Assembly: GCA_017465475.1 (NCBI GenBank)
Contig: JAFTWC010000007.1
Location: 1 to 50,654, forward strand
Direction of reading: 5' to 3'
Length of the DNA stretch: 50,654 bases
From: Lachnospiraceae bacterium
GTDB lineage: Bacteria > Bacillota > Clostridia > Lachnospirales > Lachnospiraceae
This document shows positions 1-50,654 of this stretch, piece after piece. The notes under the pieces are model-generated. The model was not told where the DNA came from. It saw only the letters and a list, made by a program, of their open reading frames with translations, and did not search any database. The position numbers were made by a program, and so were the translations under genes. The first letter of the stretch is position 1. Every line of letters begins with the position of its first letter.

Positions 1-468
1 CGTACTGGTATAACAGCATTACAAATGGATATTAAAATTAAAGGTGTTACTCGTGAAATATTAAAAGAAGCTTTAGAACAAGCAAGAAAAGCTAGATTTG
101 AAATTCTAGACGTAATGGAAAATATTATTAGTGAGACAAGAAGCGAATTAAGTCCATATGCACCAAAGATTGAAACGTTTAATATAGATCCAGATAAGAT
201 TAAAGATGTTATTGGTCGTGGTGGAGAAATGATTACAAAAATCATTTTAGAAGCTAGTAATGTTAAAACTGTTAATGATAAAGATGCTGTCAAAGTTGAT
301 TTAGAAGATGAGGACGTGGAGGAAGAAGAAAACGAAATGGTATGTCTTGGTGTGAAGTCATGTACCGTTTATTCCGGAGGCCGGAAATTGCCAAGTAATC
401 CGACTACAAAAATAAATGTGAACGGGCCGTTTGAAAGGGTACATATCGATTTTGATCATAACTATTAG
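1..468 (+). CDS. pnp: C-terminal fragment of polyribonucleotide nucleotidyltransferase (partial, broken)
   Basis: The frame is open from base 1 and begins [15 protein letters not shown], which matches the end of the second RNase PH core domain of PNPase, the 3'-5' phosphorolytic exoribonuclease. It continues through the helical linker ([10 protein letters not shown]) into a KH domain with a GRGG loop ([14 protein letters not shown]). After [12 protein letters not shown], near base 320, the similarity ends. The S1 domain that should follow is missing, and about 45 unrelated residues run to a TAG. Bases 1-320 are far more AT-rich, with different codon choice, than everything from about 340 onward. 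I read it as a contig-edge chimera or a pseudogene remnant, not a working gene. The family call for the first 100 residues is secure; the explanation of the break is inference. Confidence 0.75.
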
Positions 469-543
469 ATCGATAGCTTGAGGAATGGTATGCCGGAGAG
501 GCGTTCGCCGGATGTGCTGAAAAATTACAAAGAAATCGCCATA

Positions 544-581
544 AACGCATCAGAATCTGTAAAGAATCTGATGCGTTTTTA
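544..581 (+). terminator. Rho-independent terminator
   Basis: Perfect 11-bp arms AACGCATCAGA (544-554) and TCTGATGCGTT (567-577) are followed by a short T run. It lies between the broken PNPase fragment and the histidine kinase, so the kinase must have its own promoter. Bases 469-543 show no gene. Confidence 0.85.
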
Positions 582-603
582 TGTACCAATATGGATAGAT
601 ATG

Positions 604-612
604 TGATATAAT
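604..612 (+). promoter_or_regulatory. Extended -10 promoter of the hybrid histidine kinase
   Basis: TGATATAAT is an extended -10 (TG-N-TATAAT) just downstream of the terminator and about 90 bases before the kinase start. No good -35 is visible 17 bases upstream, which fits an extended -10 promoter. Confidence 0.55.
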
Positions 613-701
613 AGAAAGTAAAAGAGGGGTAATGTAGCAATCAAGAATCATTTATGCGCAAACGAAAAGGGAACAGGATATACTATTGGAGGTTCATGCG
701 G

Positions 702-2885
702 ATGAAACAGGTAATTATGTTTACCCAGTGGATAAACTTTTTTTTGATCGTAAGTGAGATGTGGATGGTTTTTCGGAACATGAAAAAAAGAGCCCATTAT
801 TATCTGTTTGCGAATTGTTTTGCTCTGGTTCTGTATAGTATAGGATCTTTGTTTATGCTCTATGTTGAGACGGAAGAGGCATATTTCGTGGCGATGCTGC
901 TGTCTTGGGCCGGAAAAATAGGGGTTGTTGTTTCTTTGCTGTTTTTCTGTATCGCATTTTGTGAAAGCAAACTTCCGAAAGTGATTCCGGCAATTGAGAG
1001 TGTCTTTGCGGTAATTACCTACATTGTGATAGTCACAACAAAGAAAACAGACCTGTTTTATAAGGAACTTCGATTGGTAAAAGACAAAGGCATGACCATT
1101 ATCGATTATGTGGATGGTCCTTGGCATACCTTATGGAATTTAACCATTGTTGCCGTTATTGTAACCTGTTTTGTAATGATACTGAAAAAGTTGGTTGTAG
1201 AAAAAAATCTGCAGAAGCGAAAGCAATGCAGAGTGGTATTGCTTGCCTTGTTGATTGAACTTGTAATAGGTTTTCTGACCTCGTTACCGATTGGGAAATA
1301 TTATGATTTCAATCAGTTAGGTTTTACGTTGGTTGTAATCCTCGTATTGATTGCTATATTTCGGAATGATTTTTTGGATACGGAATCTTTGGCAAAGGAG
1401 TATGTTATTGACGAACTTTCGGCCGGGGTTGTGGCTTTGGGGAAAAACGGAACGGTGGCTTATTATAACAAGACAACACAGCAGATTTTTCCGGAAATTG
1501 CAGAGAATGAACAGGCAGTCATTGCTAAGATTGAACAGTCCATAGAAACGGGAGAGCCGATTACCGTTCAAGATAAGATTTACAATTTCGAAGAACGTAG
1601 ACTGGTTCATAAGAAATTTGATGAAAGTAAGATGTATGTCATCATCGACTCCACAAAGCAGTATCAACATTTGAAAGAAGTGGAACGGGAACGGCAGATT
1701 GCGGATGCGGCAAACAGGGCAAAGACCGAATTCCTTGCCGGTATGTCTCATGAAATAAGAACACCGATTAATACTGTCCTGGGAATGGATGAAATGATTC
1801 TCAGAGAGAGTACGGAAAGTGCAATCAGAGAATACGCTATGGATATTCAGATGGCGGGCCATACATTGCTTTCCATCATTAATGACATCCTTGATCTGAA
1901 TAAGATAGAATCGGGGAAGATGGAGATTGTGCCGGCAGAGTATGATGTGTCAGGTCTGGTATATGATATTTCAAACATGATAAAGCTTAGGGCGGAGGCT
2001 AAACATCTGTCATTTAGCGTAAGTGTATCTCCGGATATTCCGACGAAATTGTGCGGTGATGATGTAAGAATAAGACAGATTTTGATGAATTTGCTTACCA
2101 ATGCCATAAAGTATACCCCAAAGGGAGAGGTATGGTTTCGGGTAAACGTAAAACAGAAAGCAGATGGGGGAAACGGAACGGATGCAATTCTTCACTTTGA
2201 AGTAGAGGATACCGGCGTCGGCATCAAGCCGGAAGATATGGATAAGCTGTTCGCAAAGTTTGAGAGAATTGAAGTGGAGCGGAACAGAAATATCGAAGGA
2301 ACCGGTCTGGGAATGCCCATTACCATGCGGCTGCTCTCTATGATGGGCTCGGAACTTAAGGTGGAAAGCCGGTACGGGAAAGGGTCTGTATTTTCCTTTG
2401 ATTTAAGACAAAAGATAGTGGACGGAGCTCCTGTCGGTGAGTATGAAAACAGAATAAAAGAGTTTCGGTCAAAACAATATACGTATAACGAGTCCTTTAC
2501 TGCGCCGGATGTGCATGTGCTTTTAGTGGATGATAACGAAATTAACCGTAAGGTGTTTACGTTGCTGTTAAAAAAGACAGAGATCAAAATCACGGCGGCA
2601 GAGAGCGGATATAAAGCCATAGAATTGGCGGCTTCACAGAAGTTTGATATGATTTTCATGGATCAGATGATGCCGGGGATGGACGGCACCACCGCAATGC
2701 GGAAAATAAAGGAAGGAAAAGATGGACCGTGTGCCGATACGCCGGTTATTGTACTTACGGCGGATGCGGTAGAAGGGTCGAAAGAAAAGTATATGGAAGA
2801 AGGTTTTGACGGATATTTATCAAAACCAATTGCGTTTGAACAGCTTCTTGCTGTCATAAAGGATAATTTGCCTAAAGAGAAATAA
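702..2885 (+). CDS. Hybrid sensor histidine kinase with 7TM-type input domain and receiver domain
   Basis: Membrane signalling kinase of 727 residues. Residues 1 to about 225 carry roughly seven hydrophobic segments resembling the histidine-kinase N-terminal 7TM module. A PAS-like stretch follows (about 230-330), then HisKA with phospho-acceptor His350 in SHEIRTP, and a HATPase with the N-box region LMNLLTNAIKYT and G-boxes DTGVGI and GTGLGM. The C-terminal receiver has LLVDDNE and phospho-acceptor Asp654 in FMDQMMPGMDG. I chose ATG 702 because GGAGG at 688-692 sits 9 bases before it; earlier in-frame ATGs (654, 696) are badly spaced. No output domain is present, so the phosphate probably passes to a separate partner. 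The ligand is unknown, and the gene stands alone with its own promoter and no cognate regulator nearby. Confidence 0.92.
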   Translation: MKQVIMFTQWINFFLIVSEMWMVFRNMKKRAHYYLFANCFALVLYSIGSLFMLYVETEEAYFVAMLLSWAGKIGVVVSLLFFCIAFCESKLPKVIPAIESVFAVITYIVIVTTKKTDLFYKELRLVKDKGMTIIDYVDGPWHTLWNLTIVAVIVTCFVMILKKLVVEKNLQKRKQCRVVLLALLIELVIGFLTSLPIGKYYDFNQLGFTLVVILVLIAIFRNDFLDTESLAKEYVIDELSAGVVALGKNGTVAYYNKTTQQIFPEIAENEQAVIAKIEQSIETGEPITVQDKIYNFEERRLVHKKFDESKMYVIIDSTKQYQHLKEVERERQIADAANRAKTEFLAGMSHEIRTPINTVLGMDEMILRESTESAIREYAMDIQMAGHTLLSIINDILDLNKIESGKMEIVPAEYDVSGLVYDISNMIKLRAEAKHLSFSVSVSPDIPTKLCGDDVRIRQILMNLLTNAIKYTPKGEVWFRVNVKQKADGGNGTDAILHFEVEDTGVGIKPEDMDKLFAKFERIEVERNRNIEGTGLGMPITMRLLSMMGSELKVESRYGKGSVFSFDLRQKIVDGAPVGEYENRIKEFRSKQYTYNESFTAPDVHVLLVDDNEINRKVFTLLLKKTEIKITAAESGYKAIELAASQKFDMIFMDQMMPGMDGTTAMRKIKEGKDGPCADTPVIVLTADAVEGSKEKYMEEGFDGYLSKPIAFEQLLAVIKDNLPKEK

Positions 2886-2959
2886 TAGTAAGAGAACAAG
2901 TTGCTTGCAAAAGCAATACGGGTTTTAAATAGATTGCACAGAAAGTAGAGGGTATAGAC

Positions 2960-3988
2960 ATGCAAATGAATTTCCACAGAAAGCTTCCCATTCCCCAGGA
3001 GGTAAAGAAAGAGTATCCGTTAACGGAACGTATGATACAAGTAAAGGAAGCGCGAGACGAAAGTATCCGGGCTGTATTTGATGGAAGATCGGATAAGTTT
3101 ATTCTGGTCATTGGTCCCTGTTCGGCGGACCAGAGCGAGCCGGTGTTAGAGTATATAGGAAGACTTCGCAGACTGGAAGAACAGGTGTCGGATAAGATGA
3201 TACTTATCCCAAGAATTTATACTAACAAACCGCGCACCAACGGGCAGGGGTATAAGGGAATGTTGCACCAGCCTAATCCGGAGGAAAAGCCGGACATGTA
3301 TAAAGGGATTATTGCGATTCGTGAGCTTCATTTGGCGGCCCTGAGAGATTATGATTATACTTGTGCGGATGAGATGCTGTATCCGGAAAATTACCGGTAT
3401 CTTTCCGATATTCTTTCTTACAATGCGGTAGGAGCCCGTTCGGTGGAGAATCAGCAGCACCGGCTTACGGCCAGCGGCTTGGAAACCCCGGTGGGAATGA
3501 AGAATCCTACCGGAGGAGATTTGGTTGTTATGATGAACTCCATCGCGGCGGCCCAGGCAAGCCACACCTTCCTTTATCGCGGTTGGGAGGTGACCAGCGA
3601 AGGAAACCCGTATGCCCACGCGATTTTGAGAGGGTATGTGGATTATGCCGGAAGAAGTATATCCAATTATCATTACGAAGACCTGCTTCGTGTGGATGAA
3701 CTTTACGAAACTATGAAGTTAAAAAATCCTTCGGTTATTGTAGATACCAATCACAACAATTCCGGCAAAAAGTATTTAGAGCAAATCCGTATTGCCAAGG
3801 ATGTGGTCCACAGCCGGAATCAGAATCCGGATATTAAGCGGTTGGTAAAGGGGCTTATGATTGAAAGCTATTTAGAGGACGGTGCCCAGGCAGTAGGGGA
3901 GCATGTATTCGGAAAGTCCATTACCGATCCTTGCCTTGGTTGGGAGAAAACCAGGCAGTTGATTTTGGATATAGCTGAGAAGCTGTAA
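2960..3988 (+). CDS. aroF: 3-deoxy-7-phosphoheptulonate (DAHP) synthase, class I
   Basis: Cytosolic enzyme condensing phosphoenolpyruvate with erythrose-4-phosphate, the first step of the shikimate pathway to Phe, Tyr and Trp. The 342 residues match the E. coli AroF/G/H type in length and order: LVIGPCSADQ near residue 55 (metal-binding Cys and PEP loop), PRIYTNKPRTNGQGYKG (PEP/E4P-binding Lys and Arg), GARSVENQQHR, PVGMKNPTGG, VDTNHNNSGK and a late GLMIESYLEDG. An N-terminal extension of about 50 residues is the usual place for allosteric contacts in this class; which amino acid inhibits it cannot be told from sequence alone. It lies 74 bases after the kinase with no terminator between. The symbol is generic for the family (aroF/aroG/aroH). 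Confidence 0.95.
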   Translation: MQMNFHRKLPIPQEVKKEYPLTERMIQVKEARDESIRAVFDGRSDKFILVIGPCSADQSEPVLEYIGRLRRLEEQVSDKMILIPRIYTNKPRTNGQGYKGMLHQPNPEEKPDMYKGIIAIRELHLAALRDYDYTCADEMLYPENYRYLSDILSYNAVGARSVENQQHRLTASGLETPVGMKNPTGGDLVVMMNSIAAAQASHTFLYRGWEVTSEGNPYAHAILRGYVDYAGRSISNYHYEDLLRVDELYETMKLKNPSVIVDTNHNNSGKKYLEQIRIAKDVVHSRNQNPDIKRLVKGLMIESYLEDGAQAVGEHVFGKSITDPCLGWEKTRQLILDIAEKL

Positions 3989-4090
3989 TGGGAAAATAGC
4001 ATTATTGTAATCGGACGGAGCAGGAAAACGGAAGTATTGCCGACAGGATTTATAGAAAAAGTAAAATGAACCGGATAGGAGAGAACACAT

Positions 4091-6280
4091 ATGGCAATTA
4101 AGTATAATGAGAATAGTAAGAGTTTTCAGTTAGATACAAAGGGAGCGTCTTATGTTATCGGAATTGCGGACGCAGAAGGTTTTGCGGGACATGCGTATTT
4201 CGGTAAGAAGCTGGGAGACGATGATGTGACTTATTTGATGAGAGCGGGAGAGCATCCGTTTACACCGGAAACAAATGCCAGGGACAGACTTTCTTTCTTA
4301 GACTGTTTTCCGATGGAATATCCCACAGGCGGTGTGGGAGATTTCCGTGAAAGTGCCGTTGTGGTGAGGAGCAGCACCGGTCACAGAGCGTTACAGCTCA
4401 CGTTTGAAAACTACAGCATTTATAAGGGGAAGAAGCCGTTAGAAGGGCTTCCGGCCACCTGGGGAAGCGAAGAAGATACCGAGACGTTAGAGCTTTCGTT
4501 GACCGACAAGGTGTTAAAGGTAAAAGCTGTACTTTCCTACAGCATTTTTGAGGGCATCGATGCGGTGGTCAGAAGTGTGAAGTTAGTGAATGAAAGCAAT
4601 GAACCGGTATTTATTGAGCGCATTATGTCCGCGTCCATGGATATGGATAACAAGGAATACGACAAGATTTTACTTACCGGTTCCTGGGCAAGAGAACGTC
4701 ATATCAACAGAACCCCGGTCAACTACGGTGTGCAGAGTATGTCTTCCGTAAGAGGGGAAGAGGGACATCAGACTCATCCTTTTATGGCGCTTTTGGATAA
4801 GACGGCCACCGAGGATACGGGGGATGTGTACGGTATGAACCTGATTTATTCCGGTAATTTCTTAACTCTGGCAGACAGAGGACAGTTTGATACGGTACGT
4901 TTTATGACGGGCATTAATCCGGAAGGGTTTTGTTGGAAATTAAATCCGGGAGATAGTTTTCAGACTCCGGAGGCAGTGTTGGTGTACTCTGCGGAAGGCT
5001 TAAACGGTATGAGCCATGCCTTCCATGATTTGTACAGAACCCATTTGATTCGGGGAGAATACAGAGATAAGAAGCGACCGATTTTAATTAACAACTGGGA
5101 AGCAACCTATTTTGATTTTAATACGGAAAAGCTTCTTGCGATTGCAAGAGAGGCCTCAAAGCTCGGCATTGAAATGTTGGTAATGGATGACGGTTGGTTC
5201 GGAAACCGCTTCGATGACAACCGTGCTTTAGGCGATTGGTTTGTAAATGAAGAAAAGCTCCAAGGCGGCTTAAAGTACTTGGTAGATGAAGTGAATAAGT
5301 TAGGTATGAAGTTCGGTATCTGGCTGGAACCGGAAATGATCAGCCCGGATTCCGATTTGTACCGGACACATCCGGATTGGGCCATTCAGGTGCCGGGCAG
5401 AACTGCCGGTCTTGCCAGAAACCAGTATGTGCTGGATATGTCCAGAACCGAGATTCAGGATTATATTTTTGATTTGGTGGCAGGCATCCTAAGAAGTGCC
5501 AATATTGAATACGTAAAGTGGGATATGAACCGGCCGCTTGCGGATATTGGAAGCTACGCGCTTACTGCAGAGTGTCAGGGAGAATTGTTTCACCGGTATG
5601 TATTAGGTGTGTACCGTCTGCAGGAACGACTGGTGACGGAGTTCCCGCATTTGCTGTTGGAAAACTGCTCCGGCGGCGGTGCCAGATTTGATGCAGGAAT
5701 GTTGTACTACAGTCCGCAGATTTGGTGTTCCGATGATACGGATGCTATTGAGCGTTTGACCATTCAGGAAGGTACGGCACTGATTTACCCGTTATCTGCC
5801 ATGGGAGCTCACGTCAGTGATTGCCCGAACCATACGGTGGGCCGTGTGACTCCGTTTGAAACCAGAGGGTATGTAGCTCTGGCCGGTACCTTCGGGTATG
5901 AGCTGGATGTGACAAAGATTCCGGAGGAAGACAGAAAGATGATTCCGGAGCAGGTGGCCATGTATCATAAGTACAATGACTTGGTACGGACCGGTGATTA
6001 TTACCGCATTGCCTCTTATCGGGAGAACCACATGTATGACTGTTATATGGTGGTGGCAAAGGATAAGTCGGAAGCATTGGTGACCTTTATTCAGGTCATG
6101 GGAAGACCGAACTCCCGCTCCAGACGGATTTTGTTAACAGGCTTGTGCCCGGAGAAAACCTACCGTATCGAAGGGGAAGACCGTACCTATTTGGGAAGTA
6201 CTCTTATGCAGGCAGGCATATTGGTAGGAAATATGTGGGGAGATTATAAGGGCAGGTTGATTCATCTGGTGGAAGCTTAA
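4091..6280 (+). CDS. Alpha-galactosidase, glycoside hydrolase family 36
   Basis: Retaining alpha-galactosidase of 729 residues, the usual length of the bacterial tetrameric GH36 enzymes, acting on melibiose, raffinose, stachyose and related alpha-1,6-galactosides. There is an N-terminal beta-sandwich (about 1-325), then a TIM barrel with NNWEATYFDF, MDDGWFG and WLEPEMI. The nucleophile is Asp478 in KWDMNR. The acid/base lies in SDDTD (Asp548 and neighbours), next to LLENCSGGGARFD, which shapes the -1 site; these positions line up with the classical Geobacillus AgaA enzyme. A C-terminal beta domain follows. There is no signal peptide, so it is cytosolic and the sugar must be imported; no transporter is in the window. 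AGGAG lies about 10 bases before the ATG. Confidence 0.95.
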   Translation: MAIKYNENSKSFQLDTKGASYVIGIADAEGFAGHAYFGKKLGDDDVTYLMRAGEHPFTPETNARDRLSFLDCFPMEYPTGGVGDFRESAVVVRSSTGHRALQLTFENYSIYKGKKPLEGLPATWGSEEDTETLELSLTDKVLKVKAVLSYSIFEGIDAVVRSVKLVNESNEPVFIERIMSASMDMDNKEYDKILLTGSWARERHINRTPVNYGVQSMSSVRGEEGHQTHPFMALLDKTATEDTGDVYGMNLIYSGNFLTLADRGQFDTVRFMTGINPEGFCWKLNPGDSFQTPEAVLVYSAEGLNGMSHAFHDLYRTHLIRGEYRDKKRPILINNWEATYFDFNTEKLLAIAREASKLGIEMLVMDDGWFGNRFDDNRALGDWFVNEEKLQGGLKYLVDEVNKLGMKFGIWLEPEMISPDSDLYRTHPDWAIQVPGRTAGLARNQYVLDMSRTEIQDYIFDLVAGILRSANIEYVKWDMNRPLADIGSYALTAECQGELFHRYVLGVYRLQERLVTEFPHLLLENCSGGGARFDAGMLYYSPQIWCSDDTDAIERLTIQEGTALIYPLSAMGAHVSDCPNHTVGRVTPFETRGYVALAGTFGYELDVTKIPEEDRKMIPEQVAMYHKYNDLVRTGDYYRIASYRENHMYDCYMVVAKDKSEALVTFIQVMGRPNSRSRRILLTGLCPEKTYRIEGEDRTYLGSTLMQAGILVGNMWGDYKGRLIHLVEA

Positions 6281-6323
6281 GCGGCTTTTGAGGATATATT
6301 ATGATAGGAGGAACAATACGGGT

Positions 6324-7190
6324 ATGGGATTGGAACAGAAGAAAACCGGCCTGGTGTTAGAAGGCGGAGCTATGCGGGGGATGTACACCGCAGGTGTTTT
6401 GGATGTATTTATGGAGCAGGGAATTACCTTTGACGGGGTGATTGGTGTTTCCATGGGAGCAATTACCGGATGCTCTTATGTATCCGGACAGATGGGAAGA
6501 ACCGTTCGGTATAACAAGAAGTATTGTAAAGATAAACGCTATATGAGCTTTTACAGTCTTTTGACCACCGGGGACTTGGTGGGGAACCGGTTTTGTTATC
6601 ATGAAATACCGGAAAAGCTGGATTTGTATGATAACGAAGCTTTTAAGAAGTCTCCCATGGACTTTTATGTGACCTGTACCAATGTGGAAACCGGAGAAGC
6701 CGAATACATTAAGATAAAGGATATGGTAGAAGAAATGGACTATTTGCGCGGGTCTGCCTCCATGCCTTATGTGTCACGCATTGTAGAAATGGGCGGAAAG
6801 AAACTCCTTGACGGTGGTTGTAGTGACAGTATTCCCGTTCGTGCATTTCAAAAGATGGGCTATGAGAAAAATGTAGTGGTTCTCACAAGACCGGCGGAGT
6901 ACCGAAAAAAGCCGGAGAATAAACGACTGGTACGGATGTTTTATAAGAAGTATCCGAGGTTTGCGGCCACGTTAGAACGCCGGGCAAAGGTGTATAATGA
7001 GACGGTAGAGGAGATTCAAAGATTAGAGGCGGACGGCAGTATTTTTGTGATTCGGCCGGAAACACCGTTAGACATCGGAAGAATGAGTCATGACGTGAAA
7101 AAAATAGAGGAGGCCTACGAAAGAGGTCGTGCAGACGGACGGACGTGTCTGTCGGCACTGATAAAGTGGCTGAATTCTGACAAAAAGTAG
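6324..7190 (+). CDS. Patatin-like phospholipase family protein
   Basis: Serine lipase/acyl hydrolase of 288 residues, of the YjjU/RssA-like bacterial patatin group. It shows the oxyanion loop GGAMRG (residues 11-16), the nucleophile elbow GVSMG with Ser43, and the catalytic Asp163 in LLDGGCSD, so the Ser-Asp dyad is complete. There are no transmembrane segments or signal peptide. ATG 6324 is preferred because AGGAGG is at 6306-6311 and the conserved KTGLVLEGG starts right after; an upstream in-frame TTG at 6288 has no ribosome site. It follows the alpha-galactosidase closely and may be co-transcribed. The natural substrate is unknown; a role in membrane lipid turnover is the usual assumption. 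Confidence 0.9.
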   Translation: MGLEQKKTGLVLEGGAMRGMYTAGVLDVFMEQGITFDGVIGVSMGAITGCSYVSGQMGRTVRYNKKYCKDKRYMSFYSLLTTGDLVGNRFCYHEIPEKLDLYDNEAFKKSPMDFYVTCTNVETGEAEYIKIKDMVEEMDYLRGSASMPYVSRIVEMGGKKLLDGGCSDSIPVRAFQKMGYEKNVVVLTRPAEYRKKPENKRLVRMFYKKYPRFAATLERRAKVYNETVEEIQRLEADGSIFVIRPETPLDIGRMSHDVKKIEEAYERGRADGRTCLSALIKWLNSDKK

Positions 7191-7257
7191 TCCGGAAAGC
7201 AGTAAGCAAAGCTTTTAGCTCGACTTGAAAACGTGAGAGCCGGAAAGGAGATTTTTT

Positions 7258-7812
7258 ATGAATCGAAGACAACCCACAACAGTGTTACAGTGGTTAAGAA
7301 TATATCGTCTGTATCAGTCGGCTTTCCCAAACAACGAAAAGAAGCCTTTTTCCATGATTCGTTCCATGTACAAAAAAAGGAAAAGCGATGTTTGGTATTT
7401 TGAAGAAGACGGAATATTTGCGGGACTGGTAATTACCATCAACGGTCCGGACAAGGTGCTGCTTGACTATCTGGCGGTGTCAAAGAACCACCGGGGGAAA
7501 GGGTTCGGCTCCGGGATACTACGGCAGATGCGGGAACAGTATGACGGAAAAGGGGTCTTTCTGGAAATTGAAACGGTTAGGGAAGACGCAGACAATTACG
7601 AGGAACGGAAACGCAGAAAACAGTTTTATCTTTCCAACGGAATGGCAGAGTTAAAGGTGTATGTGGAATTGTTTGGGGTGGAGATGGAACTGCTGGGCTA
7701 TGATTGTATCCTTACCTTTGAAGAGTATCACGACTTTTATCGGGATAATTATAATGCCTGGGCAGCGGAGCATGTGAAACGTGCAAATAACAGAGACACC
7801 GAAAATGTATAA
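7258..7812 (+). CDS. GNAT-family N-acetyltransferase
   Basis: 184 residues, cytosolic. The acetyl-CoA pyrophosphate loop is visible as HRGKGFGSGILRQM (about 80-93, Q/RxxGxG type), preceded by LLDYLAVSKNHR on the beta4 strand and followed by FLEIETV and a FYLSNGMAELKV segment typical of beta6-alpha4. These support GNAT-type acyl transfer to an amine, but give no clue to the substrate. AAAGGAG sits about 8 bases before the ATG. It is followed by a clear terminator, so it ends a likely unit running from the kinase or DAHP synthase. Acid and basic residues alternate heavily near the C-terminus, with no added domain. Confidence 0.85.
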   Translation: MNRRQPTTVLQWLRIYRLYQSAFPNNEKKPFSMIRSMYKKRKSDVWYFEEDGIFAGLVITINGPDKVLLDYLAVSKNHRGKGFGSGILRQMREQYDGKGVFLEIETVREDADNYEERKRRKQFYLSNGMAELKVYVELFGVEMELLGYDCILTFEEYHDFYRDNYNAWAAEHVKRANNRDTENV

Positions 7813-7849
7813 AGATAACTTTTTCTTGATAATTGAAATCTGATACAGG

Positions 7850-7890
7850 TCTCACTCTTTGGATGAAACTCCGAAGAGTGAGATTTTTTT
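7850..7890 (+). terminator. Rho-independent terminator after the GNAT gene
   Basis: Arms TCTCACTCTT (7850-7859) and AAGAGTGAGA (7874-7883) are followed by seven T residues. Bases 7891-8044 hold no gene beyond the leader of the next one. Confidence 0.92.
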
Positions 7891-8044
7891 GCTCTCCGAA
7901 ACATGGAAAAATGTTGCATAATGAAAAAGAGGTGCGTAAAAAAACCACATTTGTCTATTGTGTTGTTTCTGTCTCTTTTGGTATTATTTTATGGGAAACC
8001 GGAACCGTTTGGGGCGGTTTCGAAAGAGAAAGAAGGAGGAAGGT

Positions 8045-10633
8045 ATGACGAATAAGGCAAAGAAAAAAGTGATACTTTTGTTGTTTTGCTTATTTCTTGG
8101 CGGCACACTGACGGCGTGTTCCGGGAAGGAAGCAGGAAACAATAATGTAAAGTCAACACCGGAAGTAACGGAGGTACCGGAAGAGACCGGGGCCCCAATG
8201 GCAACGGTCACACCGGAAGCAACGGTGACACCGGAAGCGACAGCAACGCCAAAGCCGACGGCAACACCGAAACCAACCAAGGCTCCGGTGGTAGTATCGG
8301 AAGCGGAGGGAATGAAGGTGACTTCACCGGACGGAAAGACTGTCGTGCAGTTTTGGTCCGATACGGAGGGAGTATGGTACTATTCCGTAGATGACAGCCA
8401 ACAGCCGGTAATCGGAAAATCCAGAATCGGTATGGAACTGAAAGAAGGAACGTTGTTTAAAGGACTTTCTCTTAAGGAAGGAAGCCTTGCAACCAGAGAA
8501 ATGAACGAATCCTATGAACTTTTCACCGGATATAATGCAGTAATGGAAAATCACTGTAATGAAATGACGTTTGTGCTTCAAAACCAGGTGGGAAGCTTCC
8601 GGTTTGAAGTGAGAGTGCATGATGATGGCATTGGATATCGCTATACCGACGTGACGGTAGGAGACACCGAGACGATTACGGTATTGGATGAAAAGTCAGA
8701 GATTGCGCTGCAACAGGATTGTACTTCCTGGGCGTTCGGATTAAACGGAACCTATGAAGGCACCTTTGTAAAAAGAGACTATAGCCAGTTACGCGGCCTT
8801 TCTCAGAAGCTTTGTACTCCGGTACTTGTAAAGACGGGAGATTTTTGGATGCTTCTTACGGAGGCTGCGGCGCTGAATAATAACGGTGAGTTTTGTACCA
8901 GCGCATTGGAAACTAGGACAGGAAATGTGACCCTTAACTGGTGTTTCGGATTACGCAGAGACCCGGCCAAGGAAGCAAAAGGTGAAGTGGATTCTCCGGG
9001 TCATTTGGAGATTAAGACAGTAGAAACCGTGAATGGATTTCAGACTCCGTGGAGAGCAGTGGTGATATCCGAGGATATGAATGAATTTATCAATACCTCC
9101 CTGCTTGCGGATTTGAATCCGCCGGCGGATGAAGAGTTGTTTGCGGATGTCAGCTACATTAAGCCGGGAAAGGTGGCATGGAACTGGTGGTCAGAAGGTT
9201 CTGCCACGAAAGATTACAATAAACAAATCGAGTACATTGAGTTTGCAGCCGAAAACGGTTGGGAGCATATCTGTATGGATGCGGACTGGAGAATGTTTGA
9301 AAGCCGTTTGGCGGAAATTTGCCGGTATGCAAAGGACAGAGGTGTAGGTATTTTTGTTTGGGTGAATTATCGGGATTTAAAGGATAAAGCGTCCATGGAA
9401 AGCCTCATTGCAAAGTGGGCAGAGGCCGGTGTGGCGGGCCTTAAGACCGACTATTTTGAAAGTGATGAGCCGTCTGTTCTTCAGGTGATGCAAAACGTAG
9501 CAGAGTGTTGTGCAAAGAATCAGTTGATGGTACTGTATCACGGTTGTATCAGACCGGGAGGAGAGTGCCGGACCTATCCGAATATTTTATCTACCGAAGC
9601 GGTGCTTGGGGAAGAGTTCCATAAATGGTCCACGGACCCTACTGTAAAGAATTGTCTCATGTATCCGTTTACAAGAAACCTTTGCGGTTCCATGGACTAT
9701 ACACCGACCGGTGTAAAGGTGGATAATGAGGCAACCTACGGGTTCTGCCTGGCACAAACCATTGTATATGAATCTGCCCTGCAGCATTTTGCTTATGCGG
9801 CATCTGCTTATAAAAATTATAACGGACTGGCACTGTTAAATGAGATTCCTACCACCTGGGACGAAACCCGGTTCATTGAGGGCTTCCCGGGAGAAAATAT
9901 TACCCTTGCCAGAAGAAACGGCGACAACTGGTTTGTGGGCTCCATGACGGCAGAGCCGCGGATTGTGGAAATGAAGCTTGACTTCCTTGGCGAGGGAACC
10001 TATAACGCGTATATATATGAGAACAGAGAAGACGGAGCGGGACTTGTAAGAAGAGAATGCAAGGTAACAAAGGGGGACACTGTCGTACTAGAGTTAACGG
10101 CAGGCGGCGGTGCAGCCATGATGTTTACCAAGGGCACCATTGATACTACCGTGGGAGAAAATGCGGCAATGAATCCGGAAGGATATACCTATTACGAAGC
10201 AGAAAGTCCGGAAAATGTGATAACCGGCGAAGCAAAGGCTGCCAGCTCCGCGTTTTGTTCCGGCGGTCAGAAGGTGGGCTATGTAGGCCGTGCCGGCAAT
10301 ACCATAACCTTCCCGAAGGTTACGGTGGAGAAGGACGGTACTTATTGTTTGTTGCTGTCTTATTGCAGTGGTGAAAATCGAACCTTCACGATATCTGTAA
10401 ACGGAGAAACCACATATACGCTGGATAAGTTAAACAGCGGAGACTATGTGCATCCGGCGGTGGCAGCGGTACTTGTGGACTTAAAGGCAGGAAACAATGT
10501 GATTGAGTTTGGAAATAAAACAGCCTATGCACCGGACATTGACCGGATTGCTGTCAGCGAGAAGCTTGCGGATGAGTTGGATTTGTCGGAGTATGCTGAG
10601 GTGTTCTACGAGGATGCCAAGGTAGTAAAGTAG
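8045..10633 (+). CDS. Surface lipoprotein glycoside hydrolase, family 97, with C-terminal CBM-like domain
   Basis: 862 residues. The N-terminus is a lipoprotein signal (basic start, hydrophobic core, lipobox LTAC with the Cys near residue 22), followed by a Thr/Pro-rich linker built of PEATVT and PKPTAT-type repeats (about 38-80) that would span the wall. The GH97 N-terminal beta-sandwich comes next, then the catalytic barrel (VAWNWWSEG, ICMDADWR, FVWVNYRD, GLKTDYFESDEP, GEEFHKW) and the family's C-terminal beta domain. The last ~140 residues (YYEAESPENV to the end) resemble a CBM6/CBM35 carbohydrate-binding sandwich. GH97 enzymes are alpha-glucosidases or alpha-galactosidases; the Asp in LKTDYFE suggests the retaining galactosidase type, which would suit the GH36 gene nearby. 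GGAGGAAGGT precedes the ATG. An earlier in-frame start at 7958 lacks a ribosome site. Confidence 0.9.
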   Translation: MTNKAKKKVILLLFCLFLGGTLTACSGKEAGNNNVKSTPEVTEVPEETGAPMATVTPEATVTPEATATPKPTATPKPTKAPVVVSEAEGMKVTSPDGKTVVQFWSDTEGVWYYSVDDSQQPVIGKSRIGMELKEGTLFKGLSLKEGSLATREMNESYELFTGYNAVMENHCNEMTFVLQNQVGSFRFEVRVHDDGIGYRYTDVTVGDTETITVLDEKSEIALQQDCTSWAFGLNGTYEGTFVKRDYSQLRGLSQKLCTPVLVKTGDFWMLLTEAAALNNNGEFCTSALETRTGNVTLNWCFGLRRDPAKEAKGEVDSPGHLEIKTVETVNGFQTPWRAVVISEDMNEFINTSLLADLNPPADEELFADVSYIKPGKVAWNWWSEGSATKDYNKQIEYIEFAAENGWEHICMDADWRMFESRLAEICRYAKDRGVGIFVWVNYRDLKDKASMESLIAKWAEAGVAGLKTDYFESDEPSVLQVMQNVAECCAKNQLMVLYHGCIRPGGECRTYPNILSTEAVLGEEFHKWSTDPTVKNCLMYPFTRNLCGSMDYTPTGVKVDNEATYGFCLAQTIVYESALQHFAYAASAYKNYNGLALLNEIPTTWDETRFIEGFPGENITLARRNGDNWFVGSMTAEPRIVEMKLDFLGEGTYNAYIYENREDGAGLVRRECKVTKGDTVVLELTAGGGAAMMFTKGTIDTTVGENAAMNPEGYTYYEAESPENVITGEAKAASSAFCSGGQKVGYVGRAGNTITFPKVTVEKDGTYCLLLSYCSGENRTFTISVNGETTYTLDKLNSGDYVHPAVAAVLVDLKAGNNVIEFGNKTAYAPDIDRIAVSEKLADELDLSEYAEVFYEDAKVVK
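8160..8285 (+). repeat. Short tandem repeats coding a Thr/Pro-rich linker
   Basis: Imperfect repeats of ACACCGGAAGCAACGGT-type units, then ACGCCAAAGCCGACGGCAAC-type units. They encode the low-complexity linker between the lipid anchor and the GH97 catalytic part. Slippage here would change linker length without frame loss when whole codons are gained or lost. Confidence 0.7.
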
Positions 10634-10646
10634 AAGAAAATGAGGA

Positions 10647-10690
10647 AGGAAACGCAGGTTGATTTCCTAAAAGGAAATGCTTGCGTTCCT
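10647..10690 (+). other. Nested inverted repeat (stem-loop) between GH97 and GH43 genes
   Basis: Outer arms AGGAAACGCA / TGCGTTCCT, with one unpaired A, enclose a perfect inner hairpin ATTTCCT-AAA-AGGAAAT. There is no T run, so it is not a canonical terminator. It may still stall polymerase or protect the 3' end. It also overlaps the -35 of the next promoter. Confidence 0.6.
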
Positions 10691-10708
10691 CTCTAAATCT
10701 GTTATACT
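10681..10708 (+). promoter_or_regulatory. Candidate sigma-A promoter of the GH43 gene
   Basis: TTGCGT, a 16-base spacer, then TATACT, 29 bases before the GH43 ATG. The -35 lies inside the right arm of the stem-loop at 10647-10690. Confidence 0.5.
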
Positions 10709-10737
10709 GAAAGTAACGAATTTTGCGGAGGTATGTT

Positions 10738-11661
10738 ATGGAAAAGAAGTTTTGTAAGAATCCGATTGTTACATCTATGTATACGGCAGATCCGGCACCG
10801 ATGGTGTACGGAGATACGCTGTATGTTTATACAACCCACGACGAAGATCAGTTGGTAAATGATTTCTACACCATGGTGGACTGGTATTGCTTTTCAACCA
10901 AGGATATGGTGAATTGGGAACAGCACGGCCCGATTTTTTCTCTCGATGATATCCAGTGGGCAGACGACAGAGCCTGGGCACCGCAGGCTGTTGAGAGAAA
11001 CGGCAAGTTCTATTTGTATTGTCCGGTACATAAAAAGGACGGCGGCATGGCCATTGCGGTAGGAGTATCCGACAGCCCGACGGGACCGTTTACGGATTTG
11101 GGACATCCCCTTGTAGATGAGGGTGACTGGAATGATATTGACCCGACGGTATTTATTGATGATGACGGCCAGGCTTATTTGTACTTCGGAAATCCGGAGC
11201 TTCGCTATGTTCTTTTAAACGAAGACATGGTTTCCTATAACGAAGAAGTAGGCGTGGTAAAGATTCCGATGACGGAAGCGTCCTTCGGAAAGGGTAGCCA
11301 TATGACCGGAACTACGTACGGAGAAGGCCCGTGGTTCTATAAGAGAAACAATATTTACTATATGGTATATGCCGCATTCGGTGAAGGCAAGCGTGACGAA
11401 CATCTGGCATATTCCACTTCTGCATCCCCGACGGGACCGTGGGTATACGGCGGCGTTTTAATGACGGAAGAAGGAGGAGTGTTCACGAACCATCCGGGTG
11501 TATGTGATTTTAAGGGACATTCTTACCTGTTTTATCATACCGGAGAACTTCCGGGAGGCAGCCTGTTCCATCGTTCCGTTTGTGTGGCGGAGTTTAAGTA
11601 TAATGAGGACGGTACCATTGATACCATTGCAAAGTGTGACGGAGTAAGTGCAATCGAATAA
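10738..11661 (+). CDS. Glycoside hydrolase family 43 protein (arabinofuranosidase/xylosidase type)
   Basis: 307 residues, a single five-bladed beta-propeller without signal peptide, so cytosolic. The GH43 acid triad can be placed: the general base in NPIVTSMYTADPAPM (Asp of ADPAP, about residue 16), the pKa modulator in DWNDIDPTVFIDDDG, and the general acid Glu in TTYGEGPWFYKRNN. These enzymes invert and remove arabinose or xylose from plant-cell-wall oligosaccharides; the exact substrate is not determined by sequence. GGAGG precedes ATG 10738 with about 7 bases spacing; a TTG start 15 bases earlier overlaps the ribosome site and is unlikely. It sits between a GH97 enzyme and an OYE-type reductase, suggesting a small plant-glycan use locus. 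Confidence 0.88.
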   Translation: MEKKFCKNPIVTSMYTADPAPMVYGDTLYVYTTHDEDQLVNDFYTMVDWYCFSTKDMVNWEQHGPIFSLDDIQWADDRAWAPQAVERNGKFYLYCPVHKKDGGMAIAVGVSDSPTGPFTDLGHPLVDEGDWNDIDPTVFIDDDGQAYLYFGNPELRYVLLNEDMVSYNEEVGVVKIPMTEASFGKGSHMTGTTYGEGPWFYKRNNIYYMVYAAFGEGKRDEHLAYSTSASPTGPWVYGGVLMTEEGGVFTNHPGVCDFKGHSYLFYHTGELPGGSLFHRSVCVAEFKYNEDGTIDTIAKCDGVSAIE

Positions 11662-11667
11662 AGAATC

Positions 11668-11697
11668 TTGACAGCGCACCTTCAAGTACAATACAAT
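11668..11697 (+). promoter_or_regulatory. Candidate sigma-A promoter of the oxidoreductase gene
   Basis: TTGACA, an 18-base spacer, then TACAAT, seven bases after the GH43 stop. The spacer contains the left arm of a stem (11675-11683) that can pair with the downstream ribosome site. Confidence 0.6.
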
Positions 11698-11718
11698 GTA
11701 TTTGGAGGTGCGTTATTT

Positions 11719-12801
11719 ATGATAAAAGCAAATACACCGATTCAAATCGGAGGGTTTACGTTAAAAAACAGAATTACCTTTGCTCCCACGGTAAAGTTTG
11801 ATTTTACCGACGATTCGGGTAAAGCCAACGAAAAGTTAATTGCTCACTATACAGAACGTGCCAAGGGTGGCTGCGGCTTGATTTGTGTGGAAGCAACTGC
11901 GGTAACACCGGGAGGCAGGTTTTGTAAAACCCATATGGGACTTTGGAGTGATGAGCAGATTGCGGGACATAAGGAGATTACCGCAGGATGCCATGAACAT
12001 GGTGCGGTAGTGATTATTCAGTTAAATCATACCGGCTATACCGCAAATCCGGAGTGTGGTCCCGCCATCGGTCCTTCCGCAGTTACAAGACAGGGGTTTC
12101 GTGGGGAATACACTACGGTAGAAATGAGCGTAGAGGAAATTCATGCCATGCAACAGTCCTTTGTGGATGCCGCAGTGAGGGCGAAAAAAGCCGGTTATGA
12201 CGGGGTACAGTTTCACGGTTGTCACGGATATCTGATTAATCAGTTTATGGCACCGTCTGCCAACTTCAGAACGGATGAATACGGCGGTTCTGCGGAAAAC
12301 AGAGCCAGATTTTGCAGTGAGATGATTCGGAAAGTAAGAGAGCTTTGCGGACCTGACTTTTTAATTTCCGTCCGGATTTCCGGTTGCGAAAGCAATTTGG
12401 AAGAGGCCATTGCGGTGGCAGAAGAGTACGTAAAGGCCGGGTGTGAGTATTTACAGGTGTCCTCCGGTATGTCGTCATTGGACGCGGTTGCGCCGTTTCG
12501 GGATGAAAAGGTAACGGATATTCAGAGCCTTGGGGCATATTTCAAGGATCATTTCGCAGGAAGAGTACCGGTATCCTGCGTAGGCGGTTTGAGGACGCCG
12601 GAGCAGATTCACTATTTAATCGAGAACGAATATGTGGATACGGTAGATGTGGCCAAAGCGATTTTAGCCGATCCGGAGTTTGCTAACGCGGTAATAAACG
12701 GAACACCGTTTACAAAATGTTTTGAGTGCCAGGCTTGTCAGTTCGGACCGTTTACGGCACATAAATGTCCGGCAGAGATGAAGCGGTTAAAAGAATCGTA
12801 G
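11719..12801 (+). CDS. NADH:flavin oxidoreductase / old yellow enzyme family protein
   Basis: 360 residues: an FMN-binding TIM barrel alone, without the FAD/NADPH-binding half found in 2,4-dienoyl-CoA reductases. Family marks are KNRITFAPT, the OYE signature [25 protein letters not shown], and VRISG and [10 protein letters not shown] around the phosphate site. The C-terminus has four Cys ([17 protein letters not shown]), resembling the [4Fe-4S] ligand set of the dienoyl-CoA reductase/trimethylamine dehydrogenase branch, so it may carry FMN plus an iron-sulfur cluster and take electrons from another protein. GGAGGTG lies 8 bases before ATG 11719. It is followed after 12 bases by a histidine phosphatase gene, so the two are probably co-transcribed. 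The substrate is unknown; reduction of an enone-like compound is the general expectation. Confidence 0.88.
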   Translation: [360 protein letters not shown]

Positions 12802-12813
12802 AGGAGCTATGGT

Positions 12814-13506
12814 ATGCGTATTATTTTTGTAAGACACGGACATCCGAATTATGAGTTGGATTGCTTGACGGAATTGGGACATAAACACGGCGAAGCGGTG
12901 GCAAAACGGTTAAAGAAGGAGCCGATTGAGAAAATTTATTCTTCTTCCTGCGGACGTGCTATGGAAACAGCGGAGCATATTGACGTGAACTTCGGTCTTG
13001 GTGTGGAGAAACTGGAGTTTATGCGTGAAATAAAGTGGGGCTCTGCGGACGGAGCACCTGTGTATGCAGACGGACATCCTTGGATGAGTTCCGATTATAT
13101 GGTGGCGGAAGGTATGGATTTGTTGAGCCCATCCTGGCGGGAAACGGAACCTTATCGGAATAATAAAGTGGTAGCGGCAGCGGATACCTTAGGGGAAAAA
13201 TTTGATGAGTGGTTGGTTGCTTTGGGGTACAAAAGAGAGGGACAGTACTATCGGGTAGAGAATGAGAATCACCGCACCATTGTACTGGTAAGTCACGGCG
13301 GCGCATCTTCTGCGGCGTTGGCACATTTGTTTAACCTCCCGTTTTCGTTTGTTTGTTCAGCTATTTGTCCGGATTATACGGCGGTGACTGTCGTATCATT
13401 GTCCGGAAAAGAAGGAGAAAAGATTGCTCCTCGGTTTGAACTCATGAATGATGCAAGACATATTCGCGAAATTGAAAAAGAAACCGAGGGTTTTGTATTT
13501 GCATAG
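12814..13506 (+). CDS. Histidine phosphatase superfamily protein
   Basis: 230 residues. The phosphate-binding signature is FVRHGHPN at residues 5-12, where the His of RHG is the phospho-acceptor. The second catalytic His is in VLVSHGGASSAAL in the C-terminal half, and SSSCGRAMETAEHI gives the second Arg. The family covers phosphoglycerate mutases, cobalamin phosphatases and many small-molecule phosphatases; nothing here fixes the substrate. GAGGAG is at 12801-12806. The gene is the last of a probable two-gene unit with the OYE-type reductase and is closed by a terminator. It is longer than typical CobC-like members because of an insertion between the two His motifs (about 70-135). Confidence 0.85.
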   Translation: MRIIFVRHGHPNYELDCLTELGHKHGEAVAKRLKKEPIEKIYSSSCGRAMETAEHIDVNFGLGVEKLEFMREIKWGSADGAPVYADGHPWMSSDYMVAEGMDLLSPSWRETEPYRNNKVVAAADTLGEKFDEWLVALGYKREGQYYRVENENHRTIVLVSHGGASSAALAHLFNLPFSFVCSAICPDYTAVTVVSLSGKEGEKIAPRFELMNDARHIREIEKETEGFVFA

Positions 13507-13536
13507 CAAATATAGTATGAAAGCAGAGGGAAAAAG

Positions 13537-13586
13537 AAACCGGCGTATTTGTGAATTTTTCACATTAAATATGTCGGTTTTTTTAA
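13537..13586 (+). terminator. Rho-independent terminator after the phosphatase
   Basis: AAACCGGCGTATTT pairs imperfectly with AAATATGTCGGTTT around an inner GTGAA/TTCAC stem, followed by a run of T. It separates this unit from the TetR promoter. Confidence 0.75.
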
Positions 13587-13622
13587 TTATTTGTTAAAAT
13601 GTGCAAAAAAACAAACAAAAGC

Positions 13623-13651
13623 TTGAAAATAGGAAAATTGCGTGATACAAT
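13623..13651 (+). promoter_or_regulatory. Sigma-A promoter of the TetR-chemoreceptor pair
   Basis: TTGAAA, exactly 17 bases, then TACAAT. The -10 overlaps the first of two palindromic operators immediately downstream. Confidence 0.8.
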
Positions 13652-13678
13652 AAACGTGTTTATGATAAACGAGTTTAT
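13650..13678. promoter_or_regulatory. Twin palindromic operators for the adjacent TetR regulator
   Basis: Two perfect-arm palindromes in tandem, ATAAACGTGTTTAT (13650-13663) and ATAAACGAGTTTAT (13665-13678), differ only in the centre and start 15 bases apart. They cover the end of the -10 and the transcription start, where a repressor would block initiation. Pairs of 14-bp dyads beside a TetR gene are the expected pattern for autoregulation. Confidence 0.8.
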
Positions 13679-13743
13679 TTAAGGGCGTTTGTTAGGCGTT
13701 CACATACGGCAAAGACAATCATTTACGGAAAGGAGAGAGGACG

Positions 13744-14316
13744 TTGCCAAGTTCACCGAGAGTGCAAAAGGAAGTTATTTTGCAAACGGCATTTGAAATG
13801 ATTAAGCGTGACGGATATGCGTCCATCAATATCAAAACCGTTGCGAAGGAGTTGGGGTGCTCTACGCAACCGATTTCCAGACAGTTTGGAACTATGGATG
13901 GATTTCGGAGAGAATTGTTGGGATACTGTGTCGAACAATTAAAAACGTTTTTTTCTACGGAAGGAGAATTTGCATCAGATATTGTTTCGGGAATTGCAAA
14001 AGGGTATATCAGTTTGGCGTTTGATTGTCCGAATTTGTACCGGTATTTGTATATGAGTGCTCATGACGGAGAACAGATGGGGGAATTGGTCAGAACCCTG
14101 CGTTCCGAAAAGTATCATATGGTGGTTGAACGGTTAATGAAAGAACATAATATGCCGGAGACGTATGTAAAAGAGTACATGGAAACTATGAATTACTACG
14201 TGCACGGGATTGCATCCTATGTGGCGGGGGGCTACATAAAGGAGTCTAAGCAGGAAATTATGGACCGGGTACAGACGGTAAGCGATATTCTTTTGAAAAA
14301 CCGGAAAGCAATGTAA
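13744..14316 (+). CDS. TetR/AcrR-family transcriptional regulator
   Basis: 190 residues with a TTG start at 13744; GGAAAGGAGAG precedes it by about 7 bases and no ATG is better placed. The N-terminal DNA-binding domain runs from [38 protein letters not shown] to the recognition helix (STQPISRQF, about 40-48). The C-terminal all-helical part (about 65-190) is the ligand-binding and dimer domain, similar in outline to the WHG-type TetR C-termini. The twin operators at 13650-13678 overlap its promoter, so it very likely represses itself and the chemoreceptor gene 59 bases downstream. Pairing of a TetR regulator with only a chemoreceptor suggests it senses a chemical for which the cell then makes a receptor; the ligand is unknown. 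Confidence 0.88.
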
Positions 14317-14375
14317 GTAGACAGCAGCGTGGAACATGCAAAAGAAAAATACCGTGGGATGAAAGGAGTGTTGTT

Positions 14376-15752
14376 ATGAAGTTTGTCAGAAATATGAGTA
14401 TTAAGTGGAAAGTAATGTTGCCGATTGCATTGATTGCTTTTTTACTGTTGGCAACATGTTTACAGGCCAATATTGCTACCAATATGATGGTAGCGAAGTC
14501 GGTAAAAATCTCAGAGCATTTATCAGAGATTACACCGGAGGTGAAAGCTTTGTTGGATGAACAAAGTAGTTTGCTTGCCGGAATGAAATCTTCCAATAAT
14601 GTTAAGATGATAATTGCCGTAGTAGCTTCCCTTTTAGTGATTGCGGTGGCAATTATGGGGGTATTACGACCGTTGCTTGCCATGAATCGTAAGTTAAAGG
14701 GAATGATAGTTGACATTGAAGAGGGAAAAGGGGATTTGACACAACGGGTTGCAGAAAAAGGAAAGGATGAAATCGGTCAGTTGGCAGTAGGAATTAACGC
14801 ATTTATTGCCACATTACAGCGAACGATGAATCAAGTTACGGAAAGCTCCGATAAATTACATGTGGTTGTAGATAATGTGGCAGGAAAGGTATCCACGGTG
14901 AATGCAAATGCCATGGATATTTCCGCAAATATGGAGGAGCTGGCAGCTACCATGGAAGAGATTTCCGCATCCGTTGCTACCATTCGGGAAAGTACCCGGA
15001 CCGCAAACGAGAAGGTGGATGCGTTGACAGAAGCAACGAAGGACTTGGTTGTTTATGCGGATGAGATGCAGCAGAGAGCGGAAGAACTGGAACAGAAGGC
15101 AGTGGACAATAAGCAGAGTACCGATTCGGTTGTAAGGGAAAATATTGCGAAGCTTCGGAAGGCTATTGAAGACAGTAAAAAGGTGGAACGAATCAACGAA
15201 TTAACCAATGAGATTCTTCAGATTTCCGGACAGACGAATTTGCTGGCGCTGAATGCTTCCATTGAGGCTGCAAGAGCGGGAGAAGCAGGAAAGGGATTTG
15301 CAGTGGTAGCTGATGAAATCAGAGGGGTGGCGGATTCCAGCAGAACCACGGCGGATAATATTCAGGAAATCAATAAGCTGGTGGTGGCAGCGGTGACAGA
15401 GTTAACCGATTGCTCCAATGTAATTGTAACCTATATTAACGAGAATATTTTACCGGATTACGACGGTTTCGTGGATTCCGGTAAGCAGTATAATACCGAT
15501 GCGGTACATGTGAATGAAATTGTAACCGAGTTTCATCGTATGTCTGAAGTATTGAAGCACATGGTGGATGAAATCAATGAGACGGTAAGCGGAATTGCCA
15601 CGGCCATTGATGAGAGTGCGGAAAGTGTAAATGATGTAACAGGTCACACCAATGCATTAGTAGGGGATATCAATACCGTAACAGACGATATGGTTGAAAA
15701 CAAAGCAGTTGCCGAGATGCTTCATGCAGAAACGGAACGTTTTGTAAAATAA
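14376..15752 (+). CDS. Methyl-accepting chemotaxis protein with minimal ectodomain
   Basis: 458 residues. TM1 is about 12-32 and TM2 about 76-96, leaving only some 43 residues outside, too small for a standard sensor fold. HAMP follows (about 97-150; [12 protein letters not shown] to [10 protein letters not shown]). The signalling domain contains the hairpin tip [34 protein letters not shown], which contacts CheA and CheW. Such small-loop receptors often sense membrane state, intracellular cues or small hydrophobic compounds through HAMP or a partner. AAAGGAG precedes the ATG. Its position behind the TetR gene, without a terminator between, implies inducible expression. No che genes lie in this window, so it plugs into an array encoded elsewhere. 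Confidence 0.9.
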
Positions 15753-15775
15753 AAGAGGGGATAGATACATAGAAA

Positions 15776-15823
15776 CAAAGACACCGGAATGTCATTGAGT
15801 TTCCGGTGTCTTTGCTCTTTTTT
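15776..15823. terminator. Terminator between convergent chemoreceptor and XRE genes
   Basis: Perfect 14-bp arms CAAAGACACCGGAA (15776-15789) and TTCCGGTGTCTTTG (15801-15814) are followed by CTCTTTTTTT on the plus strand. It serves the plus-strand unit and probably also blocks read-through from the minus side. Confidence 0.9.
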
Positions 15824-15826
15824 TGA

Positions 15827-16021
15827 TTACTCTTCGCCGAATAGTTCATCCAGCGTCTTTCCGAGAACCTTACAAATGGCCCGGCATAAGTTGATGGTAG
15901 GATTGTAGTCTCCTTTTTCGATGGAGCTTATGGTTTGCCTGGATACCCCCACCTTGTCTGCCAAATCTTGTTGAGATAGGTCTAAAGCAGCCCGGGCAGA
16001 TTTTAATTTCAAATTTTTCAT
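15827..16021 (-). CDS. Small XRE-family HTH regulator
   Basis: 64 residues, little more than one Cro/cI-type helix-turn-helix: SQQDLADKVGVSRQTISSIEKGDYNPTINLC, with recognition helix SRQTISSIE. This is the YozG/YgzD-like compact class usually found beside a small membrane protein gene. Its ATG overlaps the stop of the upstream membrane-protein gene by 4 bases (16018-16021), so the two are translationally coupled. The 45-bp dyad in front of the pair is its likely operator, giving autoregulation. It lacks any ligand-binding domain; control may come from sequestration by the membrane partner, which is inference. Confidence 0.9.
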   Translation of the reverse strand: MKNLKLKSARAALDLSQQDLADKVGVSRQTISSIEKGDYNPTINLCRAICKVLGKTLDELFGEE

Positions 16022-16671
16022 GCATCTTCATCCTTTCTGTCTTTCAGTGCTTTCAGACCGATGGTGACAAGGAAAGAAAGACACATAATACCGGCAGCCG
16101 GTACACCGCATTGGGTGGTCAATAAACCGTCTTCTACAAGTTTTCCGTCAATAATGTCGTTGATGCCGCCCACGAGGGAAATAACAGTGTAAACTCCCAA
16201 CAGTGCTGTGATGGCTTTTGAGTTTCCGTTTACGGCAAAATAAGCACCGTGCCAAATCCGGTAAACGCCGTAAACAAGGAATCCGAGAAGTACTGCAAGG
16301 ACCAGTAATGCATTCGGTTGTGCAAACTGAGGAAGTTCAAAGGCTTCCAAAATCCACATGGCAAAGGCAAAGAAAGCGATGGCGGTCAGTCCGTATTCCG
16401 CACCTTTTCCGTTAACCAGAATCTGGCGTTCGTCAAGTGACGCTTTTTTCTCGGGATAAGCAGCTTTAGACAGCGAAATTAAAAAGATGACAAAAATGAC
16501 ACCAAGCAGGATGACTGCCAAAACAAAGCTGGCTATGGTGAGAATCAGTGTCAAAGAATTCTCTTCGGTTTTAAAGGTATCTCCGTAAGTTATTGCCAAA
16601 AAGATTCCGGTAGCAAATAAAAGAACAGAGATGATAAATAGTGTGAGTGCAACTAAAGTTTTTTTCTTCAT
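16018..16671 (-). CDS. Multi-pass membrane protein paired with an XRE regulator
   Basis: 217 residues, about six hydrophobic segments (near 8-28, 42-68, 93-113, 121-140, 152-170, 185-205). Between segments 2 and 3 is a cytosolic loop SKAAYPEKKASLDERQILVNGKGAEYG; the DERQ motif there recurs in DUF-type membrane proteins found beside small XRE regulators in Firmicutes. The function is unknown. It is the first gene of a two-gene minus-strand operon, overlapping the XRE gene by 4 bases, and its promoter region carries a striking dyad. Possible roles are membrane-stress sensing or holding the regulator at the membrane; neither can be shown from sequence. Confidence 0.75.
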   Translation of the reverse strand: MKKKTLVALTLFIISVLLFATGIFLAITYGDTFKTEENSLTLILTIASFVLAVILLGVIFVIFLISLSKAAYPEKKASLDERQILVNGKGAEYGLTAIAFFAFAMWILEAFELPQFAQPNALLVLAVLLGFLVYGVYRIWHGAYFAVNGNSKAITALLGVYTVISLVGGINDIIDGKLVEDGLLTTQCGVPAAGIMCLSFLVTIGLKALKDRKDEDA

Positions 16672-16688
16672 AAGTAAAGTCCCTTTCT

Positions 16689-16733
16689 GATTATACTGTA
16701 TTTGTGATGGCCGGTCACAAGTACAGTATAATC
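16689..16733 (-). promoter_or_regulatory. 45-bp dyad overlapping the promoter of the membrane protein/XRE operon
   Basis: Arms of 19 bases match at 18 positions around a 7-base centre: GATTATACTGTA plus TTTGTGA, mirrored by TCACAAG plus TACAGTATAATC. On the minus strand the near-gene arm supplies the -10 TATAAT and the far arm supplies TTGTGA as a possible -35 (19-base spacer). There is no T run, so it is not a terminator. It is most simply an operator for the XRE protein. Confidence 0.7.
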
Positions 16734-16808
16734 TGTGATATGAAATATGTCAAGTATATTTTACAAAAAGAATAAAAAACTTTTCTAACTGTAAAGAAAA
16801 TATGATGA

Positions 16809-16837
16809 TTTACATCTGATTGAATTATTGGTATACT
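16809..16837 (+). promoter_or_regulatory. Sigma-A promoter of the fructokinase gene
   Basis: TTTACA, 17 bases, TATACT, with an extended -10 TG one base before the hexamer. Confidence 0.75.
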
Positions 16838-16869
16838 GGTAAAAAGACAAATGGCAAGGAGGTTGACCT

Positions 16870-17826
16870 ATGAAAAAGATAGATGTAACCGCATTGGGAG
16901 AATTGTTAATTGACTTTACGGAAAACGGCGTCAGTTCTCAGGGAAATCCTATCATGGAGGCAAATCCGGGAGGAGCACCGTGTAACGTGTTAGCCATGTT
17001 AAGTAAACTGGGACATTCCGCTACGTTTATCGGAAAAGTGGGAGCGGATATGTTTGGAAAAAGGCTGCGCCAAGTGGTGACGGATGCCGGAATCGATACC
17101 GGAGGCCTGGTGGAAGACAAAAACGTGAATACCACATTGGCTTTTGTGCATACAAAAGAAGACGGCGACCGGGAGTTCTCCTTTTACCGCAATCCGGGAG
17201 CGGATATGATGTTGACCTCTGCAGAGGTGAAAAAGGAGTTGCTAACCGATTGTAAGATATTTCATTTCGGAACCTTGTCTATGACGGCTGACGGCTGCCG
17301 GAAAGCAACGGAGGATTCTATCGCGCATGCAAAACAAGCCGGGGCATTGATTTCCTTCGATCCGAATCTTCGGGAACCGCTGTGGGATAGCCTTGACACT
17401 GCCAGGGAACGTACCGTTTACGGGCTGAAGCATTGTGATATTTTAAAAATATCGGATAACGAGATGGAATGGCTGACAGGAGAAACGGATTATAAAAAAG
17501 CGGCGCAGCAGTTAAAAGCAGAGTATGGAATTCCGCTTGTACTGGGGACTCTCGGTAAGCACGGAAGCATGGCCTTTTCGGATACAGCCTTTGCACAAAT
17601 GCCGGGATATCAAGTAAATACCATAGAAACCACCGGTGCGGGAGATACCTTCTGCGCTTGTGTGTTACATTACATTTTGGAAAAAGGATTTAGAGATTAT
17701 AAAAAAGAGGAATTGGAAGAGATGTTGGCTTTTGCCAATGCAGCAGCGGCGATTGTAACGACCAGAAAGGGAGCATTGGCAGTGATGCCGTCAAAGGATG
17801 AGGTTCTTGAATTGATGAATCGTTAG
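16870..17826 (+). CDS. scrK: PfkB-family carbohydrate kinase, fructokinase type
   Basis: 318 residues, cytosolic ribokinase fold. The N-terminal GELLIDF and the sugar-binding NPGGAPCNVLAMLSKLG (about 37-53) match fructokinases. FIGKVGADMFG follows, and the PfkB signature 2 near residue 252 (ETTGAGDTFCACVL) contains the catalytic Asp and the anion hole GAGD. ATP-dependent phosphorylation of fructose to fructose-6-phosphate is the likely reaction; related sugars such as 2-keto-3-deoxygluconate cannot be excluded. AAGGAGG lies 7 bases before the ATG. It has its own promoter and no sucrose transporter or hydrolase next to it. The symbol is by family resemblance. Confidence 0.85.
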   Translation: MKKIDVTALGELLIDFTENGVSSQGNPIMEANPGGAPCNVLAMLSKLGHSATFIGKVGADMFGKRLRQVVTDAGIDTGGLVEDKNVNTTLAFVHTKEDGDREFSFYRNPGADMMLTSAEVKKELLTDCKIFHFGTLSMTADGCRKATEDSIAHAKQAGALISFDPNLREPLWDSLDTARERTVYGLKHCDILKISDNEMEWLTGETDYKKAAQQLKAEYGIPLVLGTLGKHGSMAFSDTAFAQMPGYQVNTIETTGAGDTFCACVLHYILEKGFRDYKKEELEEMLAFANAAAAIVTTRKGALAVMPSKDEVLELMNR

Positions 17827-17884
17827 CCGCAAGTGATTTGACAGGGAAGAACCCCATACGTAGGAAGCTTTCATACGTTAAAAT

Positions 17885-17913
17885 TTGACAAAATAGGACT
17901 TTTGTGCTATAGT
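17885..17913 (+). promoter_or_regulatory. Sigma-A promoter of the flagellin-like gene
   Basis: TTGACA, 17 bases, TATAGT. No sigma-28 site (TAAA-N15-GCCGATAA) is seen, which is unusual for a flagellin. Confidence 0.8.
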
Positions 17914-17959
17914 ATAGTTAGAGAATGTCCATTTTATCATTTGGAAAGGAGGAGTTCCC

Positions 17960-18712
17960 ATGAGCGTATCAGCAATTCAATCCCAGCGATTGTTTACCTC
18001 TCTTGTGAGCGGAAAACGCATTAACAGTGCATCGGATGATGCAGCAGGCCTTGCAATTAGTGAGAAGCTTTTGACACAGACAAATGGCTACGGTGTCGGC
18101 ACGAATAATGCAGCAGACGGCATCAACTTAATGAATGTGGCAGACGGAGCTCTTTCCGGTATGCAGGATTCTTTGCAGAGAATACGAGAACTGGCTGTGC
18201 AGGCAGGAAACGGTATTTATTCCGCATCTGACAGAGAAATGATTCAAATGGAGATAGATGGTTTGAAGCAGTCCATTCAGGATATTGCAAAGGGGACCGA
18301 GTTCAATACCATGAAGCTTTTAGACGGCAGTATGGCAAGTCTTTCTTTGGCGACAAATCCGTCCGGTGGCGGTCTTGAGATACAGATGGAGAATTCGACG
18401 TTGGAGTCGTTGGGGATTGCGGATTTTAGTGTGACAGGGAAGTTTTCTCTGGATACGATCGACAGCGCCATTCAGGCAGTAAGTAAAGCGCGAAGCAGAT
18501 TGGGCGCAAAGACCAATGCCTTAGGTCATACCATAAACTATAATGAAACGGCCGGATTAAATTTAATGGCGGCCAACAGCCGGATACGTGACACGGATTA
18601 CGGAAAAGCCGTAACAGAACGGAACAGAGACAATATTTTATCCCAGTACCGTATTTTTGCTATGAAGGCACAGATGAACAACAATGCCGGTGTGTTGAAA
18701 TTACTTGGGTAA
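17960..18712 (+). CDS. Short flagellin family protein
   Basis: 250 residues with both conserved flagellin ends. The N-terminal D0/D1 is represented by SLVSGKRINSASDDAAGLAISEKL and the helix SLQRIRELAVQAGNG; the C-terminal D1/D0 has AVSKARSRLGAKTNALGHTINYN and a helix ending in NNNAGVLKLLG. A variable middle of only about 60 residues replaces D2/D3. Compared with typical flagellins the extreme N-terminus is about a dozen residues shorter before the (L/V)SSG motif, which could impair export or polymerisation. GGAAAGGAGG lies about 7 bases before the ATG, and no in-frame ATG extends it. No other flagellar gene is in the window. It may be a minor filament protein or secreted flagellin homologue. 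Confidence 0.88.
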   Translation: MSVSAIQSQRLFTSLVSGKRINSASDDAAGLAISEKLLTQTNGYGVGTNNAADGINLMNVADGALSGMQDSLQRIRELAVQAGNGIYSASDREMIQMEIDGLKQSIQDIAKGTEFNTMKLLDGSMASLSLATNPSGGGLEIQMENSTLESLGIADFSVTGKFSLDTIDSAIQAVSKARSRLGAKTNALGHTINYNETAGLNLMAANSRIRDTDYGKAVTERNRDNILSQYRIFAMKAQMNNNAGVLKLLG

Positions 18713-18725
18713 TAGGAGCTGTTAT

Positions 18726-18761
18726 CCTCCTTTCAGGGGTGCCTGAAAGGAGGTTTCTTTG
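18726..18761 (+). terminator. Rho-independent terminator after the flagellin-like gene
   Basis: Perfect 12-bp arms CCTCCTTTCAGG (18726-18737) and CCTGAAAGGAGG (18742-18753), loop GGTG, then TTTCTTTG. Confidence 0.9.
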
Positions 18762-18852
18762 TTATGATACATGAGCTGAATTGTATATCGTATTGTGGCT
18801 TGAATCGTTCTTTTGTGAAAAAAAAGACAATTATATGAAAAAAAATAGGTCA

Positions 18853-18891
18853 AATGACGGATTTGACACGTCATTGTGCTCGGAGTATAAT
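18853..18891 (+). promoter_or_regulatory. Sigma-A promoter of the EAL gene with a dyad around the -35
   Basis: TTGACA (18863-18868), 17 bases, TATAAT (18886-18891): a near-consensus promoter. The inverted repeat AATGACG-N9-CGTCATT (18853-18875) brackets the -35, a position expected of a repressor or activator site. Confidence 0.8.
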
Positions 18892-18948
18892 TTTTGAGGG
18901 GAAAGAGTTGAGTATGCGATAGTGTAAAACAGTGAAGGAGAAACTTCG

Positions 18949-20163
18949 ATGGATTGGATAAACGATGAAAGAGTGATAATGAGCAAAGTTCGCGATGCAT
19001 ATAGAAAGAGAGAAATAAAGGCTTTTTTTCAGCCGATTCATGATGCGGTAAGCGGAAAGATGATTTGCGCGGAAGCATTATCTCGTTGGATACTGGATGA
19101 CGGAACCATTATTATGCCGGGAGAGTATATTCCGGTATTGGAGTCGACCGATGCAATCTGCGAGCACGACTGGTACATGTTGGAAGAAGTATGTGCAGTG
19201 TTGGGGGAACAGAAAAAATTGGGAATTCCTTGTGTGAAAGTTTCTGTTAATTTTTCCAGAAAGCATATTTATGACGAGGCATTTGTGGGGCATTTATGTG
19301 AGATTGTGGACAAGCACGGGGTGGCTCATGAAATGATACAGGTAGAAATTACGGAGTCGGCGCTGTGCGACAGCAGCCCGGAAGAAGTAGACCGGTTTGT
19401 GGGAGCTATACGTAAACAGGGATTTTCGGTTGCGATGGACGATTTCGGCAGCGGCATGTCTTCTCTCAGTATGGTGAAAGATGTGACCATGGATACGCTG
19501 AAGGTAGATCGTTCCCTGTTAAGTAAAAATTGTGAGGATGAAAAAGAACGTATTGTACTGGAAAGTATTTTGGAATTTGCTCGTCGTCTGAAACTGGTTA
19601 CGGTTGTGGAAGGCGTTGAGACGAAGGAACAGTTAGGTTTTTTACGTACCTGCGGTTGCAAGATGATTCAGGGCCATTTGTTTGCAAAGGCAATGCCGAA
19701 AGAAGAGTTTTGGAAGTCTTGTGTTGCGGAACGGCAGGATGCACAGGATAGAGACGCGTTAAGTATACAGGATGAAAGCAGTGCTACCCAGTTTCTGTTA
19801 GAGGCTATTTATACACGGTATCCGTTGATTATTTATGTGAATCTGACACGGAACAGTTATTATATGATGAAATATGATAACTTTACCACCACATGCTGTG
19901 CCTCGGCCGGTGCGTTTGATGAGTGTATTGAGTTTGCTTCCAATACCATGCATCCGGATGACAAAGAGCTGTTCAGAACCACATTTTGTATCGAGAATCA
20001 GATGGCAGCATATAATTGCGGAAAAACGAGTGTATCTGCAATCGTTCGTCAGTTAGGGGATGACGGGGTGTATCGTCGTGTGGAAGTAACCAATTACTTT
20101 GTAAAGAGTTCGTCTTCACAGGATGTGATGGCAATCAGTTTGAATAATCCGATGGAAGAATAG
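18949..20163 (+). CDS. EAL-domain cyclic-di-GMP phosphodiesterase
   Basis: 404 residues, soluble. The EAL domain (about 18-262) has all main catalytic motifs: AEALSRW at residues 41-47, VNFSRKH (metal Asn), VEITESAL (metal Glu), MDDFGSGMSSL (paired Asp, loop 6) and VVEGVETKEQ, so it should hydrolyse c-di-GMP to pGpG. The last ~130 residues (YPLIIYVNLTRNSYYMM onward) look like a divergent PAS-type sensor placed after, not before, the EAL domain. AAGGAG precedes ATG 18949; an in-frame ATG at 18979 is an alternative. It is monocistronic, between two terminators. Two GGDEF proteins follow within 4 kb, so synthesis and breakdown are encoded side by side. Confidence 0.9.
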   Translation: MDWINDERVIMSKVRDAYRKREIKAFFQPIHDAVSGKMICAEALSRWILDDGTIIMPGEYIPVLESTDAICEHDWYMLEEVCAVLGEQKKLGIPCVKVSVNFSRKHIYDEAFVGHLCEIVDKHGVAHEMIQVEITESALCDSSPEEVDRFVGAIRKQGFSVAMDDFGSGMSSLSMVKDVTMDTLKVDRSLLSKNCEDEKERIVLESILEFARRLKLVTVVEGVETKEQLGFLRTCGCKMIQGHLFAKAMPKEEFWKSCVAERQDAQDRDALSIQDESSATQFLLEAIYTRYPLIIYVNLTRNSYYMMKYDNFTTTCCASAGAFDECIEFASNTMHPDDKELFRTTFCIENQMAAYNCGKTSVSAIVRQLGDDGVYRRVEVTNYFVKSSSSQDVMAISLNNPMEE

Positions 20164-20170
20164 TGGATAA

Positions 20171-20205
20171 GGATCGGTGTGCTGCACCGGTCCTTTGACT
20201 TTTTG
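20171..20205 (+). terminator. Rho-independent terminator after the EAL gene
   Basis: GGATCGGTG (20171-20179) pairs with CACCGGTCC (20185-20193) around TGCTG, followed by a T-rich tail. Confidence 0.85.
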
Positions 20206-20255
20206 AATACAAAAATAGTATTTTCATAAAATAGCTAGTATATTCTGAAAAAGTA

Positions 20256-20264
20256 TGATATAAT
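20256..20264 (+). promoter_or_regulatory. Extended -10 promoter of the LacI-like/GGDEF gene
   Basis: TGATATAAT, the same extended -10 seen at 604 and 47418. No clear -35. The leader to the ATG is about 95 bases. Confidence 0.5.
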
Positions 20265-20366
20265 AGGTCTATAGAACTAGTGAGCGTGATTGGTGTGTGA
20301 CGTGGTCGGACACAGAAGATAGGAACAAGAAGGTAAAGTACATCCCACAAAGAAGCGGAGGGTGAC

Positions 20367-22277
20367 ATGAAGCGGAAGAATATAGCGGTTATCATGACGG
20401 CGATTGATTCTGACGGACAAGTGGAGATTTTGAAAGGAATCGAGACTTGCGGAAAAGCAAACGGATGTAATGTAGCGGCTTTTGTATGGTTTACGGGCGT
20501 TTTTGAAAAAGAGAGACATAACCTCGGAGAGGTCAACATGGTGGTGCTGCCGGACTTGAACTTGTTTGACGGGGTTATTTTGCTTGCAGATATTTTCCAT
20601 ATGGAGGAAAACAAGAAGCGAATAGAAAGTATACTGGAGCATGTGACCTGCCCGATTGTAACGATAGGTTGCAGATATAAGAGTGCACCGGCGGTATGGG
20701 CAGATAACTACGAAGGTATGCACTGTTTGATGGAGTATTTGGTAAAGGAGCGTGGCTTGCGTCGCCTTCATTTTGTAAGGGGAATCGAAGGCAATGTGGA
20801 TGCGGAAGCGCGTTATAAGGCATATTTGGATGTGCTTGCCGAGAATGATATCCCGATTGAGAAAGAGCGTGTCAGTCAGGGGGATTTTTACGTGGTAGGC
20901 GGAGAAAAAGCAGCAAGAGAGATTTTAAGTTCGTCTCTTCCGTTTCCGGAAGCCATTGTATGTGCCAATGATACCATGGCCATTACGATTTATGATATCT
21001 TGACAAAGAAAGGGTACCGGGTGCCGGAGGATGTGGTGATTACCGGATACGATTACAGTACAGAGTGCAGATTCCATTATCCGGATATCATTTCCGTGAA
21101 GATTCAAGGCAGGAAGTTAGGAGAACAGGCTTGTACAGCATTGCTTACACAGATTGTCGGGAAAAAGGCAGAACCGGATTACCGAATTCCGGATGAAGTG
21201 ATGCTTTCGCAAGTATTACATAAAAGTGCGTACGGAGAGAAGAAAGAAACATTTGTTGTACAAAACAGCATGATATCCGATACGATACGAAGAGGAATGA
21301 TTCACCATATTATTACCTTGGAAAAGAATCTTATGGAAACTACCGGGTTTGAAAGCTGGCGTAGTGCAGTAAAGGCATTTGTGGAACAAATCGAGCTGGA
21401 AGAGTTTTACTGTTGTGTGAACAAAGGGTTTGTAGAAAATATATTTGAAAATGCAACCGTAGAGCAGGAGATGATGAGTGTAGAGGAATGTCTGGCATAT
21501 TCGGAGGAAGTGGATGTACCCATTGCTTATAAAGGCGGCAGGTTTGTTGAGAAAGCTTCCTTTGCTTCAAAATATGCATTTGATGAGTTGTTTGCTGACA
21601 GTGAAGCCGGAAAATTATATATATTCTCCCCGCTTCATTATTTACATCGTAATTTCGGATATTTTGTATTTGTGGACAGTACGTTCCCGACGGCCAATCC
21701 TCTTTATATTACATGGCTGAATTATATGGGAAATGCCATAGAGAATATCAGAAAACAGTGTGTGCTTATGAAAGCCATGACGCAGTTGGACGAGATGTAT
21801 GTAAGAGATTCTTTGACCGGTGTTTATAACCGGTTCGGTATGGATCGGTATTTTGCCATTGTAAAAGAGAAGTGCATTGATACGCAGATGTATATGTTAC
21901 TTTCTTTTGCGGATTTGGATGGATTGAAGAAAATTAACGATGTTTACGGCCATGAGGAAGGTGACCGTATTATCAGTGCCATAGGCCGGATTTTACAGGA
22001 AGAGGCCGGAGATGCGTATGTCATTCGCTACGGCGGAGATGAGTTTGTGGTAATGGGCTGTGCGTATTCGGAAAAAGAAGCGGATGCCTACTGGGCGAGA
22101 GTACAAAGACGGATCGACAGCTACAACGCAGAGTATCCGGGAAAGGCGGTACTTTCCATCAGTCACGGTTCCGATATTATCCGAATGGATGAAAATACTT
22201 TCCTGGAAGACTGCATCCAGGGGGCGGATCAGAGGATGTATGCGGAGAAGAACAGGAAAAAGGAAGGGAGAAAATAG
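20367..22277 (+). CDS. Cytosolic diguanylate cyclase with LacI-type ligand-binding domain
   Basis: 636 residues. Residues 4 to about 290 are a LacI/periplasmic-binding-protein-1-like sensor (IAVIMTAIDSDGQVEILKGIE; FDGVILLA; AIVCANDTMAITIYDILTKKGYRVPEDVVITGYD), but there is no helix-turn-helix in front of it and no signal peptide or membrane segment. A GAF-like middle (about 310-465) follows. The C-terminal GGDEF domain begins at DSLTGVYNRFGM and has the signature GGDEF at 556-560; the RxxD inhibitory site is absent. It should make c-di-GMP in response to a cytosolic small ligand such as a sugar or nucleoside. AGCGGAGGG precedes the ATG. The MIF-like gene starts 1 base after its stop. Confidence 0.88.
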   Translation: MKRKNIAVIMTAIDSDGQVEILKGIETCGKANGCNVAAFVWFTGVFEKERHNLGEVNMVVLPDLNLFDGVILLADIFHMEENKKRIESILEHVTCPIVTIGCRYKSAPAVWADNYEGMHCLMEYLVKERGLRRLHFVRGIEGNVDAEARYKAYLDVLAENDIPIEKERVSQGDFYVVGGEKAAREILSSSLPFPEAIVCANDTMAITIYDILTKKGYRVPEDVVITGYDYSTECRFHYPDIISVKIQGRKLGEQACTALLTQIVGKKAEPDYRIPDEVMLSQVLHKSAYGEKKETFVVQNSMISDTIRRGMIHHIITLEKNLMETTGFESWRSAVKAFVEQIELEEFYCCVNKGFVENIFENATVEQEMMSVEECLAYSEEVDVPIAYKGGRFVEKASFASKYAFDELFADSEAGKLYIFSPLHYLHRNFGYFVFVDSTFPTANPLYITWLNYMGNAIENIRKQCVLMKAMTQLDEMYVRDSLTGVYNRFGMDRYFAIVKEKCIDTQMYMLLSFADLDGLKKINDVYGHEEGDRIISAIGRILQEEAGDAYVIRYGGDEFVVMGCAYSEKEADAYWARVQRRIDSYNAEYPGKAVLSISHGSDIIRMDENTFLEDCIQGADQRMYAEKNRKKEGRK

Positions 22278-22278
22278 T

Positions 22279-22620
22279 ATGCCGTTTATTGATTCTAAGA
22301 TTACCGTGCCGGTGGCACAGGATAAGAAAAATGTGTTAAAGGAAGAGTTTGGGAAACTCATGGCCTTAATCGGAAAGCCGGAAAGCTTTTTGATGGTTGG
22401 TTTTGAGGATAAGTATGACTTGTATATGGGTGGAAAGAAGCTTGAAAAGGGTGCTTATGTGTCGGTCAGTCTTTTTGGTGCGGCTTCCCGCAGTGCCTAT
22501 GAAAGTTTGACGGAGAAGATTTGTGCATTGTATGAAAAGGAACTGGGAATTCCGGGAAATGCGGTATATGTTACCTATCACGGTGTCAATGACTGGGGTT
22601 GGAACGGACGGAATTTCTAA
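22279..22620 (+). CDS. MIF-like tautomerase (phenylpyruvate tautomerase family)
   Basis: 113 residues, the usual size of macrophage-migration-inhibitory-factor homologues. It starts MPFIDSK, so processing of Met leaves the catalytic Pro1. Other family marks are the central PESFLMVGF, GAASRSAYESLTEKICALYEKELGI, and the C-terminal VYVTYHGVNDWGWNG, close to the MIF NWGWNGSTF ending. The known chemistry is keto-enol tautomerisation of phenylpyruvate-like compounds; the physiological bacterial substrate is unsettled. I chose ATG 22279, with AGGAAGGGAG just upstream; longer in-frame starts run into the GGDEF gene. The one-base gap after the LacI-like/GGDEF gene implies co-transcription and perhaps translational coupling, an unexpected pairing with c-di-GMP signalling. 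Confidence 0.88.
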   Translation: MPFIDSKITVPVAQDKKNVLKEEFGKLMALIGKPESFLMVGFEDKYDLYMGGKKLEKGAYVSVSLFGAASRSAYESLTEKICALYEKELGIPGNAVYVTYHGVNDWGWNGRNF

Positions 22621-22627
22621 CTTTCTC

Positions 22628-22656
22628 TTGCATATTTTCAAGCGATGTTGTAGGAT
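22628..22656 (+). promoter_or_regulatory. Candidate promoter of the membrane GGDEF gene
   Basis: TTGCAT, 17 bases, TAGGAT, in the 84-base gap after the MIF-like gene. No terminator is seen there, so read-through from upstream is also possible. Confidence 0.45.
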
Positions 22657-22704
22657 AGAAATGCAGGTGTGCATAAGTTCTGATTTACATGAGAAGGAAT
22701 TGCT

Positions 22705-23829
22705 ATGAAAGTACAGGAAGCTAAGAGTTCGGCAAATTTTAATGCTTTGGAGGGAAAGGCCAATCGCTATTCTGCAAAAGGCCAGGTTACTTCGTTTTTA
22801 ATATTGACGGCAGTGTGGCTGCTAAATGTGTTAAATATTTTTATTATTGATTCAAGGCTGATGAATACCAGCTACGTCATTAGCTTTTTTATTACGGTGA
22901 TTTGTGTTTTGGTATGTAAATTTGGAGGCGAAGAAAAACCTTGGGTGAAGTATGTTCTGCTTTTCCTGATGGTGTTGTTTACTACGATAATCGGTGCCTT
23001 TTTGACATACCAGGCGGTTTTGGTGTTAGCAATTCCTATTTGCTATTCCATGCAGTATTATCAGAGAAAAGTAGTGTATTACACGTATATCTTATCGGTT
23101 ATCGGCATGTTTATCAGTACTATGTTCGGCTATTTTTACGGCTTGTGTGATGCAAATATGTTGGTATTAACCACCGGACCCATGGCACAGTATGTGACGG
23201 AAGGTTCTTCCGTGGCATTGTTTGATGCAGTAAATGCCAATCCGTGGGGAACGTTACCGTTATACTATGTGCTTCCGCGGTGTATGATTTTATTCGCCAT
23301 TACTATGGTGGGAAGTTATGCAGTCAGAGCATCCGCAAAAAAGGCAATTCACGAAGCAAAATTGAAACGACTCAGTGAGACCGATGGGATGACCGGTCTG
23401 TATAATAAGAATAAGTATATGTCTATGTTAGAAAAACACTATCCGAAGTTGGAGCGGGTGGGTGTTATTTTCTGGGACGCAGACGGATTGAAAAAGTTGA
23501 ACGATACCTATGGACATGAAGTAGGCGATACGTTGATTACCTCGGTGGGGTTATCGATTCTGGAGATGTGTTCCGACACAAAACACGGCTATCGTATCGG
23601 CGGAGACGAGTTTGTGCTTATTTTAGAGCATGCGGATGAAACGGAAGTTAGGCATGCGGTGGAGGAATGGAAACAGAGGTTTGAAAAGATGAATCAGCAG
23701 GGTGAGGCGGTGTTTCATGCATCTGTAGGATTTGCAACCGGAACCGGTGCAGAGATAGAGGATGTTATCCGCCGGGCTGATGAACGAATGTATGCGGAAA
23801 AGAGAAAACATGCTGCCGCAGAAGAATAG
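22705..23829 (+). CDS. Membrane-bound diguanylate cyclase (GGDEF)
   Basis: 374 residues. The N-terminal half has about six hydrophobic helices (near 28-48, 54-72, 81-100, 103-120, 127-150, 190-212) with little outside the membrane, an MHYT/MASE-like input module I cannot name. The GGDEF domain starts at ETDGMTGLYNKNKYM; the metal site is FWDADGLKKLNDTYGHEVGD and the signature GGDEF is at 299-303. No RxxD inhibitory site precedes it. It closes with VIRRADERMYAEKR, normal for the family, so it should be active. AAGGA lies about 8 bases before the ATG. It is the last gene of a probable three-gene c-di-GMP unit and is followed by a terminator. Confidence 0.9.
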   Translation: MKVQEAKSSANFNALEGKANRYSAKGQVTSFLILTAVWLLNVLNIFIIDSRLMNTSYVISFFITVICVLVCKFGGEEKPWVKYVLLFLMVLFTTIIGAFLTYQAVLVLAIPICYSMQYYQRKVVYYTYILSVIGMFISTMFGYFYGLCDANMLVLTTGPMAQYVTEGSSVALFDAVNANPWGTLPLYYVLPRCMILFAITMVGSYAVRASAKKAIHEAKLKRLSETDGMTGLYNKNKYMSMLEKHYPKLERVGVIFWDADGLKKLNDTYGHEVGDTLITSVGLSILEMCSDTKHGYRIGGDEFVLILEHADETEVRHAVEEWKQRFEKMNQQGEAVFHASVGFATGTGAEIEDVIRRADERMYAEKRKHAAAEE

Positions 23830-23864
23830 TTGTCTTACTTATGGTAATATGAACAATGTTCACA

Positions 23865-23910
23865 AATAAGTCACAGAATAGTCAATGGCTATTCCTTGAC
23901 TTATTTTTTT
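23865..23910 (+). terminator. Rho-independent terminator after the GGDEF gene
   Basis: AATAAGTCA and inner GAATAG pair with CTATTC and TGACTTATT, followed by TTTTT. Its right arm doubles as the -35 of the following promoter. Confidence 0.8.
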
Positions 23911-23924
23911 GGGTGAGTTATAAT
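23896..23924 (+). promoter_or_regulatory. Sigma-A promoter of the ABC exporter operon
   Basis: TTGACT, 17 bases, TATAAT, overlapping the preceding terminator; 38 bases before the first exporter ATG. No MarR or TetR gene is adjacent. Confidence 0.8.
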
Positions 23925-23961
23925 TCTAATTAATGAAAAATAAGGTAAAGGAGGAAGAAGG

Positions 23962-25713
23962 ATGAAGAGATTGTTTCGGTTTTTAAAACCTTACTGGCTG
24001 TTTGCGGTCATCTCCCCATTAATGATGATGGGCGAAGTGTTTGCGGATCTGATGCAACCGAAGCTGATGTCGGGCATTGTGGACAGAGGTTTGGAAAACG
24101 GTGACATGGGATATGTCATCCGGACCGGTATTTTGATGCTGGTCATTGTGTTGGTGGGCGGATTTTTTGGTGTTTGCTGTGCGTATACGGCGGCAAGAGC
24201 AGCTCAAAGTTTCGGAAAGGATTTGCGTGTACACGCGTATCGCAAGGTCATGGCGCTTTCCATTGAGCAGACGGATAAGTTTACTACCGGTTCTTTGGTA
24301 ACCCGTATGACCAATGACATTGCCATGGTAGTAGAGTTTGTGGAAATGTTACTGCGTATGTGTGTCCGTGCTCCTATGTTTTTCATCGGCGGCGCACTGA
24401 TGATGCTGACGTTAGACTTAAGTTTCGGTGTGGTACTGGCATGTGCCCTTCCGATAATGATAGTGATGGTTACCTTTATCCTGATGAAGGCAACACCGTT
24501 GTTCTCTGTTGTTCAGAAAAAGCTTGATAAGGTAAATTCTGTGGTGCAGGAGAATGTATCCGGTGCCCGTGTGGTAAAGGCGTACGGTCAGGAAGAGTAC
24601 GAAATCAAACGTTTTGAAGGCGTAAATGATGAACTTCGCGGAACGAACTTCAAAGTATTGAAGATTATGGCTTTGTTCGGACCGGTGATTACCCTGGTTA
24701 TGAACTTTGCGGTAATTGCCATTATCTATATCGGTGGTTTCCAGATACATATCGAAAATGCGGGTATGTCCACAGGTTCCATTATGGCAGCTATTTCTTA
24801 TGTAACTCAGATTTTAATGTCTGTTATGATGGTTTCTATGATGTTCCAGTCCGTATCCCGTTCCATGGCTTCTGCAGGTCGTATTAACGAAGTTATCGAT
24901 GCGGAACCGGTGATTGAGGGTGGTAAGGTAAAGGAAGGAAAAACGACAGCCACCATTGAGTTGCAGAATGTATCTTTCCGTTATCCGGGAACCCAGGGTG
25001 CTCCGGTGTTAAAGGACATTAATTTAAAAATCAATAAGGGGGAGACCCTTGCTATTATCGGTGCTACCGGTTGCGGTAAGACTTCGTTGGTGAATTTGAT
25101 ACCGCGTTTTTATGATGCTACGGAAGGAACCGTGCTGGTGGACGGCGTAGACGTCAAGGAATATGATCTTACGGCACTTCGTGAGAAAATCGGTTATGTC
25201 ATGCAAAAGAGTGAGCTGTTTTCCGATACGGTTGCCAACAATATCCGTTGGGGCAAGCCGGATGCTTCTATGGAAGAAGTGATAGAAGCAGCACAAACAG
25301 CCCAGGCTGCGGATTTTATCGAAGGTTTTAATGAGAAGTACGAAACGTTTATTGCAGAAAAAGGTGCGTCCCTGTCCGGCGGACAGAAGCAGCGAGTTTC
25401 CATTGCGAGAGCCATGCTTCGTAAGCCTGAGATTCTGATTTTGGATGATTCCACATCTGCCCTTGACTTGGTGACGGAAGGCAAGTTACAGCGTGCGTTA
25501 AAAGAAAAGTTAGATGATACTACGGTGATTATGATTGCACAGCGTATTGCCAGTGTGAAACAGGCTGACAGAATCGCCGTATTGGAAGAAGGAACGATTT
25601 TACATTGCGGTACTCATGAAGAGTTGTTACAATGCAGTGAGACCTATCGTGACATTTATGATTCCCAGATGAAGTCCGGTGCGTATATGGAAGGAGGTGC
25701 GGCAAATGAGTAA
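23962..25713 (+). CDS. Heterodimeric ABC exporter, subunit with degenerate ATPase site
   Basis: 583 residues: an ABC type-1 exporter membrane domain with six helices (about 1-310), then a nucleotide-binding domain. Walker A is GATGCGKTS and the signature LSGGQKQR. Walker B is ILILDDSTSALD, where Asp replaces the catalytic Glu, and the switch His is Gln (IMIAQRIAS). These two changes mark the non-hydrolytic half of heterodimers like TM287/288, LmrCD and BmrCD. The partner gene overlaps its end by 8 bases. Such pumps usually export drugs, lipids or peptides; the cargo is unknown. AAAGGAGGAAG precedes the ATG and a strong promoter lies just upstream. Confidence 0.93.
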   Translation: MKRLFRFLKPYWLFAVISPLMMMGEVFADLMQPKLMSGIVDRGLENGDMGYVIRTGILMLVIVLVGGFFGVCCAYTAARAAQSFGKDLRVHAYRKVMALSIEQTDKFTTGSLVTRMTNDIAMVVEFVEMLLRMCVRAPMFFIGGALMMLTLDLSFGVVLACALPIMIVMVTFILMKATPLFSVVQKKLDKVNSVVQENVSGARVVKAYGQEEYEIKRFEGVNDELRGTNFKVLKIMALFGPVITLVMNFAVIAIIYIGGFQIHIENAGMSTGSIMAAISYVTQILMSVMMVSMMFQSVSRSMASAGRINEVIDAEPVIEGGKVKEGKTTATIELQNVSFRYPGTQGAPVLKDINLKINKGETLAIIGATGCGKTSLVNLIPRFYDATEGTVLVDGVDVKEYDLTALREKIGYVMQKSELFSDTVANNIRWGKPDASMEEVIEAAQTAQAADFIEGFNEKYETFIAEKGASLSGGQKQRVSIARAMLRKPEILILDDSTSALDLVTEGKLQRALKEKLDDTTVIMIAQRIASVKQADRIAVLEEGTILHCGTHEELLQCSETYRDIYDSQMKSGAYMEGGAANE

Positions 25714-27646
25714 TCAGAATAAAGCTCCTCAAGGTATGCCGCCCCAGGGACAGCCTCCGAAAGGAATGCCGGCCCAGGGAATGCCGCAGGGCAGACCGGC
25801 AGGAGGACCGGGATTCGGACCGGGAGGCAGAAGAGGAGGTCCGGGAGGGCCGATGGGAGCGAGACTCAACAAAGAGAAGCCGAAGAATACCGGTAAGACG
25901 TTGCTTCGTCTTGTGAAGGTCATCGGCAGAAGCAAGTACTTTTTACTGGCACTGTTACTCACCATGAGTGCGGTAACCGTACTGGATTTGTTCGGACCCA
26001 CCTTACAGGGGCAGGCGATTGACACCATTAAGTTAGACTTGTCCACCAATCGGTTTACGGTTGATTTTGAGAGCCTGAAGCAGATTTTATTTAAGATGAT
26101 TGTGTTGTTTGCTTTCAGTGCCGGATTTACTTATTTGCAGAGTATTTTATCCGCAAAGATTTCTCAGGACACGGTATTTGCAATGCGTAATGATTTGTTT
26201 GCAAAAATCAGTCGTCTCTCCATTGCAGAGACCGACAACCGTCGTCACGGTGATTTAATGTCCCGTATGACCAATGACGTAGAAAACGTGTCCAATGCGG
26301 TTTCTCAGTCCATTGCATCGCTGTTTTCCAGTTTATTGACCTTTGTCGGAGCTTTGTACTTTATGCTGAGTTGTAATGTGATTGTTACATTAGTGGCATT
26401 TATTACCGTACCGCTTACGCTCTTGGTGTCCGCAAAGCTTGCGAAGTTTATGCGTCGCTATTTTGTGGAGCAGCAGATGTTACTTGGTAAGTTAAACGGC
26501 GAAGTAGAGGAAATGGTTATCGGCTATAAGACGGTAGTTGCTTACGGTAAGGAAGCGGAAACCATCGGCCGCTTTGATGAAATCAGTGAAGGCCTTCGGA
26601 AAACCAGTATTAAATCCAGAGTGTTCGGCTCCATTATGGGACCGTGTATGAACTTCCTCGGTAACTTACAGTATGTATTGGTGGCTGCCTTCGGTATTTT
26701 CTTTATGATTAACGGCAGCGGTATGACACCGGGTGACATTCAGGCAATGCTGCAGTATTCCAAGAAGTTTAATCGCCCGATTAACGAAATTGCAAACCAG
26801 TATGCCTCCATTATGACCGCACTTGCCGGTGCAGAGCGTATTTTTGAAATTATGGATACGCCGGACGAAGTGGATGAAGGCACCAGAAATATTTCTGCGA
26901 GTGAAATTCGCGGTAACATTGAATTCAAGGATATCCGGTTCGGCTATGTGCCGGAGGAACCGGTATTAAAGGGATTGGATCTTTCCGTTAAGAAGGGCCA
27001 GAGAATCGCGATTGTAGGTGCTACCGGTTCCGGTAAGACCACCATCGTAAATCTTTTAACCCGTTTCTATGAGTTGGACGGCGGTAAGATTTATGTGGAT
27101 GACATGGATATTACGGAACTTCCGAAGAAGACTTTGCGTGATTCCATTGCTATTGTTTTGCAGGATACGGTATTGTTTGCGGATACCATTCGTGCCAATA
27201 TCCGTTACGGCAATCCGAATGCTACGGAAGAGGAAATTAAGTTCGCAGCAAAAACCGCAAAGGCGGATAAGTTTATTGATCGTTTGCCGGACGGCTATGA
27301 TACGGTGCTGACGGAGGGCGGCAGTAATCTTTCACAGGGACAGCGACAGCTCCTTGCCATTGCCCGGGCGGTCATTGCAAATCCGCAGATTTTGATTTTG
27401 GATGAGGCGACATCTAACGTAGATACCCGTACCGAAATGCATATCCAGCAAGCAATGTTGGCGCTCATGAAGAACCGTACCAGCCTGATTATCGCCCATC
27501 GTTTGTCTACCATCCGTGATGCGGATAAGATTGTGGTATTAAAGGGTGGTGTCATCGTGGAAGAAGGAAATCACGATGAATTGTTGGCAAGAGACGGTGA
27601 ATATGCAAAACTTTATAAGAATCAGTTTGCAGGAATTGCCACCTAA
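25706..27646 (+). CDS. Heterodimeric ABC exporter, catalytically competent subunit
   Basis: 646 residues. The first ~50 residues are Pro/Gly/Met/Gln-rich (MPPQGQPPKGMPAQGM, then GGPGFGPGGRRGG), a disordered cytosolic tail that the partner lacks. An ABC type-1 membrane domain follows (about 70-370), then an NBD with Walker A GATGSGKTT, signature LSQGQRQL, canonical Walker B ILILDEATSNVD with the catalytic Glu, and switch His in IIAHRLST. Together with the upstream subunit this gives one active and one degenerate site. ATG 25706 is chosen because GGAGGTG lies 7 bases upstream; it overlaps the first gene by 8 bases, implying coupled translation and equal dosage. A terminator follows. Confidence 0.93.
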   Translation: MSNQNKAPQGMPPQGQPPKGMPAQGMPQGRPAGGPGFGPGGRRGGPGGPMGARLNKEKPKNTGKTLLRLVKVIGRSKYFLLALLLTMSAVTVLDLFGPTLQGQAIDTIKLDLSTNRFTVDFESLKQILFKMIVLFAFSAGFTYLQSILSAKISQDTVFAMRNDLFAKISRLSIAETDNRRHGDLMSRMTNDVENVSNAVSQSIASLFSSLLTFVGALYFMLSCNVIVTLVAFITVPLTLLVSAKLAKFMRRYFVEQQMLLGKLNGEVEEMVIGYKTVVAYGKEAETIGRFDEISEGLRKTSIKSRVFGSIMGPCMNFLGNLQYVLVAAFGIFFMINGSGMTPGDIQAMLQYSKKFNRPINEIANQYASIMTALAGAERIFEIMDTPDEVDEGTRNISASEIRGNIEFKDIRFGYVPEEPVLKGLDLSVKKGQRIAIVGATGSGKTTIVNLLTRFYELDGGKIYVDDMDITELPKKTLRDSIAIVLQDTVLFADTIRANIRYGNPNATEEEIKFAAKTAKADKFIDRLPDGYDTVLTEGGSNLSQGQRQLLAIARAVIANPQILILDEATSNVDTRTEMHIQQAMLALMKNRTSLIIAHRLSTIRDADKIVVLKGGVIVEEGNHDELLARDGEYAKLYKNQFAGIAT

Positions 27647-27701
27647 GAATAGTTCGAAAAATGTAATTTTTTTAATAAAAAGGATATTCTAATACAGAAA
27701 A

Positions 27702-27737
27702 AAAGTCTTTCTATGCTTGCCATAGAAAGACTTTTTG
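27702..27737 (+). terminator. Rho-independent terminator after the ABC exporter
   Basis: AAAGTCTTTCTATG (27702-27715) pairs with CATAGAAAGACTTT, ending in TTTTT. Confidence 0.9.
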
Positions 27738-27746
27738 TTTTATAAT
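27717..27746 (+). promoter_or_regulatory. Candidate promoter of the TIGR01906-like gene
   Basis: TTGCCA, 18 bases, TATAAT. It is embedded in the terminator hairpin, 48 bases before the next ATG. Confidence 0.5.
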
Positions 27747-27793
27747 GAAGTTATAAACAGTCGTTGTTCTGATTCTGTAAGGAGGCCAAGCCT

Positions 27794-28447
27794 ATGAAAA
27801 AAGGAATTTGGTGGACACAGGCGGGACTTGCAGTGGTGTTGACTCTGTTTTTAATCGGAGTATCAGTGGTGGGGACACTTGCGTTCCGTCCGTTGTACTA
27901 TGGGGATATAGAGGAGTTACAGATTGAAGAAGAATCCGGATATTCTGAGGAGGAAATCAGGCAAAACTACGATGCACTGATTGATTATAATATGGCTTGG
28001 GAGGATGAAACGCTGGTTCTTCCTACCATTCCTATGTCCGAAAACGGAAGGACTCATTTTGCCGAAGTAAAAGACATTTTTGACGTATTCAAATATCTGG
28101 CAGTGATTTGCGGAATTCTCGGTAGTTTGGGGATTTGGTATATGCAGAGGAAAAAGGAGTACCTATATTTAAAGATGACGGCAGTGGTGGCCTGCGGGTT
28201 GCCGTTAGTACTCGGGTTCTTTGCGGCAGTTTGTTGGCAACAGCTGTTTACTTGGTTTCATAAACTGGTGTTTGACAATGAATACTGGGTTTTTGATTAC
28301 CGGAAAGATCCGGTAATATTGATTCTGCCGGATACTTTTTTTCTGCATTGTGCTCTTTTAATTTTCGGAGGAGTACTTTTGGGAGCGGCACTGTGTCAGA
28401 TTGCATATTTGCTGTTGCAATGGAGATCAAAAAGAAGAATTGCTTAA
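27794..28447 (+). CDS. TIGR01906/DUF1461-like integral membrane protein
   Basis: 217 residues with four hydrophobic segments (about 9-31, 97-115, 127-148, 175-203). A long outside loop lies between segments 1 and 2 and carries acidic residues and Tyr. Between segments 3 and 4 is the family-like motif WFHKLVFDNEYWVFDYRKDPVI, then LPDTFF. That motif and the four-helix layout match the TIGR01906 (DUF1461) family of Firmicutes membrane proteins, whose function is unknown. The gene is monocistronic, with a promoter inside the preceding terminator and a terminator after it. AAGGAGG precedes the ATG. Confidence 0.75.
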   Translation: MKKGIWWTQAGLAVVLTLFLIGVSVVGTLAFRPLYYGDIEELQIEEESGYSEEEIRQNYDALIDYNMAWEDETLVLPTIPMSENGRTHFAEVKDIFDVFKYLAVICGILGSLGIWYMQRKKEYLYLKMTAVVACGLPLVLGFFAAVCWQQLFTWFHKLVFDNEYWVFDYRKDPVILILPDTFFLHCALLIFGGVLLGAALCQIAYLLLQWRSKRRIA

Positions 28448-28462
28448 ACGGACAAGCTGTTG

Positions 28463-28491
28463 GGAGATGATGGTGACATCATCTCCTTTTT
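28463..28491 (+). terminator. Rho-independent terminator between convergent genes
   Basis: GGAGATGATG and CATCATCTCC, perfect 10-bp arms with loop GTGA, then TTTTT. Confidence 0.92.
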
Positions 28492-28499
28492 GTGTGTTT

Positions 28500-29372
28500 T
28501 TAATAGTCCAGGGTGCTGTTTGACAGGAATTCGCTGTCGCAGTTCTCCAGAACGTCTTTATCTGCGGTTACCACATAAAAGAATAGAGACACCTGTTTGT
28601 CTTCCAGGTATTTACCGTAGAGTCTTCCGTACATGGGTACCGGTGCAAGGGGGGTGGAAACCGGATAGTTCGGTGTTCCGTACTGGAGGTAAGATTGGGT
28701 AAACCCGTTGTAGTGATGAGATGCACCGTTGACGGTAAGTGTGGCATCCATACGATAGAAGCCCTCTTCTCCGGCATAGGAAACAGGACCGGACAGATTT
28801 GTTATGTTCCAGTCAAAGACAGCGGTCTCGTTTGTAAGACCGAATTCGGAAAGGACCAGCTGAAAGAAATCGTATTTCGGAACTTCGGCAACCGCGGCGG
28901 CATCCGGAGTAAGAGAACCGTCCGAAGTTTTGGTAAAACCATAAGTGTCTCCGTCCTTATCTTTTACAAGGTAGGCTCCGTAGAAGCTGTTGTAATAGGG
29001 AGACGAGGTATCGTATAGCCTGCTGCAGCCCTTTAGGGGAGAAAATGCAGGGAAGTTGTATAAGATGGTCAGAGCAAGAGAGGAATCACCGGTAAAGCGC
29101 CGGAACCCGTCCTCTGCGTCAAAGGTCATAACAAAGGGATACCAGTCGGAAGAAAGCGTCGTAAGACCGCCCGGAATAAAAAGACGGATGTCTTCGGTAG
29201 TTAAAAGACCGGTGTTTTCATTTAGTTTACTGTATACACTCATAACTGCCATGCTGTAAAATACATGGGAGAGAGGAGAAAGGCAGAACAAGAAGAGCAG
29301 GGCGAGGATACGGCCTGTGAAATGGCGCTTGCATTTCGAAAGAAATATGTTTTTTTGCTGTTTTGTTTTCAT
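28500..29372 (-). CDS. Hypothetical secreted/anchored protein with one N-terminal membrane segment
   Basis: 290 residues. After a basic start (MKTKQQKN) a single hydrophobic segment, ILALLFLFCLSPLSHVFYS (about 22-40), would act as a signal anchor; no lipobox is seen. The rest is extracellular, rich in Tyr, Ser, Thr and Phe, with segments such as WYPFVMTFDAEDGFRRF, KYDFFQLVLSEFGL and FYRMDATLTVNGASHHYNG that suggest beta structure. I do not recognise the family. The start is set at 29372 because AAAGGTGG lies 9 bases upstream; the longer frame to 29465 reads through a promoter-like TATACT and is unlikely. It is convergent with the TIGR01906-like gene and divergent from the YdcZ-like gene, so it is probably a single-gene unit. 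Confidence 0.7.
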   Translation of the reverse strand: MKTKQQKNIFLSKCKRHFTGRILALLFLFCLSPLSHVFYSMAVMSVYSKLNENTGLLTTEDIRLFIPGGLTTLSSDWYPFVMTFDAEDGFRRFTGDSSLALTILYNFPAFSPLKGCSRLYDTSSPYYNSFYGAYLVKDKDGDTYGFTKTSDGSLTPDAAAVAEVPKYDFFQLVLSEFGLTNETAVFDWNITNLSGPVSYAGEEGFYRMDATLTVNGASHHYNGFTQSYLQYGTPNYPVSTPLAPVPMYGRLYGKYLEDKQVSLFFYVVTADKDVLENCDSEFLSNSTLDY

Positions 29373-29491
29373 AATTCGTAATCCACCTTTCCATATATAG
29401 TATAGCAAACAAAAATAAGGAAATACACCCCCTTTTTTAGGATAATTACAGAGTGAGATGCACATACTTTCTCTGATAAGGAGGTTCTGTG

Positions 29492-29935
29492 ATGTTTGGA
29501 TTTTTAATTGCGATTATATCCGGTGCGTTAATGAGTATTCAGGGAGTTTGGAATGCGGGAGTAACCAAGCAGACCAGTATTTGGACCGCAGCCGGATTTG
29601 TACAGTTTTCGGCCTTTTTGGTTTGTGTGGCTGCATGGTTTATTTCCGGAAAGGAAAAGGGAATCGGTTCTTTGTTACAGGTAAGCCCGAAATATTTTTT
29701 GTTAGGCGGTGTATTGGGTGCGTTTATTACGTTTACGGTAATACAAAGTATTGCAATGTTAGGACCGGCAAAGTCCGCAATGTTCATTGTAACGGCACAG
29801 TTAATAGCATCCTATCTGATTGAGGTATTCGGCTTGTTCGGAACCGAGAAAGTACCTTTTTCCTGGCAGAAATTGTGCGCGGCAGCGGTTACGGTAGGCG
29901 GCGTCATTTGGTTTAAGTCTGCCGGAACGAAATAA
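29492..29935 (+). CDS. DMT-superfamily YdcZ (DUF606)-like membrane protein
   Basis: 147 residues with four to five hydrophobic segments (about 2-18, 30-51, 67-87, 91-113, 124-142). The order GFLIAIISGALMSIQGVWNAGVTKQTS, a membrane-embedded GGVLGAFITFTVIQSIAMLGPAKSAMFIVTAQL and the short length match the DUF606/YdcZ half-size members of the drug/metabolite transporter group, which usually work as dimers. The substrate is unknown. AAGGAGG (29478-29484) gives the best spacing to ATG 29492; a GTG directly before it is in frame. No terminator is obvious after it, but a strong promoter starts the next operon 55 bases later. Confidence 0.85.
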   Translation: MFGFLIAIISGALMSIQGVWNAGVTKQTSIWTAAGFVQFSAFLVCVAAWFISGKEKGIGSLLQVSPKYFLLGGVLGAFITFTVIQSIAMLGPAKSAMFIVTAQLIASYLIEVFGLFGTEKVPFSWQKLCAAAVTVGGVIWFKSAGTK

Positions 29936-29990
29936 TCTGCTGATTGGGGGAAAATGGTGAAATTTGCTGTGAATTCCTGGCGGAACCCTC

Positions 29991-30019
29991 TTGTTTTTTT
30001 AGAAAAGTTCCGTTACAAT
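29991..30019 (+). promoter_or_regulatory. Sigma-A promoter of the comEA-comEC operon
   Basis: TTGTTT, 17 bases, TACAAT, 49 bases before comEA. No second strong promoter was found before comEC, so all genes to 37591 may depend on it. Confidence 0.7.
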
Positions 30020-30067
30020 AGAGTCTGAGAGAGCAGGTCCGTTTGCATTCCCGAAAGGGGAAAGGAT

Positions 30068-30841
30068 ATGGACAAAAAGAAAATAATTAAGACGGTTTCG
30101 GCAGTTTGTTTTGTAGTAGTTTGCGGCGCAGTATGTGTGTGGATGCACTACGGAAAGCAGAAAACCGAGCATATTGTGTGGGAACAGAAGGTTGCTGCCG
30201 GGGATTCCCGAAACGAGGAGATGAGTTCTGCGGCAGCGGATAATGACTCGGTTGGTGACCCGGAAGAAGGGACGCAATCGGACCGTGTTTCGGAAAGCAC
30301 CGTGGACGATACAGTGCAACCGGAAGACAGGGAGCAACCGGAGGAACCGCAGGCAATGGAGCCACAGTTGGTTATTTGTGTGCATCTATGCGGTGCGGTG
30401 ACCGCAGAAGGTGTATATAGGTTGCCTGAAGGCAGCAGGCTGATTGACGGTGTGACGGCGGCAGGGGGATTCTTAACCACAGCGGATACCTCATATCACA
30501 ATTTGGCTGCGCGTTTGAGTGACGGACAAAAAGTATATATTCCCACGAAGGAAGAAACAAAGGATGTTTCCGTAGAAGAACGGACGGTGTTATCGGAAGG
30601 TACAGATCCGGAGAAGACAGGGCTAAAGCCCGGAAATGCTGCACCCGCCAAGGTAAATATTAATACAGCGGGGGTAGAAGAGTTGACGACGTTAAGCGGG
30701 ATCGGAGAATCCAAAGCCAAGAGTATTATACAGTACAGAGAAAAGGTCGGGGCTTTTCAAAGGATAGAGGAACTGAAAAATGTATCCGGGATAGGTGATG
30801 CCATGTTTGAACGGGTAAAAGAGGAAATAACGGTAGAATGA
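30068..30841 (+). CDS. comEA: Competence protein ComEA, membrane DNA receptor
   Basis: 257 residues. One N-terminal membrane helix (about 7-27) is followed by an acidic, flexible spacer (about 45-98; rich in Glu, Asp, Ser and Pro). An SLBB-type domain follows (LVICVHLCGAVTAEGVYRLPEGSRL to KVYIPTKEE, about 100-165), then tandem helix-hairpin-helix motifs at the C-terminus (KVNINTAGVEELTTLSGIGESKAKSII and FQRIEELKNVSGIGDAMFE), the double-stranded DNA-binding part. This is the standard ComEA architecture; the protein binds DNA outside the membrane and hands it to ComEC. It is the first gene of a tightly spaced operon, 12 bases before the response regulator. Confidence 0.95.
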   Translation: MDKKKIIKTVSAVCFVVVCGAVCVWMHYGKQKTEHIVWEQKVAAGDSRNEEMSSAAADNDSVGDPEEGTQSDRVSESTVDDTVQPEDREQPEEPQAMEPQLVICVHLCGAVTAEGVYRLPEGSRLIDGVTAAGGFLTTADTSYHNLAARLSDGQKVYIPTKEETKDVSVEERTVLSEGTDPEKTGLKPGNAAPAKVNINTAGVEELTTLSGIGESKAKSIIQYREKVGAFQRIEELKNVSGIGDAMFERVKEEITVE

Positions 30842-30853
30842 AGAGGTGGTTAC

Positions 30854-31543
30854 GTGGATAAGAGAGTTTTGGTTGTGGATGATGAAAAGTTGATTGTAAA
30901 AGGAATTAAGTTTAGTCTGGAGCAGGAAGGCCTGTTGGTGGATTGCGCCTATGACGGCGAGGAAGCCGTAGCGGCAGTAAAAGCCGGGTCTTATGATGTT
31001 ATTTTGCTGGACTTGATGCTGCCGAAGCTTTCCGGTTTTGAAGTGTGCCAGCAAATCAGAGAGTTTTCCGATGTACCGATTGTAATGCTCACTGCAAAAA
31101 GTGAGGATATTGATAAGATTATGGGATTGGAGTACGGTGCGGATGATTATATTACAAAACCCTTTAATATATTGGAAGTAAAAGCCCGTATTAAGGCAAT
31201 TTTACGTCGAAGCAGAAAGAGAGAAGATGATGCGGCTCAAACAAACAATCTTACGGTGGGAGACATTCGTCTGGAACGGGACGGACGTCGTGTGTTCCTA
31301 AAAGGTAACGAAGTGAATCTTACCGCAAAAGAGTTTGATTTATTGGAGCTTTTGATGACGAATCCCAACAAGGTATACAGTAGAGAAAGCTTGTTAAATA
31401 CCGTTTGGGGCTATGAGTATCCGGGAGATGTAAGAACCGTGGATGTTCATGTGAGAAGACTTCGTGAGAAGATAGAACAGAATCCGAGCGAACCGGATTA
31501 CATATATACAAAATGGGGGGTTGGCTATTTTTTCAAAGTTTAA
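30854..31543 (+). CDS. OmpR/PhoB-family response regulator in the competence operon
   Basis: 229 residues from a GTG start; GAGGTGG lies about 5 bases upstream and the frame opens with the receiver core KRVLVVDDEK. The receiver (1-115) has acidic pocket Asp9/Asp10, phospho-acceptor Asp53 in ILLDLMLP, the conserved Thr in MLTAK and Lys in DDYITKPF. The C-terminal winged helix (about 130-229) has LTAKEFDLLELLM and the recognition region RTVDVHVRRLREKIE. It pairs with the kinase directly downstream. Its place between comEA and comEC suggests control of competence or cell-envelope genes; no direct target repeat was found in the operon promoter. Confidence 0.93.
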   Translation: MDKRVLVVDDEKLIVKGIKFSLEQEGLLVDCAYDGEEAVAAVKAGSYDVILLDLMLPKLSGFEVCQQIREFSDVPIVMLTAKSEDIDKIMGLEYGADDYITKPFNILEVKARIKAILRRSRKREDDAAQTNNLTVGDIRLERDGRRVFLKGNEVNLTAKEFDLLELLMTNPNKVYSRESLLNTVWGYEYPGDVRTVDVHVRRLREKIEQNPSEPDYIYTKWGVGYFFKV

Positions 31544-31568
31544 AGCAGTGTTAAAAAAAGGAAAAAGC

Positions 31569-32999
31569 ATGCGGGTTCATTTAGTATGTATTCTCCTTAT
31601 TATCGGTCTGGTGCCGCTTTATGTGGGAATGCAGGTAATGAAGAACCGGCATTGGAAGATGGCCTATGAAAACCGGCTGAATGAGATGGAAGAGCAGGGA
31701 GCCGGTTTGGCGGATAAAGTGGCTCAAAGCGGGTACCTTCAACAGCAGTTTCAGCAGGAGGTGGCAGCAGGGCTGCAGGCCTATGCGGAGCTTATTTCGG
31801 GACGAATTGTTTTGTTGAACCAGGGACTTGTGGTAGTAAAGGACACCTCGGGGCGCCAAGAAGGCAAGACAATGATTTCCCGGGAACCGATTTATGCCAT
31901 GAAAGGCGAAAAACAAATCTATTATAATGACGAAACAGGAATGGCAGAAGTAGTGATGCCGATTGTGGTAGGGGCACATGCAGAGAGCGACGGACAGATA
32001 ATCGGAGTGATTATTCTGGAAGGCTCTCTTTCTGACGTTATCGAATCTCAAAAGGCATTTCAGGGAAGTATTGCCATTGTGTGTTCCTGTATGGCCATGA
32101 TTCTTTTGGTGATAGCTCTGGTGGTGGCCGGAGGGATGACCAAGTCTTTGCGTACCCTTTCGGGACGTATCGAGGAAGTGACGGAGTCTTATGACGGTAC
32201 CCAGGTGATTGATTCGGGAAGTTATTATGAAGTGGAACAGATTACGGATGCGTTTAAACGTCTGATGGAGCGGGTGGAGGCTACGGAAAAATCCAGACAG
32301 GAGTTTGTTTCCAATGTATCCCACGAGTTAAAAACACCGTTAACGGCGATTAAAGTGCTTTCGGATTCCTTGATTTTGGAACCGGACGTTCCCATCGAGA
32401 TGTATCGGGAGTTTATAACGGATATTAACGGGGAAATTGACCGGGAAGCCAAAATTGTGAATGATCTATTGTCTCTTGTAAAGTTAGATAAGACGTCGGG
32501 AGAACTGCATATTGAAGAAATCAATATTAACAATCTTCTTGAGACCATTATGAAACGTTTAAAGCCTCTTGCGCTAAAGCGAGGAATCGAGATGGTTTTT
32601 GAAAGTTATCGTTCGGTGTTGGCGGAAGTGGATGAAGTAAAGCTGTCCCTGGTATTTTCCAATTTAATTGAAAATGCCATAAAGTACAATCGGGATGGCG
32701 GAAAAGTGATGGTATCTTTAAATGCAGACCATAGATTTTTTTATGTGAAGATAGAAGATACCGGTATCGGTATTCCGGAAGAAGAGCAAGCCCTTGTGTT
32801 TGATCGGTTTTACCGGGTGGATAAGGCGCGTTCCAGAGAAACAGGAGGTACCGGTTTGGGACTTTCCATTACGAAAAGTGCGGTGCAAATGCACAGAGGT
32901 TCCATCAAGGTGCAGAGTATACCGGGGGTAGGGTCCATTTTTACGGTGCGTATTCCTCTCAGTTTTGTTATGACGGTACAGGAAGGAGGAAGACGATGA
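31569..32999 (+). CDS. Sensor histidine kinase partner of the competence-operon response regulator
   Basis: 476 residues from ATG 31569. TM1 is near residues 4-20, an outside sensor region spans about 25-170 and TM2 about 176-196. HAMP follows (TKSLRTLSGRIEEV), then HisKA with His252 in VSHELKTPLTAIK. The ATPase domain has NLIENAIKYN, DTGIGIPEEEQ, FDRFYRVDKAR and GTGLGLSI. The layout is WalK/PhoR/ResE-like. The start is uncertain: a frame-compatible TTG at 31521 lies inside the regulator gene behind a G-run, and a GTG lies at 31548. The stop overlaps the GerMN gene by 4 bases. Confidence 0.92.
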   Translation: MRVHLVCILLIIGLVPLYVGMQVMKNRHWKMAYENRLNEMEEQGAGLADKVAQSGYLQQQFQQEVAAGLQAYAELISGRIVLLNQGLVVVKDTSGRQEGKTMISREPIYAMKGEKQIYYNDETGMAEVVMPIVVGAHAESDGQIIGVIILEGSLSDVIESQKAFQGSIAIVCSCMAMILLVIALVVAGGMTKSLRTLSGRIEEVTESYDGTQVIDSGSYYEVEQITDAFKRLMERVEATEKSRQEFVSNVSHELKTPLTAIKVLSDSLILEPDVPIEMYREFITDINGEIDREAKIVNDLLSLVKLDKTSGELHIEEININNLLETIMKRLKPLALKRGIEMVFESYRSVLAEVDEVKLSLVFSNLIENAIKYNRDGGKVMVSLNADHRFFYVKIEDTGIGIPEEEQALVFDRFYRVDKARSRETGGTGLGLSITKSAVQMHRGSIKVQSIPGVGSIFTVRIPLSFVMTVQEGGRR

Positions 33000-33916
33000 A
33001 AAGATACCTATGGATGATGGCGGGCGTAATAGGGCTTTTGTTGTTGGCGGGCTGTAAGGAAGAGCCGGAACCAACATTATGGGAAGGTGATATTGTGATA
33101 TATCATCTGGATAAGGAAGAGACAACTTTGGTAGAACGGTTTTGCAGCACAGAGAAGGAAGAAGGGGATGAACTTATCAGAGAGTTACTGGAACGATTGC
33201 GTACCCCGGAAGATGGGACTGTGGTTCCGGCGATACCGGAGTCGGTAGCGCTGCCGGATATATTTATTGAGGCAAAGGGATTGGTGTCTTTATTATTTGA
33301 TGAAAGCTACAATACCGTATCGGGAATCAGGGAAGTACTGATGCGTGCGGCAATTGTTAAAACTTTGTGTCAGACAGAAAAGGTGGATTCCGTAGAATTT
33401 TATGTGGCGGGACAGCCTCTTTTAAGTGCTCAAAATATGCCGATAGGTATTATGCGTGAAACGGATTTTATTGACAGCACCGGTCCGGAAGCTAATTATT
33501 ACCAGTATTTGTATGCTACCATATACTATGCCAACGAGGAAGGGACGGCACTGATGGCATCTAATTTAAAAATTCCGTATACCGGTACCGAAACGGAAGA
33601 GGCGATTGTATTGCGCCAACTGATTGCGGGACCGGTGGCAGCGAAAATGGCTCCGGTGGTTTCGGAGGATGTAGAAGTACGAAGTGTGGTGACCAAAGAC
33701 AATATTTGTACGGTGGATTTCAGCAAGGAGTTTTTGGACAAGCTTCCGGAGGTTTCCGAAGAGGTTGTGATTTATTCTGTTGTAAATACATTGGCAGAGT
33801 TGCCGGGGATCTATCAGGTACGTTTTTTGGTAGAAGGGAAGCAGGAAAAGCTGTATCGGAAGATGGATTTGACTCAAATGTATGAGCGGAATCTGAATGT
33901 GATTGAAAAGGAGTAG
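32996..33916 (+). CDS. GerMN-domain lipoprotein
   Basis: 306 residues. The signal ends in lipobox LLAGC (Cys about residue 20), so the protein is tethered outside the membrane. Two GerMN-type repeats follow, roughly 35-150 and 165-290. Each has the family pattern of a strand with an acidic start (IVIYHLDKEETTLV; IYYANEEGTALM), an ELLERL or LRQLIAGP helix, and a closing VDFSKEF-like or VSLLFDESY-like strand. GerMN proteins occur in sporulation and in kinase-linked lipoproteins such as LpqB-like partners, where they may modulate the sensor. Translation is coupled to the kinase (4-base overlap), supporting a sensor-accessory role. Its stop is 12 bases before comEC. Confidence 0.88.
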   Translation: MKRYLWMMAGVIGLLLLAGCKEEPEPTLWEGDIVIYHLDKEETTLVERFCSTEKEEGDELIRELLERLRTPEDGTVVPAIPESVALPDIFIEAKGLVSLLFDESYNTVSGIREVLMRAAIVKTLCQTEKVDSVEFYVAGQPLLSAQNMPIGIMRETDFIDSTGPEANYYQYLYATIYYANEEGTALMASNLKIPYTGTETEEAIVLRQLIAGPVAAKMAPVVSEDVEVRSVVTKDNICTVDFSKEFLDKLPEVSEEVVIYSVVNTLAELPGIYQVRFLVEGKQEKLYRKMDLTQMYERNLNVIEKE

Positions 33917-33928
33917 GAAAGGAGTTTC

Positions 33929-36706
33929 ATGATAGGGAAGCGGGTTATTAGGTTAAAAGGACCGGCGGTACTCTGTGCCGCCGCTTTTGTTATCGGCATT
34001 GTTTCAGCGGAGGTTTCTGCCGCGCTAGCGGTAGGGAGTGCAGTAGGTGTATTCGGACTTTGTGTTTTGTTTTTAAGGAGTCTGCAAAAGGGGAAACGGC
34101 GTAGTTCGGCAATGGACAAGGTGTTGTTTTTGATTCCCTTCTGTTTGTTATCCGGGTTCTTTATAATGAGTAGGGAAAAAGCCGTCTATGAGCAAAACAG
34201 GCAGATATTCTCGTCCTGTATGACGGAAGGAAAGGAAGTGCTGGCGGAAGGGACGATATCCTATATAGGACGGACGGCATCGGGGGTACGGTTGGAACTA
34301 AAAGGTGCTGCGGTGGCTTCTTACCGGGCAAGTGAAACGGTGTACCGGCCGGTCGGAAAGTTGATTGTTTATACGGAAGATACTTTGGCAGAGAATGGGG
34401 AGCTAAAGTACGGACAACGGATTTTTGTGTACGGAAAAGGGAGTGAGTTTGAGGCTGCATCAAATCCCGGAGGTTTTGATGCAAGAGCGTATTATTTTTC
34501 TTTGGGAATTACGGGAGCAATACAGGGGAAGACTCTACGAATCGAAGATTTTTCTTATCATCGCCTGAATCAGGCACTATTTCAAGCAAAGTATAAGTTA
34601 TTGGAAAGTTATGTGACCTACTTGGGAGAAGACAATGCAGGGATTGTTTCCTCCATGTTGTTGGGAGAGCGTTCTCTTTTATCGGATGAAACACAGGAGT
34701 TGTACCGGCAGGGCGGTATTTCACATGTCCTGGCAATATCCGGTTTGCATGTTTCTTTAATCGGTATGGCGTTGTATGAGTTTCTGAGAAAAACCATATT
34801 GGGGAGAAACGGTGCGATTCCGGTGGCCTGCGTGGCAGTGCTGTTATACGGTACTTTTGTAAATGCCGGAACTTCCACAAAACGAGCTGTAATTATGTTT
34901 CTGCTTCTTTTGCTGGCAACGGCATTAGGAAGAACCTATGACACATTATCCGCCATGTCTGTCAGCGGAGTTGTTATTTTATGCCAAAGTCCCGGAGCAC
35001 TTTATACGGCTTCCTTTCAACTATCATTTGCAGCTGCATACGGAGCATCGGTGCTGGCAGCAGTGTTAAAGGAACGGAGGTTGGAAGAAACAGGAAATGC
35101 GAAAAAAGTGTTTAGGGGGAAGCGCAGAAGAAAAGAAAACGATAAATGGAAGAAGTGGAAAATGTACATGCTTGATAAATGTAAGAGTATGCTCTTGTTT
35201 GGTCTTGCCATTCAGGTAGTTACATTTCCTTTCACCGTGTTTCATTTCTTTGAATATTCTACTTACGGTTTTATGTTGAATCCGATCATTGTACCGTTAA
35301 TGACGATTTTGCTGTTGTGCGGTTTTTTGTCCGGTGTTTGTGGCTTGTTTGTTCCGTGGCTTGGACATTTTTTTGCAGGAGGAACGGGAGGAATTCTTTG
35401 GATTTATGACGGGCTGTGCAGGTTGGTGCAGAAACTTCCGGGTTCGCTGTTGTTATTCGGAAAACCGGAACTATGGCAGATGATTGTTTATTTTGTTATT
35501 CTGGCGGTTTGTGTCTGTGTTTGGAAGAACAATGGATGCAAGGAGGTGCAGTTTTCCGGAAAGTATAGAGGACGATTACAGAACCTGTTTGGAAATGCAA
35601 AGGTGATTTTGGGAATTCTGTTGATACTGCCGTTTTGCTTATTACCTACCCCGTGTGGGCCCTTTGAAGCTGTATTTCTTGATGTGGGACAAGGAGACGG
35701 AATTCTTCTTAGAGAGCGTGGAGGAGCAGTGTTTTTGGTGGACGGAGGAAGCTCCGATGTGCAGAAGGTGGGAGAAAAGAGAATGATTCCCTATTTGAAA
35801 TCCCAAGGGATTCGTACGATTGACTGTGCCTTTGTCAGTCATACGGACAGCGACCATATCAGCGGTCTTAGGGAAATTTTGACGGCGATGCCGGAACACT
35901 CGGGGAAGCAGATAAGTGCGGAGCCTGTGCCTGATGAAACAAAAGATTCGGGATGTCGAATGAACATATGGGGATACAAAGGAACACCGATGATAAAGAA
36001 GATTGTATTGCCACGGTTGTACGGTACAGAGTATTGGCCGGGGAGTGATAGCGTGGAGAAAATGGAGAAATCGGAAGATTGGGGAAAGAAGGATGCGGTG
36101 TATGAGGAGTTGGAGGAATTAGCTAAGAGAAAGGGGGTAGAAGTGTATTATATGGGGGCCGGAGATTATATGAAGGTTGGTGAGAAACTGATTGTTTCCT
36201 GTTTGGCACCGGAGGACGGTGTTACATATTTGGATAAAAATGCGGCATCCATGGTATTACAGGTATCCTATGAAGCGTTTGATTTGTTGTTGACCGGGGA
36301 TATGGACAAGGACGGAGAGAATCGGTTGTTGGAACGGTGGGTGAAGGAGAAGGAAAAGGTTGATATGGGGGAGCTTGGTGAGAAGAGGGCTGAGAAAGAG
36401 ATGGTTGATAAGGGGATGGTTGGTACGGAGGTGCATCATTTGAGGAGGGAGATAGAGGTGCTGAAGGTTTCGCATCACGGGTCCAATACGGCCTCTTCGG
36501 AAGCTTTTCTTGAGTCGGTAAACCCTCAGATTGCAGTGATTTCCTGCGGAAAGAGGAATCGATATGGGCATCCGCATAAGGAAACATTGGAAAGGCTTTA
36601 TGGTGTGAAGTGTGAGGTGCATCGGACGGATAAAAATGGTTGTGTGACAATCAAAGTGAAAAAAGGAGGGAAATATGAGGTGAACGGCTGGCTGGAGACG
36701 GAGTAA
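33929..36706 (+). CDS. comEC: DNA internalisation competence protein ComEC/Rec2
   Basis: 925 residues. Two or three N-terminal membrane helices and an outside OB-like region (about 75-205) are followed by the competence transmembrane domain (about 230-540; ISHVLAISGLHVSLIG, then NAGTSTKRAVIMF). A metallo-beta-lactamase-like domain follows from about 575 (DVGQGDGILL, VDGGSS, HTDSDHISG, LLTGDMDKDGE, VSHHGSN, YGHPHKET). It is the channel that takes one DNA strand into the cytosol. Two insertions stand out: a very basic loop near 385-415 (RGKRRRKENDKWKKWKM) and a charged, internally repetitive stretch of some 35 residues near 800-840 inside the lactamase domain. AAAGGAG lies 8 bases before ATG 33929. 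Confidence 0.95.
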   Translation: MIGKRVIRLKGPAVLCAAAFVIGIVSAEVSAALAVGSAVGVFGLCVLFLRSLQKGKRRSSAMDKVLFLIPFCLLSGFFIMSREKAVYEQNRQIFSSCMTEGKEVLAEGTISYIGRTASGVRLELKGAAVASYRASETVYRPVGKLIVYTEDTLAENGELKYGQRIFVYGKGSEFEAASNPGGFDARAYYFSLGITGAIQGKTLRIEDFSYHRLNQALFQAKYKLLESYVTYLGEDNAGIVSSMLLGERSLLSDETQELYRQGGISHVLAISGLHVSLIGMALYEFLRKTILGRNGAIPVACVAVLLYGTFVNAGTSTKRAVIMFLLLLLATALGRTYDTLSAMSVSGVVILCQSPGALYTASFQLSFAAAYGASVLAAVLKERRLEETGNAKKVFRGKRRRKENDKWKKWKMYMLDKCKSMLLFGLAIQVVTFPFTVFHFFEYSTYGFMLNPIIVPLMTILLLCGFLSGVCGLFVPWLGHFFAGGTGGILWIYDGLCRLVQKLPGSLLLFGKPELWQMIVYFVILAVCVCVWKNNGCKEVQFSGKYRGRLQNLFGNAKVILGILLILPFCLLPTPCGPFEAVFLDVGQGDGILLRERGGAVFLVDGGSSDVQKVGEKRMIPYLKSQGIRTIDCAFVSHTDSDHISGLREILTAMPEHSGKQISAEPVPDETKDSGCRMNIWGYKGTPMIKKIVLPRLYGTEYWPGSDSVEKMEKSEDWGKKDAVYEELEELAKRKGVEVYYMGAGDYMKVGEKLIVSCLAPEDGVTYLDKNAASMVLQVSYEAFDLLLTGDMDKDGENRLLERWVKEKEKVDMGELGEKRAEKEMVDKGMVGTEVHHLRREIEVLKVSHHGSNTASSEAFLESVNPQIAVISCGKRNRYGHPHKETLERLYGVKCEVHRTDKNGCVTIKVKKGGKYEVNGWLETE

Positions 36707-36778
36707 AAGAAGGAAAGAAAGAAGTGGTTGGGTGGAGAAGCTAGAAAGAACCCTAACAGATTTGGAAAAGGAGGAAAT

Positions 36779-37591
36779 ATGAGAACAATAGAAGCGATGT
36801 TAAGAGAAGAACTTTGTCAACTTAAAAGAATTAAGGAAGATGTTACGAGGGCATTGAGTAAAGCACCGGGGGGAACGTTGAGGATTAGAAGTAATAATGG
36901 GAAAGAGGAATATTATTACAGAAATGCAACAAATTCTAACCCGTCAGAACACACTCCCAACGGTCGCTACATGAAAAAAAGTGAGTTTCAACTGGTAAAA
37001 AGAATTGCACAAAGAGACTACGACGAAGCAGTGCTTAGATTTACGGAAGAACGGATAAAAGCAATCGAACGGTTTCTGAAAGTATATGATAGGACAAGTC
37101 TAAAACGGTTGTATCAGGATACAAATCCATATCGGAAAGGGTTGATATCGGCACCGGTTGTTTCGGATGAAGAATTTGTTAAACAGTGGCAGGCAGCGGA
37201 GTATAAAGGAAAAGGATTTGAGGATGATGAAAATCTGATTTTTACGGAAAAAGGTGAGCGGGTCCGGTCAAAGTCTGAAAAGATTATTGCTGATAAGCTC
37301 TATGCGTTGGGGATACCGTACCGATATGAGTATCCGCTTATATTGGACGGGAATGTGAAAGTGTATCCGGATTTTACAATTCTAAAAATGCCGGAACGAG
37401 AAGACGTGTACTTGGAACACTTTGGGATGATGGATCATCCGGAGTATGTAGAAAAGGTTTTGTACAAACTGAATACATATGAACGGAATGGAATCTATCC
37501 GGGGGTGAATCTGTTTATTACTTATGAAACCGGAGCGAAGCCATTGAATACAAGAAGTTTGGATGGGGTGATAAAGAAGTTGTTTTGTTGA
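36779..37591 (+). CDS. PD-(D/E)XK nuclease-like hypothetical protein
   Basis: 270 residues. The N-terminal half (1-145) is helical and charged, with MLREELCQLKRIKEDV and a conserved-looking RDYDEAVLRFTEERIKAIERFL. The C-terminal half has an endonuclease-like core: Glu167 in VRSKSEKIIADKLYALG, Asp198 in YPDFTI, and Glu213 in VYLEHFG. That order and spacing match the restriction-endonuclease-like fold, and the PDFxI...xYLEHFG wording recalls the nuclease-type region of helicase-IV-like proteins; Gln or Lys is replaced by His in the last position. I infer a nuclease or nuclease relative, with function unproven. AAAAGGAGG precedes ATG 36779. It follows comEC by 72 bases without a terminator, so it is probably the last gene of the competence operon. 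Confidence 0.7.
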   Translation: MRTIEAMLREELCQLKRIKEDVTRALSKAPGGTLRIRSNNGKEEYYYRNATNSNPSEHTPNGRYMKKSEFQLVKRIAQRDYDEAVLRFTEERIKAIERFLKVYDRTSLKRLYQDTNPYRKGLISAPVVSDEEFVKQWQAAEYKGKGFEDDENLIFTEKGERVRSKSEKIIADKLYALGIPYRYEYPLILDGNVKVYPDFTILKMPEREDVYLEHFGMMDHPEYVEKVLYKLNTYERNGIYPGVNLFITYETGAKPLNTRSLDGVIKKLFC

Positions 37592-37609
37592 CTTTTAACA
37601 GAAACGCGG

Positions 37610-37645
37610 GATACGATAGGAACAAAACTACAGATACGATAGGAA
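37610..37645. repeat. Two direct copies of GATACGATAGGAA
   Basis: Exact 13-base copies at 37610-37622 and 37633-37645, 23 bases apart, just upstream of the T-box promoter. They could be a binding site or a small duplication. Confidence 0.6.
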
Positions 37646-37662
37646 TAAAGCTTAAATTCTTA

Positions 37663-37691
37663 TTGACAAAATCAGTAATAAGTGCTTTAAT
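37663..37691 (+). promoter_or_regulatory. Sigma-A promoter of the T-box/trpB transcript
   Basis: TTGACA, 17 bases, TTTAAT, directly before the T-box leader. Confidence 0.75.
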
Positions 37692-37696
37692 AATAA

Positions 37697-37985
37697 CATA
37701 TTATATGATGAAACCGTTGAGGCGGAGATAACGGTAATTATGCTTCCACAGAGAGCCCGCGTTGCTGAGAGTCGGGTGAAACACAGGTTATCAAATGGAC
37801 CGCGGAGGGCGTAGTCAAATGTGCCACCGGCACAGAGTATTCTGCGACGTAGGGACATACGTTAGTTGTCCGGGATATGTTGGTATCCTAAAGGAGCACG
37901 GATTCTTCCGTGAATCAAGGTGGCACCGCGGATAAGCAAGTTTATTCGTCCTTGACAGAACTACAATTCTGTCAGGGACTTTTTT
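37697..37985 (+). promoter_or_regulatory. T-box riboswitch, Trp specifier (UGG)
   Basis: The conserved T-box AAGGTGGCACCGCGG is at 37917-37931. Stem I shows the AGAGAG...GAGAGTCGGG apical features (37750-37775) and the helix GATAAC/GTTATC, followed by specifier TGG at 37796-37798 with the expected purine after it. The transcription terminator is GTCCTTGACAGAA / TTCTGTCAGGGAC with a T run (37948-37985); the T-box sequence would form the competing antiterminator. Uncharged tRNA-Trp binding should permit read-through into trpB. Confidence 0.9.
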
Positions 37986-38056
37986 CGTGTAGGCAAAGTG
38001 AGCATGCGAACAACCTGCGCGAGCCTGCACGGGCAACAAGATTAGGAGGTGCGTGT

Positions 38057-38116
38057 ATGTTATTGACAAAACGATGGCGACGCCAAAGCGTGTCCGAGTG
38101 TGTGAAAAAACAGTAG
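38057..38116 (+). CDS. Candidate 19-residue leader peptide with one Trp codon, between T-box and trpB
   Basis: A short frame MLLTKRWRRQSVSECVKKQ starts at ATG 38057 with a near-perfect ribosome site AGGAGGTG 7 bases upstream, and ends in TAG. Its initiation region shares the exact 12-base string AAGATTAGGAGG with that of trpB, which argues for real translation. It has a single Trp codon at position 7 within a basic stretch. A hairpin (CAGAAG...CTTCTG, about 38119-38149) lies between its stop and trpB. By analogy with the Bacillus T-box-rtpLP-rtpA leader, ribosome stalling at the Trp codon could tune downstream expression; this is inference. No similarity to a known protein is claimed. Confidence 0.5.
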   Translation: MLLTKRWRRQSVSECVKKQ

Positions 38117-38178
38117 AGCAGAAGATTCTTAGAAGAATGCTTCTGGGAAAACGAAGCAAAGATTAGGAGGATATGACT

Positions 38179-39396
38179 ATGAAGATGAATAACGTTGATT
38201 TTGAAACCTATTTTAAGAATTACCCGGATGAGAACGGCTATTTTGGTAAGTACGGCGGTTCTTATATTGAACCGGATTTAAAGAAGGCAATGGATGAGAT
38301 TTCCGAAGCATACCATACCATTTGTAAGTCCAGAAAATTTATTGCGGAGCTTCGTCGTATTCGTAAGGAGTTTCAGGGAAGACCGACTCCGGTGTCTTAC
38401 CTGGAGAGATTGTCCGGTTCTCTCGGTAATGTACAGCTTTATGTAAAGCGTGAGGACCTTAACCATACCGGTGCCCATAAGCTGAATCATTGTATGGGCG
38501 AAGTACTCCTTGCAAAATATATGGGCAAGAAAAAGGTAATCGCTGAGACCGGTGCAGGACAGCACGGTGTGGCAATGGCAACGGCAGCAGCGTATTTTGG
38601 CCTTGAGTGTGATATTTATATGGGTGCTGTGGATATTAAGAAGCAGGCTCCGAATGTGGCTCGTATGAAGATTCTTGGCGCAAATGTAGTAGAGGTTACT
38701 CACGGACTTCAGACATTAAAGGAAGCAGTAGATGCAGCATTTGCCGCATATGCAAAGGATTACAAGAACTCCATGTATTGCATCGGTTCCGTAGTGGGAC
38801 CGCATCCGTTCCCGTTAATGGTGCGTGATTTCCAGAGTATTGTAGGTATCGAAGCAAGAGAGCAGTTCTTAGAGATGACCGGTGAGCTTCCGGATGCCGT
38901 TGTGGCATGTGTAGGCGGCGGTTCCAATGCAGCAGGTATGTTTGCAGGATTTTTGAATGATCCGGTTGATATTTACGGTATCGAGCCGCTTGGTCGCGGT
39001 ACTGCATTAGGTGATCACGCAGCCAGCCTTCAGTACGGTACAGAAGGTGTTATGCACGGTTTTAACAGCTTGATGTTAAAGGATGAGAACGGTGAGCCGG
39101 CTCCGGTATACTCCGTAGCAAGCGGACTTGACTATCCGTCCTCAGGTCCGGAGCATGCATTCTTACACGATATCGGAAGAGTAAAGTACGACGTGGTAAA
39201 CGATGAGGAAACCATCGACGCATTCTTTACCTTATCCCGCTTGGAAGGTATTATTCCGGCAATCGAAAGTGCGCATGCAGTGGCATACGGTATGAAGCTT
39301 GCAAAGAAGATGGGCAAGGGTTCCGTGCTTATCAATCTTTCCGGTCGTGGTGACAAGGATATGGACTATGTCATCGAGAGATATGGTATTCGCTAA
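38179..39396 (+). CDS. trpB: Tryptophan synthase beta chain (stand-alone)
   Basis: 405 residues. A PLP enzyme that joins indole and serine to give tryptophan. The PLP Lys is in [14 protein letters not shown] (about residue 92), the phosphate cup is [11 protein letters not shown], and the Glu of AETGAGQHG (about 115) is the catalytic acid. It keeps YLERLSG, VGPHPFP and the late [16 protein letters not shown] differs from the usual HKINNxxGQ, placing it in a less common branch. No trpA or other trp gene is adjacent, so it may rely on imported indole or a distant alpha subunit. ATG 38179 has AGGAGG 8 bases upstream; the ATG at 38173 is too close. It is controlled by the Trp T-box. Confidence 0.94.
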
Positions 39397-39422
39397 TAAA
39401 ACAAAATAGTCGAAAACACAAC

Positions 39423-39453
39423 AAAGGAGACCTTTTTAAAAGGTCTCCTTTTT
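39423..39453. terminator. Terminator between convergent trpB and chemoreceptor genes
   Basis: AAGGAGACCTTTT and AAAAGGTCTCCTT form a nearly perfect 13-bp stem followed by T residues on the plus strand. Confidence 0.9.
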
Positions 39454-39507
39454 GTAGGAGGATATGTAGTTGAGTGCAAAAACGCTACTCAAGGATTAAG
39501 TCGTTTT

Positions 39508-41247
39508 TTATTCATCTTTTAATTGGAACTGTGCAACCAGCTCGTGCATGGCGGTAGCTTGTGCGGATAATTCTTCGCTGGTGGCGAAGGATTCTTCCGC
39601 AGCGGCGGAATTGGACTGCACGATTTCGGAAATGCGGGAGATACCGATATTTGCCTGTTCAACAGATTCTGCCTGCACCTGAGAATTCTCGGACAGGGCC
39701 TTGGAAGTTTCCGCAATCTTCTGGATAGCATCTACCACGCCGGTTAATACATCCGCAGTCTTGTAAGCAATCTTGCTGCCTTCGCCGATTTCGTATAAGG
39801 TGTTGTTGACCAGTTCTCTGGTGCCTACTGCCGACTGGGCACTTTGCTCAGCCAACTGACGAATCTCATCTGCAACTACGGCAAAACCTCTGCCGGCTTC
39901 TCCGGCTCTTGCTGCTTCGATGGAAGCGTTCAAGGAGAGGAGATTGGTCTGGCTGGCGATGCTCTCAATTTCTGCGATAATATTTTCAATCTTTTTGGAA
40001 GTTACATTGATGCGGTTCATGGATTCCACCATGTTGTGCATCTCATCATAACTGAGCTTTGCATCATTTGCGCAACGGAGTGCCTGCTGATACGCTTCTT
40101 CCACACTGGTAACGGTGTGTTTCAAACCATCGGAAACCGTATCCATGGTAGCCAGCATTTCCTGGACGGAGGCAGCCTGATCGGTAGCACCTTCGGCAAG
40201 ACTTTGTGCAGCTTCTGCCAGGTTGCTTGCACCGGTGTTGACCTGATCGGAAACGGATTCGACTTCCCGTAATGCATGGCTTACATTGCTGCTCATTTCA
40301 TTGATGGAAACAAACAAAGCTTCCAAATCACCGCAGTAAGCATCCGCACAATCGGAAGTGGCGCTAAAGTTACCGTTACTCATCTCTCCGGCAAGTCGTT
40401 CAATGTCAAGAATAATCATTTGCAGACGTTCTGCCATGTCATGAGAGGAATTCATAAGTCCTGCGATTTCATCCTCGGCGGTGGAGGTAGGGAACGGAGT
40501 CTTAATATCACCCTTTGCAAAGGAATCAAACCGATCCTCAAGCTGGGCAAGCGGTTTTGAGATACCTTTGGAGATAATATGTGCAATTCGCTTGGAAATG
40601 ACTGCAGTGACGATAACAAGTACCACCATCAGGACGATGGCTGCGGTTTCCAGTACCTCACAAACCACTTCCATGTCATGTTCCTTATCGATGTTAATCT
40701 GCATCAGTTCTAAGGTGGCTGTATCCAATGCATCATAAAGCGGAGTCAATTCGTCGATTGCCATATACTGCGCCTGACGGCAACGCTCCTGGTCGGTGGT
40801 AGCACCAAGGGCAATGACTTCTGCTTCTTTTTTTAAGTACGCTTTTAAGGCCTCTTCTATTTTTGCATAGGCGGCTTCACCTTCTTTAGTTACAATGGTG
40901 GACTTGATGTCTTCCAATCGGGCATATGTATTGGCTACACGGGTATCGTGCTTAGTTACCAGAAGATCAATCTGTGCCTGGTCTTCGTAGCCGATGATAC
41001 CTCGCATGTTGGAACGACATTCTGCATATTCATTCATAAACAATGCAATATCACCTTGCGGTAATGCATAATTTTTCATGGCCCGCTCAAAGTTTGAAAC
41101 CACAACAATGAGACAGAGAATGCCGATAACCAGGCCTGCGGAAGCAATGGAAATGATGATGTTGAAGGCTTTTCTAAGTCTTTCCTCGATGCGCAGTCCC
41201 TTGAAGTTCAACAGTTTCGTTTTCTTTTTTTTCTTTTCTTTATCCAT
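39508..41247 (-). CDS. Methyl-accepting chemotaxis protein with four-helix-bundle sensor
   Basis: 579 residues. A basic cytosolic start (KEKKKKKTK) precedes TM1 (about 29-50). The outside region of some 160 residues is predicted helical with [28 protein letters not shown], typical of 4HB_MCP sensors. TM2 is about 212-235, then HAMP ([23 protein letters not shown]) with an extra linker, and the signalling hairpin tip [40 protein letters not shown]. The C-terminus lacks a CheR-tether pentapeptide. It is expressed from its own minus-strand promoter, with an inverted repeat in the leader. The ligand is unknown. Confidence 0.93.
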
Positions 41248-41276
41248 AAAATACTCCTTCCTTTCCTTAATTATCC

Positions 41277-41302
41277 ATATTCTGAATAAAAATGCAGAAT
41301 AT
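41277..41302 (-). other. Inverted repeat in the chemoreceptor leader
   Basis: ATATTCTG and CAGAATAT, 8-bp perfect arms with a 10-base loop, lie between the minus-strand -10 and the start codon. It could be an RNA hairpin or protein site. Confidence 0.5.
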
Positions 41303-41337
41303 ATGAAATTGCATTAAGAAAATGATTTTATGACTTT

Positions 41338-41366
41338 ATTATAACACAAAATTGAGAAAACAACAA
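41338..41366 (-). promoter_or_regulatory. Sigma-A promoter of the minus-strand chemoreceptor
   Basis: On the minus strand TTGTTG, 17 bases, TATAAT. The leader to the ATG is about 85 bases. Confidence 0.7.
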
Positions 41367-41462
41367 ATGAATTATCAGATAATATGGTGGGTAATTAGTC
41401 CTATTTTGGACTGCTAGAAGTTGGGGGGAACATATCCCACGTATAAAAGTTAAACGAGGAGG

Positions 41463-41507
41463 ATGCAACTAAAAATAGTTGCATAATAAAGTGGGTTATG
41501 ATATACT
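41463..41507 (+). promoter_or_regulatory. HicAB promoter with palindromic operator
   Basis: TTGCAT (41479-41484), 17 bases, TATACT (41502-41507). The perfect inverted repeat ATGCAACTA-AAAA-TAGTTGCAT (41463-41484) covers the -35, where the HicB antitoxin would be expected to bind for autorepression. A smaller hairpin AGTCC/GGACT lies at 41397-41412. Confidence 0.75.
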
Positions 41508-41531
41508 ATATATAAAGGGGGAGTATTATAG

Positions 41532-41783
41532 ATGAGTCAGAAGGATAAATTAGTAGCGAGACTGTTAAAGAAACCGAAAGATTTTACATTTGATGAAATG
41601 GTTTCATTGTTGGCATATTTCGGATATAATTTGAAACAGGGCGGAACCGGTTCCGGTGTGAAATTTACGAGGAATAACAGCAATGAGGTGATTAATTTTC
41701 ATAAGCCACACCCTAATGGAATAATGAAAAAATATGTGTTAGACCAGGTGGTAGAAAAGTTGCGAAAGGATGGTTTGTTATGA
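41532..41783 (+). CDS. hicA: HicA-family toxin (mRNA interferase)
   Basis: 83 residues, a double-stranded-RNA-binding-like fold. The conserved core VKFTRNNSNEVINFHKPHPNGIMKKYVLDQVVEKL carries the catalytic His in the FHKPHP segment. LLAYFGYNLKQGGTGSGVKF matches the N-terminal strand and helix of the family. HicA toxins cleave mRNAs in a ribosome-independent way, arresting growth when the antitoxin is lost. It precedes the antitoxin and overlaps it by 4 bases (ATGA), the classical hicAB order. GGGGGAG lies about 10 bases before the ATG, and the operator palindrome overlaps the promoter. Confidence 0.9.
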   Translation: MSQKDKLVARLLKKPKDFTFDEMVSLLAYFGYNLKQGGTGSGVKFTRNNSNEVINFHKPHPNGIMKKYVLDQVVEKLRKDGLL

Positions 41784-42112
41784 GTAATGTATTATCATAC
41801 AAAAACTATAACGGAACAGTAGAGTATTCGAAAGAGGACCACTGTTTATTCGGCAAAGTAATCGGATTAAAATCTCTGCTTTCTTATGAGGGAAATTCCG
41901 TGCAGGAGTTGGAAGAAGATTTTCAAAATGTAATTGATGAGTATTTACAAGATTGTAAGGAGAGGAATGTTGCACCGGAGCAGCCGTATAAAGGCTCCTT
42001 CAATGTACGAATCAGTCCGGAGTTGCATAGAACCGTTGCGATTTATGCAATAGAAAACGGAAAGAGTTTAAATGCCACGGTGGAAGAAGCATTAAAATGT
42101 TATGTGGGTTAG
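41780..42112 (+). CDS. hicB: HicB-family antitoxin
   Basis: 110 residues. The N-terminal partially degraded RNase-H-like fold spans about 1-65 (YNGTVEYSKEDHCLFGKVIGLKSLLSYEGNSVQELEEDFQNVIDEYLQDC). The C-terminus is a ribbon-helix-helix DNA-binding motif (GSFNVRISPELHRTVAIYAIENGKSLNATVEEALKCYV, about 74-110). It should neutralise HicA and repress the operon through the palindrome at 41463-41484. Its start overlaps the toxin stop, so the two are translationally coupled. The longer HicB type with C-terminal RHH is the common arrangement in Firmicutes. Confidence 0.92.
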   Translation: MSNVLSYKNYNGTVEYSKEDHCLFGKVIGLKSLLSYEGNSVQELEEDFQNVIDEYLQDCKERNVAPEQPYKGSFNVRISPELHRTVAIYAIENGKSLNATVEEALKCYVG

Positions 42113-42165
42113 ATGTTGATTTTTTATGCGAAAGAAAAACGGGTTGAGGACGGAAAGAGAAAGTT

Positions 42166-42204
42166 AGAGATAGTGTTCGGAAAGCGAAGCTATCTCTATT
42201 TTTT
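42166..42204 (+). terminator. Rho-independent terminator after hicAB
   Basis: AGAGATAG (42166-42173) pairs with CTATCTCT (42190-42197), followed by ATTTTTT. Confidence 0.8.
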
Positions 42205-42208
42205 GTAC

Positions 42209-42239
42209 TTGACTTGCCCTTGGGGAAAGGTTGTATGCT
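42209..42239 (+). promoter_or_regulatory. Nudix-gene promoter with 19-base spacer
   Basis: TTGACT, a 19-base spacer containing CCTT-GGGGA-AAGG, then TATGCT. A long spacer with a central dyad is what MerR-family activators act on, but no MerR gene is near. Confidence 0.5.
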
Positions 42240-42273
42240 GTTGTTATAGAGTAAAGAGAAAAGGAGTGGAAAA

Positions 42274-42732
42274 ATGGTACAGGCACAGTTTTATTACAGG
42301 GACAAGAATGCACCGAAACCGGACGGAAACCGTATCGGGACTTGTATTTTGATAGAATGCGACGGGAAACTGTTGTTGGAACATCGGAGAGACAGCGATA
42401 CATGGGCGATAATCGGAGGTGGACTGAAGATAGGGGAAAGATTAGCAGAAGGGGTCATACGTGAGGCATATGAAGAAACGGGGATCGAGTTAGAGGAAGA
42501 GCAGTTGGAAGTGTATCGCATCTATGATGATCCTTCAAGAATTGCAAGTTACCCGGACGGAAATATATGGCGAATACTTACGGTGGTGTATCGGATGGAA
42601 TTGCCGGAACTGCCGGAAATGGTATGTAGCAAAGAGTCGCGGAAATTACAATTTTTTACTAAGGCAGAATTGCGGGAAGTGAAGATTGCGGCGACGCATA
42701 TCCCGATTGTGAAGGATTATTTGAGAGAATAG
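42274..42732 (+). CDS. Nudix hydrolase
   Basis: 152 residues. The Nudix box reads GGGLKIGERLAEGVIREAYEETGIEL (about residues 48-73) and fits GX5EX7REUXEEXGU exactly, including the metal-binding REAYEE. The N-terminal strands (RIGTCILIECDGKLLLEHRRDSDTWAIIGG) and the C-terminal helix are normal for small MutT/ADP-ribose-pyrophosphatase-like members. It cleaves a nucleoside diphosphate linked to some moiety; the substrate cannot be named. AAAGGAG lies 8 bases before the ATG. It sits between HicAB and the SOS-type operon, with its own unusual promoter. Confidence 0.92.
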   Translation: MVQAQFYYRDKNAPKPDGNRIGTCILIECDGKLLLEHRRDSDTWAIIGGGLKIGERLAEGVIREAYEETGIELEEEQLEVYRIYDDPSRIASYPDGNIWRILTVVYRMELPELPEMVCSKESRKLQFFTKAELREVKIAATHIPIVKDYLRE

Positions 42733-42775
42733 GAGATTATTGCCGATATTGGAAACAAGCTATATGAAAACAATC

Positions 42776-42787
42776 GAACAAAAGTTC
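42776..42787. promoter_or_regulatory. LexA (DinR) SOS box
   Basis: GAACAAAAGTTC, the Gram-positive LexA half-site pair GAAC-N4-GTTC, preceded by C as in the Bacillus consensus. It abuts the -35 of the following promoter, so LexA bound here would block polymerase until DNA damage. Confidence 0.75.
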
Positions 42788-42816
42788 TTGCGAATTAGGA
42801 AAAGAAGTTGTATACT
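42788..42816 (+). promoter_or_regulatory. Sigma-A promoter of the phosphatase-polymerase-YolD operon
   Basis: TTGCGA, 17 bases, TATACT. The LexA box ends one base before the -35. Confidence 0.75.
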
Positions 42817-42836
42817 GAAAGAAGGAGGTGGACATG

Positions 42837-43391
42837 ATGGTTTTATATGTAGTACGTCATGGAGAAACACAGTTCAATGTAAAAAAGCGATATGCCGGGC
42901 AGACGGATGTACCGTTAAACGAAAGGGGAATCGAGCAAGCAAAGGAGCTTGCAATGAAGTTGGCGGAAGAGCCGTTTGATATCATTGTGACATCCTCGTT
43001 ATTACGGGCAAGAATGACGGCAGAGCAGATAGCGGAATATCATAGGGAGATTCCGTTTGTGGTGATGGAAGCATTTCGTGAGGTTTGTGTAGGGGTATAT
43101 GAAGGACTGACAAGGGAAGAAGTACAGGAACGTTACCCGGAGCTTTGGGCACGAAAATGCACCAGACAGTTGGATGATGCACCGACCGGAGGGGAAACTA
43201 CGAGGCAATGTGATGCCAGAGTCGCCGGAGGACTTGCTACGCTAAAGGAGAACTATCCGGAGAAGAATGTTTTATTGGTTTGTCACGGCTTTGTATCAAG
43301 AGTAATCAATCGACAGCTCAAAGGACTTTCTTTTGAGGAAATGCATGAGTTTTCACTTGGAAATTGTGAAGTGGTGAAGTATGAGGTGTAA
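42837..43391 (+). CDS. Histidine phosphatase family protein (CobC/GpmB-like), SOS operon
   Basis: 184 residues. The signature VVRHGETQFN (His of RHG about residue 8) is followed by the second Arg in SSLLRARMTAEQIA, FREVCVGVYEGLTREEV, and the second His in LLVCHGFVSRVINRQL. It is the compact form close to alpha-ribazole phosphatase and GpmB-like broad phosphatases; the substrate is not fixed by sequence. ATG 42837 gives the standard distance of the family start to RHG and 8-base spacing from GGAGG; ATG 42834 and GTG 42828 are also in frame. It is the first gene behind the LexA box and 27 bases before the translesion polymerase, an unusual partner, perhaps acting on nucleotides. Confidence 0.9.
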   Translation: MVLYVVRHGETQFNVKKRYAGQTDVPLNERGIEQAKELAMKLAEEPFDIIVTSSLLRARMTAEQIAEYHREIPFVVMEAFREVCVGVYEGLTREEVQERYPELWARKCTRQLDDAPTGGETTRQCDARVAGGLATLKENYPEKNVLLVCHGFVSRVINRQLKGLSFEEMHEFSLGNCEVVKYEV

Positions 43392-43418
43392 ATAAAGCCT
43401 ACAGAAAGGAGGCATAGC

Positions 43419-44936
43419 ATGGAAAACCGAACTTACATCGCCATTGATTTAAAATCCTTCTATGCCTCTGTGGAGTGTATGGAACGGGGATTGGACCCGC
43501 TTACCACAAACCTTGTGGTGGCGGACGCAGAACGTACGGAAAAGACTATTTGCCTGGCAGTGTCGCCGTCGTTAAAGCGATACGGCATTCCGGGACGGGC
43601 AAGGTTGTTTGAAGTGGTGCAACGGGTAAAGGAAGTCAATGCAGAGCGGAGAATGAAGGCGCCGAACAGGAAGTTTTCCGGAAAGTCTCATTTTTCAGCG
43701 GAGTTAGATCGTGGTCCGGAGCTTGAGATTACCTACATTACGGCACCGCCCCGCATGGCTTTGTATTTGGATTACAGTACCCGGATTTACAATGTGTACT
43801 TGCAGTATGTGGCACCGGAGGACATCCATGTGTACTCCATTGACGAAGTATTTATGGATGTGACCCAATACCTTCATACCTATGGGTTGACACCGAAGGA
43901 ACTGGCGGCAAAGATGATTAAAAATGTGCTTCAGGAGACCGGCATTACCGCTACGGCGGGCATCGGGACCAATTTGTACCTTTGTAAGGTAGCCATGGAC
44001 ATTATGGCAAAAAAAGTGACGCCGGATGCAGACGGAGTGCGGATTGCGGAATTGGATGAAATGAGCTACCGGAGGCTTTTGTGGACCCATCGCCCTCTCA
44101 CTTCCTTTTGGCGGGTGGGGCGGGGCTATCAGAAGAAGTTGGAGGAAGTGGGACTTTACACTATGGGAGACATTGCGCGGTGTTCCCTGGGGGCATCGGG
44201 AGAGTTTTACAATGAGGATTTACTATATAAGCTGTTCGGCGTGAATGCAGAGCTTTTAATCGACCACGCCTGGGGCTACGAGCCCACCACAATCGAGATG
44301 ATTAAGGCTTACAAGCCGGAGGTGAACAGCGTCAGTTCCGGACAGGTGTTGCAGGAGCCTTACGAGTTTGAGAAGGGAAAGCTTATTGTACGGGAAATGA
44401 CGGACCTTCTGGTGCTCGACTTAGTGGAAAAGAAACTGGTGACGGACCAAATTGTACTGACGGTGGGGTACGATATCGAAAATATGACTCGTCCCGACAT
44501 TCATTACACCGGTGAGGTGACGGTGGACGGGTACGGACGACGGGTGCCGAAGCATGCTCACGGTACGGCAAATCTGGGACGACAGACGTCCTCCACAAAA
44601 CTCATTATGGATAAGGTGATGAAGTTGTACGATGAAATCGTAAATCCGAAGCTTTTAGTGCGCCGGATTACGGTGGTGGCTAACCATCTGGTGGAGGAAA
44701 GTGCAGTAGAAGAAACGAATACTTTTGAACAGTTGGATTTGTTCACGGACTATGCCACCATGCAGAAGGAACAGGAAGAAGAAAAGGAAGAGCGGGAGAA
44801 GGAGCGTAGGTTACAAGAAGCTATGCTTTCCGTAAAGAAACGTTTCGGCAAAAATGCCATGATAAAAGGTATGAACCTACAGGAAGGTGCCATGACCGTG
44901 GAGCGGAATAACCAGATCGGAGGGCATAAGGCGTAG
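43419..44936 (+). CDS. Y-family DNA polymerase, UvrX/ImpB-like (translesion)
   Basis: 505 residues. The catalytic palm has IAIDLKSFYASVECMERG (first metal Asp about residue 9) and VYSIDEVFMDVT (Asp-Glu pair about 140), then the thumb LWTHRPLTSFWRVGRGYQKKLEEVGLYTMGDIARC. A little-finger domain follows (about 300-430). Near the C-terminus a beta-clamp-binding peptide EQLDLF is visible, followed by an acidic coiled stretch (KEQEEEKEEREKERR). The length and the insertion after NRKFSGKSHF point to the UvrX/YqjW group rather than DinB. It bypasses damaged bases at the cost of mutations. AAAGGAGG precedes the ATG. The LexA box upstream of the operon supports SOS control. Confidence 0.93.
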   Translation: MENRTYIAIDLKSFYASVECMERGLDPLTTNLVVADAERTEKTICLAVSPSLKRYGIPGRARLFEVVQRVKEVNAERRMKAPNRKFSGKSHFSAELDRGPELEITYITAPPRMALYLDYSTRIYNVYLQYVAPEDIHVYSIDEVFMDVTQYLHTYGLTPKELAAKMIKNVLQETGITATAGIGTNLYLCKVAMDIMAKKVTPDADGVRIAELDEMSYRRLLWTHRPLTSFWRVGRGYQKKLEEVGLYTMGDIARCSLGASGEFYNEDLLYKLFGVNAELLIDHAWGYEPTTIEMIKAYKPEVNSVSSGQVLQEPYEFEKGKLIVREMTDLLVLDLVEKKLVTDQIVLTVGYDIENMTRPDIHYTGEVTVDGYGRRVPKHAHGTANLGRQTSSTKLIMDKVMKLYDEIVNPKLLVRRITVVANHLVEESAVEETNTFEQLDLFTDYATMQKEQEEEKEEREKERRLQEAMLSVKKRFGKNAMIKGMNLQEGAMTVERNNQIGGHKA

Positions 44937-45030
44937 CGGTTGTTTGGCGCAGAGTGAGCGCGGCCGGATTGAGAGCAGGGGCGAAGAGCGCATAGAGAGA
45001 AGAAATGCGGAGCGAAAGGAGGACATCAGG

Positions 45031-45441
45031 ATGAAAGAAAATGACGAGCATCGATATGACGATATTATTGACTTACCGCACCATGTATCGCGGAAGCATC
45101 CCAGGATGCCACTTCTAGACCGTGCGGCTCAGTTTGCACCCTTTGCTGCCTTGACAGGGCATGAAGCGGCCATCAAAGAAACAGCCAGACTGACAGAGGA
45201 AGAAATTGAGCTTGATGAGAATCGTAAGGAACTGCTGGACCTTCGTTTGCAGTACTTGCAGGAACATTTGTCGGAACACCCGGAAGTGACCGTAACTTAT
45301 TTTAAACCGGATGAAAAGAAGGCCGGCGGAGCCTATGTGACGGAGAACGGCATGGTGAAAAAGGTGGACGGATATGCGGGAGAGCTGGTGTTTACGGATG
45401 GGAGAAGGATTGGGCTGGGGGCGATTATAGAACTGATGTAA
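45031..45441 (+). CDS. YolD-like protein, partner of the Y-family polymerase
   Basis: 136 residues, cytosolic. RAAQFAPFAALTGHEAAIKETARLTEEE is the hallmark stretch of the YolD-like family, and the C-terminal half carries a compact beta region (VTVTYFKPDEKKAGGAYVTENGMVKKVDGYAGELVFTDGRRIGLGAII). In Bacillus the homologous gene yqjX lies next to the polymerase gene yqjW, and the family is thought to act as a UmuD-like accessory to the polymerase. AAAGGAGG lies 8 bases before ATG 45031; an in-frame start at 44944 has no ribosome site. It follows the polymerase by 94 bases without a terminator. Confidence 0.88.
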   Translation: MKENDEHRYDDIIDLPHHVSRKHPRMPLLDRAAQFAPFAALTGHEAAIKETARLTEEEIELDENRKELLDLRLQYLQEHLSEHPEVTVTYFKPDEKKAGGAYVTENGMVKKVDGYAGELVFTDGRRIGLGAIIELM

Positions 45442-45444
45442 GGG

Positions 45445-45810
45445 TTATAACTTCTTTTCTAAAATCGCCGTTTTCAGCGTAGAAAGAAGTTTTAACTGCT
45501 TCTTTTTCACAAAAGGACTGCGAAGAGAGTGCAGGGAGATTTCTTCCTGTAGGGTATTTGTTAAAGAATAAAGCTGTGGGGTGAAGGTTGGTCCGTCACT
45601 TGCAGCGCATGGATGAGATTCCAACCAGCCTTGGAGATGAGCGGTGTTGTCTCGAAAGGATACGGCAAAATATTTTTCCTTTTTAATCCAAATTGTGATA
45701 TCACGCAGTTCCAGTCTCGTATATCTAAGAGGTTCCAATACTTCTGCAATCGTAGAAATGATTGCTTCATAATTGTTCGCTTTCAACGGAACTTTAACGA
45801 TGGTTCTCAT
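45445..45810 (-). CDS. Hypothetical protein, 121 residues
   Basis: Unrecognised. A soluble, basic-ended protein starting MRTIVKVPLKANNYEAIISTIAEVLEPLRYTRLEL, with a beta-rich middle (ITIWIKKEKYFAVSFRDNTAHLQGWLES) and a lysine-rich tail FVKKKQLKLLSTLKTAILEKKL. The start is set at 45810 because AAAGGGAG lies 8 bases upstream and a good promoter lies 40-70 bases further up; the longer frame to 46149 runs through that promoter and is not credible. It is convergent with the YolD-like gene, with only 3 bases between stops. It has no membrane segment, and no motif links it to its neighbours. Confidence 0.65.
   Translation of the reverse strand: MRTIVKVPLKANNYEAIISTIAEVLEPLRYTRLELRDITIWIKKEKYFAVSFRDNTAHLQGWLESHPCAASDGPTFTPQLYSLTNTLQEEISLHSLRSPFVKKKQLKLLSTLKTAILEKKL
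45449..45494. terminator. Possible bidirectional terminator at convergent gene ends
   Basis: AACTTCTTTTCT and AGAAAGAAGTT form an 11-bp stem with one bulge, around a loop of about 20 bases that contains a smaller stem. It lies within the end of the minus-strand gene. Confidence 0.5.
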
Positions 45811-45853
45811 AGGCGGTTCTCCCTTTTTGAATGGTATTTTATGCGTTGGTTTT

Positions 45854-45882
45854 ATTGTATCATATAGTGAGCGAGGTGTAAA
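45854..45882 (-). promoter_or_regulatory. Sigma-A promoter of the 121-residue hypothetical gene
   Basis: On the minus strand TTTACA, 17 bases, TACAAT, with a TG one base before the -10. Confidence 0.7.
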
Positions 45883-46021
45883 TAGAGGGAAAGTACTTGA
45901 ATCTCTGATGCAGATAGGACGGATGTGAGGGTACAACAGTGTATGGATGAGATGCTGGAGGAGTATGTATGGTAAAGGATTGTAAGACCATAAAAATGAC
46001 GCGACTGAACGAAAAAAATAC

Positions 46022-46050
46022 TTGCCATTTTCCCCTCTTTCATGTACAAT
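46022..46050 (+). promoter_or_regulatory. Sigma-A promoter of holA
   Basis: TTGCCA, 17 bases, TACAAT, 58 bases before the ATG. Bases 45883-46021 show no gene. Confidence 0.7.
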
Positions 46051-46108
46051 AGATGGGTACGTTAAGTGTACCGTTTCGTTTATGGTGTACCACGGTAAAG
46101 GAGTGCCT

Positions 46109-47086
46109 ATGAAGGGAATTAAGGAGCATATCAAAACCGGGCAGTACAAGACCGTATACTTGCTTTACGGGTCGGAAACGTATCTGCGCCGCCTCTATAC
46201 TTCCAAATTAAAGGTAGGAGCCCTGGCAGGGGGAGATACGATGAACCTGTCTGTGTTCTCCGGCAAAGATACCGACTGGAACGAAGTTCGGAATCTGGCG
46301 GAAACCATGCCTTTCTTTGCAGACCACCGCGTGATTGTTCTGGAGAATACCGGAGCCTTTAAGAATGCCTGTGATTTTGCGGATGAGATAGAGAACCTTC
46401 CGGACACTGCGGTACTCATATTTAACGAGTCCGAGGTGGACAAACGAAGCCGGATGTTTAAGGCTGTGAAGGACCACGGTTATGTGTGTGAAATGAATGG
46501 CCTTAGCGAAGATGACTTAAGCGTATGGGTTGCCCAGCTTTTAAACAAAGACGGGAAGAAAATCAGCCGTGATGATTTGCGGATGTTTTTGGAGCGTGTC
46601 GGCTCCGACATGGAGAATGTGGAAACCGAAGTGGAAAAGCTGGTTTGCTATATCGGCGACCGGGAGGTGGTCACGAAGGAAGACATTCTGACCGTAACGA
46701 CGGAGCAGATTTCCGGTAAGATTTTTGCCATGACCGATGCTCTCGGTGCAAAGAACAGAAAGCTTGCTTTGGAACTGTACCACGACTTACTTTCCGTGCG
46801 GGAAAAGCCGATGACGGTACTGTACCTTATGGTGCGCCAGTGCAATATGATATTGCAGGCAGCGGAGATGAACCGGCAGGGTCTTGACCGTTCCGCTATC
46901 GCATCCAAAGCCGGAATGCCACCCTTTGCGGTAGGCAAATGCCTGTCCCAGGCAAAGAACTTTACAAAAGAACAGCTTCTGCATCTGATTACCTACGGAA
47001 CAGAGCTTGAGGAGCAAATCAAAACCGGACGCATCGACGAGCGCATCGCAGTAGAACTTTTCCTGCTCACCGCCGTCGGCGCATAA
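46109..47086 (+). CDS. holA: DNA polymerase III subunit delta
   Basis: 325 residues, the clamp-loader delta subunit that opens the beta clamp. The N-terminal AAA+-like region (about 15-190) has TVYLLYGSETYLRRLY, LAETMPFFADHRVIVLENT with the Phe-rich clamp contact, DTAVLIFNESEVDKRSRMFKAVK and SEDDLSVWVAQLLNKDGKKIS. The C-terminal collar domain covers about 210-325 (TEQISGKIFAMTDALGAKNRKLALELYHDLL to RIDERIAVELFLLTAV). ATG 46109 with AAAGGAG 6 bases upstream is preferred to in-frame ATGs further up. In many Clostridia holA follows comEC directly; here about 9 kb separates them. Confidence 0.95.
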   Translation: MKGIKEHIKTGQYKTVYLLYGSETYLRRLYTSKLKVGALAGGDTMNLSVFSGKDTDWNEVRNLAETMPFFADHRVIVLENTGAFKNACDFADEIENLPDTAVLIFNESEVDKRSRMFKAVKDHGYVCEMNGLSEDDLSVWVAQLLNKDGKKISRDDLRMFLERVGSDMENVETEVEKLVCYIGDREVVTKEDILTVTTEQISGKIFAMTDALGAKNRKLALELYHDLLSVREKPMTVLYLMVRQCNMILQAAEMNRQGLDRSAIASKAGMPPFAVGKCLSQAKNFTKEQLLHLITYGTELEEQIKTGRIDERIAVELFLLTAVGA

Positions 47087-47129
47087 CAATGGATGGGTAC
47101 TACAGCATACGCTGTTACCATAAATATTC

Positions 47130-47215
47130 GGAGACGTATCGAAGAGGCCGTAACGAGACTGACTCGAAATCAGTTTGCCTGCAAGGGCACGAGGGTTCGA
47201 ATCCCTCCGTCTCCG
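47130..47215 (+). tRNA. tRNA-Ser (anticodon CGA)
   Basis: The acceptor stem GGAGACG (47130-47136) pairs with CGTCTCC (47208-47214), with discriminator G. The anticodon arm CTGA-CTCGAAA-TCAG gives CGA at 47165-47167. There is a long variable arm typical of serine tRNA, and a T arm GAGGG-TTCGAAT-CCCTC. CCA is not encoded. It lies just before an AT-rich island and may be its attachment site. Confidence 0.95.
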
Positions 47216-47226
47216 CTTTGACGAGG

Positions 47227-47256
47227 AAGGACTAGCCAAGTGGCTGGTCCTTTTTG
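47227..47256 (+). terminator. Rho-independent terminator after tRNA-Ser
   Basis: AGGACTAGCC (47228-47237) and GGCTGGTCCT (47242-47251), one G-T pair, loop AAGT, then TTTTG. The string GCGAGGAAGGACT, close to the start of this hairpin, recurs about 45 bases later. The remaining bases up to 47397 are purine-rich and show no gene. Confidence 0.9.
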
Positions 47257-47397
47257 TATTGGCGAGGAAGGACTGGGGAGAAGGGATTGGGTAAGTAGAG
47301 GCAAGTGTGGGAGGGGATGGGAAAGCGGGAATAAGTGCAATGGTTGAAGGTGAGGAAAGGGGGAGGTGACGACACTTGAGGATGTGATTACTTTAAG

Positions 47398-47426
47398 TTG
47401 ATTAGAATGATTCTGTATGATATAAT
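47398..47426 (+). promoter_or_regulatory. Sigma-A promoter of the island operon
   Basis: TTGATT, 17 bases, TATAAT, with an extended -10 TG. It is the only clear promoter before the three island genes. Confidence 0.75.
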
Positions 47427-47440
47427 TACATTAGAATGAT
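47401..47440. repeat. Direct repeats ATTAGAATGAT flanking the island promoter
   Basis: Exact 11-base copies at 47401-47411 and 47430-47440, 29 bases start to start (close to three helical turns). One overlaps the -35 and the other the transcription start. This suggests cooperative binding by a regulator; no regulator gene is adjacent. Confidence 0.65.
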
Positions 47441-47460
47441 GCATGGAGGATATTATAGCT

Positions 47461-48276
47461 ATGATAGATGAAAAAAAGTTTATAGATTTATGTAAATCAA
47501 AAGGATTGGCGACTTTTAAAGTAACAACAGAATTAGATGATGAAACAGATATAGTACTTGATACAGAAAACCTGGAGATGTTTTTTGAGTTGTGTAAATA
47601 CTTTGATACTAAGTGTGTTTTCTATTCCTACACAGTTCAAAATAAGGATTCTTATGAATTAGATAAGGAAGAGCTAATTGAGCATATAAAAGAATTTATT
47701 GATAACGATGAATTAAAGTATAAATACAATCCATTTGGATTTCATGATGATGTAATTAATTCGACTGCGCTATTAGAAAAATATGATTCTAAAATTGAAG
47801 AAATAATTGAGAAGCAGAAGAGGTTGTTAGAAAAATGTAGTTGGGATAAACCACTAATCTTAGAGGTATTCATATCTAATAATGGTGATAGGATTGGAAT
47901 TATTATATTCGATGAAGATGTGACAACAGAAACAGAACTTAAATGGAATGCTAAGCTAATAGATGAATTAGATAAAGAGTTAGAAAAAGATATTGAATCT
48001 ATGTATGCAGAGCATAGTAAAGCAAAAGCAGAAATGTATGAAAAAGAGCGTGAAGATCGAGATAAAAGATATAATGATGCAATTGCAGAAATAAAGAATA
48101 TCTTGCAAACAAGCGAAAAAATCTTGGAATGTACAAATGGAAAACTTCGTCATGCATATGCGAGAGATTTGGCTGACGAATATTCTGAAAGATTTGACTG
48201 CTATATAACTATAGGTACAATTGATGTGTTTGTAGAAGAGGAATATAGGAAACGTAAGAACTCAAAAAAGATTTAA
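47461..48276 (+). CDS. Unknown acidic protein, first gene of the AT-rich island
   Basis: 271 residues, not recognised. It is strongly acidic in the first 170 residues (TTELDDETDIVLDTENLEMFFELC; YELDKEELIEHIKEFIDNDELKYKYNPFGFHDD), with alternating strands and helices. A long Lys/Glu-rich coiled-coil-like stretch follows (about 170-215, ELDKELEKDIESMYAEHSKAKAEM) and a basic end (YRKRKNSKKI). There is no membrane segment or signal peptide. I prefer ATG 47461, 11 bases after GGAGG; ATG 47443 overlaps that ribosome site. Its AT-rich codons differ sharply from holA upstream, indicating recent transfer. It is probably co-transcribed with the two downstream genes; as the first gene it might be a sensor or regulator of them, which is speculation. 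Confidence 0.75.
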   Translation: MIDEKKFIDLCKSKGLATFKVTTELDDETDIVLDTENLEMFFELCKYFDTKCVFYSYTVQNKDSYELDKEELIEHIKEFIDNDELKYKYNPFGFHDDVINSTALLEKYDSKIEEIIEKQKRLLEKCSWDKPLILEVFISNNGDRIGIIIFDEDVTTETELKWNAKLIDELDKELEKDIESMYAEHSKAKAEMYEKEREDRDKRYNDAIAEIKNILQTSEKILECTNGKLRHAYARDLADEYSERFDCYITIGTIDVFVEEEYRKRKNSKKI

Positions 48277-48324
48277 CTTGTAGATTATAATGTTGAAGTG
48301 AATTATAATGAGGAGGAATTTGCG

Positions 48325-49041
48325 ATGACACTAAATGCAGATAACAATCAATATACTAAATGTTATGTGGCATTTCTAGATCTTTTGGGTTTTAGAAATA
48401 CTTTAATTAATGCTTCTTGTGAGGAAATTTTGAATGTTTTTAAGGAAATTAACAAAAATCCCTTAGTAAAAGTGTATCGAGTAGAAGAAGGCAAGACAGT
48501 GGCTATACCTGGTCCGGAATCGCTCAATTGTAAAATTATGTCTGATAGTATTTGCTTTTATATTGAAGCAGATATTCAGAATGCACTTTTTTGTTTATTG
48601 TCTTGTTGTGCGATATTTCAGGCTAAACTGTTGAAACTGGATACACCGGTTCTTGTACGAGGCGCCATTGTTTTAAATGACCTTTATGCAAAAGATGATG
48701 TTATGTTTGGTAAAGGTTTATCACAAGCGTATGAATTAGAAGAAAAAAGTGCGAAATATCCAAGAATTATTTTTACAAAGGAAACTTATGATTTGGGTGA
48801 AAAGGGAACTCAGGAACAAATTCAATCTAAAATGAGTGACTATATTTTTTGTGATGAAGACGAATATTATTGTGTAGATTATTTACCATATTTGAATGTT
48901 ATAGAGAAAAGCGAGAATGCGGAGTACTGCAAGAAGTTTTACAATCATATTATTCATGTCTTGTCAACTACAACAGATAGTTCTATTCGTGATAAATACG
49001 TTTATTTGAAAAAATATTTTTACAGGACATTTGGATTATAA
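48325..49041 (+). CDS. Divergent class III nucleotidyl-cyclase-like protein
   Basis: 238 residues, cytosolic. The opening CYVAFLDLLGFRNTL resembles the first metal-binding Asp motif of class III cyclases (FxDxxGF). KIMSDSICFYIEA could supply the second metal Asp, VRGAIVLNDLY follows, and FGKGLSQAYELEEKSAKYPRI resembles the late G-x-x-x-N/Q-x-A-x-x-L-E helix of the family. The order matches a group of poorly known cyclase-fold proteins often seen in bacterial islands. Whether it makes a cyclic nucleotide is unknown: the usual substrate-specifying Lys and Asp are not obvious. AGGAGG lies 8 bases before ATG 48325. It stands between the unknown acidic gene (48-base gap) and the DUF262 gene (40-base gap). 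Confidence 0.65.
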   Translation: MTLNADNNQYTKCYVAFLDLLGFRNTLINASCEEILNVFKEINKNPLVKVYRVEEGKTVAIPGPESLNCKIMSDSICFYIEADIQNALFCLLSCCAIFQAKLLKLDTPVLVRGAIVLNDLYAKDDVMFGKGLSQAYELEEKSAKYPRIIFTKETYDLGEKGTQEQIQSKMSDYIFCDEDEYYCVDYLPYLNVIEKSENAEYCKKFYNHIIHVLSTTTDSSIRDKYVYLKKYFYRTFGL

Positions 49042-49081
49042 AACTGAGGTTTGAGTGTTATGAACAGAAAGGAATTATAAT

Positions 49082-50654
49082 ATGCAAACAAATGATAGAC
49101 AAATAACAGAGTTAATGAAGAATATTGATGAGGGAAAAGCACAGTTACCGGATTTTCAGAGAGGCTGGGTTTGGGATGACAATAGGATAAAAGCATTAAT
49201 TGCAAGTATAACAAATAATTATCCTGTGGGTGCTGCAATGTTCTTAGAATATGGAAATGACAATATACGATTCAAATATAGAACTATTGAAGGGGTGGAT
49301 GTACAGAATGTTAGTCCTTCTGAGTTGATTTTAGATGGACAGCAGAGATTGACTTCTATTTACTCTTCGCTATATAGCAGTAAACCGGTACATACTAGAA
49401 CAGATAAGGGAAAAGATATATTACGGTATTACTATATTGATATAGAGAAAGCATTAGATACATCTGTAGACAGAGTGGAAGCGATTATTTCAGTTCCAGA
49501 GACGAGGATTATTACATCAAATTTCGGTAGAGATATTGAGCTTGATGTTTCAACACAGGATAAAGAGTTTGAACAGAAATTATTTCCATTAAACATTATT
49601 CTTGATTATATTAAAATACAGGATTGGCAAAATAAGTATTATGCTTATTCTAACTATGATGTAAATGTAATTCAAGAGTTTACAAAATTCAATAATTTAC
49701 TCGTAATGCCGACGATGCAATATAAGATGCCGGTTATTCTTCTTGGAAAAGATACTCCGAAGGAAGCAGTATGTCAGGTGTTTGAAAATGTTAATACTGG
49801 CGGTGTGTCCCTGACTGTATTTGAACTTGTTACAGCAATATTCGCAATGGATGATTTTGAATTACGAAAAGACTGGGAAGAAAAGCAAAGCACATATTTT
49901 ACCGGAGATCTGTTATCTATTATTAATGCTACGGATTTTCTGACTGCATGTACTCTGCTATCAACATATAAGAAGGGTGGAACAGTAAGTTGTAAAAAGA
50001 AAGATGTGTTGAATCTGTCTTTGGGCGAATACAAAAAATATGAGAAGGCTTTAACGGAAGGTTTTGTAGAGGCGGAAAAAGTCTTACAAGAAGAAAGAAT
50101 TTTTGTCAGTAAAGACTTGCCGTATTCTACACAGCTCATTCCGATGGCTGTATTATGTACTTTGCTTGCAGAGGGGAATCGAATAAAAATTACAAATATA
50201 AAAAATAAGATTAAGCAGTGGTATTGGTGTGGCGTATTTGGAGAGTTATATGGAAGTGCAAATGAAACTCGTTATGTAAATGATGTTGTAGGAGTTATGG
50301 ATTGGATAACGGATGAGAAGTGTCAGCCGAAGACTGTTCAAGAAGCATATTTTAATCCTACACGTTTATTAACGCTTCAATCAAGACAAAGTGCAGCATA
50401 TAAGGGAATCATGGCATTAGTACTGAAAAATCACTGTATTGATTTTATCTCGGGAAGAGAAATGGACTTTACGGTTTATAAGGCAGAATATATTGATATT
50501 CATCATGTATTCCCTATAGATTATTGTGAAAAGCAAGGGTATTCAAAGATAAAATGGAATTCAATTGTGAACAAGACACCGATTACATATTCTACGAACA
50601 GGGAAATTGGTGGCGTTGCTCCAAGTAAGTATTTAGCCAAAATAGAAACGAAAG
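49082..50654 (+). CDS. DUF262/HNH (GmrSD-type) protein, truncated by the window end
   Basis: The first 524 residues are present and the frame is still open at the last base. The N-terminal DUF262 (GmrS-like, ParB/DndB-like fold) has LPDFQRGWVW at 22-31, LDGQQRLTS at 84-92 and FENVNTGGVSLTVFELVTAIFA near 240-260, the standard nucleotide-binding and hydrolysis motifs. The C-terminal part has a DUF1524-like HNH centre: YIDIHHVFPIDYC with His474 and His475, then an Asn-containing NKTPITYSTNREIGGVAPSKYL. This is the single-chain form of GmrSD, a modification-dependent (type IV) restriction nuclease that attacks glucosylated phage DNA; related proteins occur in several defence systems. AGAAAGGAAT lies before the ATG. 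It is AT-rich like its two neighbours. Confidence 0.9.
   Translation, partial: MQTNDRQITELMKNIDEGKAQLPDFQRGWVWDDNRIKALIASITNNYPVGAAMFLEYGNDNIRFKYRTIEGVDVQNVSPSELILDGQQRLTSIYSSLYSSKPVHTRTDKGKDILRYYYIDIEKALDTSVDRVEAIISVPETRIITSNFGRDIELDVSTQDKEFEQKLFPLNIILDYIKIQDWQNKYYAYSNYDVNVIQEFTKFNNLLVMPTMQYKMPVILLGKDTPKEAVCQVFENVNTGGVSLTVFELVTAIFAMDDFELRKDWEEKQSTYFTGDLLSIINATDFLTACTLLSTYKKGGTVSCKKKDVLNLSLGEYKKYEKALTEGFVEAEKVLQEERIFVSKDLPYSTQLIPMAVLCTLLAEGNRIKITNIKNKIKQWYWCGVFGELYGSANETRYVNDVVGVMDWITDEKCQPKTVQEAYFNPTRLLTLQSRQSAAYKGIMALVLKNHCIDFISGREMDFTVYKAEYIDIHHVFPIDYCEKQGYSKIKWNSIVNKTPITYSTNREIGGVAPSKYLAKIETK

Follow-up and report, generated by a model that had tools for sequence, protein, structure and literature searches.

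A variable site beside tRNA-Ser(CGA) in a Lachnospiraceae genome carries a probable GmrSD-type nuclease gene and a mobile gene of predicted cyclase fold that may accompany restriction systems

Three closely spaced genes follow tRNA-Ser(CGA) at the end of a contig from a Lachnospiraceae bacterium (GCA_017465475.1, JAFTWC010000007.1; 50,654 nucleotides, hereafter the window). Do they form one defence system, in which a nucleotide signal or a nucleotide sensor controls a nuclease, as proposed in an earlier note, or are they separate genes that share a site?

Results

The genes occupy a variable site next to tRNA-Ser(CGA)

The tRNA-Ser(CGA) gene (47130..47216, + strand) forms the proximal border of a variable site. 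Upstream lies 46022..47086 (+), which we take to be holA, encoding the DNA polymerase III delta subunit; this conserved flank was used to locate the site in relatives (query 46109-47083). The tRNA adjoins holA in five of the six same-genus genomes with a holA match, and the sixth runs off its contig. GC content across the three kilobases from 47001 to 50000 is 0.373, 0.318 and 0.329, against 0.40-0.51 elsewhere in the window, excepting positions 1-1000 (0.364) and 41001-42000 (0.354). Three co-directional open reading frames on the + strand lie downstream of the tRNA, and coordinates, per-kilobase GC and reading frames all agree with the arrangement described in the earlier note.

Within the genus, the site 3' of the tRNA is empty in two genomes and holds other inserts in two, which bears out the note's island boundary. 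We read the stretch as the near end of a variable-gene hotspot that is bordered by tRNA-Ser(CGA) on one side and a conserved gene on the other, a swappable patch of likely virus-defence genes. Since the window is the entire contig, gene 3 is cut and the far end of the island lies outside view. Signs of an integrase-driven tRNA island were sought in two relatives: the islands of genomes G300 and G304 hold no second copy of the 3' 25 bases of the tRNA (best 17 and 16 of 25) and no integrase that we could spot by eye, the window's own distal end being beyond the contig.

The island probably holds separately mobile genes

Gaps of 48 bp (genes 1 and 2) and 40 bp (genes 2 and 3) separate the three genes. 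A promoter-like site precedes them (TTGATT-17-TATAAT with TG before the -10; 47398..47426, +; a consensus match only), and no terminator-like site was found between them. The suggestion of a single promoter for all three fits both observations, but it is only plausible, because sites of this kind are hardly more frequent here than expected (23 in the stretch against 17.2 +/- 4.6 in shuffles).

The short gaps, shared strand and promoter-like site would suit a system particular to this lineage, with gene 1 as sensor or regulator. We consider this very improbable. None of 25 relatives of gene 3 carries gene 1 or gene 2 within the fetched DNA, a search of 298 other genomes of the family gave a single weak match to gene 1, and a sister genome holds, of the three, only the cyclase-like gene 2. 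There the gene sits at the same site with different neighbours, among them another DUF262 gene that is not orthologous to gene 3, although both match GmrSD_N. The DNA common to the two islands (79%; 48257..49076, +) comprises the cyclase-like gene with some 70 bp on its 5' side and 35 bp on its 3' side. Genes have been exchanged at this site, and the island probably holds separately mobile genes rather than one three-gene system. All three genes together occur in no other examined locus, which speaks against a conserved three-gene system and leaves that part of the earlier proposal without support.

Gene 1 (47461..48276, +) encodes an acidic near-orphan protein. Its reading frame opens at 47443 (277 aa), and the likelier start is the ATG at 47461, with GGAGG at 47445 ahead of it. 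Searches of Pfam, PADLOC, NCBIfam, PHROGs, plasmids and viral contigs returned nothing usable, the single family match (G238) lies in an unrelated-looking locus, and a single-sequence structure model (pLDDT 43) was unusable. Gene 1 is as unrecognised after these profile, plasmid, viral and family-genome searches as it was at first reading, and it has no supported role.

Gene 3 encodes a GmrSD-type DUF262 protein with a probable HNH domain

Gene 3 (49082..50654, +; 524 aa, open at the contig end) matches GmrSD_N in Pfam (PF03235, E 1.2e-29) and HEC-05 in PADLOC (3.6e-18). Its intact relatives measure about 590-600 aa. We aligned the window protein with 22 of the 25 relatives, leaving out three short ones. 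Across these 23 rows the GmrSD motifs QR (Q26 R27), DGQQR (D85-R89) and FxxxN (F234..N238) are invariant, as are HH474/475, N493 and N497. The Pfam GmrSD_C model matched neither the window protein, which the contig end cuts, nor its full-length 91% relative in L033; in the relative from L036, the C-terminal DUF1524/HNH score in Pfam (0.008) fell under the cut-off. The PF03235 match confirms the DUF262 identity given at first reading, and the GmrSD motif residues and the HH pair are present as well. NTP binding by the DGQQR domain would license a predicted HNH domain to cut DNA, the substrate probably carrying modified bases.

Gene 2 has a predicted class III cyclase fold with a probably altered active site

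Gene 2 (48325..49041, +) could start at 48298 or 48325; GAGGAG precedes the ATG at 48325. The product belongs to PHROG 23933 (E 3.5e-27), which is annotated without function or fold. It has no match in Pfam, in phages or in a single-protein search of genome contigs, and a PDB-sequence profile hinted at adenylate cyclases with every E above 1. Its predicted structure was more informative: 48 PDB entries matched it with E<=0.001, every one a class III cyclase. In a viral fold library, one match reached E<=1e-3 (a Harvfovirus protein), followed by a guanylate-cyclase-domain protein, and a scan for close viral relatives returned only L094 again, under the label L184.

The two metal-binding aspartates, D19 and D74, are kept in 27 of 27 family sequences and stand in register with canonical cyclases (hhalign). 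The transition-state Asn and Arg positions of class III cyclases are lost: the first is Asn in 2/27 (S133 in the window) and the second Arg in 1/27 (E137). The base-choosing Lys position is variable, with K in 5/27. Other residues, R112, Y136, E139, R147 and K224, are conserved in the family. The predicted fold agrees with the description of the middle gene as a divergent class III cyclase, and the lost positions fit the suggestion that it is dead, or altered. The product is probably not a canonical cyclase. With the metal aspartates kept and Asn/Arg lost, we infer that it most likely binds a nucleoside triphosphate without the usual cAMP or cGMP synthesis.

A protein without Asn and Arg may still form a product by different means, for instance through the conserved R112, R147 and K224.

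Gene 2 could instead be a non-canonical cyclase whose second messenger, made on infection, switches on the adjoining nuclease in a Pycsar-like manner. Both metal aspartates are invariant, the Foldseek matches include the uridylate cyclase 8jsz, and an alternative active site could be built from the conserved R112, R147 and K224. Against such signalling stand the lost Asn and Arg, the variable Lys position and the absence of a cyclic-nucleotide-binding domain from genes 1 and 3 and from the matches listed for 149 neighbours of cyclase-like genes (25 of 132 families). We regard it as unlikely. The control of the nuclease by a nucleotide signal, as first proposed, found no backing: our searches turned up no signal molecule, cyclic-nucleotide receptor or functional proof.

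Cyclase-like relatives recur beside restriction genes in a minority of loci

Of 41 genome loci with a cyclase-like gene, 8 have a type I restriction, GmrSD or Dnd gene no more than three genes away; among 60 control stretches there was one such case. The counted families were picked after inspection of the first 27 loci. Controls were round-coordinate stretches in 29 gene-carrying genomes, unmatched for mobile content, with seven genes scanned in each against six neighbours per cyclase-like gene. Their sole match (L219) is rRNA methyltransferase-like and probably false; it was kept in the count. One cyclase-like gene was counted per locus, so second copies in L016 and L143 do not appear separately, and the broken gene of L148 is in the count and off the tree. 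HMM seeds came partly from the tested loci. The DUF262 gene of L210, from a fresh sample, cleared the HMM threshold only when its own sequence was one of the seeds; Pfam found it independently. A D12-type DNA methyltransferase adjoining the cyclase-like gene in L207 was not counted.

The gene may simply be an accessory that mobile elements carry independently, perhaps acting alone in defence or counter-defence, which ends up in defence islands as any such gene would and has no functional tie to restriction enzymes. We consider this main rival a real possibility, somewhat short of an even chance. No restriction gene of these kinds lies within three genes in 33 of the 41 genome loci, nor in 14 of 15 distinct viral loci (18 before L098, L099 and L101 were removed as copies). 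In L097-L099 and L106 the gene sits amid phage structural genes, with roles assigned by eye. In 10 plasmid records (of 41 matching), the flanks of 4-5 kb show no gene annotated as R-M or DUF262, as read from an incomplete gene table. Moreover, defence genes tend to lie together in any case, and mobile content was left unmatched in the controls.

Chance company accounts poorly for four divergent cases in which the cyclase-like gene sits between hsdM and hsdS, its frame overlapping theirs or nearly touching them. Two operons look decayed, as hsdM is shortened in L094 (178 aa, cut short ahead of a recombinase-like gene) and split in L211. On the tree, the restriction association marks 9 of 12 rows in two supported clades against 1 of 44 elsewhere, with the clades chosen after the labels were seen, the window included, and L017 and L210 on long branches. 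The label 'type I R-M' alone does not cluster beyond shuffles. Recurrence with varied partners (type I R-M, other DUF262 genes, Dnd) makes a link to restriction plausible. The proposed tie between cyclase-like gene and restriction finds partial support: the pairing recurs, though only a minority of loci show it. We found no account of a cyclase-like gene in R-M operons in the part of the matching literature that was searched.

Discussion

Our preferred reading, to which we give an even chance, is a hotspot with a stand-alone GmrSD-type nuclease and a mobile NTP-binding gene 2 that is an accessory of restriction systems. The recurrence of gene 2 in or beside restriction clusters could mean that restriction enzymes have a helper that has so far escaped study. 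Members of its subfamily are often found alongside type I, GmrSD or Dnd restriction systems, and its product may serve in defence as a nucleotide-responsive accessory, guarding or tuning whichever restriction enzyme adjoins. A more specific form is offered tentatively and is, on balance, doubtful: that the two clades of this unnamed cyclase-fold family, with the metal Asp and without Asn/Arg, serve restriction systems as dedicated partners that sense nucleotides, their genes inserted in the hsdM-hsdS interval or placed next to GmrSD or Dnd genes. They would report or answer phage-induced nucleotide changes and in this way permit, hold back or reinforce the action of the nuclease, much as PrrC does for EcoprrI in its back-up role, though by different chemistry.

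If true, an unnamed mobile family would gain its first functional frame, with cyclase-fold proteins as restriction accessories, and nucleotide sensing would be tied to classical restriction. Small hsdS-X-hsdM operons with a deletable accessory would make the idea testable. A cyclase-like gene beside a nuclease would then not have to imply second-messenger signalling.

Comparison with known systems

Pycsar pairs the pyrimidine cyclase PycC with PycTM or PycTIR, as far as the sections available describe it (PMC11224242). Gene 2 resembles it in its class III cyclase fold, two metal aspartates and probable defence locus, but no cyclic-nucleotide receptor or TIR/TM effector was recognised beside it. 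No cNMP-binding, TIR or TM domain of Pfam was found in genes 1 and 3, gene 1 being unrecognised and genes past the contig end lying outside view. The canonical class III Asn and Arg are absent by comparison with class III cyclases rather than by alignment with PycC. With neither these residues nor a recognisable receptor, Pycsar membership was rejected. The accessible text on DefensePredictor names a diadenylate cyclase, and the gene 2 family was not found in it (PMC13092281).

With the class III nucleotidyl cyclases (PF00211; Rv1625c, soluble guanylate cyclase) gene 2 shares the predicted fold and both metal aspartates. It differs in matching no Pfam family, in lacking Asn/Arg and in having its own conserved set.

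GmrSD, BrxU (HEC-05), SspE and TgvAB are described as type IV restriction in the portions available (PMC10952713, PMC11411939), one of which also places GmrSD genes within type I loci (PMC11411939). Gene 3 shares their QR, DGQQR and FxxxN motifs and a conserved HH-containing C-terminus; unlike them, it belongs to a separate subfamily of about 591 aa, and neither the window protein nor its relative L033 reaches GmrSD_C.

In PrrC/EcoprrI, the gene of a latent effector sits inside an operon for type I R-M, according to the text available (PMC3874165). The cyclase-like gene is likewise a non-R-M gene inside hsd operons, an analogy in manner of working; unlike PrrC it has a predicted cyclase fold and is not an anticodon nuclease. 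To PHROG 23933 itself, the present analysis adds a fold, a residue pattern and a restriction context.

A variable site after tRNA-Ser(CGA)

Past tRNA-Ser(CGA) (47130-47216), three genes lie on the + strand: gene 1, an acidic near-orphan (47461-48276), gene 2, with a predicted class III cyclase fold (48325-49041), and gene 3, a GmrSD-type DUF262 protein with a putative HNH domain (49082 to the contig end), with intergenic gaps of 48 bp (genes 1-2) and 40 bp (genes 2-3). Because the window is a whole contig of a fragmented assembly, gene 3 is cut, falling ~67 C-terminal residues short of a 591-aa relative with 91% identity (L033). GC content falls from ~0.45 before the tRNA to 0.32-0.37 past it. 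A second AT-rich kilobase, at 41001-42000 (GC 0.354), is distant from the island.

The earlier note had read this composition break as an island border. Using the conserved flank before the tRNA (holA) as a query across 61 genomes, we located the site in relatives. Nine further genomes belong to this genus, and the query matched in 6; tRNA-Ser(CGA) follows holA in five, and the sixth runs off the contig. In genomes G306 and G115, a conserved peptidase-E-like gene lies ~0.1 kb past the tRNA. Between the tRNA and this same gene, G300 carries an insert of ~8.0 kb and the sister genome G304 one of ~9.4 kb, with ~1 kb in common adjoining the conserved gene and the remainder unlike. G299 has a different neighbourhood past the tRNA, and the window's genome holds at least 3.4 kb there. 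As the site is empty, filled or otherwise arranged within one genus, the break marks a genuine border of variable DNA. Neither G300 nor G304 has a second copy of the tRNA end at the distal edge of its island, and inspection by eye showed no integrase in either; flank recombination would therefore be a likelier route of exchange than tRNA-targeted integration.

A purine-rich spacer just past the tRNA (47196-47375) resembles a stretch within the G300 island (69%; L088, oriented 5022-5190) and, as far as 47328, one past the tRNA in G304.

Gene 2 and gene 3 occur apart

The three genes had been suggested as a possible single system, which comparison with the relatives examined did not support. Of the three, G304 keeps gene 2 alone, at the same site and with 79% identity. 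Besides the tRNA-side stretch to 47328, the two islands resemble each other in DNA sequence (blastn, E ≤ 1e-3) only over 48257-49076, comprising gene 2, ~70 bp before it and ~35 bp after. Upstream of gene 2, G304 encodes a different DUF262 protein (GmrSD_N 5.3e-29, GmrSD_C 1.3e-8; 27% identity to gene 3 across 94 aa, E 0.004), and downstream DUF6037 and Abi_alpha proteins. Gene 3 had no match at E ≤ 1e-20 in the other 9 genus genomes. Of the 25 gene 3 relatives from genome contigs, 24 are 63-91% identical and one 31%; neither gene 1 nor gene 2 turned up near any of them (tblastn E ≤ 0.05; 4.0-13.6 kb fetched each). Gene 1 gave a single weak match among 298 other family genomes.

The suggested DUF262 identity of gene 3 was confirmed (GmrSD_N 1.2e-29), with PADLOC matches to PDC-M55C (1.2e-20) and HEC-05 (3.6e-18). 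QR, DGQQR and FxxxN, motifs given for GmrSD proteins in PMC11411939, are invariant in 23/23 aligned rows (the window and 22 of the 25 relatives), as is H474-H475. The C-terminal Pfam model was reached neither in the cut gene 3 nor in full-length L033, and weakly in a further relative, L036 (0.008). Type I R-M genes lie within three genes of 6/25 relatives by local HMM, with some of the seeds coming from two of these six; two more HMM matches trace back to fragments of the relative's own DUF262 gene. Judged by eye, further relatives follow BREX-, Dcm/Vsr- or macro-domain-like genes. The family stands close behind many kinds of gene that by eye resemble defence genes, among them macro-domain, Dcm/Vsr and PglZ/BrxL-like ones (L034, L056 ~4572-7782; L042:2400-7773; L052:1288-7779), like a general rider of defence operons.

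Restriction neighbours of gene 2 relatives

Gene 2 is patchy, occurring in 11/299 family, 20/392 order and 15/391 class genomes (overlapping samples, each including the window's genome). The first sample comprised 27 genome loci (10 from the family, 1 from the genus and 16 from the order), to which 14 fresh loci from the class were then added. At each, local HMMs were used to count three kinds of neighbour up to three genes away, namely type I R-M, DUF262 and Dnd genes, families picked after the first 27. Such neighbours occurred at 5/27 first and 3/14 fresh loci; pooled, 8/41 compares with 1/60 control stretches (406 proteins, from 29 of the same genomes; Fisher p 0.003). With X denoting the cyclase-like gene, Pfam gave the orders HsdM, HNH_2 nuclease, X, HsdS (L017, 8 bp from X to HsdS); HsdS, X, HsdM, the last cut short at 178 aa (L094); HsdM, X, X, HsdS, with HsdR farther down (L143); and HsdS, X, HsdM (L201). 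The reading frame of X overlaps or almost abuts the adjacent hsd genes in L094, L143 and L201. Elsewhere the neighbours were HsdR and GmrSD_N (L140), DndE with a PAPS-reductase (DndC-like) protein (L135), GmrSD_N+GmrSD_C plus a second, weaker GmrSD_N piece (L210), and a split HsdM (L211).

Wider scans agree in part with these counts. For the 149 neighbours at the first 27 loci, three matched type I specificity models among the best 25 of 306 PADLOC models, and the best 25 of 132 Pfam families included 3 Methylase_S, 2 HsdM_N, 2 GmrSD_N and 2 ArdA. For the first 20 controls (136 proteins), the complete PADLOC list ran to 14 models, none type I or DUF262; one protein was type II methyltransferase-like and others resembled BrxL, mad3, DinG and viperin. 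Those four Pfam families were absent from the control matches listed (best 25 of 211).

Gene 2 relatives might lie near restriction genes through the general clustering of defence islands, which occurs regardless. Also counting against a restriction link, 33/41 genome loci and 14/15 viral loci had no counted restriction neighbour, 0/10 inspected plasmid records (of 41) had an annotated one, two of the hsd operons appear decayed, and the families were settled on late. On a 56-row tree, labelled rows made up 5/8 (including the window; 97/90) and 4/4 (99/90) of two supported clades, split post hoc, and 1/44 elsewhere. Presence or absence of a restriction neighbour required 5 changes vs 9.5 in shuffles (0/500 reached so few). 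Taken by itself, the type I label required 5 changes for 5 rows, the same as shuffles, so restriction partners have often been exchanged.

Other arrangements were also seen. The tandem, overlapping X genes of L143 (4926-7173), between hsdM and hsdS of a single type I operon, could form a pseudo-heterodimer. AbiEii adjoins X in 2 of the 10 plasmid records, another kind of partner; X lies 13 bp behind the annotated toxin gene on Leisingera and Ruegeria plasmids (L129:4109-5840, L179:2250-4840). On three viral contigs X directly follows a gene named by eye as a ParA-like ATPase, with a 4-bp overlap or 0 bp gap (L096:496-2300, L104:3928-5687, L108:3912-5630), possibly a two-gene phage cassette. 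At L208:1984-4271, a distant X is followed after 5 bp by an HSP90/GyrB-type ATPase gene (HATPase_c_3).

Discussion

The window most likely represents a hotspot holding separately mobile genes with a putative role in defence. Gene 3 would act on its own as a GmrSD-type enzyme. Gene 2 may be an accessory, predicted to bind NTP, of a subfamily often found with restriction systems, and might exert some control over the nuclease.

GmrSD genes in islands are already known, and PMC11411939 describes homologues often encoded inside type I loci. A cyclase-like gene in R-M operons was not found in the literature searched, including the available parts of PMC11224242, PMC10952713 and PMC13092281, a negative that extends no further than those texts. 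As an extra gene embedded in a type I operon, X parallels PrrC, as described in PMC3874165.
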